From an uncultured Cohaesibacter sp. (lineage in GTDB: Bacteria; Pseudomonadota; Alphaproteobacteria; Rhizobiales; Cohaesibacteraceae): 64,000 nucleotides of DNA. Location: the NCBI RefSeq assembly GCF_963677725.1, contig NZ_OY782507.1, positions 1,612,001-1,676,000 of the forward strand, read 5' to 3'. Below, in pieces: positions 1 to 64,000 of the stretch (position 1 is the first letter of the stretch; each line of letters opens with the position of its first letter). The notes below the pieces were generated by a model. That model was not told the DNA's origin and made no database searches. It saw nothing but the letters and a program-made list of their open reading frames with translations. Position numbers and translations under genes: made by a program.

Positions 1-885
1 TTCGCCAAGTTTGCCGTCAAGAGCATACCTATAATTGGACATCAAAAGATCAGGAAAACGACCTCTCAATCCGGAGCCGTATAGGCCGTAATACACGACG
101 TCATCTTCGGACCAACCGGGCATAGAAAGTTCGAAATTGTCAGCGCCGGCCTTGATAAGATCGACCGCCTTCTGATCAAGCGTGGCAAGCTCGAGCTTGT
201 CTAAGATGGGGCGCACCTTGTCGATTATATAAAAGCCGGTGTACTGATAGTCTTGGGACTGCGAGCGCTTTAACGCTTCCTCCGCCTTTTCTGGAAGGTC
301 CACAAATTCCATCTCTCGCGTGATTTTCAACGCAGTCGCACCAGAGATACTGTTTGCGAAGTCATCATCTTCTATGCGTCCAGAGATACGGCGGACGAGG
401 TCGAGGGCTTCGTCTACCCCGAACGCCTGTAGATCGCGCTGAAAAGCGGATTGTGAAACGCCCTTAATCGCTTCACCAAGATGGCTGCTGTCAATCCGCT
501 TGACCTTCGAATCGTCGAGCGAGTTGATTGCAACCTTCAAACCAAAATCTGACTCGATCTTTGTGTCATCGAGATACTGCCAGCCATGGGCAAACGCTGT
601 GACGAAGATGCGATCAGCATGTTTGAAAACGACGACTGCGCAGGACGTCCTATTCGTAAGCGCCGGTGCCTCATCGAAAACTGTGTTTATGTCAGCCAGC
701 CACCTCGGCGGCTTAGAGGGACCAGGAAAAATATACACTGTCGCCTTGTCACCGAGAGCATCGGACTCCCTCAAGACGGCGTCACCCGCCTGAATTTTCT
801 CTTTTGCGGGTTCGGTGAAGACAGTTTCAAATTCCTCAATGTCAGGCTTTACGAGGTAGAGGGTATAACTCTTAGTCTTCGGCAT
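1..885 (-). CDS. TIGR04141/DUF6119-type sporadic accessory protein, cut off by the window edge
   Basis: The reading frame is open from ATG at 885 down to base 1, giving 295 codons without a stop; the C-terminus lies outside the window. The N-terminus (MPKTKSYTLYLVKPDI), a PPRWL segment at about residue 60, and the block AFAHGWQYLDDTKIESDFGL around residues 97-117, followed by KVAINSLDD and a conserved ID pair, match the pattern I know for the sporadically distributed TIGR04141 (DUF6119) family, whose members are about 500-600 residues long and often sit near restriction or other defence genes. The biochemical role is unknown. It lies downstream of a broken adenine methylase on the same strand, within an element ending at tRNA-His. 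Codon use looks less GC-biased than in the core genes to the right, which fits acquisition by transfer. Family call by eye; function not assigned. Confidence 0.7.
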   Translation of the reverse strand, partial: MPKTKSYTLYLVKPDIEEFETVFTEPAKEKIQAGDAVLRESDALGDKATVYIFPGPSKPPRWLADINTVFDEAPALTNRTSCAVVVFKHADRIFVTAFAHGWQYLDDTKIESDFGLKVAINSLDDSKVKRIDSSHLGEAIKGVSQSAFQRDLQAFGVDEALDLVRRISGRIEDDDFANSISGATALKITREMEFVDLPEKAEEALKRSQSQDYQYTGFYIIDKVRPILDKLELATLDQKAVDLIKAGADNFELSMPGWSEDDVVYYGLYGSGLRGRFPDLLMSNYRYALDGKLGE

Positions 886-1202
886 GGGCTGAACACTCAA
901 AAACAATTTATGGTTGATTTTTGCACGCTCAGCACTTTGAGTCAATTTGGAGTCATTTTTCCCGCAATGAAAGGACAGAGGCTGACTTATGTCGCGACGG
1001 TAGTCCGCTATTTGGACCAAGAAACGTTTTCTAGCATCTGCAGCGAACTTCCGCTTCCCGCCCTCTCGACCATTTAGCCATTTCTGCGGGATGGAAATAT
1101 CGCATCGCATCCAATGTCCAAAAAGTCCGCATTCGACATCTCCGTAGTAAAAGGCGTTGATTGATCAACGATAGTAATCTCCACTTTGATCACATTTCGT
1201 AC
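886..1202. other. Intergenic stretch upstream of the TIGR04141-type gene
   Basis: About 320 bases without a convincing gene. It separates the terminator behind the methylase from the ATG at 885 and therefore should hold the promoter of the TIGR04141-type gene; on the minus strand an AT-rich stretch with a TAAATT-like element lies about 35 bases before the ATG. No repeat or RNA structure stood out. Confidence 0.4.
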
Positions 1203-1233
1203 AAAAAAAGCCCGCCAGATTTCTCCGGCGGGC
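1203..1233 (-). terminator. Rho-independent terminator after the methylase
   Basis: Perfect 7-bp inverted repeat GCCCGCC / GGCGGGC with a 10-base loop, followed on the minus strand by seven T residues. It begins six bases after the methylase stop codon (1239-1241), so it ends the methylase transcript before the TIGR04141-type gene. Confidence 0.85.
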
Positions 1234-1238
1234 AAAAT

Positions 1239-2040
1239 CTAATTGCTGATTATCAGCTCGTGGGCGTCTGTTTGCGACTGTTTCGAGATCGAATATTTAA
1301 GCTCAACCGGCTTGAACTCGAACGCCTTGAAAATCTCCCTGATGTCTGGCGTGTCGTTGATAGACAATAGGAAGCGACCTTCAATGGTCATTAGAATTTC
1401 GGCCATCTCGCCAAAATTTCTCCGCGCGAAAACCCCTTTGCCATAGTCATTCTCTCCCCCAACAGGGCGGATCCTGATAGAACAGAACATTGGCTGCATC
1501 ATAGCAACGGATCAGATCACGCCAGACGAGCTTCTCAACAACCACATGACGCAACCTTTGCGCAGCCTGATGAAGGCTCACCCGAATATCATCGGACTTG
1601 AACCGCGCGCCACGGTCACCGGCAATCCCAAAAGTTTGCCCAGACACCTTGCCACCAAATGCCAGGCGCTGAAGATAGATAAACCGTGCTGCGCATTGGA
1701 TATCGGTCAAATGCCGTGTGTTGCTGGCCTTCATCGCCTCGAATTCTTCGCGAGATCTAACCCAACCATCCAGCTCATCGGTCAGCGCCCGTGGGTGATT
1801 TCTCAGGACCAGCAGGAACGTGACCTGCTCGGCATTGATGATATTGACAACCTCGACACGCGTCTTGACATCCCGGCGATAGAAGACACCTCCCATGCCG
1901 AAAAACACCTCTGCATAGACCTCATGTGGGACTTGATGGATCAGTTGGACAAGCGTGTTTGCCAACTGGCTTTTGCCGCCAAGATAAGGCGCGACGGGAG
2001 CTGCGCGCTCGGCGAGCTCCTCACCAAATAGATTCTCCAT
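1239..2040 (-). pseudogene. D12-class N6-adenine DNA methylase (phage Dam type), frameshifted
   Basis: Two overlapping frames together make one protein of about 265 residues. The first (2040 to 1447) carries the AdoMet motif PYLGGKSQLA at about residue 18, then FGMGGVFYR, an LTDIQCAARFIYLQRLAFGGK block and the catalytic motif written DPPCWG. The second (entering at about 1458 and ending at 1239) continues with GENDYGKGVFARRNF and GRFLLSINDTPDIRE, the usual C-terminal part of phage and island Dam-like methylases. The frame changes inside a run of five C on the plus strand (1456-1460). The motif normally reads DPPYWG, so the catalytic tyrosine is also replaced by cysteine. These enzymes methylate adenine in short DNA sites. 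Either an inactive relic, a sequencing error in the homopolymer, or less likely a programmed shift. Confidence 0.85.
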
Positions 2041-2065
2041 TGAATGTTACTCTGAGAAATGCAAT

Positions 2066-2170
2066 CTACTGCGCGCTGTGCACCTCAGCGGCGAGGATTG
2101 ACCAAAAGTCTGCTTCTGGTCAGGGCAGCGTTAGTTTGGCGATTGGCCGCGGGTTGGAATGTTGCTGCAT
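2066..2170 (-). pseudogene. Small phage-like ORF interrupted by an in-frame TGA
   Basis: A good ribosome binding site (AGGAGATCGGA directly before ATG at 2168-2170) starts an ORF beginning MQQHSNPRPIAKLTLP. It meets TGA at 2120-2122 and then stays open in the same frame (PEADFWSILAAEVHSAQ) to TAG at 2066-2068, 26 bases before the methylase start. The strong start signal and position between phage-like genes suggest a small gene damaged by a nonsense mutation, but it is short and no homologue is recognised. It could also simply be a 16-codon leader. Confidence 0.35.
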
Positions 2171-2217
2171 TCCGATCTCCTAGACTCAATGGCGAGGAGA
2201 TATCGCGTTTCGAGATC

Positions 2218-2591
2218 TCAACCACAGGCGATCATGCGCACTTCTTTTAAGGCCGTGAACAGGTTGGAGACCTTTTGCAAGAATTGCTCGGTGATATACA
2301 TGCCACCGGCAGCGGTGTTGAGTTCACCCTTTTCAACAAATTTTTATCGCGCCATCCACTTCATCATAGGCTTTTTCGATTTCCAGTTTCATGGCTTCAA
2401 AAACTGAGAGGCTCTTAAGATCGTCAATCCGCACGGTCAGTGCGCTGATCTGGCTTTCAAGAACAGCGTTTGATGTCTTGAGATCAGACACAGCGACATA
2501 GCCGCCAATAATCCCAGCTACTGTGGTGGTCCTGACAATATGCACCACGGTCCGTTCGATAGCACCGGGGTTAGATGCTGGTGTGTCGCTC
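2218..2591 (-). pseudogene. Phage-like one-span membrane protein, frameshifted
   Basis: Starts MSDTPASNPGAIERTVVHIV at ATG 2589-2591, which overlaps the stop of the upstream gene as ATGA, so translational coupling fixes this start. A hydrophobic stretch at about residues 23-35 is followed by a helical, likely coiled region. The frame stops at 2333-2335 right after an A5 run (T5 on the plus strand, 2341-2345). Removing one A joins it to an open frame reading FVEKGELNTAAGGMYITEQF and onward to a stop at 2218-2220, giving about 124 residues. The continuation looks protein-like, so I read this as one gene split by a homopolymer indel. Function unknown; probably a prophage gene. Confidence 0.5.
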
Positions 2592-2781
2592 ATTTTCGCT
2601 TCCCGCCATAGTCTTTCTGGATTTTTGCATAATGGTCGGCACACCATTGAATGCGCTTATTCTCGTGTTCTCGCAGGATTTCCCAGCGGCGCTGCGTTGC
2701 CCAAACCGGCTCACCCTTTTCCAGGATCGCCTTGGCCATCAAGTCGCGACAATAAGGAGGCCAGTTTGGCAGATTGACCAT
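2590..2781 (-). CDS. Small phage-like hypothetical protein (63 residues)
   Basis: Begins MVNLPNWPPYCRDLMAKAIL and ends in a basic tail (KIQKDYGGKRK). An in-frame TGA lies just upstream of the ATG, so translation cannot start earlier. The stop codon overlaps the start of the following gene (ATGA), typical of compact phage operons. Aromatic and basic residues dominate (WPPYC, WATQRRW, WCADHY), but no named family is recognised. It belongs to the string of same-strand small genes between tRNA-His and the adenine methylase. Confidence 0.5.
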   Translation of the reverse strand: MVNLPNWPPYCRDLMAKAILEKGEPVWATQRRWEILREHENKRIQWCADHYAKIQKDYGGKRK

Positions 2782-2996
2782 GCCGTCAAATCATGGGCGC
2801 GCATCAGCAAGTCTTCGAGATTGCTTCTCTGTTCCAACTCAAAGGAAGGGACATAGTCATAGCGCCACGCTGTTGCAAATAGCGGTGCCCTTCCCCAATC
2901 ATGCGAGATTTTTACACAAAACAGAGCGCAGCCAAACGACGACTGCATTGTGCTGCAGACAGTGATTTGATTTGTCGCTTCTTTGGGGAAAAGCAT
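2739..2996 (-). CDS. Hypothetical protein next to tRNA-His, possibly a truncated gene
   Basis: An 85-codon frame starting 11 bases inside the tRNA-His 3' end. Its second half (WRYDYVPSFELEQRSNLEDLL) reads like genuine protein and it overlaps the next gene by 43 bases, while its first 40 residues look random. The likely explanation is that a phage gene was fused to non-coding sequence at the integration junction, or that the true start is internal. No family recognised. Confidence 0.3.
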   Translation of the reverse strand: MLFPKEATNQITVCSTMQSSFGCALFCVKISHDWGRAPLFATAWRYDYVPSFELEQRSNLEDLLMRAHDLTAWSICQTGLLIVAT

Positions 2997-3006
2997 CAGG
3001 GTGAAA

Positions 3007-3083
3007 TGGTACAGTCGGGTGGATTCGAACCACCGACCTTCGGAGCCACAATCCGACGCTCTAACCTACTGAGCTACGACTGC
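3007..3083 (-). tRNA. tRNA-His (anticodon GUG)
   Basis: The minus strand folds as a complete cloverleaf of 77 bases including an encoded CCA (3007-3009): acceptor GCAGTCG pairing with CGACTGT, D arm GCTC/GAGC, anticodon stem TCGGA/TCCGA around TTGTGGC, and T arm GGTGG-TTCGAAT-CCACC. The anticodon is GTG (histidine). The gene has A73 and no encoded G-1 opposite C73, the alphaproteobacterial exception to the usual histidine identity rule; the first acceptor pair is a G-U wobble. Its 3' end faces the accessory genes on the left, the common geometry of a tRNA integration site. Confidence 0.95.
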
Positions 3084-3220
3084 ACAACACCTGAATGTGG
3101 TGGGTTTATTAGGCGGGCTGGGAGGCAAATGCAAGGGTTGATTTCACCTCTGCCCACAGCTTGTCAAAAAAATGACATTGTAGACGGGCTTTTCCAAAGC
3201 TTAACCCACCCTGCGAACGC

Positions 3221-3254
3221 AAAAAGGCTCGCCAAACAGTGACGAGCCCTTTTG
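3221..3254 (-). terminator. Rho-independent terminator after the first phasin gene
   Basis: Stem GGCTCG (3226-3231) with CGAGCC (3243-3248), an 11-base loop, and five T residues on the minus strand after the stem; a T4 also follows on the plus strand. It lies about 160 bases after the phasin stop and before tRNA-His, so it separates those two minus-strand units. The rest of 3084-3411 shows no gene. Confidence 0.7.
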
Positions 3255-3411
3255 CGTATAATGTCTGGGAGGTGCGGAGCAAACGCACCCTGCTCAAGCA
3301 CACACAAACAACAAGGCGCGCCCGTCAAATGCCCACCACAGTTTTATCATGGGCGCAGCCTTATTGATCTGACTTGTGAGAAGCCTCTCCCCTCACCCTC
3401 CGACAACTGGA

Positions 3412-4059
3412 TTAACCAGCGATTTTCAGGCTCTCCATGGTCTTGCCGGCAGCCGCTTTCATTGGAGCGGTTGTCTCTTCAAGGCTCTTGGTCAGGCTAT
3501 CCTGAATTTCCTTGCTCTGTGTGGAGACGGTTTCGAACTGTTTCGCCGCGAATTCGGTTTGAAATTCGATGGCTTCGCTGATGGTTTTCGCTGCAACCAA
3601 TCCATTGAGGAAGGAAAATCCAGCTTCAATGTTGGCGTTGGCCGCATCCACCATCTTGCCTTGAAGATCCTTTGAGCTTTCGGTCGCCAGTTCAATGCTC
3701 TTCTCAATCGCACTGCTCTGCTCTTGGAGATTGGATTTTGTCTGCTCGTAGAAATCACGAGCCTTGGAGATGGTTTTTTCGGCCATATCCACCATGTCCT
3801 GAGACGGAAGAGAAGACGGCATGTCATAGCTTGGCATTGCAAACAAGGCCGCAGCAACGGCTGGTGCTTCACTCGCAGCTTTCTTGGTTGTCGGGCTGGT
3901 CTTCGGTGCCGGGACTTTTGCCTCGACCGACGGAGCCACTGCGGCTTGTTTCTTTGCAGGCGCAGCATCAGCCTTGATGTCTTTTGCAGGGGTGGCGGTC
4001 GCGGCAGCCTTGGCAGGCGCCTTTTTGCGCGCAGGCGCTTTCTTGGCAGCAGTGGTCAT
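3412..4059 (-). CDS. Phasin with an Ala/Lys/Pro-rich N-terminal tail
   Basis: The C-terminal two thirds (about residues 75-215) is a phasin domain: amphipathic helices with DMAEKTISKARDFYEQTKSN, FSFLNGLVAAKTISEAIEFQ and a helical end, the pattern of small proteins that coat polyhydroxyalkanoate granules. The first 65 residues are almost only A, K, P and T (MTTAAKKAPARKKAPAKAAA), histone H1-like, as in PhaF-type phasins that also touch DNA. The tail could link granules to the nucleoid; that is inference. The start has a good ribosome site (GGAG, 9 bases before ATG). It is followed on the same strand by its own terminator, and a second phasin gene lies upstream. Confidence 0.85.
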   Translation of the reverse strand: MTTAAKKAPARKKAPAKAAATATPAKDIKADAAPAKKQAAVAPSVEAKVPAPKTSPTTKKAASEAPAVAAALFAMPSYDMPSSLPSQDMVDMAEKTISKARDFYEQTKSNLQEQSSAIEKSIELATESSKDLQGKMVDAANANIEAGFSFLNGLVAAKTISEAIEFQTEFAAKQFETVSTQSKEIQDSLTKSLEETTAPMKAAAGKTMESLKIAG

Positions 4060-4103
4060 GGTTCATCTCCGTTTAAACAAGCTCAGCGCGGCGGCTTCTT
4101 GAT

Positions 4104-4116
4104 TACGGGAACCGTA
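4104..4116. promoter_or_regulatory. Palindrome TACGG-GAA-CCGTA before the first phasin
   Basis: A perfect inverted repeat with 5-bp arms and a 3-base centre, 45-57 bases upstream of the phasin start at 4059. Position and symmetry suit an operator; the binding protein is unknown. Confidence 0.35.
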
Positions 4117-4372
4117 GGAAGCGCGCGCTCTTGATGGATCACAGAAGCCTGGATACGCAACGGGAGGCTTCGCATGGAATTAATTGGTCTCTTGAGACTT
4201 TATCTTTTGAATCTCTGATTGCATGGGAGGCACATTCTGATGCGTCTCAACCTTGGCACTTTATTGGCTGTGGAACTCTGCTGGTAAATCAACTTCAGCG
4301 CAGTGCGCCTGTGGTTGTCTCCTGCCACACTTGGTTCCAAAGCAGCCTTACGGGGAGCGACACGCACCCTTT

Positions 4373-4400
4373 TCAAAAGGGATGGTGTTTCATCCATCCC
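4373..4400 (-). terminator. Terminator-like hairpin after the second phasin gene
   Basis: GGGATGG (4379-4385) and CCATCCC (4394-4400) form a perfect 7-bp stem with an 8-base loop; on the minus strand it is followed by TTTTG. It is about 90 bases beyond the phasin stop at 4489. Weak T tract, hence moderate confidence. Confidence 0.5.
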
Positions 4401-4488
4401 AATCGAGAAAAAGTGGTATTGCGCGGTACTCATTACGCTGTTCCGCACAATACCTGGTCGCTCAAGTCCGATCAGGCTGTCGCCGGGA

Positions 4489-4866
4489 TCAGTCTTTTTT
4501 GGTCGCGTCAACGGCGGTTTTGGTCGCCGCTTCGCCAAGCTCGCGCGCCACTTCACCGAAGCGCTGCATCTGGGACTGCACATATTTGGTCTGCAGTTCC
4601 ATAACTTCCTGAATGTCTTTTGCTTTGACCAGATTGGTGGCCAGATCGAAGGACGCATTCATGCTCTCTTCGGTCGCAGACAGGGCTTTCTTGTTGAGGT
4701 CAACCGCACCATTGCGCATGGTTTCGGCAGAGGTCTCAGCTTTGGAAACAGCTTCGCTGGCAGCAGACGCAAATTCGTCATAAGCCTTGCGAGCCTGCTC
4801 AACGCCTTTTTCAGCCATTTCGCGAACTTGTTCCGGAACTTCAAAATTTTCTGGGGTCTTAATCAT
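4489..4866 (-). CDS. Phasin family protein
   Basis: 125 residues beginning MIKTPENFEVPEQVREMAEK and ending in a charged helix. The core EKGVEQARKAYDEFASAA, AVDLNKKALSATEESMNASF, and ATNLVKAKDIQEVMELQTKY are the usual phasin_2 signature (a granule-associated helical protein of polyhydroxyalkanoate-storing bacteria). Translation is started at 4864-4866 because AGGAGA lies 7 bases before it; the longer frame upstream has no such site and runs through the promoter. It lacks the Ala/Lys tail of the neighbouring phasin. Two TGC palindromes upstream suggest control by the storage regulator PhaR. Confidence 0.9.
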   Translation of the reverse strand: MIKTPENFEVPEQVREMAEKGVEQARKAYDEFASAASEAVSKAETSAETMRNGAVDLNKKALSATEESMNASFDLATNLVKAKDIQEVMELQTKYVQSQMQRFGEVARELGEAATKTAVDATKKD

Positions 4867-4909
4867 AATTCTATCTCCTGATCTGATTGAGTGACCTGTC
4901 ATCTGATTG

Positions 4910-4945
4910 TGCGTCGCAACATAACAGAAAAAATGGTGCACTGCA
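4910..4945. promoter_or_regulatory. Two TGC-N3-GCA palindromes upstream of a phasin gene (PhaR-type candidate)
   Basis: TGCGTCGCA (4910-4918) and TGCACTGCA (4937-4945) are two copies of TGC-N3-GCA, 27 bases apart centre to centre, 44-79 bases upstream of the phasin start. TGC-rich sites are reported for PhaR, the repressor of phasin genes in Paracoccus. No phaR gene is in this window, so the assignment is inference. Confidence 0.5.
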
Positions 4946-5364
4946 ACAAAATTATTTTAATGGCTGTTTTTCGCTCATTCCGCGGACAAATTGGTGTTTC
5001 ATCGCGGGCAACACTGGCTGCCTAGAGCGTATTCTCGTCGCAGATTTTTATTGCGCCGCGATGAATTTTGCCTAAATTTGTTCGCACATGCAATGAAAGA
5101 TCGGGATAGCATCCCCAATAACGTGCATATTCTTTTGGATGAACTTATACTGGAATCAACCCAAATGCTGGCAGGGGACGGGGAGATTAACCATCACAGC
5201 CAGTTTCAGCCCCGTTTGGGCCGGATTTGTTGGACCTGGACCAAAAGAGACTGTATTTACATATTATTAATCTATTGCCACAGTTCCCGTTGCCTGTGTT
5301 CCATTTGGCCAGAGCAGAAGGACGGGGCACATTGACACCTGAGTGAAGACAAAGACCAACTCAC
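4946..5364. other. Intergenic region between divergent phasin and kinase genes
   Basis: About 420 bases with no gene found. It must hold the kinase promoter. No strong -35/-10 pair, repeat or RNA structure was visible. Confidence 0.4.
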
Positions 5365-8300
5365 ATGAATTTTTCTCGCCCGGCCAGTTTGGCCATGCCC
5401 TATCTGACGCTGACCGCGCATCCGACCATCGGAGCGGTCCTGCTCGATTCGCGCCCAGCCTGGGTGTGGAATGGCGAGGGCAACCGAGTCTTGTGGGCAA
5501 ATGCGGCGGGTTTGGCTTTCTTCGGCGAGACCAGCATGGATGCCATGCTGGATCGCAGTTTCGGTGATGTTCATCCCGCGCGGCGTCATTTGGCACGTCT
5601 GGCACGCAACGCACGCGCCAATGCACCGATGCTGGACCGGCTGCGGTTTTTCCTGGGCACCGAGGCGGTTACATGCAGTTGCCTTTGCAAGCGCCTTGAG
5701 GTCGAGGGCGAGGCGGTTCTGTTGGTGATTGCCATGGATCATCCGGCCTTTGGCACGGACGAGATAGAGCGCACTCAGGCGCTGCTTGATGCACTGGCTG
5801 CAGAGCGGGATATTGCTGCTGTTTGTCTTGATGACACACTGACCCCAATTGCCAAGTCGCATGACACGTCAGAAGCGAATTCTGAAACAAGTCCTGAAGC
5901 CAAGGTCGGGGCGCTTGATACACTTCTGGCTGATCCGGATAGTCTTAAAGATCTGGCCACGGGCGCCGACACACCCTTGCGTCTGGTCTCAAAGCAACTT
6001 GGAGAAGAAGAAACCAGCCCTGTTGCGGCCCTCGTTCGCATTGGCGAAGGAGAACATACGCGCTATCTGCTGGTTCATTATCCGAGCCAGAGCGAGGCGG
6101 ACCGTCTGTCGGAAAATCGGGCGCTGTTCATGGCTGAGCTTGGCGATAGCTCAGAGGCAGAAGAAGACGAGGCCGCGATTGAACAGGGAGCCGATATTTT
6201 TGCCTCGACCTTCGGCATGCGCGATGTGGCGCAGAGCATGGACCATTTGACAGCGGAACTGAAAAAAGCAGACAAGGTGCGGGATAGCGACTTGTCCCCT
6301 TTTCATGCTGATGGCACGTCCGATATCCCGGTAGCCCCTGATATTGAGGTGAAAAGGTCCAATATCTATACCCTGCACAGCAACAAAGATGGTGCGAACA
6401 CAAATGAGCGGCCAAAGACACCATTGACCAATGCGGGCACGGCAAATCTGGCCGACGCTTTGGACAAGGGTGGAATTTATCACTTCGTCTGGGAAAGCGA
6501 CGAGGTCGATCGCTTCAGCTATGTTTCGAACGATCTGGCCAAGGCAGTCGGGCCGGCCCATGCGGCGATCATCGGCAAAACCTGGTCGGAGTTGGCTGAC
6601 GCGCTGCAAATGGATCCCGACGGCAAGGTCGCTCGTGCATTTGAAAGCCGGGATACCTGGGTGGGACTGATGGTCCAATGGCCGGTAGCCGGAACATCCC
6701 TCAGTGTCGAGGTGGAACTGACCGGATTGCCGATTTTCGGGCGCTATCACGGTTTCAAGGGCTTCCGGGGCTTTGGCATGTGCAACACGCGCCATAAGCA
6801 GGCCTCCAAAGGCAGCGGCGAGGATATGCAAAGCGTTACAAACCGCCCACATTCGGACACAACGCTGCCACAGTTTCACGACAATAAGGAAATAATGTCT
6901 GATGAATTGCTGCGCGCGGTCAATGATGCCGTCGCTGCAGCGGAATCCCTTATTTCGCCTGATGTGGGCCTCGGCAGAAAAGCGCAGTCGCCACATTCGG
7001 ATTCGAATGGAGACCGCACCATGTCGGATGACCAGTTTGAGATTGGAGGCAACGAGTCCAACCAAACCCTCACGGGCTTTGGCACGGCGCAGTTTTTTGC
7101 TTCTTCTACTGGCGACGATACGGACAAGGGCGGCTCATCCTCCAGTTCCAACACGCAAAATGGCAATGGTGAAGACCCCTACCATCGGGTGCGTGACTTG
7201 CTCACCGAGTCGGCCCATGGCGTGAAAACTTTTGATCCCAAATCAAACCCACCCTCTTGCGACAGCACCGATGACAGCCAGGAGCTGAGCGAAGGCGAAA
7301 TGGACGCCTTTGACGAAATTGCCGCCGCACTGAGTGGATCGGACTTTGACCGTAATCTCCCCGAAGAGGAGATTGACGAGGATTACGAAGATTTCGATGA
7401 TCCGGTTGCCTTGATAGACGATGATGACGATGGCAATGGCGAATTGCCGTCTGTGTCGCAGACCGTCTCCCAAGATGCGGAAAAACCAACCAGTCAAGAC
7501 ATTGATCAGGCGCGTCTGCATCAGGCGCTCCAGACCCGTTCGCGAGGGGATGCCACACTGAAATCCGCAACCAGTTCCGCGTTTCGTGAAATATTCGAAA
7601 TGGATCCAGCCTTCCGCCATATGCGCAAGAGATTGGCACAGGCCTCCAACAAACCACAGGCTGAAACCGGCGAGCAGAGCGAACAGGCCCGCGAGCATCA
7701 AAAACTGCTTGAGGCCGTTCAGGCCTTGGCGGATGGCGAAGACTTGCATGCCAAAAAATCAGCCCAAGAGTTCACAGACAAAGACGATGCGGCGATGACG
7801 GAAGACCTGTCTCAGGCCTCTGTTTCAGAAAAGCCGGACCAGCATGAGAATGTGTCGGACTTGGCCGATCTACCGGACTCTGATGCATCTGATGCGGATC
7901 AACCAGACACTGAACTGGTGGCGCTTGATTTGCCGGAAGCCACGCCTGAAGAGCAGGAAATGGAACTTTCCGAACTTGCCTTGCTGGACGGGGTGACGGA
8001 AGACGATGCGCGCGAGCCACTCACAGAAGATGACCCATTGTCTCAGGCGGACGACGCATCCGGGCAAGAGGTACTGGAAGACGATGGTGTGACTGCTGCC
8101 TCACCGGCTCTCGCGGTTGCCACGGCTGCGGGCGTTGCAGCGATTTCAGGGACCAAATTGTGGGACAGGACCGATGGGTCTTCGCCGCTGATCACCCTGC
8201 TCAACAAGCTCCCTGTCGCGATGATCGTGTCTGCAGAAAACAGCATATTGTTTGCTTCGCGCAAAGCACTGGCTCTGCTCGGATTTGAAAGCGACAAAGC

Positions 8301-9642
8301 CCTCGAAGATGCAGGCGGCATGGAAGGTCTCTTCTCGGGTCGCCCGGGGGATTGGCTGACCAAAACCAATGGCCGCACCACCCTGAGAGGCTCTAGCAAA
8401 CAGCCTTTGTCTGTATTGGCGACCATTTCGTCGATCAATTGGGGTGACAAGCCCGCCGCGCTTCTTTGCTTTGAAGAAACACCGGACCAGCCACAGGCAA
8501 TGGGGATTTCGGAAGAAGACGAGAAGATTGCCGAGCTGGAAGCCATTCTCGACACGGCCACTGATGGCGTCATGGTGCTGGATGGACAAGGGCATGTCTT
8601 GCGGATGAATCACAGTGCCGAGGCCCTGTTCGAAGTGGATCGCCATGAAGTGGCTGGCAACAGTTTCCTTGAACTGCTGGCAGAGGAAAGCCACAAAACG
8701 GCGCTTGATTATCTCGGCAATCTGCGCAGCAATGGCCTTGCAAGCGTATTGAATGATGGCCGGGACGTGATTGGCGTGGTTGCGTCCGGGGGGCTGATCC
8801 CACTGCATATGACCATGGGACGGGTGAATATTCCCGGAACGGAACGCTTCTGCGCTGTGCTGCGCGACAATGCCCAACACAAGCGCTCGGAAGAGGAATT
8901 GCTGACGGGTAAAATCATTGCGGAAAATGCCAACCAGCAGAAATCGACCTTTCTGGCGAAAATCAGCCATGAAATCCGCACGCCGCTCAACGCCATCCTT
9001 GGCTTTGCCGAGGTCATGATCGAAGAGCGCTTCGGCCCTGTCGGGAGTGAGCGCTACAAGGATTATCTCAAGGATATCAAGACATCCGGCAACCATATCA
9101 TGAGCCTGATCAATGACCTTCTGGACCTGTCCAAGGTTGAAGCGGGCAAGATGGATATGCAGTTTGAATCGACCGACCTCAATCGGCTTGTGTCCGAAAC
9201 GGTCAGCCTGATGCAACAGCAGGCCAACGGTCAACATATCATCATTCGAACCTCGCTGGCCTCCCAACTGCCCGAGATTGCTGCGGACCGTCGGTCCCTG
9301 CGCCAGATCGTGCTCAATCTGTTGTCGAATGCGGTGAAATTCACCCCTGCGGGAGGTCAGGTCATCCTGTCTACCGTGCATGAAGACAATGGTGATGTGG
9401 CGCTGCGTATCCGCGACACAGGCATCGGGATGAGCGAGACGGATCTTGAGACCGCGCTGGAACCGTTTCGGCAGGTCTCTGCCGTGCGGGATTCAGGTCA
9501 GGGAACGGGTCTTGGTCTTCCTTTGACCAAGGCGTTGGTGGAGGCCAATCGTGCCCGCCTGAGCCTCAAGAGCAAGCCGAGTGAAGGCACGCTGGTTGAA
9601 ATCACTTTCCCCGAAGATCGCGTGGTGGAGCCTCAGGACTGA
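5365..9642 (+). CDS. Large PAS-domain sensor histidine kinase, PdhS/DivJ-like
   Basis: 1425 residues. The C-terminal kinase core begins at about residue 1195: KISHEIRTPLNAILGFAEVM with the phospho-accepting His at 1202, followed by IEERFGPVGSERYKDYLKDI, a motif typical of the PdhS/DivJ/PleC kinases that phosphorylate the cell-cycle regulator DivK. The ATPase domain follows with NLLSNAVKFTPAGG, DTGIGMS and GTGLGLPL. A PAS domain (ILDTATDGVMVLDGQGHVLR) lies at about 1057-1170 and further PAS-like segments near residues 20-110 and 380-470. Residues of roughly 560-930 are a very acidic, Asp/Glu/Ser-rich linker. No membrane spans are evident, so it is probably cytosolic. Length exceeds the roughly 1000 residues of Brucella PdhS. 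ATG 5395 is an alternative start. Exact orthology is not settled. Confidence 0.8.
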   Translation: MNFSRPASLAMPYLTLTAHPTIGAVLLDSRPAWVWNGEGNRVLWANAAGLAFFGETSMDAMLDRSFGDVHPARRHLARLARNARANAPMLDRLRFFLGTEAVTCSCLCKRLEVEGEAVLLVIAMDHPAFGTDEIERTQALLDALAAERDIAAVCLDDTLTPIAKSHDTSEANSETSPEAKVGALDTLLADPDSLKDLATGADTPLRLVSKQLGEEETSPVAALVRIGEGEHTRYLLVHYPSQSEADRLSENRALFMAELGDSSEAEEDEAAIEQGADIFASTFGMRDVAQSMDHLTAELKKADKVRDSDLSPFHADGTSDIPVAPDIEVKRSNIYTLHSNKDGANTNERPKTPLTNAGTANLADALDKGGIYHFVWESDEVDRFSYVSNDLAKAVGPAHAAIIGKTWSELADALQMDPDGKVARAFESRDTWVGLMVQWPVAGTSLSVEVELTGLPIFGRYHGFKGFRGFGMCNTRHKQASKGSGEDMQSVTNRPHSDTTLPQFHDNKEIMSDELLRAVNDAVAAAESLISPDVGLGRKAQSPHSDSNGDRTMSDDQFEIGGNESNQTLTGFGTAQFFASSTGDDTDKGGSSSSSNTQNGNGEDPYHRVRDLLTESAHGVKTFDPKSNPPSCDSTDDSQELSEGEMDAFDEIAAALSGSDFDRNLPEEEIDEDYEDFDDPVALIDDDDDGNGELPSVSQTVSQDAEKPTSQDIDQARLHQALQTRSRGDATLKSATSSAFREIFEMDPAFRHMRKRLAQASNKPQAETGEQSEQAREHQKLLEAVQALADGEDLHAKKSAQEFTDKDDAAMTEDLSQASVSEKPDQHENVSDLADLPDSDASDADQPDTELVALDLPEATPEEQEMELSELALLDGVTEDDAREPLTEDDPLSQADDASGQEVLEDDGVTAASPALAVATAAGVAAISGTKLWDRTDGSSPLITLLNKLPVAMIVSAENSILFASRKALALLGFESDKALEDAGGMEGLFSGRPGDWLTKTNGRTTLRGSSKQPLSVLATISSINWGDKPAALLCFEETPDQPQAMGISEEDEKIAELEAILDTATDGVMVLDGQGHVLRMNHSAEALFEVDRHEVAGNSFLELLAEESHKTALDYLGNLRSNGLASVLNDGRDVIGVVASGGLIPLHMTMGRVNIPGTERFCAVLRDNAQHKRSEEELLTGKIIAENANQQKSTFLAKISHEIRTPLNAILGFAEVMIEERFGPVGSERYKDYLKDIKTSGNHIMSLINDLLDLSKVEAGKMDMQFESTDLNRLVSETVSLMQQQANGQHIIIRTSLASQLPEIAADRRSLRQIVLNLLSNAVKFTPAGGQVILSTVHEDNGDVALRIRDTGIGMSETDLETALEPFRQVSAVRDSGQGTGLGLPLTKALVEANRARLSLKSKPSEGTLVEITFPEDRVVEPQD

Positions 9643-9647
9643 GGCTC
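9628..9647 (+). terminator. Hairpin over the kinase stop codon
   Basis: GAGCCTCA (9628-9635) and TGAGGCTC (9640-9647) form a perfect 8-bp stem with a GGAC loop; the stop TGA (9640-9642) lies in the stem. No T tract follows, so this may protect the transcript end rather than terminate. It lies in the 39-base gap between convergent genes. Confidence 0.35.
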
Positions 9648-9681
9648 CCTCTCCTCCCAATATTGGAACAAAATGCCCTGC

Positions 9682-11082
9682 CTAGGCCCATGCCTTGAGC
9701 AGCCTTTTGCATGCTTGGGTCAAATCGGCTCTGTCACGGGGAGAGGTGACACACAGGCGTATGCCGTCAGATTGCATGCGCCCCGCGCAGAAGGTAGAGG
9801 CCGGGACCACCTCAACCCCGGCAGCGCGGGCTTTGGCGGTGGCCTGATCTCCGTTCAACCCGGCAAAGGGACTGTCCTTACCTGCCCCGATCCAGAGGTG
9901 GGGGGCAGCGGGCTTGCGCCCCAGAGGCGGCAGGCCAAGTTTGCGCCTAGTAAGGCTTTGCCGTGCCTTGGCTTCCTGCCGCTGCCAGTCCATATGGCGA
10001 TCGATTTCGCCGCTTTCGATCCAATGACAGCAAAGCTCCAGCATGATCGGGGCCGACATCCAGCTGGTGACATGGACCAGTTCGTCAATGGCGAAATTCT
10101 GCTCCGGCAAGCGGGCCTCATTGCCATCAAGCATCGGGATGACGAAACCAAAACGCGGTCCCGGAGCGACCAGTTTTGACAGACCACCAACCAGAATGGC
10201 GCGTCCTGCCAGATGCAGGCTCAAGGGTGGTTCCTTGGTAAAGCCGCCATAGACGTCTTCCTCAATTACCAAGAGGTCGAGTTTTTCCGCTAAGGCCACA
10301 ATGGCTGCGCGACGCTCGGCATCCATGGTCGCGCCGGTTGGATTTTGCAAGATCGGACTGATGACAAGGGTTCGCGATCCACTGGCCCGCGCCGCCCGGT
10401 CAAGATCTGCGGGCAGGATGCCCTTTTCATCCATTGCCACAGATACCAGACGCAAGCCCATCTGGCGGGCTGCGATCTTCATGCCGGGGAAGGTCAATTC
10501 CTCAACAAGAACCGGAAGATCCGGCTTGGCAATCCATTGCAGAGCAGCAAAGAGCGCGGCTTGAGCCCCGGCACAGGGGAACATGTCTCTCTGGCGAGGG
10601 TGAAAGCCCCGTGGTTGGTAAAAGTGGGCGATGGCGCTTCGGCATCTTTGCATCAACTCAGGGGTCGGATAGTCCATGATGTCGGAGAGATTGTCCCGCG
10701 CCAGCAAGGAGGCAAAGCTCTGGCGCAAGTCTTCGTCGGAAAAGGCCTGTGCCGGGACGATGGTCGACAAATCGATCGTGTCGCGATTGCCGCCTTTGTT
10801 GATGGCATAGAGCTGGACGGCATCATTGCCCGGCAGGACATAGGTGCCGCGCCCGACCTCGCCGGTGATCAATCGCAGGCGGGTTGCTTCGCGGAAGGCT
10901 TCGGTGACGGTTGAAAGATTGACCTGCAAGGACCAGGCAAGGTCACGCTGGGTTGGCAGACGGGTGCCCGGAGGCAAGGCTCCGCTCTGGATGTCGCGCT
11001 GCATGGCGGCAACGATGGCGCGATATTTCGGTCCCGCGAACTCACCCAGATCCGGGCACCAATTGGCCTGATTGTCTTTCAT
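9682..11082 (-). CDS. MocR-type regulator: GntR helix-turn-helix fused to an aminotransferase domain
   Basis: 466 residues. Residues 10-80 are a GntR winged helix (KYRAIVAAMQRDIQSGALPP, GTRLPTQRDLA, VNLSTVTEAFREA). The rest is a fold-type I aminotransferase domain with NPTGATMD, VIEEDVYGGF and the PLP lysine in GGLSKLVAPGPRFGF. Such proteins use PLP as a sensor and usually control a divergently transcribed amino-acid or vitamin B6 gene. Here the divergent neighbour is a PLP-dependent dehydratase, 175 bases away, with three evenly spaced repeats in between, so it most likely regulates that gene and itself. It is not clearly PdxR, as no pdxST genes are present. Confidence 0.9.
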   Translation of the reverse strand: MKDNQANWCPDLGEFAGPKYRAIVAAMQRDIQSGALPPGTRLPTQRDLAWSLQVNLSTVTEAFREATRLRLITGEVGRGTYVLPGNDAVQLYAINKGGNRDTIDLSTIVPAQAFSDEDLRQSFASLLARDNLSDIMDYPTPELMQRCRSAIAHFYQPRGFHPRQRDMFPCAGAQAALFAALQWIAKPDLPVLVEELTFPGMKIAARQMGLRLVSVAMDEKGILPADLDRAARASGSRTLVISPILQNPTGATMDAERRAAIVALAEKLDLLVIEEDVYGGFTKEPPLSLHLAGRAILVGGLSKLVAPGPRFGFVIPMLDGNEARLPEQNFAIDELVHVTSWMSAPIMLELCCHWIESGEIDRHMDWQRQEAKARQSLTRRKLGLPPLGRKPAAPHLWIGAGKDSPFAGLNGDQATAKARAAGVEVVPASTFCAGRMQSDGIRLCVTSPRDRADLTQACKRLLKAWA

Positions 11083-11164
11083 ACCTGACCCTGCCTTATG
11101 TTTGCATTGCCGTGGCTTTCAATGCTTTGGCCAAACTTCAGACTGTCGTCGAAACATCTCAAGT

Positions 11165-11223
11165 TTGTATGGCATACAATAATCATTGCCTCCCATACAA
11201 TATATCAGTTGTCCCATACAATA
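11165..11223. promoter_or_regulatory. MocR operator array: three CATACAATA repeats at 21-bp spacing plus a palindrome
   Basis: CATACAATA occurs at 11173-11181, 11194-11202 and 11215-11223, exactly 21 bases apart. The first copy also forms a perfect palindrome TTGTATG-G-CATACAA (11165-11179). Direct and inverted repeats at helical spacing in the divergent region are typical of MocR/PdxR operators. Downstream edge is 35 bases before the dehydratase start. Confidence 0.75.
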
Positions 11224-11257
11224 TCCTTTGTCATGCTTTTTGCAAGAGGGATGGATC

Positions 11258-12292
11258 ATGGATGCGATGAGAAGCCACCAACAGGATCCGTCCGAGGCAA
11301 AGAACCCCAAAAGGACCATCATCATGCTGAGTTGCCGGGATTTTGAGCGCGCCGAGGAACTGGTTTATCGCGCCATGAAGCCAACCCCTTGTTACAATTG
11401 GCCATTACTGGGCGAAGCGCTGGGGGCCAACGTCTGGATGAAGCATGAGAACCACACCCCGACCGGTGCCTTCAAGGTGCGCGGCGGGCTGGTTTATGCC
11501 AACCGCTACAAGGCCCGCTTCCCTGAAGCCGAAGGGTTGATTTCAGCCACCCGTGGCAATCACGGCCAAAGCCTAGCCTTTGCTGCGCGCGTTGAAGGAC
11601 TGCACGCGTCCATCGTGGTGCCACACGGCAATTCGGCGGAAAAGAACGCGGCGATGAAGAGCTTTGGCGCAACGCTGATAGAAGAAGGGGATGATTTCGA
11701 TCTCGCCTGCGGCTTTGCGTTTCAGGAAGCCGAGCGGGCCGGGCTGCATATGGTGCCCTCCTTCCACGAGGATCTGGTGGCGGGTGTTGGCACCTATGCC
11801 TATGAAATGATGCGGCAAAATGCCGATTTTGATACGATCTATGTGCCGATTGGCAAGGGGTCGGGCATTTGCGGCATGATCGAGGCGCGCAACGCGCTCA
11901 ATCTGAAAACCAAGATTGTCGGTGTGGTGTCGGATCGTGCCGATGGCTATGCCCGGTCCTTTGAGAGCGGCAGCCTGAGCGAAGCAGACCGCAGCGATAC
12001 CTTCGCGGACGGTATGGCGGTGCGCTGCCCGGATAAAGACGCCCTTGAGATCGTCATGAAGGGGGCAGAGCGGATTGTTCGGGTCGATGATGACACCATC
12101 GCCGATGCGATCCGGTTGATCTTCCGTGCCACCCACAATCTGGCAGAAGGGGCCGGAGCGGCCTCTCTGGCGGCTTTGATGGTGGAGAGAGACAAGATGG
12201 CCGGCAAGAAGGTCGGTGTTGTCCTATCCGGGCAGAATATCGATTCTGACTGGATGGCCGAGGTGCTGACTGGCCATACGCCGACTGTTTGA
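11258..12292 (+). CDS. Serine/threonine dehydratase-like PLP enzyme
   Basis: 344 residues of the fold-type II PLP family. The PLP lysine lies in TPTGAFKVRGG at about residue 73, followed by the substrate loop SATRGNHGQS. The phosphate-binding loop reads GKGSGICG instead of the usual GGGGL. Such enzymes deaminate hydroxy-amino acids to keto acids; related enzymes act as racemases or on 3-hydroxyaspartate, so the substrate is uncertain. There is no regulatory ACT domain, as in catabolic types. Start chosen at ATG 11258, preceded by AGAGGG; ATG 11324, preceded by AAAAGGA, is an alternative that fits the family's usual N-terminus. It is divergent from, and probably controlled by, the MocR regulator. 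Confidence 0.8.
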   Translation: MDAMRSHQQDPSEAKNPKRTIIMLSCRDFERAEELVYRAMKPTPCYNWPLLGEALGANVWMKHENHTPTGAFKVRGGLVYANRYKARFPEAEGLISATRGNHGQSLAFAARVEGLHASIVVPHGNSAEKNAAMKSFGATLIEEGDDFDLACGFAFQEAERAGLHMVPSFHEDLVAGVGTYAYEMMRQNADFDTIYVPIGKGSGICGMIEARNALNLKTKIVGVVSDRADGYARSFESGSLSEADRSDTFADGMAVRCPDKDALEIVMKGAERIVRVDDDTIADAIRLIFRATHNLAEGAGAASLAALMVERDKMAGKKVGVVLSGQNIDSDWMAEVLTGHTPTV

Positions 12293-12419
12293 CGTTTTGG
12301 CCGTTTAGAGCCAATATTACGAAAAGTTTGCTGACCGGCGCGCAAACCAGCTTTTGATCAGGATGAATGCAGAACCCTGCGCTCCCTATGATCCGACAGG
12401 CCCGGAGAGCAACATGGGG

Positions 12420-12456
12420 AACAGCTTTCGTCCATCCTTGGGCGAAAGCTGTTTTC
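12420..12456 (+). terminator. Rho-independent terminator between convergent genes
   Basis: Stem AACAGCTTTCG / CGAAAGCTGTT with a 12-base loop followed by TTT-C-T-A-TT. It lies 130 bases after the dehydratase and 17 bases beyond the end of the convergent SDR gene, so it may serve both. Confidence 0.7.
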
Positions 12457-12472
12457 TATTCTGATCCCCCTC

Positions 12473-13231
12473 TTAAATGCAGCGACCGCCATCCACCTCC
12501 AGCGCAACGCCGGTGATGAAATTGGCTTCGTCCGACGCCAGATAAAGCGCTGCATTGGCCATATCTTCAGGCGTTGACAGGCGTCCAATGGGGATCGAGT
12601 TTTTGAAAAGATCACGCTTCTGCGGGGTGTCCTCCCCCATGAAAAGATGCAACATTCCCGTCTCTCCTGCCACCGGGCAGAGGGCATTGACGCGAATCTT
12701 GTCTGGAGCCAGCTCGACGGCGAGACTTTTGGTCAGCGAAATGGCTGCCCCCTTCGAACTGTTATAGACTACCAGACCGGGGCGAGGCCGCAGACCGGCG
12801 GTGGAGGCGGTGTTGATGATCACCCCACCCCCTTTTTGTCGCATGATTGGCACCACGCGCCGGGTGGCGAGAAAAATCGCCTTCACATTGACATCATAGA
12901 TGCGATCAAACATGGCCTCATCGACATCCATAAAGGGCATGTTGCGGTGAGTGAAGCCCGCATTGTTGATCAGGATATCCGGCCCGCCTAGGTCTTCAGC
13001 TGCTCTGACCATCCGGTCGACCGCGTCCTTTTGTGCCACATCGACGACCACAGCAACGCCACCGATGTCAGATGCCACATTACGGGCGGCTTCCTCATTG
13101 AGGTCAGCAACGATGACTTTGGCCCCTTCGGCGGCAAAGCGCCGTGCGATGCCTTCACCAAAACCGGACGCCGCGCCCGTGACGATGGCAACCTTGCCTT
13201 CCAGGCGATTTGAGCCATTTTTAGCTGTCAT
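12473..13231 (-). CDS. Short-chain dehydrogenase/reductase (SDR)
   Basis: 252 residues of the classical SDR family. The cofactor motif TGAASGFGEG is at about residue 19, DILINNAG at about 86, and the catalytic Ser and YNSSK near 142-160; it ends with the usual EVDGG. An acidic Asp after the second strand (VIVADLNEEAARN) suggests NAD(H) preference. It oxidises or reduces an alcohol/ketone pair of unknown identity. It lies 25 bases downstream of an aldehyde dehydrogenase on the same strand, so the two probably act in one pathway, alcohol to aldehyde to acid or on related intermediates. Confidence 0.85.
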   Translation of the reverse strand: MTAKNGSNRLEGKVAIVTGAASGFGEGIARRFAAEGAKVIVADLNEEAARNVASDIGGVAVVVDVAQKDAVDRMVRAAEDLGGPDILINNAGFTHRNMPFMDVDEAMFDRIYDVNVKAIFLATRRVVPIMRQKGGGVIINTASTAGLRPRPGLVVYNSSKGAAISLTKSLAVELAPDKIRVNALCPVAGETGMLHLFMGEDTPQKRDLFKNSIPIGRLSTPEDMANAALYLASDEANFITGVALEVDGGRCI

Positions 13232-13256
13232 CTTTCCCCCTCCCCTTGTCCGGCCT

Positions 13257-14741
13257 TTAGCCGTGTTTCATGATGATTGTCTTGAGCGCCGACATGTCCA
13301 ACAGGCTGGCCATGCCTTTCTCGCGGCCATGGCCGGATTTCTTGAAACCACCAAAAGGCAGTTCAACCCCGCCGCCTGCCCCATAGCCATTTATGAAGAT
13401 CTGACCGGCGCGCACGGCCCGTGCCATCCGCATGGACCGGGCAGCATCTCGCGTCCAGACACCGGCAACCAGTCCGAAGGGAGTGCCATTGGCAAGGTCA
13501 ATGGCTTGCTGCTCATCCTGGAACGGAATCATCGAAAGGACCGGGCCGAAAATCTCATCCTGCGCCACAGGATGGCTGTTTGGCACAGGGCCAAACAGGG
13601 TTGGCACCGCATAAAAGCCGCCTTCTGGCGCGTCGGCCGCAACCGAGCCCTTGGCCAACACCGGGATGTCCCGGTCGGCGGCGAGCTGCATGAAGCTTTC
13701 GATGCGTTCGGCTTGTCCCCCTGATATCAGCGGGCCAAGGTCAGCATCCCGGTCGTGACGATCGGCCACCAGAGCGTTAAAGCGGGTGATCAGTTGCTCC
13801 TCAACCGCATCCCACAAGCTTTGATGGACCAGAAGGCGCGATCCGGCAGAACAGGTCTGTCCGGCATTCTGGATGATCGCATTGGTCACCACCGGCATCG
13901 CCTCTTCCAGATCGGCATCTTCAAACAGGATTTGAGGGCTTTTGCCGCCAAGTTCGAGGGTTGTGCCGACATGATTGTCAGCGGCAGCTTTCTGGACCAG
14001 AGTGCCAACCATCGGGGAGCCGGTGAATGTAAGGAAATCGATATCGGGATGGCCCGACAGGGCGCTGCCTGCCTCTTCACCATGGCCGGTGACCACATTC
14101 AGCACACCGGGCGGAATGCCTGCTTCATCGGCCAGTTCAGCCATGCGCAGAATTGACAGACACGCTTCCTCGGCAGGTTTGATGACCAGACAATTGCCCA
14201 TGGCCAGAGCCGCACCGATGACACGGGCGCCAATCTGGGCGGGATAGTTCCATGGCACAATGGAGCCAACCACGCCATGGGGTTCACGCAGAGTGAGTGC
14301 AGTGAAGCCATCCAGCATCGGGATGGTATTGCCCATGATCTTGTCAGCCGCGCCGCCGTAAAACTCGAAATAACGGGCCGCCATTGTGATGTCGATATCA
14401 GCTTGCCGGAGAGGCTTGCCGGTATCCCGGCTTTCAAGGGCGGCGAGTTCCTCATGATGCGTGTCCACCAGAGTGGCGAGGCGGGAGAGGCAGCGCCCCC
14501 GCTGCGTTGCGGTCATGCCGCGCCATATCCGCCCCTCAAAGGCCTTGCGGGCAGCGGCGACTGCGGCATCGATGTCCGGTTTGGTGGAGCGGGCAATCTG
14601 GCAGAAGACTTTGCCATCGGAAGGACAGATAAGGTCCAGCACCTTGCCACTGACAGCAGGGGCGGCCTCTCCGTCAATCAGGTTGGACCAGACCTTGCCC
14701 TGGGCAATGGTGCAGGCCCTTTGTGCGAGTGACTCTGTCAT
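13257..14741 (-). CDS. NAD(P)-dependent aldehyde dehydrogenase
   Basis: 494 residues, normal for the family. Present are VVGSIVPWNYPAQIG, the nucleotide-loop TFTGSPMVGT, the general base in TLELGGKSPQ, the catalytic Cys in NAGQTCSAGSR and EIFGPVLS near the end. It oxidises an aldehyde to the acid; the best resemblance is to betaine-aldehyde/aminoaldehyde-type enzymes, but substrate cannot be read from sequence alone. Start at 14739-14741 is preceded by GGAGGGG, a strong ribosome site; a start five codons earlier is less likely. It probably forms an operon with the SDR gene. Confidence 0.85.
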   Translation of the reverse strand: MTESLAQRACTIAQGKVWSNLIDGEAAPAVSGKVLDLICPSDGKVFCQIARSTKPDIDAAVAAARKAFEGRIWRGMTATQRGRCLSRLATLVDTHHEELAALESRDTGKPLRQADIDITMAARYFEFYGGAADKIMGNTIPMLDGFTALTLREPHGVVGSIVPWNYPAQIGARVIGAALAMGNCLVIKPAEEACLSILRMAELADEAGIPPGVLNVVTGHGEEAGSALSGHPDIDFLTFTGSPMVGTLVQKAAADNHVGTTLELGGKSPQILFEDADLEEAMPVVTNAIIQNAGQTCSAGSRLLVHQSLWDAVEEQLITRFNALVADRHDRDADLGPLISGGQAERIESFMQLAADRDIPVLAKGSVAADAPEGGFYAVPTLFGPVPNSHPVAQDEIFGPVLSMIPFQDEQQAIDLANGTPFGLVAGVWTRDAARSMRMARAVRAGQIFINGYGAGGGVELPFGGFKKSGHGREKGMASLLDMSALKTIIMKHG

Positions 14742-14834
14742 TTCCCCTCCTTGCATATCAGACAGTTTGGGCAGAGTGTGCGCCGAGACAGGGCCGAGGG
14801 CAAGAGAGACTTTTCAATGCTTTCTCTGGTTTTG

Positions 14835-15452
14835 TCAGAAAAACAGTTCTGGCTCGGCGAGCATCAAATGCTGGATCAGCAGGATGGTCTTGGCATCGCG
14901 CAAGTGACCTTGCAATGCGGCTTCGCCAAGCTCGTCAAGGGCGATTTCCTCGACGATGATATCCTCGCCTTCATGCTCCAGCCCCCCGCCTTCGTGCAAG
15001 CGGTCATCGAGCGTATAACTGGCAAGAAAGGCATCAATGGTCTCGGTCAAGGTGCCCGGTGACGCATAATATCGGGTAACATGGTCCAGATCCCGGATGG
15101 CAAAGCCCAATTCCTCTTCGGCTTCGCGCAGAGCGGCCTGTTGTGGATTTTCGCCTGGATCGATTAGACCGGCGGCGACCTCCAGCAGCATCGGGTCTTT
15201 CTCGCCATTGGCCAGAGCGCCGATCCGTAATTGACGCACCATCAAGGCCACCCGGCGGGCGCGATCAACCGGCAGGACCGCAATGGCACTGCCATGGTCA
15301 TGAATTTCGCGCGTTACATGATGAACGACGCCGGATTGATCCGTATAGCGCACCTTGCATTTGGAAAGGGTGACAAACCCTTGATACTGAATTTCGCTGT
15401 CGGTGATGGCAGGATCGGCGTGATCCTTGCGCGGCAGGAACCGGTCGGGCAT
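14835..15452 (-). CDS. Nudix hydrolase, ADP-ribose/sugar-nucleotide pyrophosphatase type
   Basis: About 205 residues. The Nudix box is intact: G-LIDPG-E-NPQQAAL followed by REAEEELGF. An upstream segment IAVLPVDRARRVALMVRQLR and the motif RYYASPGTLTETIDAF are typical of the ADP-ribose and GDP-mannose pyrophosphatase branch (NudF/NudK), which split nucleoside diphosphate sugars. ATG at 15450-15452 is taken as start; a GTG 18 codons upstream (15506) is possible. It follows the BKACE-like gene on the same strand and may be cotranscribed with it. Confidence 0.85.
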   Translation of the reverse strand: MPDRFLPRKDHADPAITDSEIQYQGFVTLSKCKVRYTDQSGVVHHVTREIHDHGSAIAVLPVDRARRVALMVRQLRIGALANGEKDPMLLEVAAGLIDPGENPQQAALREAEEELGFAIRDLDHVTRYYASPGTLTETIDAFLASYTLDDRLHEGGGLEHEGEDIIVEEIALDELGEAALQGHLRDAKTILLIQHLMLAEPELFF

Positions 15453-15518
15453 GACTGTCTGTCTTTCTGTTGCATCATTTGCCAGCCAGCCGCCTCTTGG
15501 GGGCACGCCAAGGTCCGG

Positions 15519-16382
15519 TCAGCGCGGCCCGAACAACAGGGTTCGAGCCTCAAAGCCGGAAGCAAAGGTGCGGCCAAGCAGGTTGGCGACTTGTTGCACC
15601 GGACTTACCTGATCTTGCGGCCCGTTGAAAGCCTCTCCTTGATCAGAGCGGTCATTATAGGCAGGCCCGACAACCATATGCCCTCCCATGGAGAGCGCTG
15701 CAGTCTGGGCAGTCAGTTCCGATGGTCCGAAGGCAGCCGCCGACCAGGCTACCTTACTGGTGAGGTAAAGCTTGTCGAGCATGGTCAGAAAAGGGCGCAA
15801 ATCATTTGCGTTGCTCGATGGTTGTTCGCCATCCTTTCCAAGGATGAACACCAAAGCCCGACAACTGTCCGGAATGATGCCATATTGTCGGAAGGCATAG
15901 AACCATTCAATGTCGCTGGGCTGACTGAGGGCGAGTTGCACGCCTGTGCCATGGTCATTGCAGAGGTCAAGCAGCGCGCGGGCACGCTCTTCATCCGCCT
16001 CATCCCCGTCTCGTGGCAGGATCTGGTCAAGACGGAGTTGGAGTGCATCAAGATTGCCCGCCGCCAAAAGTTGCTCGACGGTCGCGAGGTCAATGCCGGT
16101 TGCCGGATTGATATCCAGCTCCAACTGCAAAGCGGTTCCACCATCCAAGCTTTTTTTGAGAGCGGAGACCACTGGTAGTACAGTGTTCAAATCACAGGTT
16201 GTCAGTCCCTTGCTGTCCCGTACCGAGAAAGAAAAGAGCGATGCACCGGCTTCCTTGGCCAGACAGGCACTGGAAACGAGTTCGTCGGGTTTGATGGGAA
16301 GGGAGAGGCAATCCCGCTTGGAGCGATAAACCCCGTTGGCTGCATAGGTCAGAGCAATGGGCTTGGGCATACCAAAAAACAT
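15519..16382 (-). CDS. BKACE-family (DUF849) homologue lacking the zinc-binding HxH motif
   Basis: 287 residues resembling beta-keto acid cleavage enzymes such as 3-keto-5-aminohexanoate cleavage protein: N-terminal strand, then KPDELVSSACLAKEAGASLF, and late in the protein VAWSAAAFGPSELTAQTAAL where the family has its aldolase-like strand. In active members the segment after GAS reads HxHVRD, and both histidines bind the catalytic zinc. Here it reads SFSVRD with serines at residues 51 and 53. Classical metal-dependent chemistry is therefore unlikely; it may be a pseudoenzyme or a diverged enzyme. ATG 16370 is an alternative start. Divergent from an RpiR regulator. Confidence 0.65.
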   Translation of the reverse strand: MFFGMPKPIALTYAANGVYRSKRDCLSLPIKPDELVSSACLAKEAGASLFSFSVRDSKGLTTCDLNTVLPVVSALKKSLDGGTALQLELDINPATGIDLATVEQLLAAGNLDALQLRLDQILPRDGDEADEERARALLDLCNDHGTGVQLALSQPSDIEWFYAFRQYGIIPDSCRALVFILGKDGEQPSSNANDLRPFLTMLDKLYLTSKVAWSAAAFGPSELTAQTAALSMGGHMVVGPAYNDRSDQGEAFNGPQDQVSPVQQVANLLGRTFASGFEARTLLFGPR

Positions 16383-16443
16383 ATTGTTTCAACGCTATAG
16401 GCAGTGGTAACTGGAATTATTTCAATTTGTGAATTCAATCCTA

Positions 16444-16464
16444 TTCATTTTGAACGGGAATGAA
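16444..16464. promoter_or_regulatory. Inverted repeat in the BKACE/RpiR divergent region
   Basis: TTCAT (16444-16448) and ATGAA (16460-16464) flank an 11-base centre, in an AT-rich 232-base divergent promoter region that also has GAATTC-containing near-repeats. It could be the RpiR operator; short arms, so low confidence. Confidence 0.25.
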
Positions 16465-16614
16465 ACGCGAATCTTTCCGCGCGACACCATGTCGTTGCGC
16501 TGCTGTTGATTTTTCCCCATTTTACGCCTTCTTGCGCCACACTTTGCCAAATGCAGCCAACTTTTGTATGAAGGAGCCAAGAGACGCTGGCGCCTCTCGT
16601 GGTCAAAGCGCCAC

Positions 16615-17568
16615 ATGGATCAAACAAAAAGTACTGACATGAAACTCGACGATTTGCGACAATTGCTCTGGGATGCCTTTCCCGGCCTTTCTCCTCAAAT
16701 GAAGGTCGCAGCCTCCTATGTGCTCGACAATCCAGCCGATGTCGCTTTCAAGTCAGTGCGTCAATTGGCCAAGGCGGCCGATGTTCACCCCTCAACCATC
16801 GTAAGGTTGGCGCAGGTGGCGGGTTTCTCGACCTTTGATCCCTTCCGCTCGGTCTTTCAGGAAGGTGTTCAGGTGCAGGAGGTACGGCTCGATGAACGAG
16901 CAGCCGCCCTTCAGAAGGGTGGCAAATGGGGCGAAGGCTCGGATGCCTTCGTTGAAATTGGACAGGCAACACTTAACAACCTGACCAGCCTGTTCCAGCC
17001 CAACACCCTGAAGTCCGTTCAGCGCATCGCCAACGCCATTCTGGAAGCGGACCGCGTTTATGTATCAGGCTATCGCTCCTCGTTTGCCTTTGCCCACTAT
17101 CTTGCCTATGCAGGCAAAATCGCCCTGCCCTCGATCCAATTGCTCGAAAGCCCGGATGGTTCCCATTTTGACATGTTGGGACAGGCGGGGCCGAGAGATC
17201 TGATCATCCTGTTCACCTTTGCCCCTTATGCGTCGGAAGGTGGGCGTCTGCTGACAGTGGCCCAAAAGCGTGGCTGCAAAATTGTCGCGATCACCGACAC
17301 CATGTCGTCACCAGCGGTCCCCTTTGCCGATATGGGACTGTTTGTTCCAATGACCGGGCCGCAGCTGTTGCCTTCGTTGGTGCCCGCGGCATCGGCGTGT
17401 GAGCTGATCCTTGCGGAGTGCACGCGACTGGGTGGTGAGAGTGTGGTCGACAATCTCAGAAGCTTTCGCGATCAGGTTCATGCGGTGGAAGGTTATCTCA
17501 ATCCGGTCAATCCAGCCTATGATCTTGAGGACGAGGACGAGGACGACGACGAGCGCTTTCCTGACTGA
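16615..17568 (+). CDS. MurR/RpiR-family transcriptional regulator
   Basis: About 317 residues. Residues 10-85 form the RpiR helix-turn-helix (SPQMKVAASYVLDNPADVAF, SVRQLAKAADVHPSTIVRLA). Residues 130-270 form a SIS sugar-phosphate domain (VYVSGYRSSFAFAHYLAYAG, DLIILFTFAPYASE, IVAITDTMSSPAVPFAD). It ends in a run of Asp/Glu. These proteins sense phosphorylated sugars or related ligands and repress or activate neighbouring catabolic genes; the divergent BKACE-Nudix-ALDH-SDR group is the obvious target. ATG 16615 chosen; ATG 16639 is an alternative. Confidence 0.85.
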   Translation: MDQTKSTDMKLDDLRQLLWDAFPGLSPQMKVAASYVLDNPADVAFKSVRQLAKAADVHPSTIVRLAQVAGFSTFDPFRSVFQEGVQVQEVRLDERAAALQKGGKWGEGSDAFVEIGQATLNNLTSLFQPNTLKSVQRIANAILEADRVYVSGYRSSFAFAHYLAYAGKIALPSIQLLESPDGSHFDMLGQAGPRDLIILFTFAPYASEGGRLLTVAQKRGCKIVAITDTMSSPAVPFADMGLFVPMTGPQLLPSLVPAASACELILAECTRLGGESVVDNLRSFRDQVHAVEGYLNPVNPAYDLEDEDEDDDERFPD

Positions 17569-18158
17569 ACTGTCAGATGTATCCCAGCGTGAACCATTCA
17601 TTTCACCAGTCATTTCAAGCCAGTGTGATTCGTCCTGCATTGCTGAGTTAAACGATTTTCCAACTGCTTGTTTTTGCTTTTAAAGTTTTTAAACGTTCTA
17701 AATGTTTCAGGCCCTTGGGAAAAATATGACTTTACCCACAGGACGCTAATTCAATTATTTGGTGTATTTATTTTTAGACGCCCGGTAAAATACTCGACGA
17801 TCAGGTGCCGCAGCGGCAGCTCTGAATCATCCGCGGCAGGCAATCAAATTATTGCATGCGACTTTCAAATTCCCTTAAACTTCAAGTATATATTTTAATT
17901 CGAATATATTTAATTAGCAGTGAACAGAAACGGTTTTCAATTCCACTATGTCTTGATTTCAATTACCTAATTTACTTATGTTTGGGAATGTGAATATTTG
18001 CCTATACGCACAACCCACGCGTTATTTTTCTGTAATATGGACAGATAAGACAAAATTTTTCTCCGCTGACCAAACGCATTGCAGCTGGCGAAGGAGACGT
18101 TTAGATTCTAGTTATAACATATTCATTAACACACTAAACCGACGTTATGGGGTTTGTG
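17569..18158. other. AT-rich intergenic region
   Basis: Nearly 600 bases, clearly richer in A and T than the surroundings, without a credible gene. It contains several AT palindromes around 17885-17920. It ends in the promoter of the TetR gene. AT-rich spacers like this can be transfer scars or nucleoid-protein sites, but nothing specific is recognised. Confidence 0.45.
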
Positions 18159-18818
18159 ATGGGCCGACCAAAAGAATTCGATTATGAGCAAGTTCTGGAT
18201 GCAGCTACAGATACGTTCTGGGCTGACGGTGTTGCCAGAACATCCATCAGTTCGCTGGTGGACGCGATGAGGATCCAAAGATCGAGCTTCTATAACAGCT
18301 TTGCTTCCAAAGAACGCATTTTGGGCCTTGTTTTGGACCGATACATCAAAGCCAGCCCGCTTAATGTTCTGATCAATGCGCGCACTGAAATGGAAGCCAA
18401 GGAGCCTGCGCATGCGGCTCTCGATCTCATTCTGGATTTCAGCAATTTCCTAGCTGACAAGGGAGCCGGACGGGGTTGTTTGTTCCTGAATGGCTTGAGC
18501 GAGCTGACGATCAAGGATGGCGAATGTTATGAAATCTATCAGGATTACTACGTGCAGTTGACAGGAGGATTGTCCATTCTGCTCGAAAGGATCGAGCGGG
18601 AAAAATCTTCAGATCAAAATCCATCCAAGCTGAGCTTGGACCATATGATGGGGATCCTGCTTGGCATGAGCCATTTTTCGAAGCTTGATTGCTCCGAGAA
18701 ACGCCTTGCAACCATAGGTCTGGATTTGCTGACGGGCCTTGCCCCCGACTTTTCGGATGCTCTGGCCACCCAAAACGAAGCACGTCAGGACGCATCTACA
18801 GAACGACTGCAAGCCTGA
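18159..18818 (+). CDS. TetR/AcrR-family transcriptional regulator
   Basis: About 219 residues. MGRPKEFDYEQVLDAATDTF and TSISSLVDAMRIQRSSFYNSFASKERIL form the N-terminal TetR DNA-binding domain with the usual FYNxFxxKExL ending. The C-terminal half includes GRGCLFLNGLSEL, typical of the TetR_C branch seen in regulators of nitroreductases, dehalogenases and efflux. ATG 18159 is chosen since GGGG precedes it at normal spacing; ATG 18147 is possible. It stands alone between an AT-rich spacer and its own terminator, so its target is not evident. Confidence 0.85.
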   Translation: MGRPKEFDYEQVLDAATDTFWADGVARTSISSLVDAMRIQRSSFYNSFASKERILGLVLDRYIKASPLNVLINARTEMEAKEPAHAALDLILDFSNFLADKGAGRGCLFLNGLSELTIKDGECYEIYQDYYVQLTGGLSILLERIEREKSSDQNPSKLSLDHMMGILLGMSHFSKLDCSEKRLATIGLDLLTGLAPDFSDALATQNEARQDASTERLQA

Positions 18819-18876
18819 TTGTCAGGATCTGAGGCCTCTGCACGCTCTTTCCTGATTAACAGAATAGAATTTCTAG

Positions 18877-18906
18877 ATGCACGGACCCACGGTTCGTGCA
18901 TTTTTT
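18877..18906 (+). terminator. Rho-independent terminator after the TetR gene
   Basis: ATGCACG (18877-18883) and CGTGCAT (18895-18901) pair perfectly with an 11-base loop, and six T residues run through the end of the stem. Confidence 0.85.
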
Positions 18907-19104
18907 ATTGGCTGCTCCTGCACACCATCCTTTTCCTGTCTTGCCAACGTCACACGCCGCAGAGGGATAGATATTCACATTTTGTTCCCTTTTTGCCTGC
19001 AATGCTTTAAAAAGACGGCCTGATGCTTGAAATTGTGTCTTTGCTTGGCCAGTGTCGGGCTTGCGATTCCAAGAAGGAAGCGCGCGTGATTCCGGTTCGA
19101 GGAT

Positions 19105-20226
19105 ATGACTGTCGTGGAATGGTCCGATCAACAGGCCGCCGCCCTGGATGCGGTCAATCAATGGATGAAGACCGGCGATACGCCGATCTTCCGGTTGTTC
19201 GGCTATGCGGGCACGGGCAAAACGACCCTTGCCAGGCATCTGGCCGAAGGCGTTGATGGCGAAGTCCTGTTCGGCGCCTTTACAGGCAAGGCGGCACAGG
19301 TATTGCGGCAGAAGGGGTGCCCCGGCGCCAGTACGATCCATGCCATGATTTATCGCCCCGACACGAGCGAAGATGATGAGGAAAGCGATAGCGATGTCCC
19401 GGCCTTTGTCATCAACCGCGACAGTCCGGCACATGATGCGGATCTGATCATCATCGATGAATGCTCAATGGTCGATGAAATGCTTGGATCTGACCTTTTG
19501 TCCTTTGGCAAGCCGGTGCTTGTTCTGGGTGACCCGGCGCAGCTGCCGCCTGTTTCAGGTGGTGGATATTTCACCGATGACGAGCCGGACATGATGCTGA
19601 CGGAAATCCACCGCCAAGCCCGGGACAATCCGATCATCCGTCTGGCACAGGATGTGCGTGAGGGTGGCACACTGGATTATGGCGACTATGACACGGTGAA
19701 GGTGATCCATCGCCGTGATCTGGAGACTGACAAGGTATTGGAGGCCGATCAGGTGCTGGTGGGTCGCAATGTCACCCGGCAGCGCTATAACAATCGCCTT
19801 CGCGAGCTGAAGTCGTTTGACAGCCCCTATCCTCAGGTCGGGGACAAGCTGGTCTGCCTGCGCAACAATCATCAAAAGGGCCTGTTGAATGGCGGCATCT
19901 GGATGGTCGACAAGATCACCAGTCGCACAGGCAAAGATCTTAAAATGCGGGTCAGTCCTGAAATTGGTCATGAATTGTCAGGACGGGTGGCGCTGAAAGT
20001 GCCAAAAGTCCTGTTTGAAGAGCGTGAGGGGGAAATCCCGTGGACGGTGCGCAAACAGGGGGACTCGTTCGACTATGGCTATGCCTTGACCGTGCACAAG
20101 GCACAGGGGTCACAATGGAACGATGTGATGCTGTTCGATGAGAGCTGGGCGTTCCGCGATCACCGACACAGATGGCTCTATACGGGCATTACGCGCGCCG
20201 CTGAAGTGCTGACGATCGTGCGATAA
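19105..20226 (+). CDS. RecD-like ATP-dependent DNA helicase (superfamily 1B)
   Basis: 373 residues. Helicase motifs appear in order: GYAGTGKTTLA (Walker A, about residue 33), FTGKAAQVL, IIIDECSMVDE (Walker B), VLGDPAQLPPV, EIHRQARDNP, and near the end YALTVHKAQGSQWN and LYTGITRAAEVL. This is the compact AAA_30 plus UvrD_C_2 arrangement found in many alphaproteobacteria and phages, without the N-terminal region of true RecD. It presumably unwinds DNA 5' to 3' during repair or recombination. ATG 19105 follows GGAT; the gene ends just before a convergent response regulator. Confidence 0.9.
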   Translation: MTVVEWSDQQAAALDAVNQWMKTGDTPIFRLFGYAGTGKTTLARHLAEGVDGEVLFGAFTGKAAQVLRQKGCPGASTIHAMIYRPDTSEDDEESDSDVPAFVINRDSPAHDADLIIIDECSMVDEMLGSDLLSFGKPVLVLGDPAQLPPVSGGGYFTDDEPDMMLTEIHRQARDNPIIRLAQDVREGGTLDYGDYDTVKVIHRRDLETDKVLEADQVLVGRNVTRQRYNNRLRELKSFDSPYPQVGDKLVCLRNNHQKGLLNGGIWMVDKITSRTGKDLKMRVSPEIGHELSGRVALKVPKVLFEEREGEIPWTVRKQGDSFDYGYALTVHKAQGSQWNDVMLFDESWAFRDHRHRWLYTGITRAAEVLTIVR

Positions 20227-20282
20227 TCGGCGGCGATACATGGAGCATCTCGGAAGGCAGTCTTGGTGAAACGCTGTCTTGC

Positions 20283-20801
20283 TCAGCCAAAGGCGGTCGG
20301 CATGGCGACACCCTGTTGGCCCTGTTCGGGCATGCCGTCTCCGCCGCGGCGTGAGACCGCCTCGCGCGGGGCCGGACCATAATAGCTGTCCGTGCGCACG
20401 AAAGGGCGCTCCATCGAGGTTGCCGCCACCATCCGCAGATAAACATCCTTGGCTGAGAAGGGTTTGCGCAGAAATTCATGCACACCCAGTTGCTTTGCCT
20501 CCATGATGCGGTGCTTTTCGGCATAGGAAGAGATCATGATGATAGGCACGGTGCCCATGGGATGGTTTGGATTGCGCACCAGACGGACCAGTTCCGGCCC
20601 GTCAAGGATTGGCAGGACCCAGTCGATGATCACCACATCTGGCGAGAGCTGCTCAAGCTTCTCCAGTCCGACGCCCCCATCCTCGGCCTCGAATATCTCG
20701 CGCACACCGAGACCTTGCAAAATGGTTCTTATGATCGTGCGCATATAGGCGCTATCCTCGATCACCAAAACCCTCAATGCTGACAGGACTGTCACAGACA
20801 T
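20283..20801 (-). CDS. CheY-like single-domain response regulator
   Basis: 172 residues. Residues 8-130 are a receiver domain: VLVIEDSAYMRTIIRTIL with the acidic pocket, the phosphorylated Asp in VVIIDWVLP, the Ser in IIMISSYAE and the conserved Lys in LRKPFSAKD. The last 40 residues are disordered and Gly/Gln/Arg-rich with no output domain. It would pass a phosphate signal by protein contact. No kinase is adjacent, so the partner is unknown. The short tail beyond the receiver is unusual for CheY, which is about 125 residues. Confidence 0.85.
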   Translation of the reverse strand: MSVTVLSALRVLVIEDSAYMRTIIRTILQGLGVREIFEAEDGGVGLEKLEQLSPDVVIIDWVLPILDGPELVRLVRNPNHPMGTVPIIMISSYAEKHRIMEAKQLGVHEFLRKPFSAKDVYLRMVAATSMERPFVRTDSYYGPAPREAVSRRGGDGMPEQGQQGVAMPTAFG

Positions 20802-20927
20802 GAAAAACTCCGAACCTCAAGATCATCCGCCGTCAAGCGGACGGACGTCAGGCTGGGACCAGAGTAAAGCAAAAGCCTTTATGAATCTTTACCCGGCAAT
20901 ATGACCAAGTTGCAATCCGACCCAGCC

Positions 20928-22577
20928 CTATTCGGCAGGCTGCAAAGACGGCTTGGTGGAATTGATCTTTTCCCTTGCCACTTTGCGTTTTGCCAGCGCA
21001 CGCATGACCTTGAGCAGCGCAATGGTGGCGCCGCCCAAAATCAGGAAGCGCGCGTCCTTCCAGGCATATTTCGGATAGAAAATGATGGCCGGTTCAATGG
21101 GCAAGGAAGGTCGGCGGAGGCGACGGTTGTGATAGCGCCCCAATCCCATTTCGTAAACGCCGCCCCCTTCGACCCGATAACCCAGCATTAGCAAAAGCGA
21201 CCATGAATAATTGGTCACGGCACCGGCCGGATTGCGCAAGCCTTGCATCATAATCGACCAAATCCGTTTAAACGAATAAAGCCGTCGCAAGATCGAAGGC
21301 ATCATGCGATCAAAATCGTCTTGCGGCAGATTCTCGTGATTGAACACCACATGGCCGAGATCGTAGCTATTGAGATCGGGATCCATGTAGGTTCCCGCCT
21401 CAGCCAGCCTTTTGTGGTCAACGGATCCGGGAAGAGGCGTGAGAACCGACAAGGTAAAGATTTCACCCGCATATTCTTCAACCAGGGTGTCGACATTTTG
21501 CCTTATCTTTTGGGCATCATCCCCGGGAAATCCGACAATGAAGCCGGATAGGGTGACGTATCCTGCCTGATACCAAGCGTCAAACATGTCCCGCACATTG
21601 GCGGCGCGATTGTGCTTTTTCCCTGCCGCCTTGATCGTGTCAGGATCGATGGATTCAAGGCCGAGAAAGACATCGGTGACGCCCGCCGCCCGTGCTTTTT
21701 CGATGAAGCCGGGAATTTTGTAGGCAACCGTATCGGCTTCGATGATCATTTGATATTTTAGGTTATGCTTGCGCTTGCTCTCGGCCAGAGCATCAAAGAC
21801 CTGCGCCCATTCCTTGTTGCGGGCAATATTGTCGTCAGAAAGAAAGAAGTTTTTGACCCCTTTCTCGCAATAGTGCCGAACATAGTCTGCAATGTCCTGC
21901 GGGTCGCGCATCTGCATCTTCACCCCTTGGGTGTTGGGAATGCAGCAGAAGGTGCATTTGAAGGGGCAGCCACGACTGGTCTCGATGGGCAACATGCCCG
22001 AGCTGCTCCGTTTGATCATTTCGACCGAATAGTCCGGCATCGGGGCAGACTTCAGATCTGGCAGGTCATTGAGAAAATCATAAACATCCTTGTGGATGCC
22101 GGAATAGAGGTCTCGCACCAGATCATCCATATGGCCTTCGGCCTGACCGACAAACAGGGTTACGCCCATGTCAATCGCGTCTTGCAGTCCGTAGGGTTTA
22201 TCCTTGAACAAGGCCATCACGCCATTGACATGGACCCCGCCAACAACAACGCGAATCCCTTCCTTGCGGAACATTTGCGCCAGATCCATCGCGCGAGGAT
22301 AGAAGGCACTCAACACCCCAGTCAGAAAGACCGCTCCATTGCCCGCCTCTTTGATGCGCTTGATGATCCCTTCCACAGGCACTGGCCCAAAGATCTCATA
22401 ATGGTCTTCACTGGTGATCGTGACGTCGGGTCCGAGAACCTGGCGGTCATCACAGTCCTTCAGCAAGGCTTTTACAGCCGCCTGAGCCTGGGTGACCATG
22501 GTGGGGTTCTTCCATTGCTGGACATAGCCATCACGGTCATATCGGGACGGAGTGATCAGGGCGACATGAAAATTCAT
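20928..22577 (-). CDS. B12-binding domain radical SAM protein
   Basis: About 549 residues. The N-terminal 170 residues form a cobalamin-binding-like domain (VFLTGVLSAFYPRAMDLAQM, VVVGGVHVNGV). The radical SAM cluster motif is in ETSRGCPFKCTFCCIPN at about residue 215, followed by FFLSDDNIARN and VFLGLESIDPDTIKAAGKKH. The C-terminus carries a hydrophobic segment and a basic tail, suggesting membrane contact. Such proteins methylate or rearrange unactivated carbons in lipids (hopanoid branches such as HpnR/HpnJ) or in natural products. No hopanoid genes are nearby, so the substrate is open. ATG 22577 chosen by comparison with the family and an AAGG site. Confidence 0.8.
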   Translation of the reverse strand: MNFHVALITPSRYDRDGYVQQWKNPTMVTQAQAAVKALLKDCDDRQVLGPDVTITSEDHYEIFGPVPVEGIIKRIKEAGNGAVFLTGVLSAFYPRAMDLAQMFRKEGIRVVVGGVHVNGVMALFKDKPYGLQDAIDMGVTLFVGQAEGHMDDLVRDLYSGIHKDVYDFLNDLPDLKSAPMPDYSVEMIKRSSSGMLPIETSRGCPFKCTFCCIPNTQGVKMQMRDPQDIADYVRHYCEKGVKNFFLSDDNIARNKEWAQVFDALAESKRKHNLKYQMIIEADTVAYKIPGFIEKARAAGVTDVFLGLESIDPDTIKAAGKKHNRAANVRDMFDAWYQAGYVTLSGFIVGFPGDDAQKIRQNVDTLVEEYAGEIFTLSVLTPLPGSVDHKRLAEAGTYMDPDLNSYDLGHVVFNHENLPQDDFDRMMPSILRRLYSFKRIWSIMMQGLRNPAGAVTNYSWSLLLMLGYRVEGGGVYEMGLGRYHNRRLRRPSLPIEPAIIFYPKYAWKDARFLILGGATIALLKVMRALAKRKVAREKINSTKPSLQPAE

Positions 22578-22965
22578 AGCAACTGGCCTTGTGGTGAAGG
22601 GCAAAAAGGGTAAAATTTCTTATTTATTCCTTGGACTTCAAGTAAATTTAAAATTCCATCTTGCATGAAGAGCCTTTGCAGGAGGTCTGCGAAGCTTAAA
22701 ATATTCAATATTGAACATCATAGGAGATTATTGCTTTCCACGCAAGATTACCACCCTCCCCAGACAGAGGTACGATGTGTCCCGACACGACAAGCCCCAT
22801 CGGGTCCTTTGCTTAGAAACACTGAGGTGTGCGTTAAGGCGTTTGAACGAGATGGCAGTGACATAAACAGCGTTAACAAAGTTGTGGCTTGCCTTTTCTT
22901 CAGCTCTTTGCTGAATCTAACCGCAGCCTTACGAGTGCCTTACAAATTTGTAACAGGTGTGATAA

Positions 22966-22979
22966 TTGACAAACCTCAA
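22966..22979. promoter_or_regulatory. FNR/FixK-type box upstream of hemA
   Basis: TTGACAAACCTCAA matches the FNR half sites TTGA and TCAA with the standard 6-base spacing. Its centre is about 172 bases before the hemA start. Since fixK is in this window, activation of hemA under low oxygen is plausible. Confidence 0.6.
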
Positions 22980-22986
22980 GGCTCTT

Positions 22987-23008
22987 GGTCAAAGTGTCGG
23001 TCAAAGTG
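22987..23008. repeat. 10-bp direct repeat in the hemA promoter
   Basis: GGTCAAAGTG occurs at 22987-22996 and 22999-23008, 12 bases apart, just after the FNR-type box. The spacing is a little over one helical turn, so it might bind a second regulator or be the core promoter region. Confidence 0.4.
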
Positions 23009-23144
23009 ACCGTATAGATTGAGGGCCTTACTTCCCCAGGACCACAGAATAGCTTGCAGCGTCAAAATGCTGCACGGGGATGTTTTGGATTGAGAGACCG
23101 ACCGGTTCGCGAAATTGGACCAGAACAAGCGGATACCACTTCAC

Positions 23145-24422
23145 ATGAAGTATCTTGAGTTTTTTGAAAATGCCGTCTCCTCTTTGAAAGAGGAGAAGCG
23201 TTACCGCATATTCGCCGATTTGGAGCGACAGGCAGGTAAATTCCCACGTGCAATCTGGCGTGCTGACAATGGTCTGGAAAGAGAAATTCTGGTCTGGTGC
23301 TCAAATGATTATCTTGGCATGGGCCAGCATCCGACTGTCATTCAGGCAATGACGGACACTGCCGAGAAAATGGGATCAGGCTCAGGGGGTACGCGCAATA
23401 TTTCCGGCAACAACCGACCTCTGGTCGAATTGGAAATGGAGCTGGCAGATCTGCACAACAAGGAAGCCGCTTTGGTCTTCACGTCAGGCTTTGTGTCCAA
23501 CGAAGCCTCGATTTCGACCATCGCCAAATTGCTGCCCGATTGCCTTATCCTGTCTGACCAGCTCAACCATGCCTCGATGATTGCCGGCGTCAAAAGCTCT
23601 GGTGTTCAGAAGCAGCTATGGCGTCACAATGACGTCGAGCATCTGGAAGAGTTGCTGGCAGCCGCAGGCAAGGAACGCGCCAAGCTGATCGTGTTTGAAT
23701 CGGTTTATTCGATGGATGGTGATGTCGCGCCGATCGAGAAAATTGCCGATCTGGCCGAAAAATACAATGCAATGACCTATATTGATGAGGTCCATGCGGT
23801 TGGCATGTATGGCGAACGTGGCGCAGGCATCTGCGAACGCGAAGGCCTGATGGACCGAATCGACATCATCGAAGGCACCTTGGCCAAGGCGTTTGGCACG
23901 CTGGGCGGCTATATCACCGCTAATGCGGCGATTATTGATGCCATTCGGTCTTATGCACCGGGCTTCATTTTCACCACCTCTATGCCTCCGGCCATTGCTG
24001 CTGCTGCGCGGTCTTCGGTCCGCCACCTGAAAACGAGTCAGTGCGAACGAGAAGGCCAGCAACGTCAGGCCAACCATACAAAACAGGTGCTGTCTGAGGC
24101 CGGTCTGCCAGTGATGCAGTCCGAAACCCATATCGTGCCTTTGTTCGTTGGAGATCCTGACCTTTGCAAAAAGGCTTCTGACATGCTGCTCGATCAGCAT
24201 GGCATCTATATTCAGCCAATCAACTATCCGACGGTGCCTCGCGGCACCGAGCGCCTGCGCATTACTCCATCGCCTTTCCATGATGATGGTCTGATCAATG
24301 GTCTTGCCGCCGCGTTGCTCGATGTTTGGGACAAACTCGATTTGCCCTATATCACACCGGGGTCCTTTTATAATTTAGGCGCGGAAACCGAACAGGAAGT
24401 GTTCGAGGCGTCCGGTGGCTGA
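23145..24422 (+). CDS. hemA: 5-aminolevulinate synthase
   Basis: 425 residues. It condenses succinyl-CoA and glycine to 5-aminolevulinate, the first step of tetrapyrrole synthesis in alphaproteobacteria, using PLP. Diagnostic segments: [60 protein letters not shown], the PLP lysine in [15 protein letters not shown] and [14 protein letters not shown] [16 protein letters not shown]. The start at ATG 23145 gives the family's short N-terminus ([11 protein letters not shown]); the frame upstream from TTG has no family support. The FNR-type box upstream and hemN elsewhere in the window suggest that heme supply is tuned to oxygen together with the cbb3 oxidase. Confidence 0.97.
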
Positions 24423-24441
24423 TTGGCCACAATGCAAATGA

Positions 24442-24471
24442 CAAAAAGCCCGCCTTAGGCGGGCTTTTTTG
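24442..24471 (+). terminator. Rho-independent terminator after hemA
   Basis: AAAGCCCGCC-TTA-GGCGGGCTTT, perfect stem with a 3-base loop and T6 downstream; A residues on the other side make it bidirectional for the convergent methyltransferase gene. Confidence 0.9.
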
Positions 24472-24536
24472 TTTGCAGATCAAAATCTTAGATCTCACTT
24501 CAATCTGGCTTCAGTCTATCTTAAAAATGGCTTCAA

Positions 24537-25331
24537 TCAGTCTTTTCTGGCTTCTACCAGCAACAGGAATGCCACCAGATCCCGCCAGCGGGCGAGGCGT
24601 GGGACGATGGCACAGGCTTCCTCGCTGGGGCGTGGTTCTTCCATTCGACTGAGGCGGAAGCCAGCCTTGGCGATGGCATTGATATAGTCGGCCATGGTGC
24701 GCGGGAAGCGCGGCACAGCAAAGGGAGCCACCGCATCAAGATTGGGACGGCAACCAAATTTCCAATTTTCAACGAAGGTTTCTCGGGCAAAATAGCGCGC
24801 CTGTCCAAAGCCAATGGCATCCTGCTGGTCGTTGGCCGGTTTCCACTGGACGCCGGGAATGATGAAACAGGGATGGAGAATCGAGAAGGCAAGAAAGCCG
24901 CCGGGTTTCAACAGCCGGTAGGCTTCATTCATGGCACCGTCCAGATCTGGCCCGTCCATTAGCGCCATCGTCGAGAGGACCGCATCAAACGAGCCCTCTG
25001 CGAGTTCGGTTTCGTCGCAGAAAGACCCTTGCAGATAGCGAATGCCCAAGGGCCGTTGTGCTTCCTCGTGTCTTGCATGGGCGAGCATGCCCTCGGACAG
25101 GTCAATGCCGGTGACCTCTGCTCCCATTTTGGCAAAATGGCGGCTGTTGCCCCCTTCCCCACATCCAAAGTCAATCACCTCCAGCCCCTGCAGGTCCGGC
25201 AGAAATGCGCGGAAGGCGGGCAAAGTGAAATACTCACGATAGGTGTCGTAGCCATTGCGCACATCTTCAGCCCACTGGTCCGCATTCTGGTCCCAATGGG
25301 TGGCGACATCGCGAAGGGATATATGTTTCAC
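24537..25331 (-). CDS. SAM-dependent class I methyltransferase
   Basis: 264 residues. Motif I is VIDFGCGEGGNSRHFAKMGA at about residue 53, followed by the acidic residue of GIDLSEGMLAHA and a motif DAVLSTMALMD, then YRLLKPGGFLAFSILHP, the usual order in small-molecule methyltransferases of the UbiE/Methyltransf_11 type. The substrate is not evident. It converges on hemA and shares its terminator region; it lies 40 bases upstream (in map order) of the LysE gene on the same strand, probably the same transcript. Confidence 0.85.
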   Translation of the reverse strand: MKHISLRDVATHWDQNADQWAEDVRNGYDTYREYFTLPAFRAFLPDLQGLEVIDFGCGEGGNSRHFAKMGAEVTGIDLSEGMLAHARHEEAQRPLGIRYLQGSFCDETELAEGSFDAVLSTMALMDGPDLDGAMNEAYRLLKPGGFLAFSILHPCFIIPGVQWKPANDQQDAIGFGQARYFARETFVENWKFGCRPNLDAVAPFAVPRFPRTMADYINAIAKAGFRLSRMEEPRPSEEACAIVPRLARWRDLVAFLLLVEARKD

Positions 25332-25370
25332 CGGGCGGCTCCTGGAGATGGATCAGGGACCGTCCCCTGC

Positions 25371-26006
25371 CTAGCGTTGGGAAGTTGCCAGACGGACGGC
25401 CAGCGCTACAAAGACCAAACCGGCGAGGCGGTTCATGATCACTTGCGTCCTAGGATTATTGCTGAACCAGCCCCCAAGGAAACCTGCACCAAAGGCGATG
25501 CCCCCGAAAACCAACAAGGTGCAGGGGATAAACAGCATGCCCAGCAGCAGCAATTGCACCGTCAGCGACCCATTGGCCGGATCGGCAAATTGTGGCAGGA
25601 AGGCAAGAAAGAAAATCGCTACCTTGGGATTGGTGATATTCATCACGATGCCACGGCGATAAAGCGCCATCAGACTTGGCCCCTGGCCCGCGCCGCCCGT
25701 CATCGGGATGGCGCTGCTGCCCGCCCGAAAAGCCCCCCATGCCAGATAGAGCAGATAGGCCGCTCCGGTAAGCTTCAATAGCGTGAAGGCCAGCAGTGAG
25801 GTCTGGAAGATGACAGCCACACCAAAGGCCACTGCGGCTGTATGAACAAGCAGTCCGGTGCAAAGGCCCACCGTCACCGCCAGCCCTGCCTTGCGGCCAT
25901 AGAGCGCCGACTGGGTCAGCACAAAGATATTGTCTGGTCCCGGTGCGAGCCCCAGCGCGATGACGGCGGAAATGAAGACGATCAGGGTGTCAAACGGGAT
26001 CAGCAT
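25371..26006 (-). CDS. LysE/RhtB-family amino acid exporter
   Basis: 211 residues with about six hydrophobic spans. The family hallmark ALGLAPGPDNIFVLTQSALYG is near residue 17, followed by GLAVTVGLCTGLLVHTAAVA, and a later FFLAFLPQF. These inner-membrane carriers export amino acids or homoserine lactones. Start ATG at 26004-26006 gives the standard N-terminus (MLIPFDTLIVF) and overlaps the end of the DedA gene by 17 bases, implying translational coupling. Confidence 0.9.
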   Translation of the reverse strand: MLIPFDTLIVFISAVIALGLAPGPDNIFVLTQSALYGRKAGLAVTVGLCTGLLVHTAAVAFGVAVIFQTSLLAFTLLKLTGAAYLLYLAWGAFRAGSSAIPMTGGAGQGPSLMALYRRGIVMNITNPKVAIFFLAFLPQFADPANGSLTVQLLLLGMLFIPCTLLVFGGIAFGAGFLGGWFSNNPRTQVIMNRLAGLVFVALAVRLATSQR

Positions 26007-26700
26007 GGTCTTGGGGGCTTTCCGGGTGGGGTTCTTGTGACTGAACGGTGGTGTCGTCAGCGTTCGTTTCTGGGGTGACTTGCTGTTGGTTGGTGCCTGC
26101 CTGTTGCTGGCTGTAGCGACGCCAACTGGACCGCAGCCAGAGCGCTGCAAAGATGGCAACTACAAAGGCCAACAGGAAGCCGATGGCACTGCTCGTCAGG
26201 GTCGCCAAATCATAGATTCGATCCGCAAAATAATAGCCCATCAAACAATAGGTTGCGACCCAGATCGTCGCGCCGGTCAACGAAGCGACGGTAAAGGCAT
26301 GCCATTTCACGCCGATTGCGCCGCAAAGATAGCTCATCCATGGTCCAAGCGGGGAAAGGATCGTACGGGAAAGCAAGATGGCGAAGATGCCATGCCTTTC
26401 AAGCAAGCGCTCGGTCCGCTCGATCATACGGCCCGCTCGCTCAGAGCTGCGAAAGTGTTCGATCAGTGGGACGCCCGCAAATCGGGCGGCGCGAAAGGCG
26501 GTTTGATCGCCAATCAAATAGCCCACGAGCGCCGAGGCCATGGCGCTGTAGAGATCAATATCACCAGACGCCGCAAAGGATCCCGAGGCCACCACCAGCA
26601 TTGAGGCGGGCAGCGGAACGGCGAGGCAGGCAAGTGCCACCGTGAAGAAGATCACCCAATGGCCGTAGCTCGGAATCAGCGCCAATATGGTGTCTGTCAT
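25990..26700 (-). CDS. DedA/SNARE-associated (VTT-domain) membrane protein
   Basis: 236 residues with about five hydrophobic segments. VPLPASMLVVASGSFA, GYLIGDQTAFRAAR, LLERHGIFAILLSRTILSPLGP and MSYLCGAIGVKW are the DedA pattern, including the conserved Arg and Gly/Pro residues; these proteins are thought to be lipid scramblases or proton-coupled transporters that carry undecaprenyl phosphate or other lipids. The C-terminal 45 residues are polar and Gln-rich. It overlaps the LysE gene and starts 7 bases after a small membrane-anchored protein, so the four genes 24537-27114 may form one unit. Confidence 0.85.
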   Translation of the reverse strand: MTDTILALIPSYGHWVIFFTVALACLAVPLPASMLVVASGSFAASGDIDLYSAMASALVGYLIGDQTAFRAARFAGVPLIEHFRSSERAGRMIERTERLLERHGIFAILLSRTILSPLGPWMSYLCGAIGVKWHAFTVASLTGATIWVATYCLMGYYFADRIYDLATLTSSAIGFLLAFVVAIFAALWLRSSWRRYSQQQAGTNQQQVTPETNADDTTVQSQEPHPESPQDHADPV

Positions 26701-26706
26701 GGCGCC

Positions 26707-27114
26707 TCAACTCCCGTCATCGCGCGATTGCGATCTGGTGGGGGCGAGTAGTTTGCGGCCTCTTTGATCCCGAAGAATTTTGACCTTGCTCTGGGCGTCG
26801 CGGACCCGGCGCTCCAGTTCCTTCAGGCTGATATCGAGACCTTCGGCCACCTTCTTGACGGTGACGCGCTTCCCTTCGAAGCGATCAAGCTGCATCACAT
26901 TGCGGATGACTTCGGGCGGCAATTGGTAGCTCATGCCGACATATTTGGGCGACATCCAAGGCTCAAGCGCCTGATTGCGACGGATAGGATCGTGGAAATA
27001 GGTGAAATGAAGCGCAAAGCGCACTCCGAAAAAAAGCAGAAAGGCCAGCGCCAGAAGGAAAGCCGACAGGGCCAGTGGCTGTTCTTTCCAGAAATAGCGC
27101 AGAGCCTTCAGCAT
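26707..27114 (-). CDS. Hypothetical one-span membrane protein downstream of ccoS
   Basis: 135 residues: a short cytoplasmic N-terminus, one membrane helix (LALSAFLLALAFLLFFGVRF, residues 13-33), a short HFTYFHDPIRRNQALEPWM segment and a basic soluble part containing RFEGKRVTVKKVAEGLDISL and a possible coiled coil (LKELERRVRDAQSKV). No named family recognised. It begins 27 bases after ccoS on the same strand, so it may be an extra cbb3-linked or membrane-quality protein; that is inference from position only. Confidence 0.6.
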   Translation of the reverse strand: MLKALRYFWKEQPLALSAFLLALAFLLFFGVRFALHFTYFHDPIRRNQALEPWMSPKYVGMSYQLPPEVIRNVMQLDRFEGKRVTVKKVAEGLDISLKELERRVRDAQSKVKILRDQRGRKLLAPTRSQSRDDGS

Positions 27115-27141
27115 TGGCCTATCCTGCCCCTCTTTTTGCGC

Positions 27142-27342
27142 TTAACCCTTTGTGCCGGATTGGTCCGGCTTGGCGTTGATCTTGGCCTGTTCTTCTGGCG
27201 ACAGGTCGTCGTCATCAAGGATGCGATAGGCGGCGCCCTGAATATCCTCATACTGGTTGGATTTTAACGACCAGAGAAAGCCGATAAGTCCCAAGCCGCC
27301 CAGAATCAGCGCGACGGGAATGAGAAACAACAAAGCATTCAT
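27142..27342 (-). CDS. ccoS: cbb3 oxidase assembly protein CcoS
   Basis: 66 residues. An N-terminal membrane helix (ALLFLIPVALILGGLGLIGF) is followed by WSLKSNQYEDIQGAAYRIL, the CcoS signature with the conserved Gln-Tyr-Asp-Asp/Glu segment, and an acidic tail. CcoS is needed to insert cofactors into the cbb3 catalytic subunit. It is the last of ccoG-ccoH-ccoI-ccoS, about 100 bases after ccoI. Confidence 0.95.
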   Translation of the reverse strand: MNALLFLIPVALILGGLGLIGFLWSLKSNQYEDIQGAAYRILDDDDLSPEEQAKINAKPDQSGTKG

Positions 27343-27439
27343 AGTCGGGTCCTTCCTCTTGCCAGCTCAACGCATCGGCTTGATCATGTTGTAAAGTTAA
27401 ACCATACAGACCTGATGAAGCCAATGGCTTTTCACCCGG

Positions 27440-29707
27440 TCAGGGGCGATCAATACCCGGTGTCTGATCCTTGAGCGCATCATCAAAACCGACATTGTCA
27501 GTGAACCACGGGTCTGTCTTGGCCCGCGCTCGCAAGGCATTGAGGGTAACGATCAGCGACGAGCCGGACATGGCGAGCGCGGCAATCAGCGGCGTCACAA
27601 ATCCGGCAATGGCAATGGGCACGGCAACGACATTGTAAATGGTCGCAAGCCAGAGATTTTGCTCCATGATCCGGCGGGCCTTCCTGCCGATATCGAGCGC
27701 ATGAAGAACCGGGGCAAGCTTTTCGCCCAGAAACAGGGCGTCTGAAGCTGCCTGGCTGACATGGGCTGCGGTGACCGGTGACAGGGAGACATTGGCGGCG
27801 GCCAGAGCGGGGGCATCATTCAACCCGTCACCAACCATCATGACCTTATGGCCCTTGGCTTTTTCCGCCTCGATGCGAGCGATTTTGTCTGTTGGCGAAA
27901 TGCCCGCTTCAAACTGTTCGATGCCCAGCTCTCTGGCGATGGCTTCAACAGCGCGAGGCTGGTCTCCGGACAGGATCAGCAAAGCCTTGCCGCTGGCTTT
28001 CAATTGAGCGATGACCTCTTTGGCATCCGAGCGCAATTGCTGCTCCAAAGCAAAGACTATCGGTGTCTGCCCTTCACGGGTGAAGGCCAACAGGGATGCC
28101 ATAGGATGGGAGGCGCGGACGAGGTCTGCCTGCGCTTCGGCACCGCAGAAAGCAGGCGATCCAAGGCGCAATGTCTCGCCGTTGTATCGCGCGCTCAGCC
28201 CCTTGCCCTTTTCCTCGGAAACACCGTCCAATGGGGCGATGCGGCGATCCATCCCTGCAAGTGCAGCGGACAGCGGATGGCTGGAGGCTTTGGCCAAGGC
28301 AATGGCGAGATTAAGGCTCTCAGGGTCGCAATCCTTGCTGTTGACGATGCCTGCCGTTGGCCGTGTCAGGGTGCCGGTCTTGTCGAACACCACCATGTCA
28401 ATGTCTGAAATCCGCTCCAAGGCGTCAGAGCGGTTGAGCAGAACCTGATTGCGAAAGAGAGAGCCAGAGGCCACCACCTGTACGGCGGGTATGGCCAGCC
28501 CCAACGCACAGGGGCAAGTGATGATCAGCACCGAAATGGCGATAACCAGCGCCGGCTGCCAGCCGATGCCATAGAGCCACCAGGCCACGAAAGTAAGGGC
28601 GGACGCGGTATGAACAATCGGGGCATATAGCTCGGCGGCCCGGTCGGCCAGTTTGCGATAACCCGAGCGGGCTTCCATGGCTTCATCGATCAGGCGGGTG
28701 ACCTCATCGAGCAAGGTGCCCTTGGCTGCGGCAGTGACGGCAATGGTCAGAGCATTTTCACCATTCATGGTGCCCGCATAGACCGAGTCCCCTTCGCTCA
28801 CCTCAACCAGCCGGGTTTCGCCTGTCACAAGGCTCTGATCGATTTGCGAGCTGCCGGACAGGACTGAGCCGTCGACCGAAACCCGCTCGCCCGGCCGCAC
28901 CAGCACCCGGTCGCCGCTTTCGATCTTTGACAAGGGCACTTCACGCAAGGCCCCGTCGGCAAACAGCTTCATTGCTGTTTCTGCCTTCAGAGCGGTCAGA
29001 TTTTCCGCAAAGGAGCGGGTTTTCAGCCGCATCATATGGTCCAGCCAGCGCCCGACCAACAGGAAAAAGAGCAGCATCAGGGCGCTCTCGAAATAGGCGT
29101 GTTTTTCGCTCTGGATGGTTTGCAGGACCGAGAGAAACAACGCCAGAATGACGCCGATGGATATCGGCACATCCATATTCACATGGCCCTTGCGCAGCAC
29201 CCGCCATGCGGAGCGAAAGAAAGTCTGGCCTGCATAGGCCGCCGCAGGCAACGTGATGAAGGCGGAGAGCCAGTGAAAGAAATCGCGGGTTTCAGCTGTG
29301 ATGTCCGAGACGTTGCCAGACCAGACAGAGACCGAGAGCAGCATGACATTCATCGATGCAAATCCGGCGACAGCCAGCGCCCGCAGAAGACGTTGATTTT
29401 CGCGTTGCTCGTCGCTCTTCACCCGTCCCGGATCGAAAGGGTGGGCGCCATAGCCAAGGTTATTCAATCGCTCGAGTAAAATATCCGGGTTGGTCTCTTC
29501 GGGGTCCCAGGTAACCGCAAGGCGGTGCGAGCTGAGATTGACGCGGGCATTGGAGACCCCGTCCAGATCCATCAGGCCCTTTTCGATGCGGGTCATACAG
29601 GCGGGGCAATAGATGCCCTCTACCGCCAGCGCCAGCTTCGACTTGCCATCTGGCAGGTTTTCCGAAAAGGCTGTCCAGTCGCGTTCTACCGTGTCTGAAG
29701 CGTTCAT
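27440..29707 (-). CDS. ccoI: Copper-transporting P-type ATPase for cbb3 oxidase (CcoI/FixI)
   Basis: 755 residues. An N-terminal metal-binding domain has GIYCPACMTRIEKGL at about residue 32, membrane helices follow, then the transmembrane metal motif ITCPCALGLAIPAV, phosphorylation site VFDKTGTLTRP and the hinge VMMVGDGLNDAPALA. FixI/CcoI moves copper across the inner membrane for the binuclear centre of cbb3 oxidase. It lies between ccoH (27 bases) and ccoS, confirming the role over a general copper exporter. Confidence 0.95.
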   Translation of the reverse strand: MNASDTVERDWTAFSENLPDGKSKLALAVEGIYCPACMTRIEKGLMDLDGVSNARVNLSSHRLAVTWDPEETNPDILLERLNNLGYGAHPFDPGRVKSDEQRENQRLLRALAVAGFASMNVMLLSVSVWSGNVSDITAETRDFFHWLSAFITLPAAAYAGQTFFRSAWRVLRKGHVNMDVPISIGVILALFLSVLQTIQSEKHAYFESALMLLFFLLVGRWLDHMMRLKTRSFAENLTALKAETAMKLFADGALREVPLSKIESGDRVLVRPGERVSVDGSVLSGSSQIDQSLVTGETRLVEVSEGDSVYAGTMNGENALTIAVTAAAKGTLLDEVTRLIDEAMEARSGYRKLADRAAELYAPIVHTASALTFVAWWLYGIGWQPALVIAISVLIITCPCALGLAIPAVQVVASGSLFRNQVLLNRSDALERISDIDMVVFDKTGTLTRPTAGIVNSKDCDPESLNLAIALAKASSHPLSAALAGMDRRIAPLDGVSEEKGKGLSARYNGETLRLGSPAFCGAEAQADLVRASHPMASLLAFTREGQTPIVFALEQQLRSDAKEVIAQLKASGKALLILSGDQPRAVEAIARELGIEQFEAGISPTDKIARIEAEKAKGHKVMMVGDGLNDAPALAAANVSLSPVTAAHVSQAASDALFLGEKLAPVLHALDIGRKARRIMEQNLWLATIYNVVAVPIAIAGFVTPLIAALAMSGSSLIVTLNALRARAKTDPWFTDNVGFDDALKDQTPGIDRP

Positions 29708-29734
29708 CTGTGGGTCCGTCTGGAAGGATTGGAC

Positions 29735-30238
29735 TTATTTCAACGAGATCGTGCCGAGAGACTGGAACTTGACCTCATTTTTTTGCAGAGCCTCGAACTT
29801 GATCCGCCAGCGACCCGGATCGAGGTTGCCGATTTTGGCCTGATAGGTGCCGCCTGCGGTGGCTTCCAGTGTCAGGTTATGGTCGAAATCTTCCGTGGCC
29901 GGACGGCCGACATTGGCCTCGATGGTCAGGTCTTCGATCGGGTTGCCGAGCTTGTCCTTGGCGATGATCACCAGATAGACCTCATTCTGGCGGCGCTTGA
30001 ATTCCATTGCCATGGCCCAGCCGCGGGCTTCCTGAGCGGCCGCTTCCGACAAGGTTTTGTTGAAATTCTGGCTGGCCGTATAAGGGCTTTTTTCGACCAC
30101 GCCAGGCCAGGTGGTGCGGGCATAGTAAACGAAGAAACCATTGGCGATGAACATCACGCCGAAAAAGCATGAAATCCAGATCAGGACATGCTTGCCCGTA
30201 AACTTCTTTTCACCGCCCTGTTTTGCCTGTTCTGCCAT
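29735..30238 (-). CDS. ccoH: cbb3 oxidase assembly protein CcoH/FixH
   Basis: 167 residues. One N-terminal membrane helix (HVLIWISCFFGVMFIANGFF) is followed by a periplasmic FixH domain with YARTTWPGVVEKSPYTASQN and a C-terminal beta-rich part ending DPGRWRIKFEAL. FixH stabilises the assembling cbb3 complex. ATG 30238 was chosen because GAGGGAG precedes it; a GTG five codons earlier is possible. It is separated from ccoG by 107 bases containing a long perfect hairpin. Confidence 0.93.
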   Translation of the reverse strand: MAEQAKQGGEKKFTGKHVLIWISCFFGVMFIANGFFVYYARTTWPGVVEKSPYTASQNFNKTLSEAAAQEARGWAMAMEFKRRQNEVYLVIIAKDKLGNPIEDLTIEANVGRPATEDFDHNLTLEATAGGTYQAKIGNLDPGRWRIKFEALQKNEVKFQSLGTISLK

Positions 30239-30287
30239 TGGTTGCTCCCTCACACCGGAGACTGTCTTTGTCTGGTTTTACAAATTG

Positions 30288-30321
30288 ATAGAGGCTTTCG
30301 ATGTCAACCGAAAGCCTCTAT
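30288..30321 (-). other. 13-bp perfect hairpin between ccoG and ccoH
   Basis: ATAGAGGCTTTCG (30288-30300) and its exact complement (30309-30321) enclose an 8-base loop. It starts 25 bases after the ccoG stop and is followed on the transcript by CAATTTG, not a T run, so it is more likely an attenuator, RNA-stability element or processing site than a full terminator. Confidence 0.6.
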
Positions 30322-30345
30322 TTCTATCTTTTTGGTAAGGTCACC

Positions 30346-31797
30346 TTATGGCGCCTTGAAATAGTCCTGCACGATCTGTGCTTCGCCACTTTGCATGTCT
30401 TTGACGCTGAAACTGATCGGTTGAGACTTTTCGAGCTTGGCCTTGGGTGGTGCAAAGACCTGAACGCGCAGCTCTTTGGTGATGTCCTGTTGAATCGGGA
30501 CGATCATTGAGGTCTCATTGCTGCTGTCGATGCCGACCGCATTCAGTTTGAACCCTTCGGGTGCTCCGACCAGCGATAGTTCAAATTCGCGCGCAGTGCT
30601 CGCTTTGTTGATCAGTCGGATCGTAAAGCCATTGCGGATCGAACCATCAGACAAGGAGACATAGAGCGGGTTGCGGTCATGCAACACATTCATCGCCACC
30701 AGACGACGGTTGGCCAGTGAGAAGACCATCAGGCCACAAACCAGTGCGATCATCCCGATATAGATGATTGTACGCGGTCTGATAAAGCGGTAGATGCTTT
30801 CCTTGCCTTCCAGATGGCGCTGGATGTTGATGTCCGTATCATAGTCGATCAGGCCACGCGGCTTGCCGATCTTGTCCATGACATTGTCGCAGGCATCGAT
30901 GCAGAGGCCGCACTGGATGCATTCAAGCTGGGCACCATCGCGAATGTCAATGCCCGTCGGGCAAACAGCGACGCACTGACCGCAGTCGACGCAATCACCG
31001 GCGTCGAGGCCTTCGGCGGCACGGGCTTTCATTTTCTTCAGCGATCCGCGGGGCTCACCACGGTCGGTGCGGTAGGTCACATTAAGCGCCCATTCATCCG
31101 TCAAGGCCGCCTGAATGCGAGGCCATGGGCACATGTAAACGCAGACTTGCTCGCGCATGTGACCGGCCATGATATAGGTGGTCGCGGTCAGAATGCCGAT
31201 CCAGAGATAGGCCACCATAGGCGCCTGACCAAAGGCCAGTTCCTTGACCAGCGTTGGCGCGTCGGAGAAATAGAGCACCCACGCCCCGCCAGTCCACCAG
31301 GCAATCATCAGCCAGAGGAAATGCTTGAACAGCATTTTGCCGACGCGTTTGGCAGTCATGGGCTGTTTGTCGGCCTGCATGCGCTCGCGGCGATCCCCTT
31401 CCACCCAGCGTTCCACCAGCATGAAGAGGTCGGTCCAAACGGTCTGGAAACACATATAGCCACACCAGACGCGGCCGGCCAAGGCATTCATCAGGAACAG
31501 GGTCAGGGCCGCAAGGATCAGCAGGCCCGTGAGATAATAGACTTCCTGCGGCCAAATTTCGATGAAGAAGAAATAGAAGCGGCGCGCGGGAAAATCGATC
31601 AGGACGGCCTGATCGGGGGCACCCGGACCGCGGTCCCAGCGGACGAATGGCAAGAAGTAATATATGCCAAGCGAGACGGCCATGAAGGCCCATTTGAAAT
31701 TGCGATACCGGCCCTTTACGCTTTGCGGATAAATCTTCGTGGCCTTGGCATAAAGCGTCCCATCGCCTGTGTTGGTCTCTGGAGCTTCAACCGTCAT
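30346..31797 (-). CDS. ccoG: cbb3 oxidase accessory ferredoxin-like protein CcoG/FixG
   Basis: 483 residues. Several membrane helices in the N-terminal half, then two 4Fe-4S motifs: CVDCGQCVAVCPTGIDIRDG and CIQCGLCIDACDNVMDKIG at about residues 260-310, and a C-terminal immunoglobulin-like FixG_C domain. CcoG reduces copper(II) for delivery to the cbb3 oxidase. Translation starts at 31797 where AAGGAG precedes the ATG by 7 bases. First gene of the ccoGHIS cluster, 562 bases after ccoP, so it probably has its own promoter. Confidence 0.95.
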   Translation of the reverse strand: MTVEAPETNTGDGTLYAKATKIYPQSVKGRYRNFKWAFMAVSLGIYYFLPFVRWDRGPGAPDQAVLIDFPARRFYFFFIEIWPQEVYYLTGLLILAALTLFLMNALAGRVWCGYMCFQTVWTDLFMLVERWVEGDRRERMQADKQPMTAKRVGKMLFKHFLWLMIAWWTGGAWVLYFSDAPTLVKELAFGQAPMVAYLWIGILTATTYIMAGHMREQVCVYMCPWPRIQAALTDEWALNVTYRTDRGEPRGSLKKMKARAAEGLDAGDCVDCGQCVAVCPTGIDIRDGAQLECIQCGLCIDACDNVMDKIGKPRGLIDYDTDINIQRHLEGKESIYRFIRPRTIIYIGMIALVCGLMVFSLANRRLVAMNVLHDRNPLYVSLSDGSIRNGFTIRLINKASTAREFELSLVGAPEGFKLNAVGIDSSNETSMIVPIQQDITKELRVQVFAPPKAKLEKSQPISFSVKDMQSGEAQIVQDYFKAP

Positions 31798-32359
31798 TGT
31801 TACTCTCCTTGCAGCAGTAAACCTGCGCATGTCTTGGTCGTGGTCACCCTGGTCTGGGTATCTTGGTATAGCTACCCGTGGTCTGGTCCGGAACTTAAAA
31901 GCAATGGTCGCGATTTCGAGATCACGATCATGTGCTCGATACCGGAAGAATATGTTTCAATTCAATCCGCTCAACCGGATTGCCTTAGAAACAGTCTAGC
32001 CACAAATGTTAAATGGCATATTATCTACCAGTATTCTATTTCTGATTTAGCGCATCCACCTTTCAGTGGTATATGACTTACTGCAATTCATCTGGAAAAT
32101 TACCGAGGCAAATTGTCGCTGATGGCAGATTGACGGCCTTTTAACGCAGCCATTTGGCATCAGCCACAGACGAAAAATGGGGAAGCGCGCGGGGCTTTGG
32201 AGGACCTTGTTCACCCCTCTTGCGAGGCGGCAAGCCGGGCCTGATCCGTCCCCTCTTTCACTCCAACCGAAGCCGGATGATGAAGGGCCAGCGCAATGTG
32301 CACTGGTCCTTCCTGTTGGTTGGATGGGGGCGCGACAGGCGCGCCCCTTATCTTGTTCC
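31798..32359. other. Spacer between ccoP and ccoG
   Basis: 562 bases without a convincing gene. The end nearest ccoP carries a strong GC hairpin. I looked for an FNR/FixK box here and did not find a good match, unlike at ccoN, so ccoG may be transcribed by read-through or another promoter. Confidence 0.5.
32327..32347 (-). terminator. GC-rich hairpin after ccoP
   Basis: GGGGCGCG (32327-32334) pairs with CGCGCCCC (32340-32347) around ACAGG. It lies 12 bases after the ccoP stop on the minus strand but is not followed by a T run, so it may be a weak terminator or stability hairpin. Confidence 0.45.
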
Positions 32360-33232
32360 TTACTGGCCACCACCACGGGTGTGGACATAGACAGCCAGAG
32401 ACTTGACGGTCACAGGGTCGAGACGAGCTTCCCAGCTCGGCATGACACCCCGGCGTCCATTGGTGATGGTTTCGATGATCGTTGCACGATCACCACCATA
32501 CAGCCAGATGGCGTCGGTCAGGTTCGGCGCACCGACATCCTGACTGCCCTTGGCATCTTCGCCGTGACAGGCAGTGCAGTTGTCTTCAAACAGCACTTTC
32601 CCTGCTTCCAGATCGGCCCCTTCTGGCGCAGTGCCAGACAGGGACTGAACATAGCTGGCGACGGTTTCGATTTCTTCCTTGGTCAGGAGTTCATCGCGAC
32701 CGAAGGCGGTCATTTCGCCAGAGCGCTCGTCTTCATGGCCAGACCGGATGCCGACACGCAGGGTTTCGTGGATGGCGTCGATGGTACCACCCCAGAGCCA
32801 GTCATCGTCAACCAGGTTCGGGAAGCCGACGTTACCGGCAGCACCCGTGCCATGGCAGGCTGCGCAATTGTCACCAAAGGCGGCAGCGCCCTGAGCCACT
32901 GCGAACTGACGCAGTTTTTCATCGGCAAGGATGTCCGCAACAGCAGCATCCTTCAGACCAGCGCCCTGTTCCAGACGTTTGGCAACCAGAGCATCATAGG
33001 AAGCCTGACCTTCGGCACGGCTGGAATATCCAATCATGCCCTCGGTGTGGCTTGCCAGCAATGGCCATGCCGGATAGACGATCCAGTACCCAATGCCCCA
33101 GATGATGGTTACATACCAGGTCCACAACCACCAGCGCGGAAGCGGGTTATTGAGCTCTTTCAGACCGTCCCATTCGTGACCGGTGGTTTCTACCCCGGAC
33201 AGGTGGTCGATTTCTTTTTTGTGATCACTCAT
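32360..33232 (-). CDS. ccoP: cbb3 oxidase subunit III, diheme cytochrome c CcoP
   Basis: 290 residues. One membrane helix (WLWTWYVTIIWGIGYWIVYP, about residues 35-55) anchors two cytochrome c domains with heme motifs CAACH (near residue 132) and CTACH (near 220). CcoP passes electrons from cytochrome c to CcoO. The start overlaps closely with the end of ccoQ (2-base gap). Normal length and motif set for the family; the last gene of ccoNOQP. Confidence 0.98.
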   Translation of the reverse strand: MSDHKKEIDHLSGVETTGHEWDGLKELNNPLPRWWLWTWYVTIIWGIGYWIVYPAWPLLASHTEGMIGYSSRAEGQASYDALVAKRLEQGAGLKDAAVADILADEKLRQFAVAQGAAAFGDNCAACHGTGAAGNVGFPNLVDDDWLWGGTIDAIHETLRVGIRSGHEDERSGEMTAFGRDELLTKEEIETVASYVQSLSGTAPEGADLEAGKVLFEDNCTACHGEDAKGSQDVGAPNLTDAIWLYGGDRATIIETITNGRRGVMPSWEARLDPVTVKSLAVYVHTRGGGQ

Positions 33233-33234
33233 TC

Positions 33235-33387
33235 TCAGTCCTCCCGCAGCGGCATATTGGCGGCTTCATCGAACTTTTTCTTGTTGGACGGCCAGAAGGT
33301 ATAGACCAGCACGCCCGCAAAGATCAGCACAAAATAGAGTAAGCCCCAGGTCTGCGCGAAGTTAGCTAAAGTTTCATAGGTTGACAT
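33235..33387 (-). CDS. ccoQ: cbb3 oxidase small subunit CcoQ
   Basis: A 50-codon gene: MSTYETLANFAQTWGLLYF, then a single membrane helix (VLIFAGVLVYTFWP) and a charged tail with KKKFDEAANMPL and a final Glu-Asp. This is the CcoQ (FixQ) pattern, including the aromatic-Pro turn followed by lysines. It lies exactly between ccoO (11-base gap) and ccoP (2-base gap). CcoQ stabilises the CcoP-CcoNO contact. Confidence 0.95.
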   Translation of the reverse strand: MSTYETLANFAQTWGLLYFVLIFAGVLVYTFWPSNKKKFDEAANMPLRED

Positions 33388-33398
33388 GAACCCGCTCC

Positions 33399-34133
33399 TT
33401 AGCGAAGGTCTGCCTTATTGTCATAGATCGAGAAATCGACCATGGTGCCCAGCATTTGCAGGTAGGCAACCAGTGCATCCATTTCCGTCACCTTGTCCGG
33501 ATTGCCGTCAAAATCACGATAAGTGACATCTGCATAGCGTTCTTCGAAGCCATCGATATTGTCATCATCGGGATTTGCCTGGGCCAGCATATCGGCTTTG
33601 GCGTTGGCAATTTGCTCGTCCGTATAAGGCACACCGATCAATTTATTGATCGTCAGATCAGCAGAGATATCGTTGATCTTCAGTTCCTTTTTAGCGAGGA
33701 ACGGATAACCCGGCATAACTGACTCAGGCACCACTGAACGAGGATCGATCAAGTGGTTTACGTGCCAAAGGTCAGAATATTTGCCGCCTACACGAGCAAG
33801 GTCCGGACCAGTACGCTTGGAACCCCATTGGAAGGGGTGGTCGTACATGGACTCAGCAGCGAGAGAATAGTGACCGTAACGTTCGATTTCGTCACGCATC
33901 GGGCGGATCATCTGTGAGTGACACAGATAGCAGCCTTCGCGGATATAGATGTTACGACCGGCGAGTTCGAGAGGGGTGTAAGGGCGCACGCCCTGTACCT
34001 TCTCGATGGTGCTTTTCAGATAGAAAAGCGGAACGATCTCGACGAGACCCCCGATGGCAACCACGATCAGGATACCAACGAGCAGCAGCATGGAATTGCG
34101 TTCGAGAATGCCGTGTTTATTCATCAATGACAT
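33399..34133 (-). CDS. ccoO: cbb3 oxidase subunit II, monoheme cytochrome c CcoO
   Basis: 244 residues. An N-terminal membrane helix ([20 protein letters not shown]) is followed by the heme motif [16 protein letters not shown] at about residue 67 and [16 protein letters not shown], the CcoO signature. It ends with a tail of low complexity around [15 protein letters not shown]. CcoO carries electrons from CcoP to the catalytic subunit. Starts 12 bases after ccoN. Confidence 0.98.
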
Positions 34134-34145
34134 GGATACCGTTCC

Positions 34146-35777
34146 TTATTCTGCAGGGACCAAAGATGGATCTGCGGCGTCAACTTCCGCCTTTTCACCA
34201 ACCTTCACGGTCATCCAGAGGTTATAGGCCATGATCAGGGCACCGAGGACGAACAGCAGGCCGCCGATAGCACGGATCATGTAGAACGGATGCATTGCTG
34301 CAACAGTCTCGATGAAGGAATATTCCAGGAAGCCGAGCTTGTCGTAAGCGCGCCACATCAGGCCCTGCATGATACCGGAAACCCACATCGAGGTGATGTA
34401 GAGAACGATACCCAGAGTCGATACCCAGAAATGCCATTCAACCAGTTTGTTGGAATACAGGCCCTTCTTGTTCCACAGCCAAGGAATGAGGCAGTAGATA
34501 GCACCGAAGGAAATGTAGCCAACCCAGCCAAGAGCACCGGAATGCACGTGACCGATGGTCCAGTCGGTATAGTGCGACAGGGAGTTCACGGCTTTCACCG
34601 ACATCAGCGGACCTTCGAAGGTCGACATGCCGTAGAAGGCAACGGAAACCACCATCATGCGCAGGACCGGATCGGTGCGGAGCTTGTCCCAAGCACCAGA
34701 CAGGGTCATCAGGCCGTTGATCATACCACCCCAGGACGGCATCCACAGAATGACCGAGAAGGTCATACCAAGGGTCTGCGCCCAATCGGGCAGAGCGGTG
34801 TAATGCAGATGGTGCGGACCAGCCCAGATATAGATGAAAATCAGGGCCCAGAAGTGCACGATCGACAGCCGGTAGGAATAGACCGGACGCTCGGCGCGTT
34901 TTGGAATGAAGTAATACATGATGGCAAGGAAGCCAGCGGTGAGGAAGAAGCCCACTGCGTTATGGCCATACCACCATTGAACCATCGCGTCCTGCACACC
35001 GGAGAAGACCTGATAGGACTTGATGCCGAATACGGAAACCGGAATCGACATGTTGTTGCCCAGATGCAGCATTGCAATGGTGACGATGAAGGAAAGGTAG
35101 AACCAGTTTGCCACATAGATATGCGGCTCGCGGCGCTTCCACAGCGTGGCCAGGAAGACCAGCAGATAAGAAACCCAAACAATGGTCAGCCACAGATCGG
35201 CATACCATTCAGGCTCTGCATATTCCTTGCCCTGTGTCGCACCCAGCAGATAGCCGGTACCGGCGATCACGATGAATGCATTGTAGCCCAGAATAACGAA
35301 CCACGGAGCCACGCGACCCGGAAGGCGCGCGTGTGACGTACGCTGGACAACATAGAAAGAGCTTGCCAGCAAAACGTTACCGCCAAACGCAAAAATCACT
35401 GCAGAGGTGTGCAGTGGGCGCAGGCGACCGAAGTTGGTCCATTCCAGATCGAAGTTCAGAACCGGGAATGTCAGCTGCCAGGCGATGAGGTCGCCAACCA
35501 GAAAACCGGCAATCCCCCAGAACATGGCGGCAACCGCACCAAACTTGATCGGGCCGAGGTTGTAGCCTGTTTCATCAACGTCCGCGGGACGCTTGAAATA
35601 GGCGTTGAAAATAAGGAAAACGCCGAGGGCTGAGAATATCAGCCCGACGGTCGCGTGAAATGCCATGACACCATCAACCGCTTTTGCAGCGATGGTCAGG
35701 CAAGCAAAGGCCAGCACAGTCAGGAATACTGCGAAAAGGCCTTCTTCAACAGAGAGTCTTTTAGTCGTGTGAGCCAT
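34146..35777 (-). CDS. ccoN: cbb3 oxidase catalytic subunit I CcoN
   Basis: 543 residues with about 12 membrane spans. The binuclear-centre region [20 protein letters not shown] and the later [20 protein letters not shown] and [15 protein letters not shown] contain the histidine ligands for the hemes and copper. This is the high-affinity terminal oxidase that reduces oxygen and pumps protons under microaerobic conditions. First gene of ccoNOQP, preceded by a perfect FNR/FixK box. Confidence 0.98.
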
Positions 35778-36334
35778 CTTTCAGTCCCATCTGAACCACT
35801 TGCCAACAAAGGGCAGCGATGATTCAGCATATAAATTCGATCACCGTTTATTGCTTACGAATGCTTGAATTCGATTGCTTGTTGATCTCGGAACGCACTT
35901 CCCCCAAAGGGTAGCAAAACCCTATGGTTCACCCCACTCATACGCTTTGACTCATGTCAACGAAATGGGGGAGCCAACCGAGAGACTGCGACTCGTGGTC
36001 ACAGCCCTTGAAAAACATGATTTCGATATCTTGCTTTAAAAGCTTTATATTACAGCCAGTTAATAATGTTTGAAATAAGGTTCCGGGCATGCCTCCTCAT
36101 CCGTAAGTGGTATAAAAAATATGCAGGGAGAATGCACTTTATACACGGTCTTGTCTGCCAGTTGGAACGTTTTACAAGCCAAAACGTGAGTTTTCACTAA
36201 CTGTATTTTTACGTATATCGCAAGAGCGTTCATTCACTTCGCCGTTTTAACCATCTTCAAGGTGCAATGATAACGGGGAATCAATGAGATCGACGAGGCT
36301 CAAGTGAGAAAGGCGAGCCATCAAGGCGTCCTGG
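35778..36334. other. Promoter region of ccoNOQP
   Basis: 557 bases between ccoN and the next upstream gene. The half near ccoN carries the FNR/FixK box described separately; the rest is AT-rich with no gene or clear hairpin. Confidence 0.5.
35947..35960. promoter_or_regulatory. FNR/FixK box of the ccoNOQP operon
   Basis: TTGACTCATGTCAA is a perfect palindrome at both half sites (TTGAC-N4-GTCAA). If bound at the class II position (centre at -41.5), transcription would start near 35912, leaving a leader of about 135 bases before ccoN. FixK or FNR is the expected activator. Confidence 0.85.
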
Positions 36335-37420
36335 TCAGGAGCGGCTTTTGCGGGTCAGGCGATCGGTGACGATCGGGGCCAAGACGACGAGGCCGAGATA
36401 ACGCACCAGATGGTGCCCGGCGACATAGGCCGGGTTCATATCAAACAGGAAGGCCAACAACACCATCGCCTCAAAACCGCCGGGCGAGAAGGCCAGAAAT
36501 ACCTGCGCGAAGGGGAAGCCCAACAACCATGCGCATAGCATGGCGGTGCTGATGGCCATCAAGACGGCGGCTGCCAGCGAGAGCAGCGAGATGCCGGTCA
36601 GCTCAAGCAGTGTTTTGAGCGTGATGCTGCCGAAGCGAACGCCAATCAAGGCACCAATGCTGATGAAGCCGATGATTGTAAACCAATCAGGCAGAGGAGC
36701 TGACAGGATGCCCGAAAGATAAAGACTGCCAGAGGAGAACATGCCAGCAAGCAGCAGGCCCGCTGGCACTTTCAGACGCTGGACAATCGGGACCAACACC
36801 AAAACAGCCAGCAACAGCAGCGCCAGCGTGCCAAGGCCCATCGGATCGGGAGGCACGGCCCTGATCTCTGTTGCCTCACTCATCCCAACGGCCACATCTC
36901 CATGGGTAAAAGGAGCCAGGACAACCGGCAGAACGGCCAGCAACACAAACAAGCGGATCGACTGGGCTATCGACACGCGCGGCATGTCGGCCTTGGCGGC
37001 TTCGGCAATCGCCATCACATAGCCCAGTGCCCCCGGCAGGGAGGCAAACAGGGCGGTGGCGTGATCCCATTTACCGATATGGCGCAGAACCGCATAGGCA
37101 CCCCATGTCATGCCAATAACATTGATCACGAGAATCGCAATGCTCAGGGGCCATGTGGCGATGGCCGCAAGGGTCTCGGGCGAAAAGCCCGTGCCGAGCA
37201 CCAAGCCAATCAAAACAAAGGCAACATCGCGCACCCAGTCGGGCATGGTCAGTTTGCGCCCGGCAAACATGGCGGCCGCTACGGCCACCAGCGAGCCGGT
37301 GAGCCATGATGCAGGGAAATCAATCAGGTGGGCCAGCCAACCGCCGATGAAGGCAATGACATAAAGCTCGATCAGGTTCACCCAATTGATCTGTTTGACG
37401 GTTTGTAGCAAGGCGGACAT
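36335..37420 (-). CDS. AbrB-family (AmoA-like) integral membrane protein
   Basis: 361 residues with about ten hydrophobic segments in two repeated halves. Each half begins with a stretch like WLTGSLVAVAAAMFAGRKL / VPAGLLLAGMFSSG and contains GVRFGSI or GTGFSPETL, the AbrB_dom/ammonia-monooxygenase-like duplication (PF05145). The annotation ammonia monooxygenase often attached to this family is a misnomer; function is unknown, though some members are linked to transport. It lies 46 bases downstream of proline iminopeptidase on the same strand. Confidence 0.75.
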   Translation of the reverse strand: MSALLQTVKQINWVNLIELYVIAFIGGWLAHLIDFPASWLTGSLVAVAAAMFAGRKLTMPDWVRDVAFVLIGLVLGTGFSPETLAAIATWPLSIAILVINVIGMTWGAYAVLRHIGKWDHATALFASLPGALGYVMAIAEAAKADMPRVSIAQSIRLFVLLAVLPVVLAPFTHGDVAVGMSEATEIRAVPPDPMGLGTLALLLLAVLVLVPIVQRLKVPAGLLLAGMFSSGSLYLSGILSAPLPDWFTIIGFISIGALIGVRFGSITLKTLLELTGISLLSLAAAVLMAISTAMLCAWLLGFPFAQVFLAFSPGGFEAMVLLAFLFDMNPAYVAGHHLVRYLGLVVLAPIVTDRLTRKSRS

Positions 37421-37466
37421 GCATTATCCTTGAATTGATCTTTATAGAGCTGCGTTTGCTGGCGCG

Positions 37467-38811
<1,345 letters not shown>

Positions 38812-40020
38812 ATGATCAATCGCGCCACGATCAGACTTGCTGGCATAATTTTCAACTTCGCATCTCGTTTGACGGCATCCGGTTCTTCAAGAGGATCCGG
38901 AGTTGGTCTTGTGGTGGCCATGGGGCTGTTGCTGGCGGGCTGCTCGTCACCAACCGGGATTAAATTTGTCGCCCCCACGGCCAAGCCAGCCGATCTCACA
39001 GAAATCATGGTTGCGACCTCACGATTGCCATCGGACAAAGGGGATTTTAGCGGGCGCCGCAACAGGGTGATCAGTTACGCCTCTTACGAGGTTTCCATAC
39101 CGCCGAACCACCGGGTGGGGCAGATTGAATGGCCAGAGCGCGACCCGGATCCGAAACGCCATTTTGCCGTTGCATCGAGCCAGCTTTACAAAAACGAGGC
39201 TGCTTTCTCTCAGGCACTGAACACGCGCATCAAAGCGCCCGGAGCGCGGACGACAGGGGGCAAGCGAGAAGCCATTCTGTTTGTCCATGGCTATAATACC
39301 GACTTTTCGGAAGCCCTCTATCGCGCCGCGCAGATGAAGCATGATTTCGAATTCCCCTTCCCGCTGACGCTTTATAGTTGGCCATCCGCCGGGAAGCCGG
39401 AATTGTATATGTATGATCGTGATAGCGTGAAGGTCTCACGGGACAATCTCGTTGGGCTGATCGAGCTGATCAATCGTACGGACAGTGACAAAATCACCCT
39501 TGTTGCCCATTCCTTGGGGACCGAATTGCTGATGGAGAGCCTCAGGCAGATCGCCTTGTCGCATGGCGGCCATTTGCCCAAGAAGGTTGGAACGGTGATC
39601 CTGATCTCTCCTGATCTCGATATGGATGTGTTCAACAATCAACTGGCCGCCATCAAAAAACTGCCACCCGAATTTGTGGTGTTCGTTTCGCAAAAGGATG
39701 ATGCGCTGGCCCTATCGAGTTTCCTGGCAGGGGACAGGGGCCGGCTTGGCAACACAATCGATGTCTCCAAGATCAAACGGGGTGGCATTCAGGTGATTGA
39801 CGTCAGCGCATTTGAAGGTGGCGATCAGCTCAATCACATGACAGCGGTCACTTCGCCAAGCCTTGTCACACTGATCAAGGGTTTGTCAGGATCCGGGCAA
39901 CGCGGCATGTTGAGCGTGCATGGGCAGCAAAAGAGCGTCTCCCAGAAGGTCGTCGACACCGCAACACTGCCCATTTCTCTGGTGGTGCGGACGACAAGCG
40001 CCATTTTCGACCGCGACTGA
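38812..40020 (+). CDS. Alpha/beta-hydrolase (DUF900) lipoprotein
   Basis: 402 residues. A lipoprotein signal peptide with the lipobox LAGCSS places the modified Cys at about residue 44. The hydrolase part has ILFVHGYNTDFSEALYRAAQ, the nucleophile elbow VAHSLGTELLME, ISPDLDMDVF and a likely catalytic His in QLNHMTAVTS, matching DUF900. It should be anchored to the periplasmic face of a membrane. Substrate unknown, probably an ester or peptide. The N-terminus before the lipobox is unusually long (about 40 residues), so a later start such as the Met at about residue 37 could be used. Confidence 0.8.
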   Translation: MINRATIRLAGIIFNFASRLTASGSSRGSGVGLVVAMGLLLAGCSSPTGIKFVAPTAKPADLTEIMVATSRLPSDKGDFSGRRNRVISYASYEVSIPPNHRVGQIEWPERDPDPKRHFAVASSQLYKNEAAFSQALNTRIKAPGARTTGGKREAILFVHGYNTDFSEALYRAAQMKHDFEFPFPLTLYSWPSAGKPELYMYDRDSVKVSRDNLVGLIELINRTDSDKITLVAHSLGTELLMESLRQIALSHGGHLPKKVGTVILISPDLDMDVFNNQLAAIKKLPPEFVVFVSQKDDALALSSFLAGDRGRLGNTIDVSKIKRGGIQVIDVSAFEGGDQLNHMTAVTSPSLVTLIKGLSGSGQRGMLSVHGQQKSVSQKVVDTATLPISLVVRTTSAIFDRD

Positions 40021-40078
40021 CGGGCTATACCGCCCCTCCTATTGTAGACCAAAGCGTGACGTGACAATTCGGTAAGAA

Positions 40079-40092
40079 TTGACTTTGCTCAA
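40079..40092. promoter_or_regulatory. FNR/FixK box of hemN
   Basis: TTGACTTTGCTCAA matches both half sites. Its centre is 41.5 bases before the A of the hemN start codon, so a class II promoter would initiate right at the ATG. A -10-like CTAAAT lies at 40115-40120. Confidence 0.75.
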
Positions 40093-40126
40093 AGCTGTTC
40101 ACGCTCACCCAAAGCTAAATGCAGCC

Positions 40127-41476
40127 ATGACCAATGTGACCCTCAAATATGCCACGCGCGCTGTGCCGCGTTATACCTCCTATCCGACCGCGCCACATTT
40201 CTCGGCCGATGTCGACAAAGAGGTTTATGCGCGCTGGCTTGAAACGATTGATCCGGCGACGCCGATCTCTCTGTATCTCCATGTGCCCTTCTGCCAGTCC
40301 ATGTGCCATTATTGCGGCTGCTACACCAAAATCACCAAGCAAGAAAAGCCGCTGCAGGATTATGCGGACATGCTGGTGCGTGAGGTGGAGCTGGTGGCCA
40401 GCAAGCTGCCCGATGGGCAAAAAGTCAGTCACATTCACTGGGGCGGCGGTACGCCCTCGATCCTGCCGCACGATGCCTTTTTGCGGGTGGTTGGGGCGCT
40501 CAGAGCACATTTCACCTTTATCGACGGCATGGAGCATGCCATCGAGCTTGATCCACGCACGGTGACGCAGGCTCTGGTGGATACGCTCAAAGAGGCTGGT
40601 ATCAACCGCACGAGCCTTGGGGTTCAGGATTTCGATCTCAAGGTGCAGGAAAGCGTGGGCCGCGTGCAGCCGTTCGAGCAGGTCGAGGAAGCGGTCAGAT
40701 TGTTGCGTTCGGCGGGTATCGAGGAAATCAATCTCGATCTGATGTACGGCCTGCCGCATCAAAGCCGACAGACCATCCGGGAGACGGTGGAGCTGACTGC
40801 CAAGCTTAATCCCACCCGTCTGGCGCTGTTTGGCTATGCCCATGTGCCATGGATGAAAAAGCATCAGCGGCTGGTTCCGGAAGATCTTCTGCCCGATGCA
40901 GCCGAACGGATTGCGCTGTTTGACGATGCGACGGAAGCCCTGGGCGAGTTTGGCTATGAGAAAATCGGCCTTGATCATTTCGCCAAGGCAGATGACCCGC
41001 TGGCCATTGCAGCGCGTGAAGGCCGGATGCGTCGCAATTTTCAGGGCTATACGACCGACGATGCCGACATTCTGATCGGTATCGGCGCGTCCTCCATTGG
41101 CAAGATGCCGCAAGGCTATATCCAGAATAGTCCCGACTTTGCCGGTTGGGTGCGGGCGATTGAAGCGGGAGAATTGCCGATTGTCAGAGGTCTGGAGATG
41201 GATCAAGACGACCGGGCGCGCGCTGCGATCATCATGTCGATCATGACCGCCTATGAAGTGGATGTTGCGGCCGTTGCGCGGGATTTTGATGTCTCTATGG
41301 AGCCGTTGCGCGCTTGCTATGTGCAATTGGCGGAGTTGGAAGCCGATGGCGTTGCTGCGCGCGAAGGCGACAAGGTGCGGGTGACGCACGTGGGTCGGCC
41401 CTTGGTGCGGCTGGTTGCGGCTGCCTTTGATGCCTATTTGCAAGCTGGCAAAGGTCGCCATTCTGTTGCCGTCTAG
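40127..41476 (+). CDS. hemN: Oxygen-independent coproporphyrinogen III oxidase
   Basis: 449 residues. It decarboxylates coproporphyrinogen III to protoporphyrinogen IX without oxygen. The radical SAM cluster is in HVPFCQSMCHYCGCYTK at about residue 50, followed by VSHIHWGGGTPSIL, NRTSLGVQDFDLKVQ and LDLMYGLPHQSRQT; a HemN C-terminal domain follows. ATG 40127 is chosen since the family starts shortly before YTSYPTAPHFS; the frame upstream starts at TTG inside the FNR box and cannot be translated from that promoter. No ribosome binding site precedes the ATG. Oxygen-limited expression matches the FixK site. Confidence 0.95.
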   Translation: MTNVTLKYATRAVPRYTSYPTAPHFSADVDKEVYARWLETIDPATPISLYLHVPFCQSMCHYCGCYTKITKQEKPLQDYADMLVREVELVASKLPDGQKVSHIHWGGGTPSILPHDAFLRVVGALRAHFTFIDGMEHAIELDPRTVTQALVDTLKEAGINRTSLGVQDFDLKVQESVGRVQPFEQVEEAVRLLRSAGIEEINLDLMYGLPHQSRQTIRETVELTAKLNPTRLALFGYAHVPWMKKHQRLVPEDLLPDAAERIALFDDATEALGEFGYEKIGLDHFAKADDPLAIAAREGRMRRNFQGYTTDDADILIGIGASSIGKMPQGYIQNSPDFAGWVRAIEAGELPIVRGLEMDQDDRARAAIIMSIMTAYEVDVAAVARDFDVSMEPLRACYVQLAELEADGVAAREGDKVRVTHVGRPLVRLVAAAFDAYLQAGKGRHSVAV

Positions 41477-41511
41477 GCGATTCTGACAGCACTGGCGCAA
41501 TGAAAAGACTC

Positions 41512-41547
41512 AAAAAGCCGAGGCCATATCACGGGTGCTCGGCTTTT
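41512..41547 (+). terminator. Rho-independent terminator after hemN
   Basis: AAAAGCCGAG and CTCGGCTTTT form a 10-bp stem with a 14-base loop and end in T4. It separates hemN from the convergent fixK gene. Confidence 0.85.
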
Positions 41548-41671
41548 GCATTTAGACAGTATTTTGACAAAACCCTATCCGCGACAATATGTCCGTGGAG
41601 CTTTACCTATCTCTAGGGATAGGCATAGGGCCGATTACTTGTCTATTTCTTCAAAATACGTGGAATCACTA

Positions 41672-42400
41672 CTAATATTTGCCCGTGAGATGGCAGAGGC
41701 CGCAAACATTCATCACCCGAATCCGGTCCTGCTTTTCCATCGTAATCACCTTGCGGCGCTTCATGTCCGAGAGAACACGGCTGACAGTTTCGATGGTCAA
41801 GCCGAGATAATCGGCGATTTCCTGACGGGTCATATGCAGGGTGACGACGCTTTCGTCGCAGTCGCTACCCTGTGGTCCGACGCAGGCAAAGTCACCGCGA
41901 TGGGGTACAAAGCGCATCAGGAAGGAAGCGACCCTCTCATGGGCTGATTTCCGCCCCAAAAGGACCGCATGCTCATGTAGACTCTGGACCTGAGTGACGA
42001 GGCACTTTTTCATATGTTCCTGAATGGAGGAGGAATTGTCTGCCTCCTTGCGGGATACCATATGCACGAGGGTTTCGGTCAGCGTTTCTGCTGATGTATC
42101 ATAGACTTCGCCAGCCGGAACACCGAACAGGTCGCCGGGTCCGAGGATTTCCACCACCTGCCGCCGGCCATCTGGCAACAGCTTGTACAGCATCACAGAC
42201 CCGTCGGCGACTTCATATATATTGGTGGCTGGATCGCCCTCAAAGAAAATGATGCCATGGGCAGGGAATGTCTTGTGTCTGCTTTGATCGCTGGACATGA
42301 TGCCTTTGTTTTCCGTCTCCGCAGGATAGGAAGAACGAGAAGCCACGTTGCCGCTGGCCATACGGTGGCTCGACATTTTGATAATACGTTCTTCCGACAT
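41672..42400 (-). CDS. fixK: Crp/Fnr-family regulator, FixK-like
   Basis: 242 residues. A cyclic-nucleotide-binding-type N-terminal domain (FPAHGIIFFEGDPATNIYEVAD, LGPGDLFGVPAGEVYDT) and a C-terminal helix-turn-helix TRQEIADYLGLTIETVSRVL, whose E-x-x-SR pattern predicts binding to TTGA-N6-TCAA sites. It lacks the N-terminal cysteines that hold the oxygen-sensing cluster of FNR, so it is FixK-like and should be controlled through its expression by FixLJ. Several other Cys (for example CGLC at the C-terminus) could be redox active. Start at 42400 follows AGAAGGGA. Three FNR-type boxes in the window are likely targets. Confidence 0.88.
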   Translation of the reverse strand: MSEERIIKMSSHRMASGNVASRSSYPAETENKGIMSSDQSRHKTFPAHGIIFFEGDPATNIYEVADGSVMLYKLLPDGRRQVVEILGPGDLFGVPAGEVYDTSAETLTETLVHMVSRKEADNSSSIQEHMKKCLVTQVQSLHEHAVLLGRKSAHERVASFLMRFVPHRGDFACVGPQGSDCDESVVTLHMTRQEIADYLGLTIETVSRVLSDMKRRKVITMEKQDRIRVMNVCGLCHLTGKY

Positions 42401-42520
42401 GTTTCCCTTCTCCCGTTCCTGAAGCGATGGTTCAAAGAACCCCATCCCCCGCTCCGAGGATTGAGTGAACCTATACGACAAGTTTCTTCGTGCTGCAATT
42501 GGTCGCGCTAAAAAACAATT

Positions 42521-42537
42521 GTACACGTAATTTCCCT
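42521..42537. promoter_or_regulatory. Possible FixJ-binding sequence upstream of fixK
   Basis: GTACACGTAATTTCCCT, about 120-137 bases before the fixK ATG, resembles from memory the FixJ-P sites of rhizobial fixK promoters (GTA-rich half followed by TTTCCC). The match is partial, so this is a suggestion only. Confidence 0.25.
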
Positions 42538-42638
42538 TATGCTTAAAGGAAAAACGACCTCAAAGCCATGTCAAGTTGATAAAGATTTTTTTGTGCAATT
42601 ATTTGGCGATTTAAAATCATTATATTTCAAATAGATAC

Positions 42639-42667
42639 AAAAAAACCGGATCAAAATCCGGTTTTTT
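42639..42667 (-). terminator. Rho-independent terminator after fixJ
   Basis: AACCGGAT-CAAA-ATCCGGTT stem flanked by A and T runs on both sides, about 105 bases after the fixJ stop codon; works in either direction by sequence. Confidence 0.85.
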
Positions 42668-42771
42668 GTCTGATGTGTCTTGAAAAGCGGCTTTCTTTTT
42701 CGGGACAAAAGAATTTTTCACGCCGCCTTGGCAAGATATTTCGATATGGATCGGCAATGGCCGGGCGTTGT

Positions 42772-43389
42772 TCAACGGCCGGTCAGAACGATGCGGACAA
42801 GATCCGCAGTGTTGCGAGCTTTGAGTTTTTCCATGATGCGGGCGCGATGCACTTCGATCGTGCGCGGCGAAATTGCCAGATGCTGTCCGGCTTCCTTGTT
42901 GGACGCACCCTGGGTGATCTGCAACAGGACATCGCGTTCGCGCGGGGTCAGGCTTTCCGCATGCGGGAAGCTCCAGTTTGCCAAGGCAGACTGCCCAGCA
43001 TCCGGTGTCTTGTTGACCGTTGCCAGAATCTTCTCGATCCGGTTGACCACTTCGGTGCCGTCAAATGGCTTCTCGATAAAGTCATGAGCGCCCTGCTTGA
43101 TGGCAGCGACAGCCATTGGAATGTCACCCTGACCGGAAATGATAAGAACGGGAGCCGCAATGTGGCGGGCTGCCAGCTCTTCCATGACCTCAAGGCCGGA
43201 GCGGCCGGGCATGTGAACATCCATCAGGATGATGGACGGCACAGAATCGCGCAGACCGGACAGGAAATCCTCACCATTGGAAAAGGTTTGAACCTGATAG
43301 CCTTCCAGCTCGAACAGCACGGACAAGGCGTCCCGGACGGCTGGATCATCATCGACGATATGAATAGAAGGGTGCAGATCAGTTGTCAT
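42772..43389 (-). CDS. fixJ: Response regulator FixJ
   Basis: 205 residues. Receiver domain: IHIVDDDPAVRDALS, the phospho-accepting Asp57 in IILMDVHMPGRSGLEVM, IISGQGDIPMAVAAIKQGA and IEKPFDG. The LuxR-type output domain at about residues 140-205 includes SLTPRERDVLLQITQGASNKE and ISPRTIEVHRARIMEKLKAR. Linker and helices match FixJ rather than a generic NarL protein. Phosphorylated by FixL at low oxygen, it should activate fixK. Starts 15 bases after fixL. Confidence 0.95.
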   Translation of the reverse strand: MTTDLHPSIHIVDDDPAVRDALSVLFELEGYQVQTFSNGEDFLSGLRDSVPSIILMDVHMPGRSGLEVMEELAARHIAAPVLIISGQGDIPMAVAAIKQGAHDFIEKPFDGTEVVNRIEKILATVNKTPDAGQSALANWSFPHAESLTPRERDVLLQITQGASNKEAGQHLAISPRTIEVHRARIMEKLKARNTADLVRIVLTGR

Positions 43390-43404
43390 TCGTTGCCTCT
43401 TGGC

Positions 43405-44721
43405 TTATTCGGGCGTGTTTGATGTCGTAAGTGCGCTGTCACTCTGCCAATCATCCTCCATGCCGGTGGCATCGGTTTCGTCCGATGACCTGTTTGACAG
43501 TGGGGATGCGATGGGCAGGGTCAGGATGAAACAGGCCCCCGGCTGGTTGATATCGGTAGGTGCCAAGTCGAGGCTACCACCATGATTTTGAGCGATGGAC
43601 CGTGCAATGGCGAGCCCCAGCCCCATTCCATTGCGCCGTTCGGAGTCAAAGGCCTTGAACAATGTATCCCGATGGGAGTCGGGTATGCCCGGACCGGTAT
43701 CCTTGAAGCGAACCATAACGCGCTTTCGCTTCTCTTCCTGACCGGAAGGAACCGAAACCGTGATGTTGATGTCCCGCTGATCCTGATCCCGCATGGCCTG
43801 GAAGGCATTGCGCATCAGGTTGAGGAAAATCTGCTCGATCTGAACAGGATCAACCGCAACCAGAGGGATGTCATCTGTGGCCGTTAGATTGACATGCACG
43901 TCCGTTGCGGCAAAGCCGACAAGCGCCAGTTGATGCGCACGTTGAATGATCTCAACAATGTTGCAATTGCTGCGCTCGGGCTCCTTTTTTTCTATGATGG
44001 ACCGAATTCTGTTCAACAGAGACGAGGAACGCTGGGCTTCCTGACGGGCTTTGCCACACAACTCGGTCAGCTTGTCCAGATCTTCCTGGTCAAGTTGCTG
44101 GGCGCAGGGACTGGCGTTCAATTTGCGCTCGATCGCCTGCAAATAGAGAATGATCGCGGTCAGCGGCTGGTTGAGTTCGTGGGCAACGGTGGCGCCCATC
44201 TCGTCCATCGCATTGATCCGGGTCATCTGGTTGAGTTCGGTCTGCAGGCTGCGCAGGCGCTGCTCGTCCTCTTTTCGTGGGCGCAGATCGCGCAGCACAC
44301 CGATAAACTGTTTGCCGTCTTCAGTCTCGGTCACCCCGACCGACAAGTCGAACGGGAAGGTGGAGCCGTCCTTGTGGCGGCCCTGCACTTCGCGACCAAT
44401 GCCGATGATCGAATGCTCCCCGGTGCGCAGGTAACGGTCCACCCAGGCATCATGGTGACGGGCATATTTCATCGGCATCAGGATATCGACGCTCTTGCCG
44501 ACGACCTCCTCGGATTTGTAGCCGAACAGCTTTTCAGATGCCTTGTTGAACAGCAGAATACGGGAATGGGCATCCATCAGACAGATGCTGTCGGCCGCCA
44601 TGTCAAGCAGAGACATCAGGCGGGCGTCGATCTGTTCAAGCGGACGAAACGGCGGCGCCTGTCTTTTAGGCGAGGTTTCGTCCATTCGCTTGGGGCCGTT
44701 GATGGTTACCTTTGCATCCAT
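43405..44721 (-). CDS. fixL: Oxygen-sensing heme-PAS histidine kinase FixL
   Basis: 438 residues, no membrane helix, so cytosolic like the Bradyrhizobium type. The PAS domain spans about 35-150. By alignment from memory, His90 (YARHHDAW) is the heme-iron ligand, Arg96 and Arg110 (IIGIGREV) match the two arginines that sense oxygen, and the phospho-accepting His181 (VAHELNQPLTAI) is 91 residues after the heme His, the same distance as in Rhizobium and Bradyrhizobium FixL. ATPase motifs DTGPGIPD and GMGLGLAIARSI follow. Autophosphorylates when oxygen is absent and phosphorylates FixJ. Starts 13 bases after an aminotransferase. Confidence 0.95.
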   Translation of the reverse strand: MDAKVTINGPKRMDETSPKRQAPPFRPLEQIDARLMSLLDMAADSICLMDAHSRILLFNKASEKLFGYKSEEVVGKSVDILMPMKYARHHDAWVDRYLRTGEHSIIGIGREVQGRHKDGSTFPFDLSVGVTETEDGKQFIGVLRDLRPRKEDEQRLRSLQTELNQMTRINAMDEMGATVAHELNQPLTAIILYLQAIERKLNASPCAQQLDQEDLDKLTELCGKARQEAQRSSSLLNRIRSIIEKKEPERSNCNIVEIIQRAHQLALVGFAATDVHVNLTATDDIPLVAVDPVQIEQIFLNLMRNAFQAMRDQDQRDINITVSVPSGQEEKRKRVMVRFKDTGPGIPDSHRDTLFKAFDSERRNGMGLGLAIARSIAQNHGGSLDLAPTDINQPGACFILTLPIASPLSNRSSDETDATGMEDDWQSDSALTTSNTPE

Positions 44722-44734
44722 GTAAGCTTAACTC

Positions 44735-45952
44735 TCAGGCCTGTTCCAAATTAAAAGCACGGTCCTGCGGCGTTTCTTTGGCTGAAAGCCAATGATTCAA
44801 GCGCATTACCGCACGATCCATCTGCTCGGAAGTTGTTGCAAAACATAGTCGCATAAATGCGCATCCGCTTTGACCAAACGCAAAACCGGGCGCCAAACCC
44901 ACTTTGGCCTCGTCGACCAACTGTTTGGTCAGAGGCCATGCATCTGGCTCGTCTGCAAGTCCGAAGAAGAAATAAAAGCTGCCTGTTGGCGCCGCGAAGC
45001 GCAGCTGGTTGTTGCCCGCAAAGGCATCCAGCAATTTGGACCGGCCCATCCGGGCCTGTTCGATCTGCTGGTTAACAAAATCCTCCCCCCCTTCGAGCGC
45101 GGCAATGGCTGCGCGCTGCATAAAGACGGCGACACCGGAGGTGGAATATTGAATGAGATTCTCGACGATATCTCCCATTTCAGGGGGAGCGGAAATCCAG
45201 CCAACGCGCCAGCCGGTCATCGCCCAGTTCTTCGAGAAGCTGTTGACGAACAGAATCCGGTCATCCTCGTTCATGATTTCGTAGAAAGACGGAGCAGTGT
45301 CGCGGCCTTCGCCATAATAGAAGCGGGTATAGATCTCGTCGGCAATGATCCAGAGGCCTTTCTCGCGAGCGAAGGCAAGGATCGCGCGGAGCTCGTCTTC
45401 ATCGGCTACCCAACCGGTTGGATTGCTCGGCGAGTTGATGAAAATGGCTCGCGTGCGGTCTGTGCAGGCACCAAACAGGGCGTCAAGATCAAGATGCCAC
45501 CCTTCAGGCCGGAATTGCATCGGAACTTCAACCGCTTTGGCGCTGGCAATGCCAACCGCTGCGGACAGGTTCGGCCAGGCTGGTGTTGGCAGGACGACTT
45601 CGTCGCCGGGACCGGCCACCATGCGCACCGCCATCTGAATGGCTTGCATGCCCGAGCCGACAACAAAGAAACGCTCAGGATCAAAGCTGCGTCCATAGAG
45701 GCGTTCGTGATATCGGGCGATGGCTTCACGCAGTTCGGGGATGCCGCGCTGATAGGTATAGAAGGTCTCGCCGGCCGCGAGGGAACGGGTGGCCGCATCA
45801 CAAATGAAATCGGGGGTCGGCAAAACGCCCTGCCCTGCCCACAAGGGCGTGACGTCGTCCTTACCGTCGGCATATTTGATGATTTCGATGATCTGGCTGG
45901 CTGGAGCGTCAATCGCCTCTGCGCGCAAACTGGAATTGATGCTGGACTGCAT
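44735..45952 (-). CDS. Class I/II pyridoxal-phosphate aminotransferase
   Basis: 405 residues, fold-type I. Motifs: VVLPTPAWPNLSAAVGI, INSPSNPTGWVADEDELRAI, IIADEIYTRFYYG, the PLP lysine in NSFSKNWAMTGWRVGW and an Arg near the C-terminus in FMRLCFATT. It resembles aspartate/other alpha-amino-acid transaminases; the precise amino donor is unknown. It lies only 13 bases upstream of fixL on the same strand, an unexpected partner for an oxygen sensor. It could share the promoter of fixLJ or simply read through. Confidence 0.85.
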   Translation of the reverse strand: MQSSINSSLRAEAIDAPASQIIEIIKYADGKDDVTPLWAGQGVLPTPDFICDAATRSLAAGETFYTYQRGIPELREAIARYHERLYGRSFDPERFFVVGSGMQAIQMAVRMVAGPGDEVVLPTPAWPNLSAAVGIASAKAVEVPMQFRPEGWHLDLDALFGACTDRTRAIFINSPSNPTGWVADEDELRAILAFAREKGLWIIADEIYTRFYYGEGRDTAPSFYEIMNEDDRILFVNSFSKNWAMTGWRVGWISAPPEMGDIVENLIQYSTSGVAVFMQRAAIAALEGGEDFVNQQIEQARMGRSKLLDAFAGNNQLRFAAPTGSFYFFFGLADEPDAWPLTKQLVDEAKVGLAPGFAFGQSGCAFMRLCFATTSEQMDRAVMRLNHWLSAKETPQDRAFNLEQA

Positions 45953-46326
45953 TTTCTGGACCTTCTGAATTAAATGCGTAGTTTACCCTAGCAGTTTGCA
46001 CATAAAGGCATTCAATTAAAGAGGGCGTTGTTTGCGCTCATCATCCATGCTCCCATTTTTTGCTATGTGCAAGGGGTGATACTTAGCCAGAAGGTCTACT
46101 CCTCGCCCAAAGAATGGGTGTTGAGGAGGCTAAAGTGCGGATTTGGACGTAAAATACGCATCCCTCAGCAACACGGCTTTAACAAGGTGAGGAGTCCAGA
46201 CTGCGTGTCAGGCTGATTCTCCGGTTAAAAAAAGGGCAACTCCTGGCGCGCGTTTGGTCTCAGTTCTGGAATCATGGAATTTTCTTATGCTATATCTGCT
46301 CTAAATGTGAGGGAGAATCGCCTTTT
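45953..46326. other. Divergent intergenic region upstream of the symporter-kinase
   Basis: 374 bases without a gene. A TATGCT -10-like element lies near 46288. A 62-codon frame at 46028-46216 has no protein-like features and was not accepted. Confidence 0.4.
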
Positions 46327-49300
46327 ATGCTCCAAGGCTGGATGGTCGTGCTCACGACCCTGCTCTATATTGGTCTGTTGTTTGCGATTGCCTCATATGG
46401 GGATTATCGCGCAAGGCGTAATCCCGGCCGGGAACGCAACCCGAACCTCTATGCCCTGTCGCTGGCGGTCTATTGCACCAGTTGGACTTTCTTTGGCTCG
46501 GTAGGGTTGGCTAAATCCAGCGGTCTGGACTTCCTGACGGTCTATGTCGGCCCGATCATCCTGTTTACGCTCGGTTTTCCGCTGGTCTGGCGGATCATCC
46601 GCCTGTCAAAAGCCGAACGCATTACCTCAATTGCCGATTTTCTGGGCGCTCGCTATGGCAAGAACCAGCTGGTTGCGGCGGTCGCGACGGTCATCACCGT
46701 TGTCGGCACCATGCCCTATATCGCCTTGCAGCTTAAGGCCGTGGCGACTTCGGTCGCCACCCTGATGGAACATCTCAATATCGCCTTTCCCAATGGCAAT
46801 CTGCCAGTGCTGGCCGACATTGCCTTTTTCGTGGCGATTGCCATGGCGGTGTTTGCCATCCTGTTCGGCACCCGGCATGCGGATGCCACCGAGCATCAGG
46901 ACGGCCTGATATTGGCAGTGGCGACCGAGAGCGTGGTCAAGTTGATTGCCTTTCTGACGGTTGGCACTTTCATCACCTTCTGGATTTTCGATGGTCCGGC
47001 AGATTTGTTCAGCCGGGCAGACGATGCAGGCATTTCTTTCCTTGGGCCTCAGGGCGGACCTGATGCGATCAACTGGATTGTGATGATCGTGCTGTCAACC
47101 GGGGCTGCCTTGCTGTTGCCGCGGCAATTTCATGTGGCGGTGGTGGAGAATACCTCTGAACGCTCGTTGCGCCGCGCGACATGGATGTTCCCGCTCTATC
47201 TGGTTTTGATCAACCTGTTCGTCATTCCCATTGCGCTGGCCGGGCAATTGCTGCTGGGCGGTCAGGTGGATGCGGACAGCTATGTGCTGACCCTGCCGAT
47301 GGCGCATGGGGCGGAAACCATGACCTTGATCGCCTTCCTTGGCGGTCTGTCGGCAGCAACCGCGATGGTGATCGTCTCCTCGGTTGCCCTGTCAATCATG
47401 ATTTCAAACGATCTGGTCATTCCGTTGATCCTGCGCCGCCGTGCAGATCAGGCAATCAGCTCACCCGATATGGGTCGGACTTTGCTGAATGTGCGACGAC
47501 TGGCCATTCTGGCGCTTTTCACCCTCGCCTATGCCTTTTATCGCACAGCGGTCAACAATACAGGACTGGCGCAAATCGGTTTGATAGCCTTTGCCGCGAT
47601 GGCCCAGTTCCTGCCTGCACTGATTGGTGGCCTTATTTGGAAGCGGGCCAATTCACGCGGTGCTATTGCCTCACTGCTGGTTGGTTTCTTTATCTGGGCC
47701 TATACCCTGTTGCTGCCAATGTTTGCGCAGTCTGGTCTGATCCCGACGGATTTTCTGGCCGATGGACCATTTGGCATCTCCTTCCTCAAGCCACAGGCCT
47801 TGTTTGGCACGGATCTTCCCTCCCTGCTGCATGGAGTTTTCTGGAGCCTGCTGTTCAACCTGATCGCCTACACGGCGGGGTCGGTATCCCGGCAACCGGA
47901 AATGATCGAGCGGCTGCAGGCCAATATTTTCGTGCCGGACGAATTGCGCCCGCCGCAGACGCGGCGCCTGTTCCGCACCATGCTGACAGCGGGTGATCTG
48001 GAAGATATGGTCGCGCGGTATCTGGGTGCAGAGCGCACCTTGCGCAGCTTCCGTGCCCACGCCAAGGAGCGCAGCATGCCTTATGAGCGCAATATGGATG
48101 TGGATCCGCACTTCCTGCGCTTTACGGAGCAGTTGCTGGCCAGTGCCATTGGCTCGGCCTCTTCGCGGTTGTTGATGAGCCTTTTGCTCAAGCGTCAGGA
48201 AGCGTCGCCCAAGGGCACGATGAAGCTGCTCGATGATGCGTCCGAGGCATTGCAATATAACCGCGATCTGCTGCAAACCGCCCTCAATCATGTGCGGCAG
48301 GGCATTGCGGTGTTTGATACCGATTTGCGGCTGACCCTTTGGAACAAGCCTTTTCGCAACCTGCTTAATATCCCGCAGGAATTCGGGCAAGTTGGCACAC
48401 CGCTGCAATCGATCCTGCATCACATTGCCGATCGAGGCGATTTTGGCGAGGGCCAGTCGGAGCAATTGGTCAATGACCGGATCGATTTGATCGTCGTCCA
48501 GCAGGCCCCTTATCAGGAGCAGATGGGGGGCTCGGGACGCACCTTGTCCATTCGCGCCGATGCGATGCCCGATGGGGGCATCGTCATCACCTTTGCAGAT
48601 GTGTCCGAACGGGTGCGCGCCGAGCGGGCACTGGAAAGCGCCAATGAAACACTCGAACGCCGGGTGCGCGACCGAACCCGCGAATTGATGCACCTGAATG
48701 ACGCCCTGCGCACTGCCAAGCAGGATGCGGAAGCCGCCAACGTCTCCAAGACCCGTTTTCTGGCCGCCGCGGGCCATGACATCATGCAGCCGATGAATGC
48801 AGCCCGGCTTTATACCACTGCGCTGGTCAACCGGCTGGAAGGCATGGCGGAGAAGAGCGAAGACCCCAAGGTGGCGGAATGCGCGGTGATGGCGGGCAAT
48901 ATCGACAGCTCACTTGAGGCGGTCGAGGATATTATCGGCGCCCTGCTCGACATTGCCCGGCTCGATTCCGGTGCCATGAAGGCGCAACTTTCTGCCTTCC
49001 CGATTGATGAGTTGCTGGAACGGATGCGGATCGATTTCGAGCCGCTTGCCAAGGAAAAAGGCCTTGATCTGCGGACCGTGCCATGTGGCCTGCATGTGCG
49101 TTCGGACAAGCATTTGCTGCGCCGCCTGCTGCAAAATCTCATTTCCAACGCCATCAAATATACGCCTGAAGGCCGGGTTCTGGTCGGTTGCCGCCGTCTG
49201 GAAGGCGCCATCGAATTTCAGGTGCATGATACGGGCGTTGGCATTCCCGAAGCGCAACGGGAAGAAATTTTCCATGAATTCCAGCGCCTTGATGAAGGGG

Positions 49301-49881
49301 CACGGATTGCCGGCGGACTAGGTCTGGGCCTGTCAATCGTTGATCGCATTGCCAAGGTGCTCGACCACCCGATCCGGCTGATCTCGGACGTGGGCAAGGG
49401 GTCGGTCTTTGCGGTCAAGCTGCCAGCCTTCCGTCTGTTGCATAGCGCCCGGCGGGCCGAGGCGCCCGCCTCAATGGCCAATCAGCCGCTTAGTCATCTA
49501 TCCATATTGTGTATCGACAATGAACCGAAAATCATGGAAGGCATGCGGGCGATGCTGGAAGGCTGGGGCTGCACGGTGCTGACAGCAGGTGGCATCGAGG
49601 AAGCCGAGGCGACCTTGCAGGAGTCCGACATCAAACCGGATGGCATCCTGATCGATTATCACCTGGACAACATGCTCGGCACCGATGCTTGCACGGAACT
49701 AAGAGAGAAATTCGGCACCGATATCATGGCGAGCCTGATCACAGCCGACCGCACCGCAGAGGTGCGCGAAGAGGCCCGCAGCAAAGATATGGCGATCCTC
49801 AACAAGCCGGTCAAACCCGCCCAGCTTCGTGCCTTGCTCAACACATGGAACATGACCGCGATCAGAAAACGCGGCCAATAA
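46327..49881 (+). CDS. CrbS-like sodium:solute symporter-fused hybrid histidine kinase
   Basis: 1184 residues. The first about 500 residues hold about 13 membrane helices of the sodium/solute symporter fold (YCTSWTFFGSVGLAKSSGLD, ITSIADFLGARYGKNQLVAA). A PAS-like domain (LLQTALNHVRQGIAVFDTDL) lies near 645, then a coiled coil and HisKA with AAAGHDIMQPMNAARL near residue 815, an ATPase domain (DTGVGIPEAQR, GLGLGLSIVDRIA) and a C-terminal receiver (ILCIDNEPKIMEG, LIDYHLDNMLG) near residue 1055. The architecture equals CrbS/MxtR, which with CrbR/ErdR controls acetyl-CoA synthetase and acetate use; its convergent partner here is a LuxR-type regulator. Substrate sensing by the symporter part is inferred. 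Confidence 0.85.
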   Translation: MLQGWMVVLTTLLYIGLLFAIASYGDYRARRNPGRERNPNLYALSLAVYCTSWTFFGSVGLAKSSGLDFLTVYVGPIILFTLGFPLVWRIIRLSKAERITSIADFLGARYGKNQLVAAVATVITVVGTMPYIALQLKAVATSVATLMEHLNIAFPNGNLPVLADIAFFVAIAMAVFAILFGTRHADATEHQDGLILAVATESVVKLIAFLTVGTFITFWIFDGPADLFSRADDAGISFLGPQGGPDAINWIVMIVLSTGAALLLPRQFHVAVVENTSERSLRRATWMFPLYLVLINLFVIPIALAGQLLLGGQVDADSYVLTLPMAHGAETMTLIAFLGGLSAATAMVIVSSVALSIMISNDLVIPLILRRRADQAISSPDMGRTLLNVRRLAILALFTLAYAFYRTAVNNTGLAQIGLIAFAAMAQFLPALIGGLIWKRANSRGAIASLLVGFFIWAYTLLLPMFAQSGLIPTDFLADGPFGISFLKPQALFGTDLPSLLHGVFWSLLFNLIAYTAGSVSRQPEMIERLQANIFVPDELRPPQTRRLFRTMLTAGDLEDMVARYLGAERTLRSFRAHAKERSMPYERNMDVDPHFLRFTEQLLASAIGSASSRLLMSLLLKRQEASPKGTMKLLDDASEALQYNRDLLQTALNHVRQGIAVFDTDLRLTLWNKPFRNLLNIPQEFGQVGTPLQSILHHIADRGDFGEGQSEQLVNDRIDLIVVQQAPYQEQMGGSGRTLSIRADAMPDGGIVITFADVSERVRAERALESANETLERRVRDRTRELMHLNDALRTAKQDAEAANVSKTRFLAAAGHDIMQPMNAARLYTTALVNRLEGMAEKSEDPKVAECAVMAGNIDSSLEAVEDIIGALLDIARLDSGAMKAQLSAFPIDELLERMRIDFEPLAKEKGLDLRTVPCGLHVRSDKHLLRRLLQNLISNAIKYTPEGRVLVGCRRLEGAIEFQVHDTGVGIPEAQREEIFHEFQRLDEGARIAGGLGLGLSIVDRIAKVLDHPIRLISDVGKGSVFAVKLPAFRLLHSARRAEAPASMANQPLSHLSILCIDNEPKIMEGMRAMLEGWGCTVLTAGGIEEAEATLQESDIKPDGILIDYHLDNMLGTDACTELREKFGTDIMASLITADRTAEVREEARSKDMAILNKPVKPAQLRALLNTWNMTAIRKRGQ

Positions 49882-49936
49882 AACTTCTACCTTCCTTAAA
49901 GACGCTTTTTTAAAGAAGAAGTGAAGCCCAAAACCA

Positions 49937-49973
49937 AAAAACCCGCACTCATTGAATGCGGGTTTTGAATTTT
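49937..49973. terminator. Bidirectional Rho-independent terminator between convergent genes
   Basis: AAAACCCGCA and TGCGGGTTTT form a perfect 10-bp stem with a 9-base loop and A/T runs on both sides. It ends both the symporter-kinase and the LuxR regulator transcripts. Confidence 0.85.
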
Positions 49974-49990
49974 CAGCTTGTTGGCAGGGA

Positions 49991-50662
49991 TCAGCTTTTA
50001 GCGCCAATGGCCTGCCATTGTCCGGCTTCGATCTTGGCAGCAGCGATGACCGCTTGGGTGCGGCTGTCGACATTGAGCTTTTGCAGGATTGCCGAGACGT
50101 GGGCCTTGACGGTGGCTTCCGAGACATTCAGCTCATAGGCGATCTGCTTGTTGAGCAAGCCCTCGGAGAGCATCATCAACACGCGCACCTGTTGAGGGGT
50201 CAGGGTGTTGAGGCGCTCCACCAGCTCGGTGATTTCATCGCTGTAAGGGGCATTGAGATCGATGCTTTCCGGCACCCAGGTCTCGCCATTCAGCACGGCG
50301 CGGATGCCTTGGGCGATGGCATCGATGGACATGGATTTGGGAATGAAGCCCGAGGCTCCAAATTCCATGCAGCGACGAATGGTTGGTACATCTTCGCTGG
50401 CAGACACAATGACCACCGGAATGGCGGGATATTGCGCACGAAGATAAAGCAGGCCAGAGAAGCCCCTTACGCCCGGCATGGACAGATCCAGCAGGACAAG
50501 ATCGATATCTTCGGATACTTCGAGCCTTTCTCCCACCTGCTCGAGGGTCCCGGCCTCATGAATGGCAATCTGATCGAAGATCGTTTCCAAGGTCTGGCGC
50601 AGCGCGCCCCGGAACAATGGATGATCATCTGCGATAATGATATTCAGAGATGCCTGATGCAC
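49991..50662 (-). CDS. CrbR/ErdR-like LuxR-type response regulator
   Basis: 223 residues. Receiver domain: NIIIADDHPLFRGALRQTLE, phospho-accepting Asp in LVLLDLSMPGVRGF, IVSASEDVPTIRRCMEFGA and SGFIPKSMS. The LuxR DNA-binding domain at about residues 150-215 has LTPQQVRVLMMLSEGLLNKQ and VSEATVKAHVSAILQKLNVD. Position next to and convergent with the symporter-kinase is as in the CrbS/CrbR acetate-switch pair of Pseudomonas and Vibrio, where it activates acs. No acs gene is in this window. Confidence 0.85.
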   Translation of the reverse strand: MHQASLNIIIADDHPLFRGALRQTLETIFDQIAIHEAGTLEQVGERLEVSEDIDLVLLDLSMPGVRGFSGLLYLRAQYPAIPVVIVSASEDVPTIRRCMEFGASGFIPKSMSIDAIAQGIRAVLNGETWVPESIDLNAPYSDEITELVERLNTLTPQQVRVLMMLSEGLLNKQIAYELNVSEATVKAHVSAILQKLNVDSRTQAVIAAAKIEAGQWQAIGAKS

Positions 50663-51619
50663 TTTCGGTCCTCCCCCAATCAGATGGGTGGAATGTGTCT
50701 GTCAGATCTGGCAGATCGGACTGGACCACCCCTCACGTCAAACTCACTTCACGACCAGAGGTGTAACCCTGACTGGTCGTTCACTTCCCGCCCAGCTCGG
50801 TCACGTTCGGCTGGCCATTCCCCTCATGTTGCTTTGGCTCCGTCTCATTTTGAGACTTGATGGAAGCTTTGCCTTTTCACGGTGCCTGTCGCAAAGGCTC
50901 TTTGCTACCCTGACTGGCAAATTTGCCAAAGAAAACATGATGAGTTCGAGCAAACTATGGGCGGTTGCTGCTGTCTTGGCAAGACGTAGCATTGACATAT
51001 TCGCAAATTCGTTGAGCGGATACGGCAATTCACTCGAAAAACTTGGTGCGCAGCCACTTCCTTTGGGGAAATCCTTGCATGGACGACCAAGTTTGTTAAC
51101 CATAACAATCATGTGGCGGTTTCACTGGCAAGAATCGCTGTGTGACTTCAAGCTGTTTCCCGTATTTTTCGCATCTGCAGCATTATCCCCCGCTTGTACT
51201 TAGCAAGCCACGGTTCCAGTCATCTGATCGATATATTTCGCCCTCCTCTCCGTCACCTTGCCCGCGGTTCATCCGTTTTGCACTCTGATGCGCCCACTGC
51301 GTGCTGAAGTGGCTGAATGTGGCACGTATTGTGTTAGCTCATAACGTGCCAGTGAATCTGGTCAATGTCCCTTGGCACTTTGCGCAAATACAAAGTGGAT
51401 AGAGGGGAGCATGGCCACATTCCCACCATGTAGTCATCCTACTTTTCCCTTCCGGGTTGAGTGAAGACTTTTCCTAAGGTCCGGAAGTAAACATAGATAA
51501 AAAGACCCGTCACTAAAAACACCTAATCAAAACGAATACTACCACCAAATGCGTTTTGGTTATATAATTTACTTACAACAATTCCAATTTAGCATATCTT
51601 GCTACGAAGGAGTATCAAT
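50663..51619. other. Long intergenic region
   Basis: 957 bases between the LuxR regulator and the first thioesterase-like gene. A TATAAT at 51563-51568 lies 52 bases before the start codon and may be the -10 box. Open frames here do not look protein-like. No repeat, RNA gene or clear hairpin was found; a small RNA cannot be excluded. Confidence 0.45.
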
Positions 51620-52474
51620 ATGACACGTTTTGTAACGCTGAACCAATATATCAATACATGGGAATGCGATGAAAATGATCATATGAACGTCCAGTTCTAT
51701 TTCTCGATGTTCGATGATGCGAGCAAGTTGTTTGCGTCCAGCAACAAGATGGAAGACGCCTTCTCGAAGCGTATCTCTCGTCATGTCCGCTTCCATTCAG
51801 AATTGCGCAGTGGTTCTCAGGTGCGCATATTGAGTTCGTTGGTCACGCCGGAAACCGATACTGGCATGCCGACAAGTGGCTGCTTCGTGCAGCATGTCAT
51901 GGAAAATATCACCAATGGGCTGATTGCAGCGTCGTCTCTCGATCTTTATGAAGGCACCGCCTGGCCTAGCCATGCCGACCATCACGACAAAATCGATGAC
52001 AATGTCCTGCCACGTGCCCTCACCGAAGAGGCCGATTTCCTGGTCAAGTCGCCTGAAGATTTTGGAGAAACGCTGATCGGTCGCGGGATCGTTCATCCGG
52101 CAATGTGCGATGCAACCGGTCAAGCCCGGGATCAGGCCTATATCAGTGCCGCATCAGATGTCGGTTCCCACGCTTGGGCACAGGTGGGCATGAACAGCAA
52201 CTGGTTGAAGGTCAATGGCTTTGGGCGCGTATCGATCGAAATGCGGCTCTGCGTTCTCGAAGGCATGAAGGCGGGGGATCAATATAGCATCCATGTTGCT
52301 TTCACCAGCCTGCAGCCAAATATGTTCACCATGCGCTATGACTTTTTCGACATCCGCGATGGTCGCCACATTGCCTTTGTCGACACGGCGGCAATGGTCT
52401 TCAGTGTAGCCACCCGGCGCTCGAACCAATTGCCGGACTTTGCCAAAACAGCCATCAAGGAACGGCTGGTTTAG
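51620..52474 (+). CDS. Double-hotdog acyl-CoA thioesterase-like protein, copy 1
   Basis: 284 residues. The N-terminal half has WECDENDHMNVQFYFSMFDD, the active-site helix pattern of 4-hydroxybenzoyl-CoA-type hotdog thioesterases (acid residue plus HMN). The C-terminal half has GIVHPAMCDATGQARDQAYI, DVGSHAWAQVGM and a matching strand-rich end, so the protein looks like two hotdog domains. It probably hydrolyses an acyl-CoA thioester; the acyl group is unknown, though related proteins appear in carnitine catabolism. Start fixed by AAGGAG 7 bases before ATG. Similar to the next gene along its whole length. Confidence 0.7.
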   Translation: MTRFVTLNQYINTWECDENDHMNVQFYFSMFDDASKLFASSNKMEDAFSKRISRHVRFHSELRSGSQVRILSSLVTPETDTGMPTSGCFVQHVMENITNGLIAASSLDLYEGTAWPSHADHHDKIDDNVLPRALTEEADFLVKSPEDFGETLIGRGIVHPAMCDATGQARDQAYISAASDVGSHAWAQVGMNSNWLKVNGFGRVSIEMRLCVLEGMKAGDQYSIHVAFTSLQPNMFTMRYDFFDIRDGRHIAFVDTAAMVFSVATRRSNQLPDFAKTAIKERLV

Positions 52475-52563
52475 ACAGTTTGACGGCGCCAGACATCGAG
52501 TCCATACATGTTAGGGCTCGATCAGGCCGGTTGTCCTGAAACCAGTTATTCAAAATACCGGCC

Positions 52564-52594
52564 CGAACCCGCGGTAGTCCCCACTGCGGGTTCG
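52564..52594 (+). terminator. Hairpin between the two thioesterase-like genes
   Basis: CGAACCCGC and GCGGGTTCG form a perfect 9-bp stem with a 13-base loop. Only CAATTTC follows, so it may attenuate rather than fully end transcription of the first gene. Confidence 0.5.
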
Positions 52595-52739
52595 CAATTT
52601 CAGCACGCTCCTTTCTTTGCCTTGATATTGACCCTCCTTCGTCATCTGCCCCACTGGAAGGCCGCCCACAGCGGACCTTTCCTTTTGGTCGGCTTTATGC
52701 TGTCATTCAGCCGCAATTTAGTTTTTCAGGACCTTCGTG

Positions 52740-53600
52740 ATGACCCGTTTCGTTTCGCTCAACCAGTTTGTCAATCTTTGGGAATGTGACGAAAATGATC
52801 ACATGAATGTCCAGTTCTATTTTGCCAAATTTCAGGATGCGGCGATCCTGTTTCAGCTTTGTCACGGACTAGACAACCAGTTGGGGCCATTGATCAATCG
52901 CCATGTGCGCTATCATTTGGAGCTGCATGGCGGGGCCCAGATCCAAATCAAGTCATCGATGGTCTCCGACTTTGGTGACCTGACCCCACCCGGTGAAGGA
53001 TGTTTCATTCAGCATATGATGCGCGAGACAACAACAGGTCGGATTGCAGCAACGGCACTCGACTGGCACAAGGGCGCCCTGCCAGAGGCACCGGGCACCA
53101 TTTGTGATCCAGTTGATCCTGCGGTTCTGCCGCGCGGCCTCAAGGAGCCAGCTGATCTTTCTGTAAAGCAACCACCTCAAGACGACAACATGATCATTGC
53201 CCGCGGCATTCTGCATCCCGGACTGTGCGATGCTGCGATGATGGCGCGGGATCAGGCCTATATTGGCGCGGTGTCCGACGCGGCCTCGCATGTATGGGAA
53301 CGTGTGGGACTTGATGTCAAATGGCTGGAGGCCCATGGCTTCGGCCGCGTGGCGGTGGAAATGCGCCTGCATATTCTCACCCCCATGCCAGTGGGCACCG
53401 CCTATCAAATGCAATTGGGCTATACAGGGCTTCAAAAGCGGGCCTTGACCAAGCGGTATGACTTCTTCGATGTGCGCGATGGCGGTCATCTGGCCATTGT
53501 GGAAGCGGCCGTAATGATCCTCAATCACAGCACGCGCAAATCCGAACCCCTGCCGGATTTCACACGAGCGAAGGTTGAAGCCATGCTTGGCAATAGCTGA
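52740..53600 (+). CDS. Double-hotdog acyl-CoA thioesterase-like protein, copy 2
   Basis: 286 residues. Shares the first gene's N-terminus (MTRFVSLNQFVNLWECDEND with HMNVQFYFAKF) and C-terminal pattern GILHPGLCDAAMMARDQAYI and YDFFDVRDGGHLAIVEAAVM. A tandem duplicate clearly diverged in sequence, so the two may act on different thioesters. AGGA lies 8 bases before ATG 52740. It has no neighbouring CoA ligase or dehydrogenase; the beta-oxidation genes at 57-63 kb are the nearest CoA-using ones. Confidence 0.7.
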   Translation: MTRFVSLNQFVNLWECDENDHMNVQFYFAKFQDAAILFQLCHGLDNQLGPLINRHVRYHLELHGGAQIQIKSSMVSDFGDLTPPGEGCFIQHMMRETTTGRIAATALDWHKGALPEAPGTICDPVDPAVLPRGLKEPADLSVKQPPQDDNMIIARGILHPGLCDAAMMARDQAYIGAVSDAASHVWERVGLDVKWLEAHGFGRVAVEMRLHILTPMPVGTAYQMQLGYTGLQKRALTKRYDFFDVRDGGHLAIVEAAVMILNHSTRKSEPLPDFTRAKVEAMLGNS

Positions 53601-53637
53601 GAATGATGGCCCTTGGCCAGAATGGGAAACCCGTCAT

Positions 53638-54303
53638 TTAGGCTCGATTGTCATCAAATTCCTTGCGGAATTCCTTCACCACACCAAAGAAACGGCGCAT
53701 CATCGCTTCACCCATATCGAGGAATTCCTCAAATTTATCAGGTAGCCCGCTTTCACTCTCCTTGCCGGGTTTGGAAGCGGGTTTGTCTTGGGTCTTCGGA
53801 TTTTTCGCTTGGGCGTGGTCTTCCCGTCCAACTTCTGGCCTCTGGTCTTGTTGCTTGTCTTTACCCAATTCCATTGGAGCAGAAGCAGCAGGCTTGTCGC
53901 CTTTTGTTGCCTCGCTTGGGCGAGACTGAGCGGCAGCACCGGGACGCGCGGCATCTTCCATAGCACCCAGCTTATCAGTCAGCGCACTATTTTGGCTTTC
54001 AAGCTCATCAAGCCGGTGATCGAGAATGTCGAGGCGGTCGCGCAGCAACTGGTTGAATTTCTGCTCTTGCTCCAGCTTTGTTGCCAATCGCGCCATTTCA
54101 GCCAACAGGGGCTCGCGCCAATCCAGCTCTTCCTGCTCACTTTGCGAGACCGAAGGCTTCACTTCTCCCGATATAGCCCCTTCTTGTGCAAGACCTGGTT
54201 GGGTTATCAATGAGATGGACAGGCAGGACAATAGCAAGCCGGAAACCAGCAAGGCTGCTGGTTGTTTGAAGTGGTTTTGTTTATTCCACTTGGCAGGGAT
54301 CAT
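53638..54303 (-). CDS. Exported coiled-coil protein of unknown function
   Basis: 221 residues. A long N-terminal signal region (AALLVSGLLLSCLSISLITQ) with likely cleavage after GLAQ near residue 40. Residues 58-115 form a coiled coil (LLAEMARLATKLEQEQKFNQ, LDHRLDELESQNSALTDKL). A Lys/Pro/Ser/Gln-rich low-complexity linker follows, then a short helix at the C-terminus (DKFEEFLDMGEAMMRRFFGV). No family recognised; probably a periplasmic scaffold or envelope protein. Confidence 0.65.
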   Translation of the reverse strand: MIPAKWNKQNHFKQPAALLVSGLLLSCLSISLITQPGLAQEGAISGEVKPSVSQSEQEELDWREPLLAEMARLATKLEQEQKFNQLLRDRLDILDHRLDELESQNSALTDKLGAMEDAARPGAAAQSRPSEATKGDKPAASAPMELGKDKQQDQRPEVGREDHAQAKNPKTQDKPASKPGKESESGLPDKFEEFLDMGEAMMRRFFGVVKEFRKEFDDNRA

Positions 54304-54458
54304 GGTTCAGTCCTCTGTTTTGCTCGCACCCGATTGGGTTGCCCACGAGCAATCTAACAGATTCCAAGTAAAAGCACCAAGACAGTCTATATATGCGCAC
54401 GCCTGTTTTAAGTCTCGATAGGCGGCGCACGGGATATACAAAGAGGGAAACGTGTTTT

Positions 54459-55508
54459 TCAGGCCGAATGCTTCTGGCGCAGGTTCTGGCGGAATTGCTC
54501 AACCTCGCGATAGACATTTCGCTGGAGAAATTTGAAATGTTTGACCCGCCACTTCATCAGAGCTTCAAAGGTCTGCAGGCTGACATCCTGCTCGACAAGA
54601 ATGCGCAACAGGGTTCGGTTGCCTTCGGTCGATAGCAAATGCTCCATCGCCTTGGTCGAAAGCCCCGGGCGATCACTCAGCAGCCATAGAATATCTTCCT
54701 TGCGCTCAGCCCTTAACAGGGCTCGCAGCAACTCGTCATAGGTGAGTTCGCCAAGATTGATCTGCACCGTTGCTTCTTCACGATTGACCGGGCCTTCTGA
54801 CAGATCATTGGCGGGTTTCATGTTGGCTTTGGCACCCACCCCAAAGGCCACCTCATCAAGGGAGCCATCCTCGCTTGCCTTGACAATCGACATGGGAACG
54901 AAGGGGCAGCCATCGGCAAGACTATGCAGAATGCTATCATGGAAGGCCTGATCCTTCAGACAGCGCTCGGCGATCAGCGCTTGAAGCTGGGGTGAAGATT
55001 GGCCGACAATCGAGCAGAAGGTCATGGCTTGCTGAGAGAAAACGGCACCGATATTGCGCACCAACTCCTCGACCACACCAACAAAAGCACGTGCCATCAA
55101 GGCATCAACGAGGGTTTCGGGCACCTCGGTGCGACGGGCAATGGCTTTGAGAACATCCTCATCGCGCTTGCGAGAGGCTGCAATCAGTTTATCGAGGCCA
55201 AGCAAGGGGGAATGCTCGAACAAAGGCACCACATGCTCGTCTGCTTCCTGCGACAATCTTTCGGCCAGCTCGGCAGTGATGTGGGTTGTTTGGGCCAGAA
55301 GCGTGATGATATCGCGCCGGACAGAGATGCTGATATGATCATAAAGATCCATCACCAGAGCCGAGAACAAGTTGCGTTCCAGTTCGGTTGGCGTATGGCT
55401 GATGCGGCGGACATATTCTGCGGTGACTTTTCGGATCAACAAAGAGCGCGCTTCAGGATCAGTTTCCCGTGCCAGTGATTCCAAGGTCTGACTGATTTGC
55501 GCCCCCAT
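54459..55508 (-). CDS. DUF2336 domain protein
   Basis: 349 residues, all helical and soluble. LARETDPEARSLLIRKVTAE, LVMDLYDHISISVRRDIITL, PLLGLDKLIAASRKRDEDVL and LVDALMARAFVGVVEELVRN are the HEAT-like repeats of DUF2336 (PF10098), common in Hyphomicrobiales and often numerous per genome. Function unknown. ATG 55508 is taken as start; a start 6 codons earlier (55526) is possible. It stands alone, 155 bases upstream of the coiled-coil gene. Confidence 0.8.
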   Translation of the reverse strand: MGAQISQTLESLARETDPEARSLLIRKVTAEYVRRISHTPTELERNLFSALVMDLYDHISISVRRDIITLLAQTTHITAELAERLSQEADEHVVPLFEHSPLLGLDKLIAASRKRDEDVLKAIARRTEVPETLVDALMARAFVGVVEELVRNIGAVFSQQAMTFCSIVGQSSPQLQALIAERCLKDQAFHDSILHSLADGCPFVPMSIVKASEDGSLDEVAFGVGAKANMKPANDLSEGPVNREEATVQINLGELTYDELLRALLRAERKEDILWLLSDRPGLSTKAMEHLLSTEGNRTLLRILVEQDVSLQTFEALMKWRVKHFKFLQRNVYREVEQFRQNLRQKHSA

Positions 55509-55701
55509 GGCGATCTCCACTCCCACGCTACATGACGCAACGACGTCATTTGATTGTCATAGTTTAACGAACAATCCTTAAGAAGCCTTACGAAAGGTGC
55601 TTAAAGTCTTCTTTAGTGGGATCGAGATTATTTTCTCTTCTGATTGAAGACTGCGAAGAACAAAAATATTTCATCTTTCAATTTACAGTCGGTTATGAGC
55701 A

Positions 55702-55733
55702 CAAAAACAGGCCAGCTCGAAAGCTGACCTGTT
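55702..55733 (-). terminator. Rho-independent terminator after the isomerase-like gene
   Basis: AACAGGCCAGCT and AGCTGACCTGTT pair with one mismatch around CGAA; on the minus strand a T5 run follows the stem. It begins about 60 bases past the isomerase stop. Confidence 0.7.
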
Positions 55734-55793
55734 GCCATGCCCGGTCACGTCTTGGGTTTACACCCATCCATCTGCTGGTTTTCGATGTGCGGA

Positions 55794-56432
55794 TCAGGGC
55801 ATAGAGACAAATGCGGGACGTCCGGACTGGATGGCCTCTTCGACAAGGGAGAAGCGATCCTGCCCCCAGAAGGGTTCCCCCTGATAGACCACACACGGGG
55901 ATCCGATGATATCGAGCGCGATGCCTTGCTCGGTATTGGCTTGATAAATATCAGCAATCGTATCGCTTTGCGCCTTTTGCAAAATGGCGTCGGCATCTTC
56001 ACCCACTGCTGACAAGCAAGTGGCGATCACCTCGCGCTCGGCAATGTTGGCCTCTTCCACCCAAACCTTGCGCATGATTGCTGTCATCAAGGCGGCGGGA
56101 TTGCGCCCTTCTTGAGCAACAGCAATAACGGCCGCATCGGCGAGAGCGGGATTGGTGGGAAAGAATTTTGGCTGAAAATTCATCTCAAGACCATGATGGG
56201 CGCTCCAGCGCTGCAATTCCAGCATGCGGTATCGGTTGCGGGCAGGATCTCGGTCACCAAGGGCAAGTCCACCCGAAGCGGCAAAGACTTTGCCCAGCTG
56301 GACCGGTCGATAAGTCACATCAAGACCAAGCCGCGCAGCCATATCCTGAAACGCCTGATGTCCGATATATGCGAAAGAGGAAATACAGGAGAAATAATAG
56401 TCGACAGAAGCGCCGGTCTTGTTGTCACTCAT
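55794..56432 (-). CDS. 2-hydroxychromene-2-carboxylate isomerase-like protein (DsbA/GST-kappa fold)
   Basis: 212 residues. VDYYFSCISSFAYIGHQAFQ contains the Ser nucleophile position of the family; DVTYRPVQLGKVFAASGG and NRYRMLELQRWSAHHGLEMN match it, as does the C-terminal GIALDIIGSPCVVYQGEPFW with the cis-Pro region and WGQDRFSLVEEA. Glutathione-dependent enzymes of this kind act in aromatic-ring catabolism (naphthalene pathway) or as general thiol isomerases. No aromatic cluster is nearby. An 18-bp tandem repeat begins 11 bases before the start codon. Confidence 0.85.
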   Translation of the reverse strand: MSDNKTGASVDYYFSCISSFAYIGHQAFQDMAARLGLDVTYRPVQLGKVFAASGGLALGDRDPARNRYRMLELQRWSAHHGLEMNFQPKFFPTNPALADAAVIAVAQEGRNPAALMTAIMRKVWVEEANIAEREVIATCLSAVGEDADAILQKAQSDTIADIYQANTEQGIALDIIGSPCVVYQGEPFWGQDRFSLVEEAIQSGRPAFVSMP

Positions 56433-56815
56433 GCGGGTTGTCCAACTCTTGATCTTTGCTCAACTCTTGATCTTTGCTCAACTCTTGATCCCGAACAGCC
56501 CTTTGCCAGAGCGCTCTGGATCTAAGAGCCATGTTTCATTCGATATCTGGAGCCTATATTAATTTTTACCGATTAGTCTAAATTAAATTGCGCCTTTTGG
56601 TTTTTCCGCCCGCACAAAATCGTGAGGATGAGGCTCTTCCACAAGACATCATCCGCATAAGCCTTTCTATAGCAACTGTTTTTCATATTTCCTGATTGCC
56701 CAGCCGTCCAAATCCCTAAGGAAAGGACGACTGATTGGAAAGAAGACATAATTGTCAGAAACGTTTGCAGGCAGGATTTCCAACCCATCAGACATCTTCG
56801 AAAGGGTCACCCAGA
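56433..56815. other. Divergent intergenic region upstream of the Nudix gene
   Basis: 383 bases with the 18-bp tandem repeat at the isomerase end and an AT-rich segment around 56555-56600. No gene found. Confidence 0.45.
56443..56490. repeat. Tandem repeat, 18-bp unit, 2.7 copies
   Basis: CAACTCTTGATCTTTGCT is repeated exactly at 56443-56460 and 56461-56478, with a partial third copy (first 12 bases) to 56490. It lies immediately upstream of the isomerase start (56432) and would be in the leader or promoter of that transcript. On the minus strand each unit contains GATCAAGAG, including ribosome-site-like AAGAG. Confidence 0.9.
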
Positions 56816-57352
56816 ATGACAATCGAGCAACTCTCCACCAAGCTGGTTTATGAGAATCGATGGATGCGACTGCGCGAGGATCAGGTGCGCTTTTCCGGCG
56901 GCTTTGAAGGCATTTACAGTGTGGTCGACAAGCCTGACTTTGCCTCCATCATCCCCATTCATGACGATGGGCGGATCCAGCTGGTGCAGCAATATCGCTA
57001 TCCGGTCAGCGGGCGCTTTTGGGAGCTGCCGCAGGGGGCGTGGGAAGACAAACCCGATGTCGACCCTTTTGCGCTGGCAGCGGGCGAGCTGGAGGAGGAA
57101 ACAGGCTTTAGGGCGGCACAATGGGAAAAGCTCGGACAGTTTTACAATTCCTATGGCTTTCTCAACCAGACCTGCCATCTGTTTGTCGCACGTGGCCTGA
57201 GTGAAGGGGTGATGAACCGCGAGGAGACCGAAGCGGGCATGGAGACAGCCGCCTTCACACTGGATGAAGTGCTCGCAATGATCAAAAGCGGCGAGATCCC
57301 GGATTCGGTGACCCTGTCCGCCTTGGGCTATTGGCGGATGATGGAGGGCTGA
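56816..57352 (+). CDS. Nudix hydrolase
   Basis: 178 residues. The Nudix box reads GAWEDKPDVDPFALAAGELE then EETGF, with Gly at the usual Arg of the REUxEE core; this GEL variant is common in one subfamily whose box has the PQGAWE opening. It is preceded by IIPIHDDGRIQLVQQYRYPV. Probably an ADP-ribose-type or related pyrophosphatase. ATG 56816 chosen with GAAAGGG 9 bases before; the frame upstream is not protein-like. Confidence 0.8.
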   Translation: MTIEQLSTKLVYENRWMRLREDQVRFSGGFEGIYSVVDKPDFASIIPIHDDGRIQLVQQYRYPVSGRFWELPQGAWEDKPDVDPFALAAGELEEETGFRAAQWEKLGQFYNSYGFLNQTCHLFVARGLSEGVMNREETEAGMETAAFTLDEVLAMIKSGEIPDSVTLSALGYWRMMEG

Positions 57353-57373
57353 TTGTCAGTGTCATGATCATGA

Positions 57374-57408
57374 AAAAGGCCGGGAGCGCATGCGTCCCGG
57401 CCTTTTGT
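57374..57408. terminator. Bidirectional Rho-independent terminator
   Basis: AAAAGGCCGGGA pairs with TCCCGGCCTTTT around GCGCATGCG, between the convergent Nudix and fatty-acid oxidation genes, with A/T runs on both sides. Confidence 0.9.
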
Positions 57409-57427
57409 TGTTTATGGTCTTGCCGGC

Positions 57428-59641
57428 CTATTCGGCAGCGACCTTGCCCGCTTCCGGGTTAAAGCGAACATAGAAACGGTCGTTGTTGGCCGCCATGTCC
57501 TCTAGCAAGCTCGGTGCCTTGAAGCGCTCGCCGAACTTGGCTTCCAAGGCCTTGCATTTGGCAAGAAATTCTGGTGTGCCCATGGTGTCAATATAGGAGA
57601 AGACACCACCGGTGAAGGGCGCAAAGCCAAAGCCGAGGATCGAGCCGACATCAGCCTCGCGGACATCTTCCAGCACGCCCTCTTCAAACACTCGCACCGC
57701 TTCCACGGCTTGAGCGATCAGCAGCCGATCCTTGATCTCGGCATGATTGATCGTGTCTGCATCAAGCTGTGGGGCAAGATCCTTCAGGCCCGGCCAGAGA
57801 CGTTTGTTGCGGCCTTCATAATCGTAGAAGCCTTTGCCATTCTTGCGACCCAGACGCCCCTCATCGACCACCAGCTTTTTCAAGAGGGCTTCCTGCTGCG
57901 GATCAACCGAGTCTTCGCCAAGTTGTTTCTTGGTGGTCTGAAGGATATTCCAGGCCAGTTCCAACGCCACTTCGTCATTCAGCGACAAAGGCCCGACCGG
58001 CATGCCCGCCTGTTTGGCGAGATTTTCAATCATCGCCGCTGGCACCCCTTCGGTCAGCATCAAATGGCCTTCGCGGACATAAGCCAGAACCGAACGGTTG
58101 GCAAAGAAGCCACGGCCATCATTGACGAGGATCGGGGTCTTCTTGATCAACGAGACATAATCAAGCGCCTTGGCAATGGCCTCATCGCCGGTTTCCTTGC
58201 CCTTGATCACTTCGACCAGCATCATTTTGTCGACGGGCGAGAAGAAGTGGATGCCGATGAAGCCAGCCGGATTTGACACGGCCTTGGCCAGCCCGGTGAT
58301 TGGCAGGGTGGAGGTGTTGGACGCAATGGTGCAACCCTCAGCGACGACCGCCTCAATTTTCTTGAAGATCGAGGATTTCAGTTCAGGATCCTCAAACACC
58401 GCCTCGATCACCAAATCGCAATCGGCCAGTTTGGCATAATCATCACTCGGGGTGACGCGGGACAGGATTTGCGTCACTTTATCCTCGGTGGTGCGTCCCT
58501 TTTTCAGGGCCTTGGTCAGGGTTTCTTCGATATGACCCTTGCCCTTGTCGGCGCTTTCCTGATCGCGGTCTACCAGCACAACCTCAAGCCCCGCCTTTGC
58601 GGAGACATGGGCGATGCCTGCCCCCATGAAGCCTGCGCCAATGACGGCAATTTTCTTCAATTCGGTCTTCGGCACCCCTGCAGGACGACGCGCGCCCTTG
58701 CCCAGTTCCTGCATATTGAGGAACAGGGAGCGGATCATATTCGCCGCTTCCGGGGTGGCAACGGTCTTGGCAAAATAGCGGCTTTCGATTTTCAAGGCCG
58801 TGTCCATGTCCATCAGCAAGCCTTCATAGGCAGCGCGGATCATGTAGCGGATGGCCGGGTAATTGTCGTGGGTTTCGCGGCGGTAGATTGCGCCGACCGC
58901 TGGCCAGACCTGAAAACCGGCTGGGCTATAGACGCGGCCCGATGGCAGCTTGAAGCCCTTCTGGTCCCATGGTTTGACGGCTTTAAGGCCGTCGCGGATC
59001 ATTTGCTTGGCCGCTTCGATCAGCTCATCTGCGGGGACCACCTTGTCGATGATTTTCGATGCAAGCGCCCGTTTCGGGGACAGCATCGAGCCTTTCATCA
59101 GGAATTGCAGACCTTGCTGGGTGTCCATCATCCGCAGGATGCGGGTGGTGCCACCGGCTCCGGGGAAGAGACCGACCTTGACTTCTGGCAGGCCGAGCTT
59201 GGCGCTGTCCTTGTCGATCATCACCCGGCCATGACAGGCAAGCGCCAGCTCGCACGCGCCGCCCGCTGCAGTGCCATTGAGCGCTGCCACCCAAGGCTTG
59301 CCGGAAGTCTCCAGCTTGCGGAAGGTCAGGCTCAGGCGACGGCTTTCCTCGAACAATTCAGTCGCTGCTTCGGTCTGGCCTTTCTCGGCAATGGCTTTCT
59401 GGTACTGGCCCAGCAGCCCCTGCAACATGGTGAGGTCAGCACCGCCGGAAAACTGGCTTTTGCCGGAGGTCACGACAACCGCTTTGACCGCTTCATTGGC
59501 GGTCATGTCGTCGATCACCTTGTCAAGCTCAAGGATCACCTCTTCGGTGAAGACATTCATCGAGCGCTCGGGCATGTCCCATGTGAGAAGGGCGATGCCG
59601 TCGGCGTCAATGTCGGTTTTGAAATTGATATAGTCTGACAT
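57428..59641 (-). CDS. fadJ: Multifunctional fatty-acid oxidation protein: enoyl-CoA hydratase / 3-hydroxyacyl-CoA dehydrogenase
   Basis: 737 residues. The N-terminal crotonase domain (about 1-290) has SGGADLTMLQGLLG and GTAAGGACELALACHGRVMI with LPEVKVGLFPGAGGTTR (the two catalytic Glu/Gly environments). From about residue 330 an NAD-binding domain (AVIGAGFMGAGIAHVSAKAG) and the 3-hydroxyacyl-CoA dehydrogenase C-terminal domain (GFIGIHFFSPVDKMMLVEVI) follow. It converts trans-2-enoyl-CoA to 3-ketoacyl-CoA. Third gene of the operon, 14 bases after the thiolase. FadB and FadJ cannot be separated by eye; the symbol is nominal. Confidence 0.9.
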   Translation of the reverse strand: MSDYINFKTDIDADGIALLTWDMPERSMNVFTEEVILELDKVIDDMTANEAVKAVVVTSGKSQFSGGADLTMLQGLLGQYQKAIAEKGQTEAATELFEESRRLSLTFRKLETSGKPWVAALNGTAAGGACELALACHGRVMIDKDSAKLGLPEVKVGLFPGAGGTTRILRMMDTQQGLQFLMKGSMLSPKRALASKIIDKVVPADELIEAAKQMIRDGLKAVKPWDQKGFKLPSGRVYSPAGFQVWPAVGAIYRRETHDNYPAIRYMIRAAYEGLLMDMDTALKIESRYFAKTVATPEAANMIRSLFLNMQELGKGARRPAGVPKTELKKIAVIGAGFMGAGIAHVSAKAGLEVVLVDRDQESADKGKGHIEETLTKALKKGRTTEDKVTQILSRVTPSDDYAKLADCDLVIEAVFEDPELKSSIFKKIEAVVAEGCTIASNTSTLPITGLAKAVSNPAGFIGIHFFSPVDKMMLVEVIKGKETGDEAIAKALDYVSLIKKTPILVNDGRGFFANRSVLAYVREGHLMLTEGVPAAMIENLAKQAGMPVGPLSLNDEVALELAWNILQTTKKQLGEDSVDPQQEALLKKLVVDEGRLGRKNGKGFYDYEGRNKRLWPGLKDLAPQLDADTINHAEIKDRLLIAQAVEAVRVFEEGVLEDVREADVGSILGFGFAPFTGGVFSYIDTMGTPEFLAKCKALEAKFGERFKAPSLLEDMAANNDRFYVRFNPEAGKVAAE

Positions 59642-59655
59642 GTCTCTGGCCTCCC

Positions 59656-60864
59656 TTATACGCGCTCAATGATGGTCGCGGTGCCCATGCCTGCGCCAAT
59701 GCACAAGGTGACGAGGGCAATAGTCTGGTCGCGGCGTTCGAGCTCATCGAGCACGGTGCCAAGGATCATCGCGCCGGTGGCCCCCAAGGGATGCCCCATG
59801 GCAATGGCTCCACCATTGACATTGACCTTGGCCGGATCCGCCTGGAAATATTGCATGAAGCGCAACACCACCGAGGCGAAGGCTTCGTTGACCTCGATCA
59901 GGTCGATGTCGGAGAAGGCCATGCCAGAGCGCTTCAGCACCTTGTCGGTGACATCGGTCGGGCCGGTCAGCATCAGAGCTGGTTCGGAGCCAATATTGGC
60001 AAAGGCGCGGATACGAGCACGCGGCTTGAGGCCTGCGGCCTTGCCAGCCTCCTCATTGCCGATCAAGAGCGCAGCGGCCCCATCGACGATGCCGGACGAG
60101 TTGCCTGCATGGTGAATATGGTTGATGGCCTCGATGTCTGGATAGCGTTCCATCGCCACGGCGTTGAAGCCACCCATCTCGCCGATCATGCCGAAGGACG
60201 GGTTGAGCTTGGCGAGATCTTCGATGGTGGTGCCGGGGCGCATATGCTCATCCTTGTCAAGGATCAGAGCACCATTGACGTCGGTCACCGGCACGACGGA
60301 TTTGTCGAAATAGCCACTGTCCCAAGCATGGGCTGCGCGCTTCTGGCTTTCCACCGACAGGGCATCGGCCTGCTCGCGGCTGAATCCATATTTGGTGGCA
60401 ATCAGGTCGGCAGAGACCCCTTGGGGCATGAAGTAAGAGGGCACATTAACGCCCGGATCCATGAACCATGCACCGCCCGACGATCCAAGCCCAAGGCGGG
60501 ACATGGCTTCAACGCCGCCACCGATGGTCATATCGTGAGCTCCGGCCATCACCTGACTGGCTGCCATGTTGATGGCATCAAGGCCCGAGGCGCAGAAGCG
60601 GTTGATCTGCATGCCCGGTACGGACTGGTCATAGTCGGCCGCAAAGGCTGCCGCACGCGGAATGACGCCGCCTGCTTCGCCGATGGGATCAACGCAGCCA
60701 AGGATGATATCGTCCACCAGTTTGGTATCAAGCCCGTTGCGGTCGCGAATGGCTTTCAAGGTAGTGGCTGCCAGCTGCACTGCCGGCACTTCATGCAAGG
60801 ACCCGTCGGCCTTGCCGCGCCCGCGTGGCGTGCGCACATGATCGTAGATAAAAGCGTCTGCCAT
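59656..60864 (-). CDS. fadA: Acetyl-CoA C-acyltransferase (3-ketoacyl-CoA thiolase)
   Basis: 402 residues. The active-site Cys is in INRFCASGLDAINMAASQVM; near the end come VNVNGGAIAMGHPLGATGAM with the active-site His and LCIGAGMGTATII with the second Cys. This enzyme splits 3-ketoacyl-CoA with CoA to give acetyl-CoA, completing the beta-oxidation cycle with the adjacent FadJ-type protein. Typical thiolase length. Starts 125 bases after the acyl-CoA dehydrogenase on the same strand. Confidence 0.92.
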   Translation of the reverse strand: MADAFIYDHVRTPRGRGKADGSLHEVPAVQLAATTLKAIRDRNGLDTKLVDDIILGCVDPIGEAGGVIPRAAAFAADYDQSVPGMQINRFCASGLDAINMAASQVMAGAHDMTIGGGVEAMSRLGLGSSGGAWFMDPGVNVPSYFMPQGVSADLIATKYGFSREQADALSVESQKRAAHAWDSGYFDKSVVPVTDVNGALILDKDEHMRPGTTIEDLAKLNPSFGMIGEMGGFNAVAMERYPDIEAINHIHHAGNSSGIVDGAAALLIGNEEAGKAAGLKPRARIRAFANIGSEPALMLTGPTDVTDKVLKRSGMAFSDIDLIEVNEAFASVVLRFMQYFQADPAKVNVNGGAIAMGHPLGATGAMILGTVLDELERRDQTIALVTLCIGAGMGTATIIERV

Positions 60865-60989
60865 GAATTTCTCCCCAAGGGGAAGGCTTGCGGGCCTTTC
60901 ATCAGGCCCCCTTCCCTCACTCTGTTCAAAGTGATGCCTGCCACACCGAATTACAATCCGGCGTAGCAGGGTCTTTTGTTTGCCTGTTT

Positions 60990-62777
60990 TTAGAAAGCCT
61001 CTGCAGGAAGCGCCATCACACTGTCAGCGCCGACCATGATGCGGTCGCGGCGCATGGCGGTGGTTGGCATGGTGCGTTCCATGTAGAATTTGGCCAAAGC
61101 AAGCTTGGTCTCAAAGAAGCTCTTGCGGCTTTCATCCTCGTTTTTGAGAGCGACTTCGACGATCTGGCTCCACATATAGCCAAGCATCACCGTGCCAAAA
61201 AGGTGCATATAATCGACAGAGCCAGCGCCTGCATGATCGGGATTGCCAAGGGCATTGTTGCCAAACCACATGGTGGCTTTTTGCAGATCCTCGGCCCCGG
61301 CTTTCAGCGGCAGCACATAAGGGGCCATCGCTTCGTCGCTTGCATGTTTCTCGACATAGGCGCCCAACTCCTGGAACAGGGCCATGATGCCGCGACCGCC
61401 ATTGGCCATCAGCTTGCGGCCGACAAGGTCGAGTGCCTGAATGCCGTTGGCGCCTTCATAGATCATGGTGATGCGGGCATCGCGGACAAACTGGGACGCG
61501 CCGGTTTCCTCAATGAAACCATGACCACCAAAGACCTGCTGGCCAAGGACAGCATTTTCAAAGCCCGTATCGGTGAGATATCCCTTAAGGACCGGCGTCA
61601 GCAGGCTCAAGCGGTCATCGGCGATTTGGCGGACTTTCTCGTCTGGATGCCGGTGCGCAATGTCGGACTGGATGGACGCATAGAGGCAGAAGGCACGGGC
61701 GGCTTCGTTGAAGCTGCGCATGGTGAGCAGCATGCGGCGGACATCTGGATGAACGATCAGTGGATCGGCCGGGCCGTCCGGGTTTTTCGCACCGGTCAAG
61801 GCTCGGCCCTGAAGGCGGTCCATCGCATAATCGCGGGCATGCTGATAGGCGGCCTCCGATTGGGTCAGCCCCTGAATTGCCACCCCGAGGCGGGCTTCAT
61901 TCATCATCACGAACATCGCCTTGAGGCCTTTATTTTCCTCACCGACGAGCCAGCCTTGGGATCCGTCAAAATTCATCACGCAAGTGGAGTTGCCGTGAAT
62001 GCCCATTTTCTCTTCGATCTTGCCGACCGAAACATTGTTGAAGTCGCCGGGATTGTCGTCAGCGTCTGGCACGAATTTCGGGACAACAAACAGGGAGATG
62101 CCCTTGGTACCAGCCGGGGCGCCTTCGATGCGGGCCAGAACCAGATGGATGACATTTTCCGACAGGTCATGGTCACCGGCGGAAATGAAAATCTTGGAGC
62201 CGGAAATCTTGTAGCTGCCATCCTCCTGCGGCACAGCTTTGGTGCGCAACAGGCCCAGATCGGTGCCGCAATGGGCTTCGGTCAGGTTCATGGTGCCGCT
62301 CCATTTGCCTTCGACCATTTTGGGCAGGAAGCGCTGCTTGATCTCATCGCTGGCATGGACATGCATCGCCGCATAAGCCCCTTGGGTGAGGCCGGGATAC
62401 ATGGAGAAGGACAGATTAGCGGTGCCAAGATATTCGTTGATGATCACATTGAGGGTGGTTGGCAAGCCCTGCCCACCATATTCGGGATCGGCGGACAAGC
62501 CCATCCAGCCGCCTTCGACAAACTGGTCCCATGCCGCCTTGAAGCCGGTCGGCGTGGTGACGCGCCCGTCGTCATGCAAAACACAGCCTTCGGTGTCGCC
62601 GGTCATATTGATCGGCTGGATCACTTCGGCGGAGAATTTGCCGCCCTCATTGAGAATGGCTTCCACCAGATCCTCGGTTGCTTCCTCATAACCGGGCAGG
62701 CTGTTGAGCGTCTCAAGGCCAAAAACGTCTTTGAGCAGGAAAAGGCTTTCTTCCACCGGGATGGTCAGATTAGGCAT
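60990..62777 (-). CDS. Acyl-CoA dehydrogenase, long DmdC-like subfamily
   Basis: 595 residues, longer than the usual 380. The core has SMYPGLTQGAYAAMHVHAS, GTMNLTEAHCGTDLGLLRTK, YKISGSKIFISAGDHDLSEN and FGGHGFIEETGASQFVRDAR, the FAD-dependent acyl-CoA dehydrogenase pattern, with a C-terminal extension found in 3-methylmercaptopropionyl-CoA dehydrogenase (DmdC) and AcdA-type enzymes. It carries out the first oxidation of beta-oxidation, acyl-CoA to enoyl-CoA; the natural substrate could be a straight, aromatic or sulfur-containing chain. First gene of the operon, with a MerR-type palindrome upstream. Confidence 0.88.
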   Translation of the reverse strand: MPNLTIPVEESLFLLKDVFGLETLNSLPGYEEATEDLVEAILNEGGKFSAEVIQPINMTGDTEGCVLHDDGRVTTPTGFKAAWDQFVEGGWMGLSADPEYGGQGLPTTLNVIINEYLGTANLSFSMYPGLTQGAYAAMHVHASDEIKQRFLPKMVEGKWSGTMNLTEAHCGTDLGLLRTKAVPQEDGSYKISGSKIFISAGDHDLSENVIHLVLARIEGAPAGTKGISLFVVPKFVPDADDNPGDFNNVSVGKIEEKMGIHGNSTCVMNFDGSQGWLVGEENKGLKAMFVMMNEARLGVAIQGLTQSEAAYQHARDYAMDRLQGRALTGAKNPDGPADPLIVHPDVRRMLLTMRSFNEAARAFCLYASIQSDIAHRHPDEKVRQIADDRLSLLTPVLKGYLTDTGFENAVLGQQVFGGHGFIEETGASQFVRDARITMIYEGANGIQALDLVGRKLMANGGRGIMALFQELGAYVEKHASDEAMAPYVLPLKAGAEDLQKATMWFGNNALGNPDHAGAGSVDYMHLFGTVMLGYMWSQIVEVALKNEDESRKSFFETKLALAKFYMERTMPTTAMRRDRIMVGADSVMALPAEAF

Positions 62778-63283
62778 AATGTGTCTCCCTCACTTGATCC
62801 TTGCCGATTGTCGTCGGCTGGCTGGCCATTGGTGCCCCAGTGGCAGCGTCAGATCCATTCCTTGGTCACTTCGGGAGACATTTGATCTCGTGGCTCCCAT
62901 ATTATCGACCTTACGTTCGCGTAAGCGTTAGCTTAGATATAGCGCGAAGGGGGTCTTCATTCAAGGGAAGAAAGCATGGTCACCGACCAAAGTTTGCCTG
63001 CGATTTGTCACATCTGTGCGAATGTCACCATATGACGCAGGGGAGCGTTGGACTTACTACTGACGATGAAAAGGACGAAATCTTTTATTTCCCTTGGAAA
63101 ACCGCTCCCCCTTTTTCAAGCACAGCCAACCAAGACGGAACGCCTTGCCTGAATGCAAAAAGGCGCACCGACCCAAGGCACGCCTTGAACGCACTATAGG
63201 TTTGCAATACTGGCAACCTGATGGCGGCCTGAGATCATCTTTCGGGCAGCTTTGTTGCAGCTTTCTGGCAGCCATCTGAATGG
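62778..63283. other. Promoter region of the beta-oxidation operon
   Basis: 506 bases between the MerR gene and the acyl-CoA dehydrogenase, both on the minus strand. It holds the palindrome at 62910-62935; no gene was found. Confidence 0.5.
62910..62935. promoter_or_regulatory. MerR-type operator candidate upstream of the acyl-CoA dehydrogenase gene
   Basis: CTTACG-TTCG-CGTAAG (62910-62925) overlaps a second palindrome TAAGC-GTTA-GCTTA (62922-62935). It resembles the TTACGT-type sites of LiuR-like MerR regulators of acyl-CoA catabolism and lies 133-158 bases before the start codon. Confidence 0.6.
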
Positions 63284-63748
63284 TCAGACTTCGCTCTTTT
63301 CCTTTTCGCGCAGCATGCCAGAGACTACGGCCACGGTGCGTTCGAGATCGGCGATAGCCTGATCGACATCTTCGCGTTGCTGACGCAACACGTTGATTTG
63401 CTGAGAGAAGCGATCCAACGCGACGCGCAGTTGTGTCACTTGCCCGTCACGCAAATCATAAAGATCGAGCATATCCTTGATTTCAGTCAGCGAGAAACCG
63501 ACCTTCTTGCCCATCAGAACAAGCTTCAGTCTTGCGCGATCGCGGCGCGAATAGATGCGGGACATGCCCTCGCGACGGGGATTGAGCAGATTCTTGTCTT
63601 CGTAAAAGCGCAGGGTACGTAAGGTGACACCAAATTCCTTGGCGAGGTCACCGATCGTGTAGGAGAGTGGTCCGGTGTCGTTGGTCGATGCGGTCAGGAC
63701 ATCCTTGCCCTCATCCGGCGCACGCATGCTTGGTTGATCTTCATTCAC
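63284..63748 (-). CDS. MerR-family regulator, LiuR-like
   Basis: 154 residues. Residues 30-100 form the MerR DNA-binding domain: YTIGDLAKEFGVTLRTLRFY, EDKNLLNPRREGMSRIYSRR and KLVLMGKKVGFSLTEIKDML. A coiled-coil dimerisation helix follows (QLRVALDRFSQQINVLRQQR). No cysteines suitable for metal binding, consistent with a regulator of metabolism. The first 25 residues are a variable tail. It precedes the beta-oxidation operon on the same strand and has a matching palindrome upstream of itself, so it probably controls both. Confidence 0.85.
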   Translation of the reverse strand: MNEDQPSMRAPDEGKDVLTASTNDTGPLSYTIGDLAKEFGVTLRTLRFYEDKNLLNPRREGMSRIYSRRDRARLKLVLMGKKVGFSLTEIKDMLDLYDLRDGQVTQLRVALDRFSQQINVLRQQREDVDQAIADLERTVAVVSGMLREKEKSEV

Positions 63749-63804
63749 GGCCCAAAACTCCCTCGCTTAATATCGCAGCTTGTGACGATACAAATCCCTT
63801 CAGC

Positions 63805-63818
63805 TTACCTAATGGTAA
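63805..63818. promoter_or_regulatory. TTAC-type palindrome upstream of the MerR gene
   Basis: TTACC-TAAT-GGTAA, perfect 5-bp arms with a 4-base centre, 57-70 bases before the MerR start. Same TTACN-N4-NGTAA plan as the site upstream of the acyl-CoA dehydrogenase; suggests autoregulation. No gene is recognised from here to the right edge. Confidence 0.6.
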
Positions 63819-64000
63819 ACCACCGTTCGCAGTCGCTGTCAATGCGACAGAGCAGATTTTGTGCACCAAATCGCCAATCGCGACATTGGGACCCAGCGCG
63901 CTTGCACACGGGTGAATCGCGATCTCTCAAGGCGCTCTGACATCCCTGCGCGGCTTTCAGGCTGATGCCCGGTTGCGACCGGAAATTGCATGGGAAAGTT

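Follow-up and report, generated by a model that had tools for sequence, protein, structure and literature searches.

The DNA analysed here, termed the window, is a stretch of 64,000 nucleotides in which tRNA-His was the sole tRNA detected, and the ORFs to the left of this gene all lie on the minus strand and overlap (Table 1). It had been claimed earlier that the 3' end of the tRNA faces a group of overlapping, phage-like ORFs, and this arrangement was confirmed, as was the phage origin of the surroundings, which include a broken phage methylase, a 63-aa phage gene and a probable integrase relic. The 5.9 kb adjoining the tRNA (L007:14123-20000, half of it outside the window) has a GC content of 49.4%, compared with 55.1% for window 3084-64000, a modest drop; in 1.5-kb blocks of the latter the s.d. 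is 2.6 points and the range 49.9-59.9%.

Table 1. Features at the left end of the window, listed from the tRNA leftwards
Feature	Positions	Strand	Remarks
tRNA-His (GTG anticodon)	3007-3083	minus	3' end (3007) points left, toward the remnant
tRNA trailer	2982-3006	minus	common to far (host-side) end of G008 island, 54/57 over 2982-3038
Probable tyrosine integrase relic, 85-aa ORF	2739-2996	minus	homologous part 2783-2896
63-aa phage gene	2590-2781	minus	Rhizobium phage relatives
Small ORF, possibly a phage gene	2333-2647	minus	probable start 2593
D12-class phage adenine methylase, N-terminal piece	1447-2040	minus	PF02086, 50 bits; phrog_56
D12 adenine methylase, C-terminal piece, other frame	1239-1502	minus	dam profile; phrog_56
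TIGR04141/DUF6119 protein, N-terminal 295 codons	1-885	minus	remainder left of the window at L007:16242-17000

A probable decayed insertion beside tRNA-His

In the nearest relative (G008) a genuine island occupies this tRNA-His gene, complete with an intact integrase, and its far end repeats window 3001-3038 exactly, over 38 bp; neither an intact integrase nor such a repeat was found for the window, and the G008 genome, unlike the window remnant, is without a DUF6119 match. The 85-aa ORF adjoining the tRNA is in the right place and orientation for an integrase and is probably the relic of one of the tyrosine class. It has no Pfam match, and the alignment with the intact G008 tRNA-His integrase gives 45% over 31 aa, with E values of 4e-4 and 8e-3 in small searches. 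A second integrase relic, at L007:3075-3188, has 92% DNA identity to the one in the window and, when whole genomes were searched, matches the G008 integrase (E 7.6e-5). Apart from this G008 enzyme, 121 genomes yielded no intact relative of the window relic.

The 22-mer at the 3' end of the tRNA occurs once in its own genome, with no second copy when up to two mismatches are allowed, and none of the 12-mers of 2951-3100 recurs in the approximately 60 kb to the left. Matches to the integrase family PF00589 begin only 221 kb to the left (1393516) and 291 kb to the right (1905696), with none inside 220 kb. The earlier note, which had proposed an island or prophage integrated in tRNA-His, had itself held that the lack of both an integrase and a tRNA-end repeat within about 100 kb would refute the proposal, and neither was found. 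What stands of it is that the insertion site is real, as seen in G008, that there is a probable integrase relic, and that the content is absent from relatives, just a few short pieces of the left flank aligning with 20 stretches from 19 of their genomes. The island is therefore partly supported, and solely as an old, decayed insertion. The trailer at 2982-3006 resembles the host-side (far) trailer of G008 and not its island-side trailer, and a clean attachment junction can for this reason no longer be made out.

Decay is also evident in the methylase, the frame of which is broken near 1447-1502. Its C-terminal piece matches the dam profile over 195-265 only weakly (E 0.007) and phrog_56 over 247-322 (E 1e-14); identity to phage methylases is 42-48% in the 12 records listed of 140, and a search of viral contigs matched a single contig. 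The idea that this gene hinted at a defence or anti-restriction module did not hold, since a frame-broken phage methylase was rejected as a working anti-restriction gene and does not speak for a functional pair of defence genes. A link to defence does exist, but by way of the place of the DUF6119 family in type I restriction operons of other microbes. The 63-aa gene is related to a protein of Rhizobium phage RHph_Y60 (38.6%, E 8e-5), encoded there by the second gene after the lysozyme, and has no relative in viral contigs. The small ORF next to it gives only weak PHROG matches (spanin, E 0.02) and its shortened 104-aa form has no relative in phages, and the DNA around its start (2574-2629) is conserved beside the G008 tRNA-His (52/56). 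The parent phage is thus identifiable in part only.

The DUF6119 protein and its C-terminal domain

The ORF at the left end of the window covers codons 1-295 of an intact protein of 547 aa encoded at L007:16242-17885, with a likely start codon at 885. The full-length protein matches TIGR04141 over residues 8-542 with 458 bits (cut-off 35) and DUF6119 over 8-543 with 445 bits (cut-off 27), far above both curated thresholds, and the earlier assignment of the gene to this family is borne out; DUF6119 is the only Pfam cut-off that it passes, and it has the family's invariant residues. The description of the family as sporadic was likewise correct, with a member in one of 41 near genomes (its own) and in 10 of 385 in the class, its own included, and there are further copies in phages, islands and plasmids. 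The NCBIfam and Pfam models call the family only sporadic or of unknown function, and a search for the TIGR04141 and DUF6119 names found no relevant paper in the open-access literature. When compared with the PADLOC 2023 models the window protein matched no family at E 1, and a plasmid member (L076) gave no match at 0.001.

The predicted model of the C-terminal domain (pLDDT 92) consists of a helix, four strands, helices and then strand-helix-strand, a topology that fits the PD-(D/E)XK alpha-beta-beta-beta-alpha-beta core, without a significant structural match. Residues E389, D406, E421, D424, H435 and K437, in the numbering of the window protein, are invariant in 96 of the 96 rows of an alignment that includes the window's own protein and the copies, with one row gapped from residue 443 on; ExxD is present, and H-x-K is found in all 96 instead of the canonical D/E-x-K. 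Foldseek searches with both the whole chain and the domain gave no structure match at E <0.001. The best match of the domain is Mglu (E 0.031), a glutaminase, and among the 50 fold matches listed of 842 are the PD-(D/E)XK nucleases HamA of Hachiman, CdiA-CT, Hef and SduA. The matches to HamA (8vxy, E 0.036) and to SduA of Shedu (8ps4, E 0.75) are not significant, no sequence link to either was found, and DUF6119 differs from both in having HxK in place of ExK. Of the viral matches to the whole chain, one to a phage exonuclease ranks first (E 0.002). A Pfam scan of 52 domains revealed no named nuclease family, a PDB sequence search gave one match at E 1, and a profile comparison with HsdR N-termini yielded no significant match (E 0.18). 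In the model the domain resembles a nuclease of PD-(D/E)XK type in which the active site is altered to HxK.

Recurrence in type I restriction operons

Genes of the family turn up repeatedly as part of such operons. An HsdR (E <1e-15) was present in the examined stretch at 41 of 95 DUF6119 loci and absent at the other 54, some of which are on short contigs. It lay downstream on the same strand at 30 of the 95, in 29 cases adjacent, with DUF6119 directly before hsdR, and in 20 of these 29 stop and start overlap by 4 nt; elsewhere it was upstream on the same strand (5), upstream on the opposite strand (4) or downstream on the opposite strand (2). The typical order is hsdS-DUF6119-hsdR, often followed by the gene for an SprT-type metalloprotease, and an SprT-like gene was found in at least 27 of 97 neighbourhoods. 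PADLOC models confirmed R, M and S in one operon and R in three more. When the count was confined to loci that have an HsdR or 5 kb of flank on each side, 40 of 80 were linked (the window's own copy and one pair of copies included), a fraction that is no census, as the genome loci were the best 80 of 157 confirmed, by similarity to the query. The plasmid loci were 9 of 23 matches. Loci L075 (phage) and L083 (Vibrio plasmid), neither with an Hsd match, were excluded from the neighbourhood counts, the neighbourhood search gave no DUF6119 match for L093 and L106, and L142, with a weak HsdR match (1.8e-10), was scored as unlinked. L088/L157 and L077/L144 are copies, and all four are in the 95-locus counts.

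On a tree from which L088 was omitted, and in which 15 of 95 rows were unscored owing to short flanks, the link to HsdR requires at least 16 changes against a shuffle mean of 27, and none of 500 shuffles was as low. The link is present across several gene orders and distant lineages, including Methanosaeta (L123) and Ilyomonas (L155) records, and hsd operons with DUF6119 also occur on plasmids, with the order hsdS-M-S-DUF6119-R on environmental Rhodobacterales plasmids such as Mameliella pKUB257 and Paracoccus albus p3. The same profiles matched 6 of 6 loci of known linkage. As background they matched none of 20 stretches around tRNA-His in relatives (372 kb) and none of three stretches of the window's own genome, controls that may understate the background because restriction genes are concentrated in mobile regions. 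In 190 class genomes there were 72 matches to the HsdM family with more than 100 bits. The window copy is an orphan, because its own genome is without a PF02384 (HsdM family) match; a search for HsdR in 17 kb of the window and approximately 60 kb to its left found none. Its branch of the tree is mostly orphan, one of the 11 members being linked to HsdR, five unlinked and five unscorable.

Possible roles of DUF6119

The order of genes in the EcoprrI operon is M-S-C-R. Several papers place PrrC as an accessory gene within this type IC hsd operon (PMC3874165, PMC2610378, PMC12707154, PMC3506569), and one of them describes it as invariably linked to type IC (PMC2610378), whereas DUF6119 is often unlinked. 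DUF6119 is similar in being embedded in a type I hsd operon, and the logic proposed for it would be the same, with an effector that stays latent while bound up with the restriction enzyme. PrrC combines an ABC-ATPase with an anticodon nuclease domain, whereas DUF6119 is without such a Pfam domain and its C-terminal domain is PD-(D/E)XK-like in the model. A further likeness is with RloC, the restriction-linked ORF, which was linked to type I or III systems in 8 of 73 cases (PMC2610378); both are sporadic, sometimes in type I loci and often unlinked, but RloC is a Rad50-like ATPase with an anticodon nuclease, for which DUF6119 has no counterpart in Pfam.

The anatomy and decay of the locus, the family membership, the association with hsd operons and the invariant residues are observed; for DUF6119 we infer a fold class, a nuclease activity, a coupling and a trigger, namely those of a restriction-coupled nuclease effector that is PrrC-like in position. 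HsdM, HsdS and HsdR would restrain DUF6119 or act together with it, and the trigger would be a phage disabling or evading restriction, as with PrrC in EcoprrI. Since the branch of the window copy is mostly orphan, this copy would work by itself or respond to a separate trigger. The main reading, to which we would assign a probability of about 0.4, joins this view of the family to the locus, with window 1-3006 as what is left, on the side of the tRNA, of a prophage or island that entered the tRNA-His insertion site long ago and has since decayed. Besides the broken methylase, a small phage gene and the probable relic of an integrase, it retains a single intact cargo gene, the DUF6119 member. 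It is put forward only tentatively that the family forms an apparently undescribed class of restriction-guarded effector, an E/D/ExxD/HxK nuclease encoded between hsdS and hsdR in overlapping genes and firing when type I restriction is blocked, with orphan branches, that of the window among them, freed on phages and islands as stand-alone defences.

The position between hsdS and hsdR, the overlapping genes and the nuclease-like predicted domain would also suit an auxiliary subunit of restriction, either a second nuclease or one that depends on modification, acting on phage DNA that the type I enzyme cannot cut, in which case the invader DNA is destroyed and the cell is not killed. Copies on phages and islands would fit a stand-alone restriction enzyme, but the protein is without a known DNA-reader or motor domain (DUF6119 being all that Pfam finds) and the HxK motif is altered, and we regard this role as doubtful. 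The replacement of a canonical acidic residue by His in every row would fit a domain that binds DNA with no cutting, as in a regulator or protector of restriction concerned with alleviation or with guarding a new host while methylation is set up. Such operons do occur on plasmids, where establishment control would be useful, and the frequent SprT-like metalloprotease gene is in keeping with regulation. Full invariance of the E/D/ExxD/HxK set is, however, more typical of a catalyst, and the window's own copy persists without any HsdM-family gene, which makes a regulator rather unlikely. Least probable by far is a hitchhiker in defence islands with no functional tie to restriction: most of the copies examined do have no HsdR in their stretch, but the gene overlap, the in-operon position, the several arrangements and the spread across lineages as distant as those of Methanosaeta and Ilyomonas argue against it.

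The in-operon position, repeated in several gene orders in distant bacteria and an archaeon, turns a sporadic family without known function into a directly testable defence component. Should DUF6119 be a restriction-coupled effector, it would represent PrrC-type logic with a different enzyme and would suggest a purpose for the orphan copies on phages and islands.

A GIY-YIG (T5orf172) neighbour was rejected as a partner of DUF6119 since no relative at E 1e-5 was found in 97 DUF6119 neighbourhoods; the neighbourhood of L080 has an annotated GIY-YIG gene, which does not match it. The neighbour is itself rare, occurring in 6 of 289 class genomes including its own, with the other five matching the C-terminal part only, and of nine plasmid matches only the Acetobacter one, with no DUF6119 annotated in the stretch shown, has a coverage of >80%.

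The DUF6119 family and its place in type I restriction operons

The gene cut by the left end of the window had been assigned in the earlier note to the TIGR04141/DUF6119 family, and this is borne out by the full protein, which scores 458 bits against TIGR04141 and 445 bits against DUF6119 along almost all of its length, is uninterrupted by stop codons and retains the invariant positions of the family alignments. The family is also as sporadic as had been supposed, the source genome being alone in carrying it among 41 near genomes and one of 10 to do so out of 385 in the class.

Neighbourhoods of DUF6119 genes (97) were taken from 8 of 23 plasmid matches (nine were fetched and one, L083, was left out), nine class genomes and 80 public-genome loci, these being the best 80 of 157. 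The annotated order on plasmids of Mameliella, Mesorhizobium and Paracoccus albus is hsdS-hsdM-hsdS-DUF6119-hsdR-SprT metalloprotease, and on an Actibacterium plasmid it is hsdS-hsdS-DUF6119-hsdR-SprT, preceded by hsdM pieces. Search profiles made from these loci (threshold E < 1e-15) detected HsdR within the fetched stretch at 41 of 95 DUF6119 loci. At 30 loci it lay downstream on the same strand, 29 of them directly adjacent and 20 with a 4-nucleotide stop-start overlap; the remainder were upstream on the same strand (5) or on the opposite strand (4 upstream, 2 downstream). The same profiles found nothing in 372 kb of tRNA-His regions from relatives (20 stretches) or in three stretches of the source genome, and they recovered all six of the loci already known to be linked, loci that had also gone into the profiles. 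PADLOC models identified type I R, M and S in one operon and R in three more, in records of Methanosaeta, Ilyomonas and Vreelandella. For a genome-wide comparison, 72 HsdM-family matches scoring over 100 bits were counted among the rows listed for 190 class genomes; a number of them are pieces of one gene. The chance of a match per 20-kb stretch was put at a fraction of a percent with genome size guessed at 3 Mb, a figure that understates the background because restriction genes cluster in mobile regions; such clustering does not explain the overlapping genes. The TIGR04141/DUF6119 family is a recurring constituent of type I restriction operons.

The hsd operons with DUF6119 also hold PDC-S14/DUF4357, RhuM or SprT-metalloprotease genes (L118:7720-8679, L164:3692-4750 and L076:12853-13569), and SprT profiles matched in at least 27 of the 97 neighbourhoods. 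A family of 446-464-aa proteins is encoded ahead of DUF6119 at a number of loci (L080:6520-7860, L121, L124-L127, L129, L135); the one member scanned had no Pfam or PADLOC match. It was scored as the immediate neighbour at seven loci, and at all of them the two genes overlap by 4 nt, whether hsd genes are present or not; the pair may form a two-gene module.

On a tree of 95 proteins constructed by a quick method (40 restriction-linked, 40 unlinked, 15 unscored) the linked and unlinked labels required at least 16 changes, compared to 27 for shuffled labels, and none of 500 shuffles was as low. The restriction link has been gained or lost many times, in various gene orders. The branch of the window copy comprises 11 rows, one linked, five unlinked (the window copy included) and five not scorable, and a genome-wide search of the source genome found no HsdM-family match. 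The window gene is therefore an intact orphan member of a restriction-linked family, and it is this that makes the element of interest. Other members are carried by phages and islands: they adjoin an integrase gene in Pseudomonas phage vB_PaeS-D14B, follow a lysozyme and a DUF2514 gene in a viral contig (L192), or, in L193, share a stretch with an integrase-like gene and a solitary protein (L193:3739-4851) that has a type I restriction HSDR_N domain. In the nearest relative, from Loktanella, a DarT-domain gene lies directly downstream (L094:11738-12268).

Predicted fold and possible role

The homologue from Loktanella, which shares 76% identity with the window protein, was modelled with AlphaFold2 from 52 sequences; the whole chain had a pLDDT of 84, and the C-terminal domain alone reached a pLDDT of 92 and a pTM of 0.88. 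Its elements run helix, four strands, three helices, strand-helix-strand, an order that contains the helix and strand order of PD-(D/E)XK nucleases. In the numbering of the window protein, E389 is on the first long helix, E421 and D424 are at the second and third strands, H435-x-K437 is in the fourth strand and S443, S447, H448 and Q452 are on the following helix; E389, D406, E421, D424, H435 and K437 are invariant in 96 of 96 sequences, near-copies included. Foldseek placed Mglu, a glutaminase, first, and HamA, CdiA-CT, Hef and SduA were among the matches listed, none of them significant. Topology and motif together suggest that the C-terminal domain may have a PD-(D/E)XK-type nuclease fold.

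Papers on the Escherichia coli prr locus describe a type I operon that contains prrC, the gene of a latent nuclease, its product being kept inactive by the restriction enzyme until a phage inhibitor of restriction frees it (PMC3874165, PMC2610378, PMC12707154). Such coupling has been proposed as general by Makarova and others in a paper that also mentions nucleases of the REase fold as being encoded in type I and type III loci (PMC3506569). DUF6119 occupies the same kind of place in the type I operon as PrrC, but its nuclease domain would, if the predicted fold is correct, be of another class. Given this PrrC-like place and the putative nuclease domain, the likeliest of the roles considered for DUF6119 is that of an effector that would be coupled to the restriction enzyme. 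A role as an auxiliary or modification-dependent nuclease, or as a regulator, is considered less likely than a coupled effector. No description of a link between TIGR04141/DUF6119 and restriction was found in the open-access literature; the family is not named in the titles and abstract openings of the papers listed on type I operons, and PMC12255303 makes no mention of it. The unnamed REase-fold families in PMC3506569 could include DUF6119, in which case the family may already have been noticed.

The prophage remnant beside tRNA-His

The source genome is a single contig of 4.63 Mb (the window being bases 1612001-1676000), and it was examined for a further 60 kb to the left. L007 is a stretch of it that overlaps the left end of the window.

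Features beside tRNA-His, in window positions unless marked L007
Feature	Position	Strand	Remark
tRNA-His	3007-3083	minus	ARAGORN; sole tRNA in window; 3' end towards left edge
85-aa ORF	2739-2996	minus	nearest tRNA; probable integrase relic
63-aa ORF	2590-2781	minus	
104-aa ORF	2333-2647	minus	probable start 2593
D12 methylase, in two frames	1447-2040 + 1239-1502	minus	
TIGR04141/DUF6119 gene, 547 aa	885 leftwards, L007:16242-17885	minus	
574-aa protein	L007:14123-15847	minus	C-terminal GIY-YIG/T5orf172 domain; outside window
IS110 transposase	L007:12629-13687	minus	outside window

The gene next beyond the transposase reads as a chemotaxis receptor and was taken for a putative host gene. GC content is 49.4% over L007:14123-20000 compared to 55.1% over window 3084-64000. 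The 574-aa protein, whose N-terminal part has no assigned domain, has relatives on Acetobacter orientalis plasmid pAOF1 (57% over 97%) and in Methylorubrum (26% over residues 39-459), and its PADLOC matches (PDC-S57, PD-Lambda-1) are confined to the C-terminal domain.

Seven Rhizobium phage records contain a relative of the 63-aa ORF (38.6%, E 8e-5), and in RHph_Y60 this is the second gene after lysozyme; two Synechococcus phages have weaker relatives. Both parts of the methylase match phage methylases, from 140 phage records, the 12 listed including Sinorhizobium, Ochrobactrum and Rhizobium phages at 43-47%; the 104-aa ORF had no match in phages. These similarities are consistent with a temperate-phage origin for the genes beside tRNA-His. 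The suggestion of a methylase-based defence module is unsupported because the methylase reading frame is broken. Taken as a whole, the local element is a prophage remnant of an ordinary, decayed kind, situated where a tRNA gene serves for insertion.

The proposal of an island integrated in the tRNA stands in part. A repeat of the tRNA end was sought leftwards, and no 12-mer of 2951-3100 recurs in about 60 kb; a 22-mer of the tRNA 3' end is single in the whole genome with up to two mismatches allowed, and the closest integrase-family matches are 221 kb to the left and 291 kb to the right. In its favour are the tRNA geometry, the site in the closest relative and a probable integrase relic. In that relative (G008) an intact tyrosine integrase gene (L042:14424-15863; Pfam integrase) lies directly downstream of the same tRNA-His, and another contig contains window 3001-3038 as an exact 38-bp copy, so that tRNA-His is a real attachment site in the genus. 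Adjoining the tRNA and oriented like the G008 integrase, the 85-aa ORF matches residues 115-145 of that protein (45% over 31 aa); as the similarity covers so short a stretch and Pfam gives no match for the ORF, it is a probable rather than a certain tyrosine integrase relic. Some 16.6 kb further left, and oppositely oriented, is a second relic of this gene (L007:3075-3188, genome 1598075-1598188), 92% identical over 114 bp to window 2783-2896; in a search of 121 genomes this second relic matched nothing but the two copies in the source genome and the integrase of G008 (E 7.6e-5). The two relics may mark two related insertions or one rearranged insertion. The G008 island also holds two large overlapping genes (L042:4811-6655 and 6648-8123) with no Pfam match, whose products give the impression of diverged tyrosine recombinases at their C-termini.

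Past the far end of the G008 island there is a tRNA fragment followed by a window-type trailer (54/57 over 2982-3038) and then, in the same order, a 56-bp stretch that is 93% identical to window 2574-2629. Since both are common to the two genomes, the remnant seems to be older than the split of their lineages, G008 having gained a newer island at the same tRNA. The window tRNA retains the trailer of the far side in G008, and for this reason no clean attachment junction is now visible. A putative ferritin-type gene (genome 1594498-1595001, L008:19498-20000) lies 20 kb from tRNA-His; in relatives it aligns near tRNA-His, in inverted orientation, in 10 of the 20 stretches fetched. Its distance and inversion indicate that the region has been rearranged.
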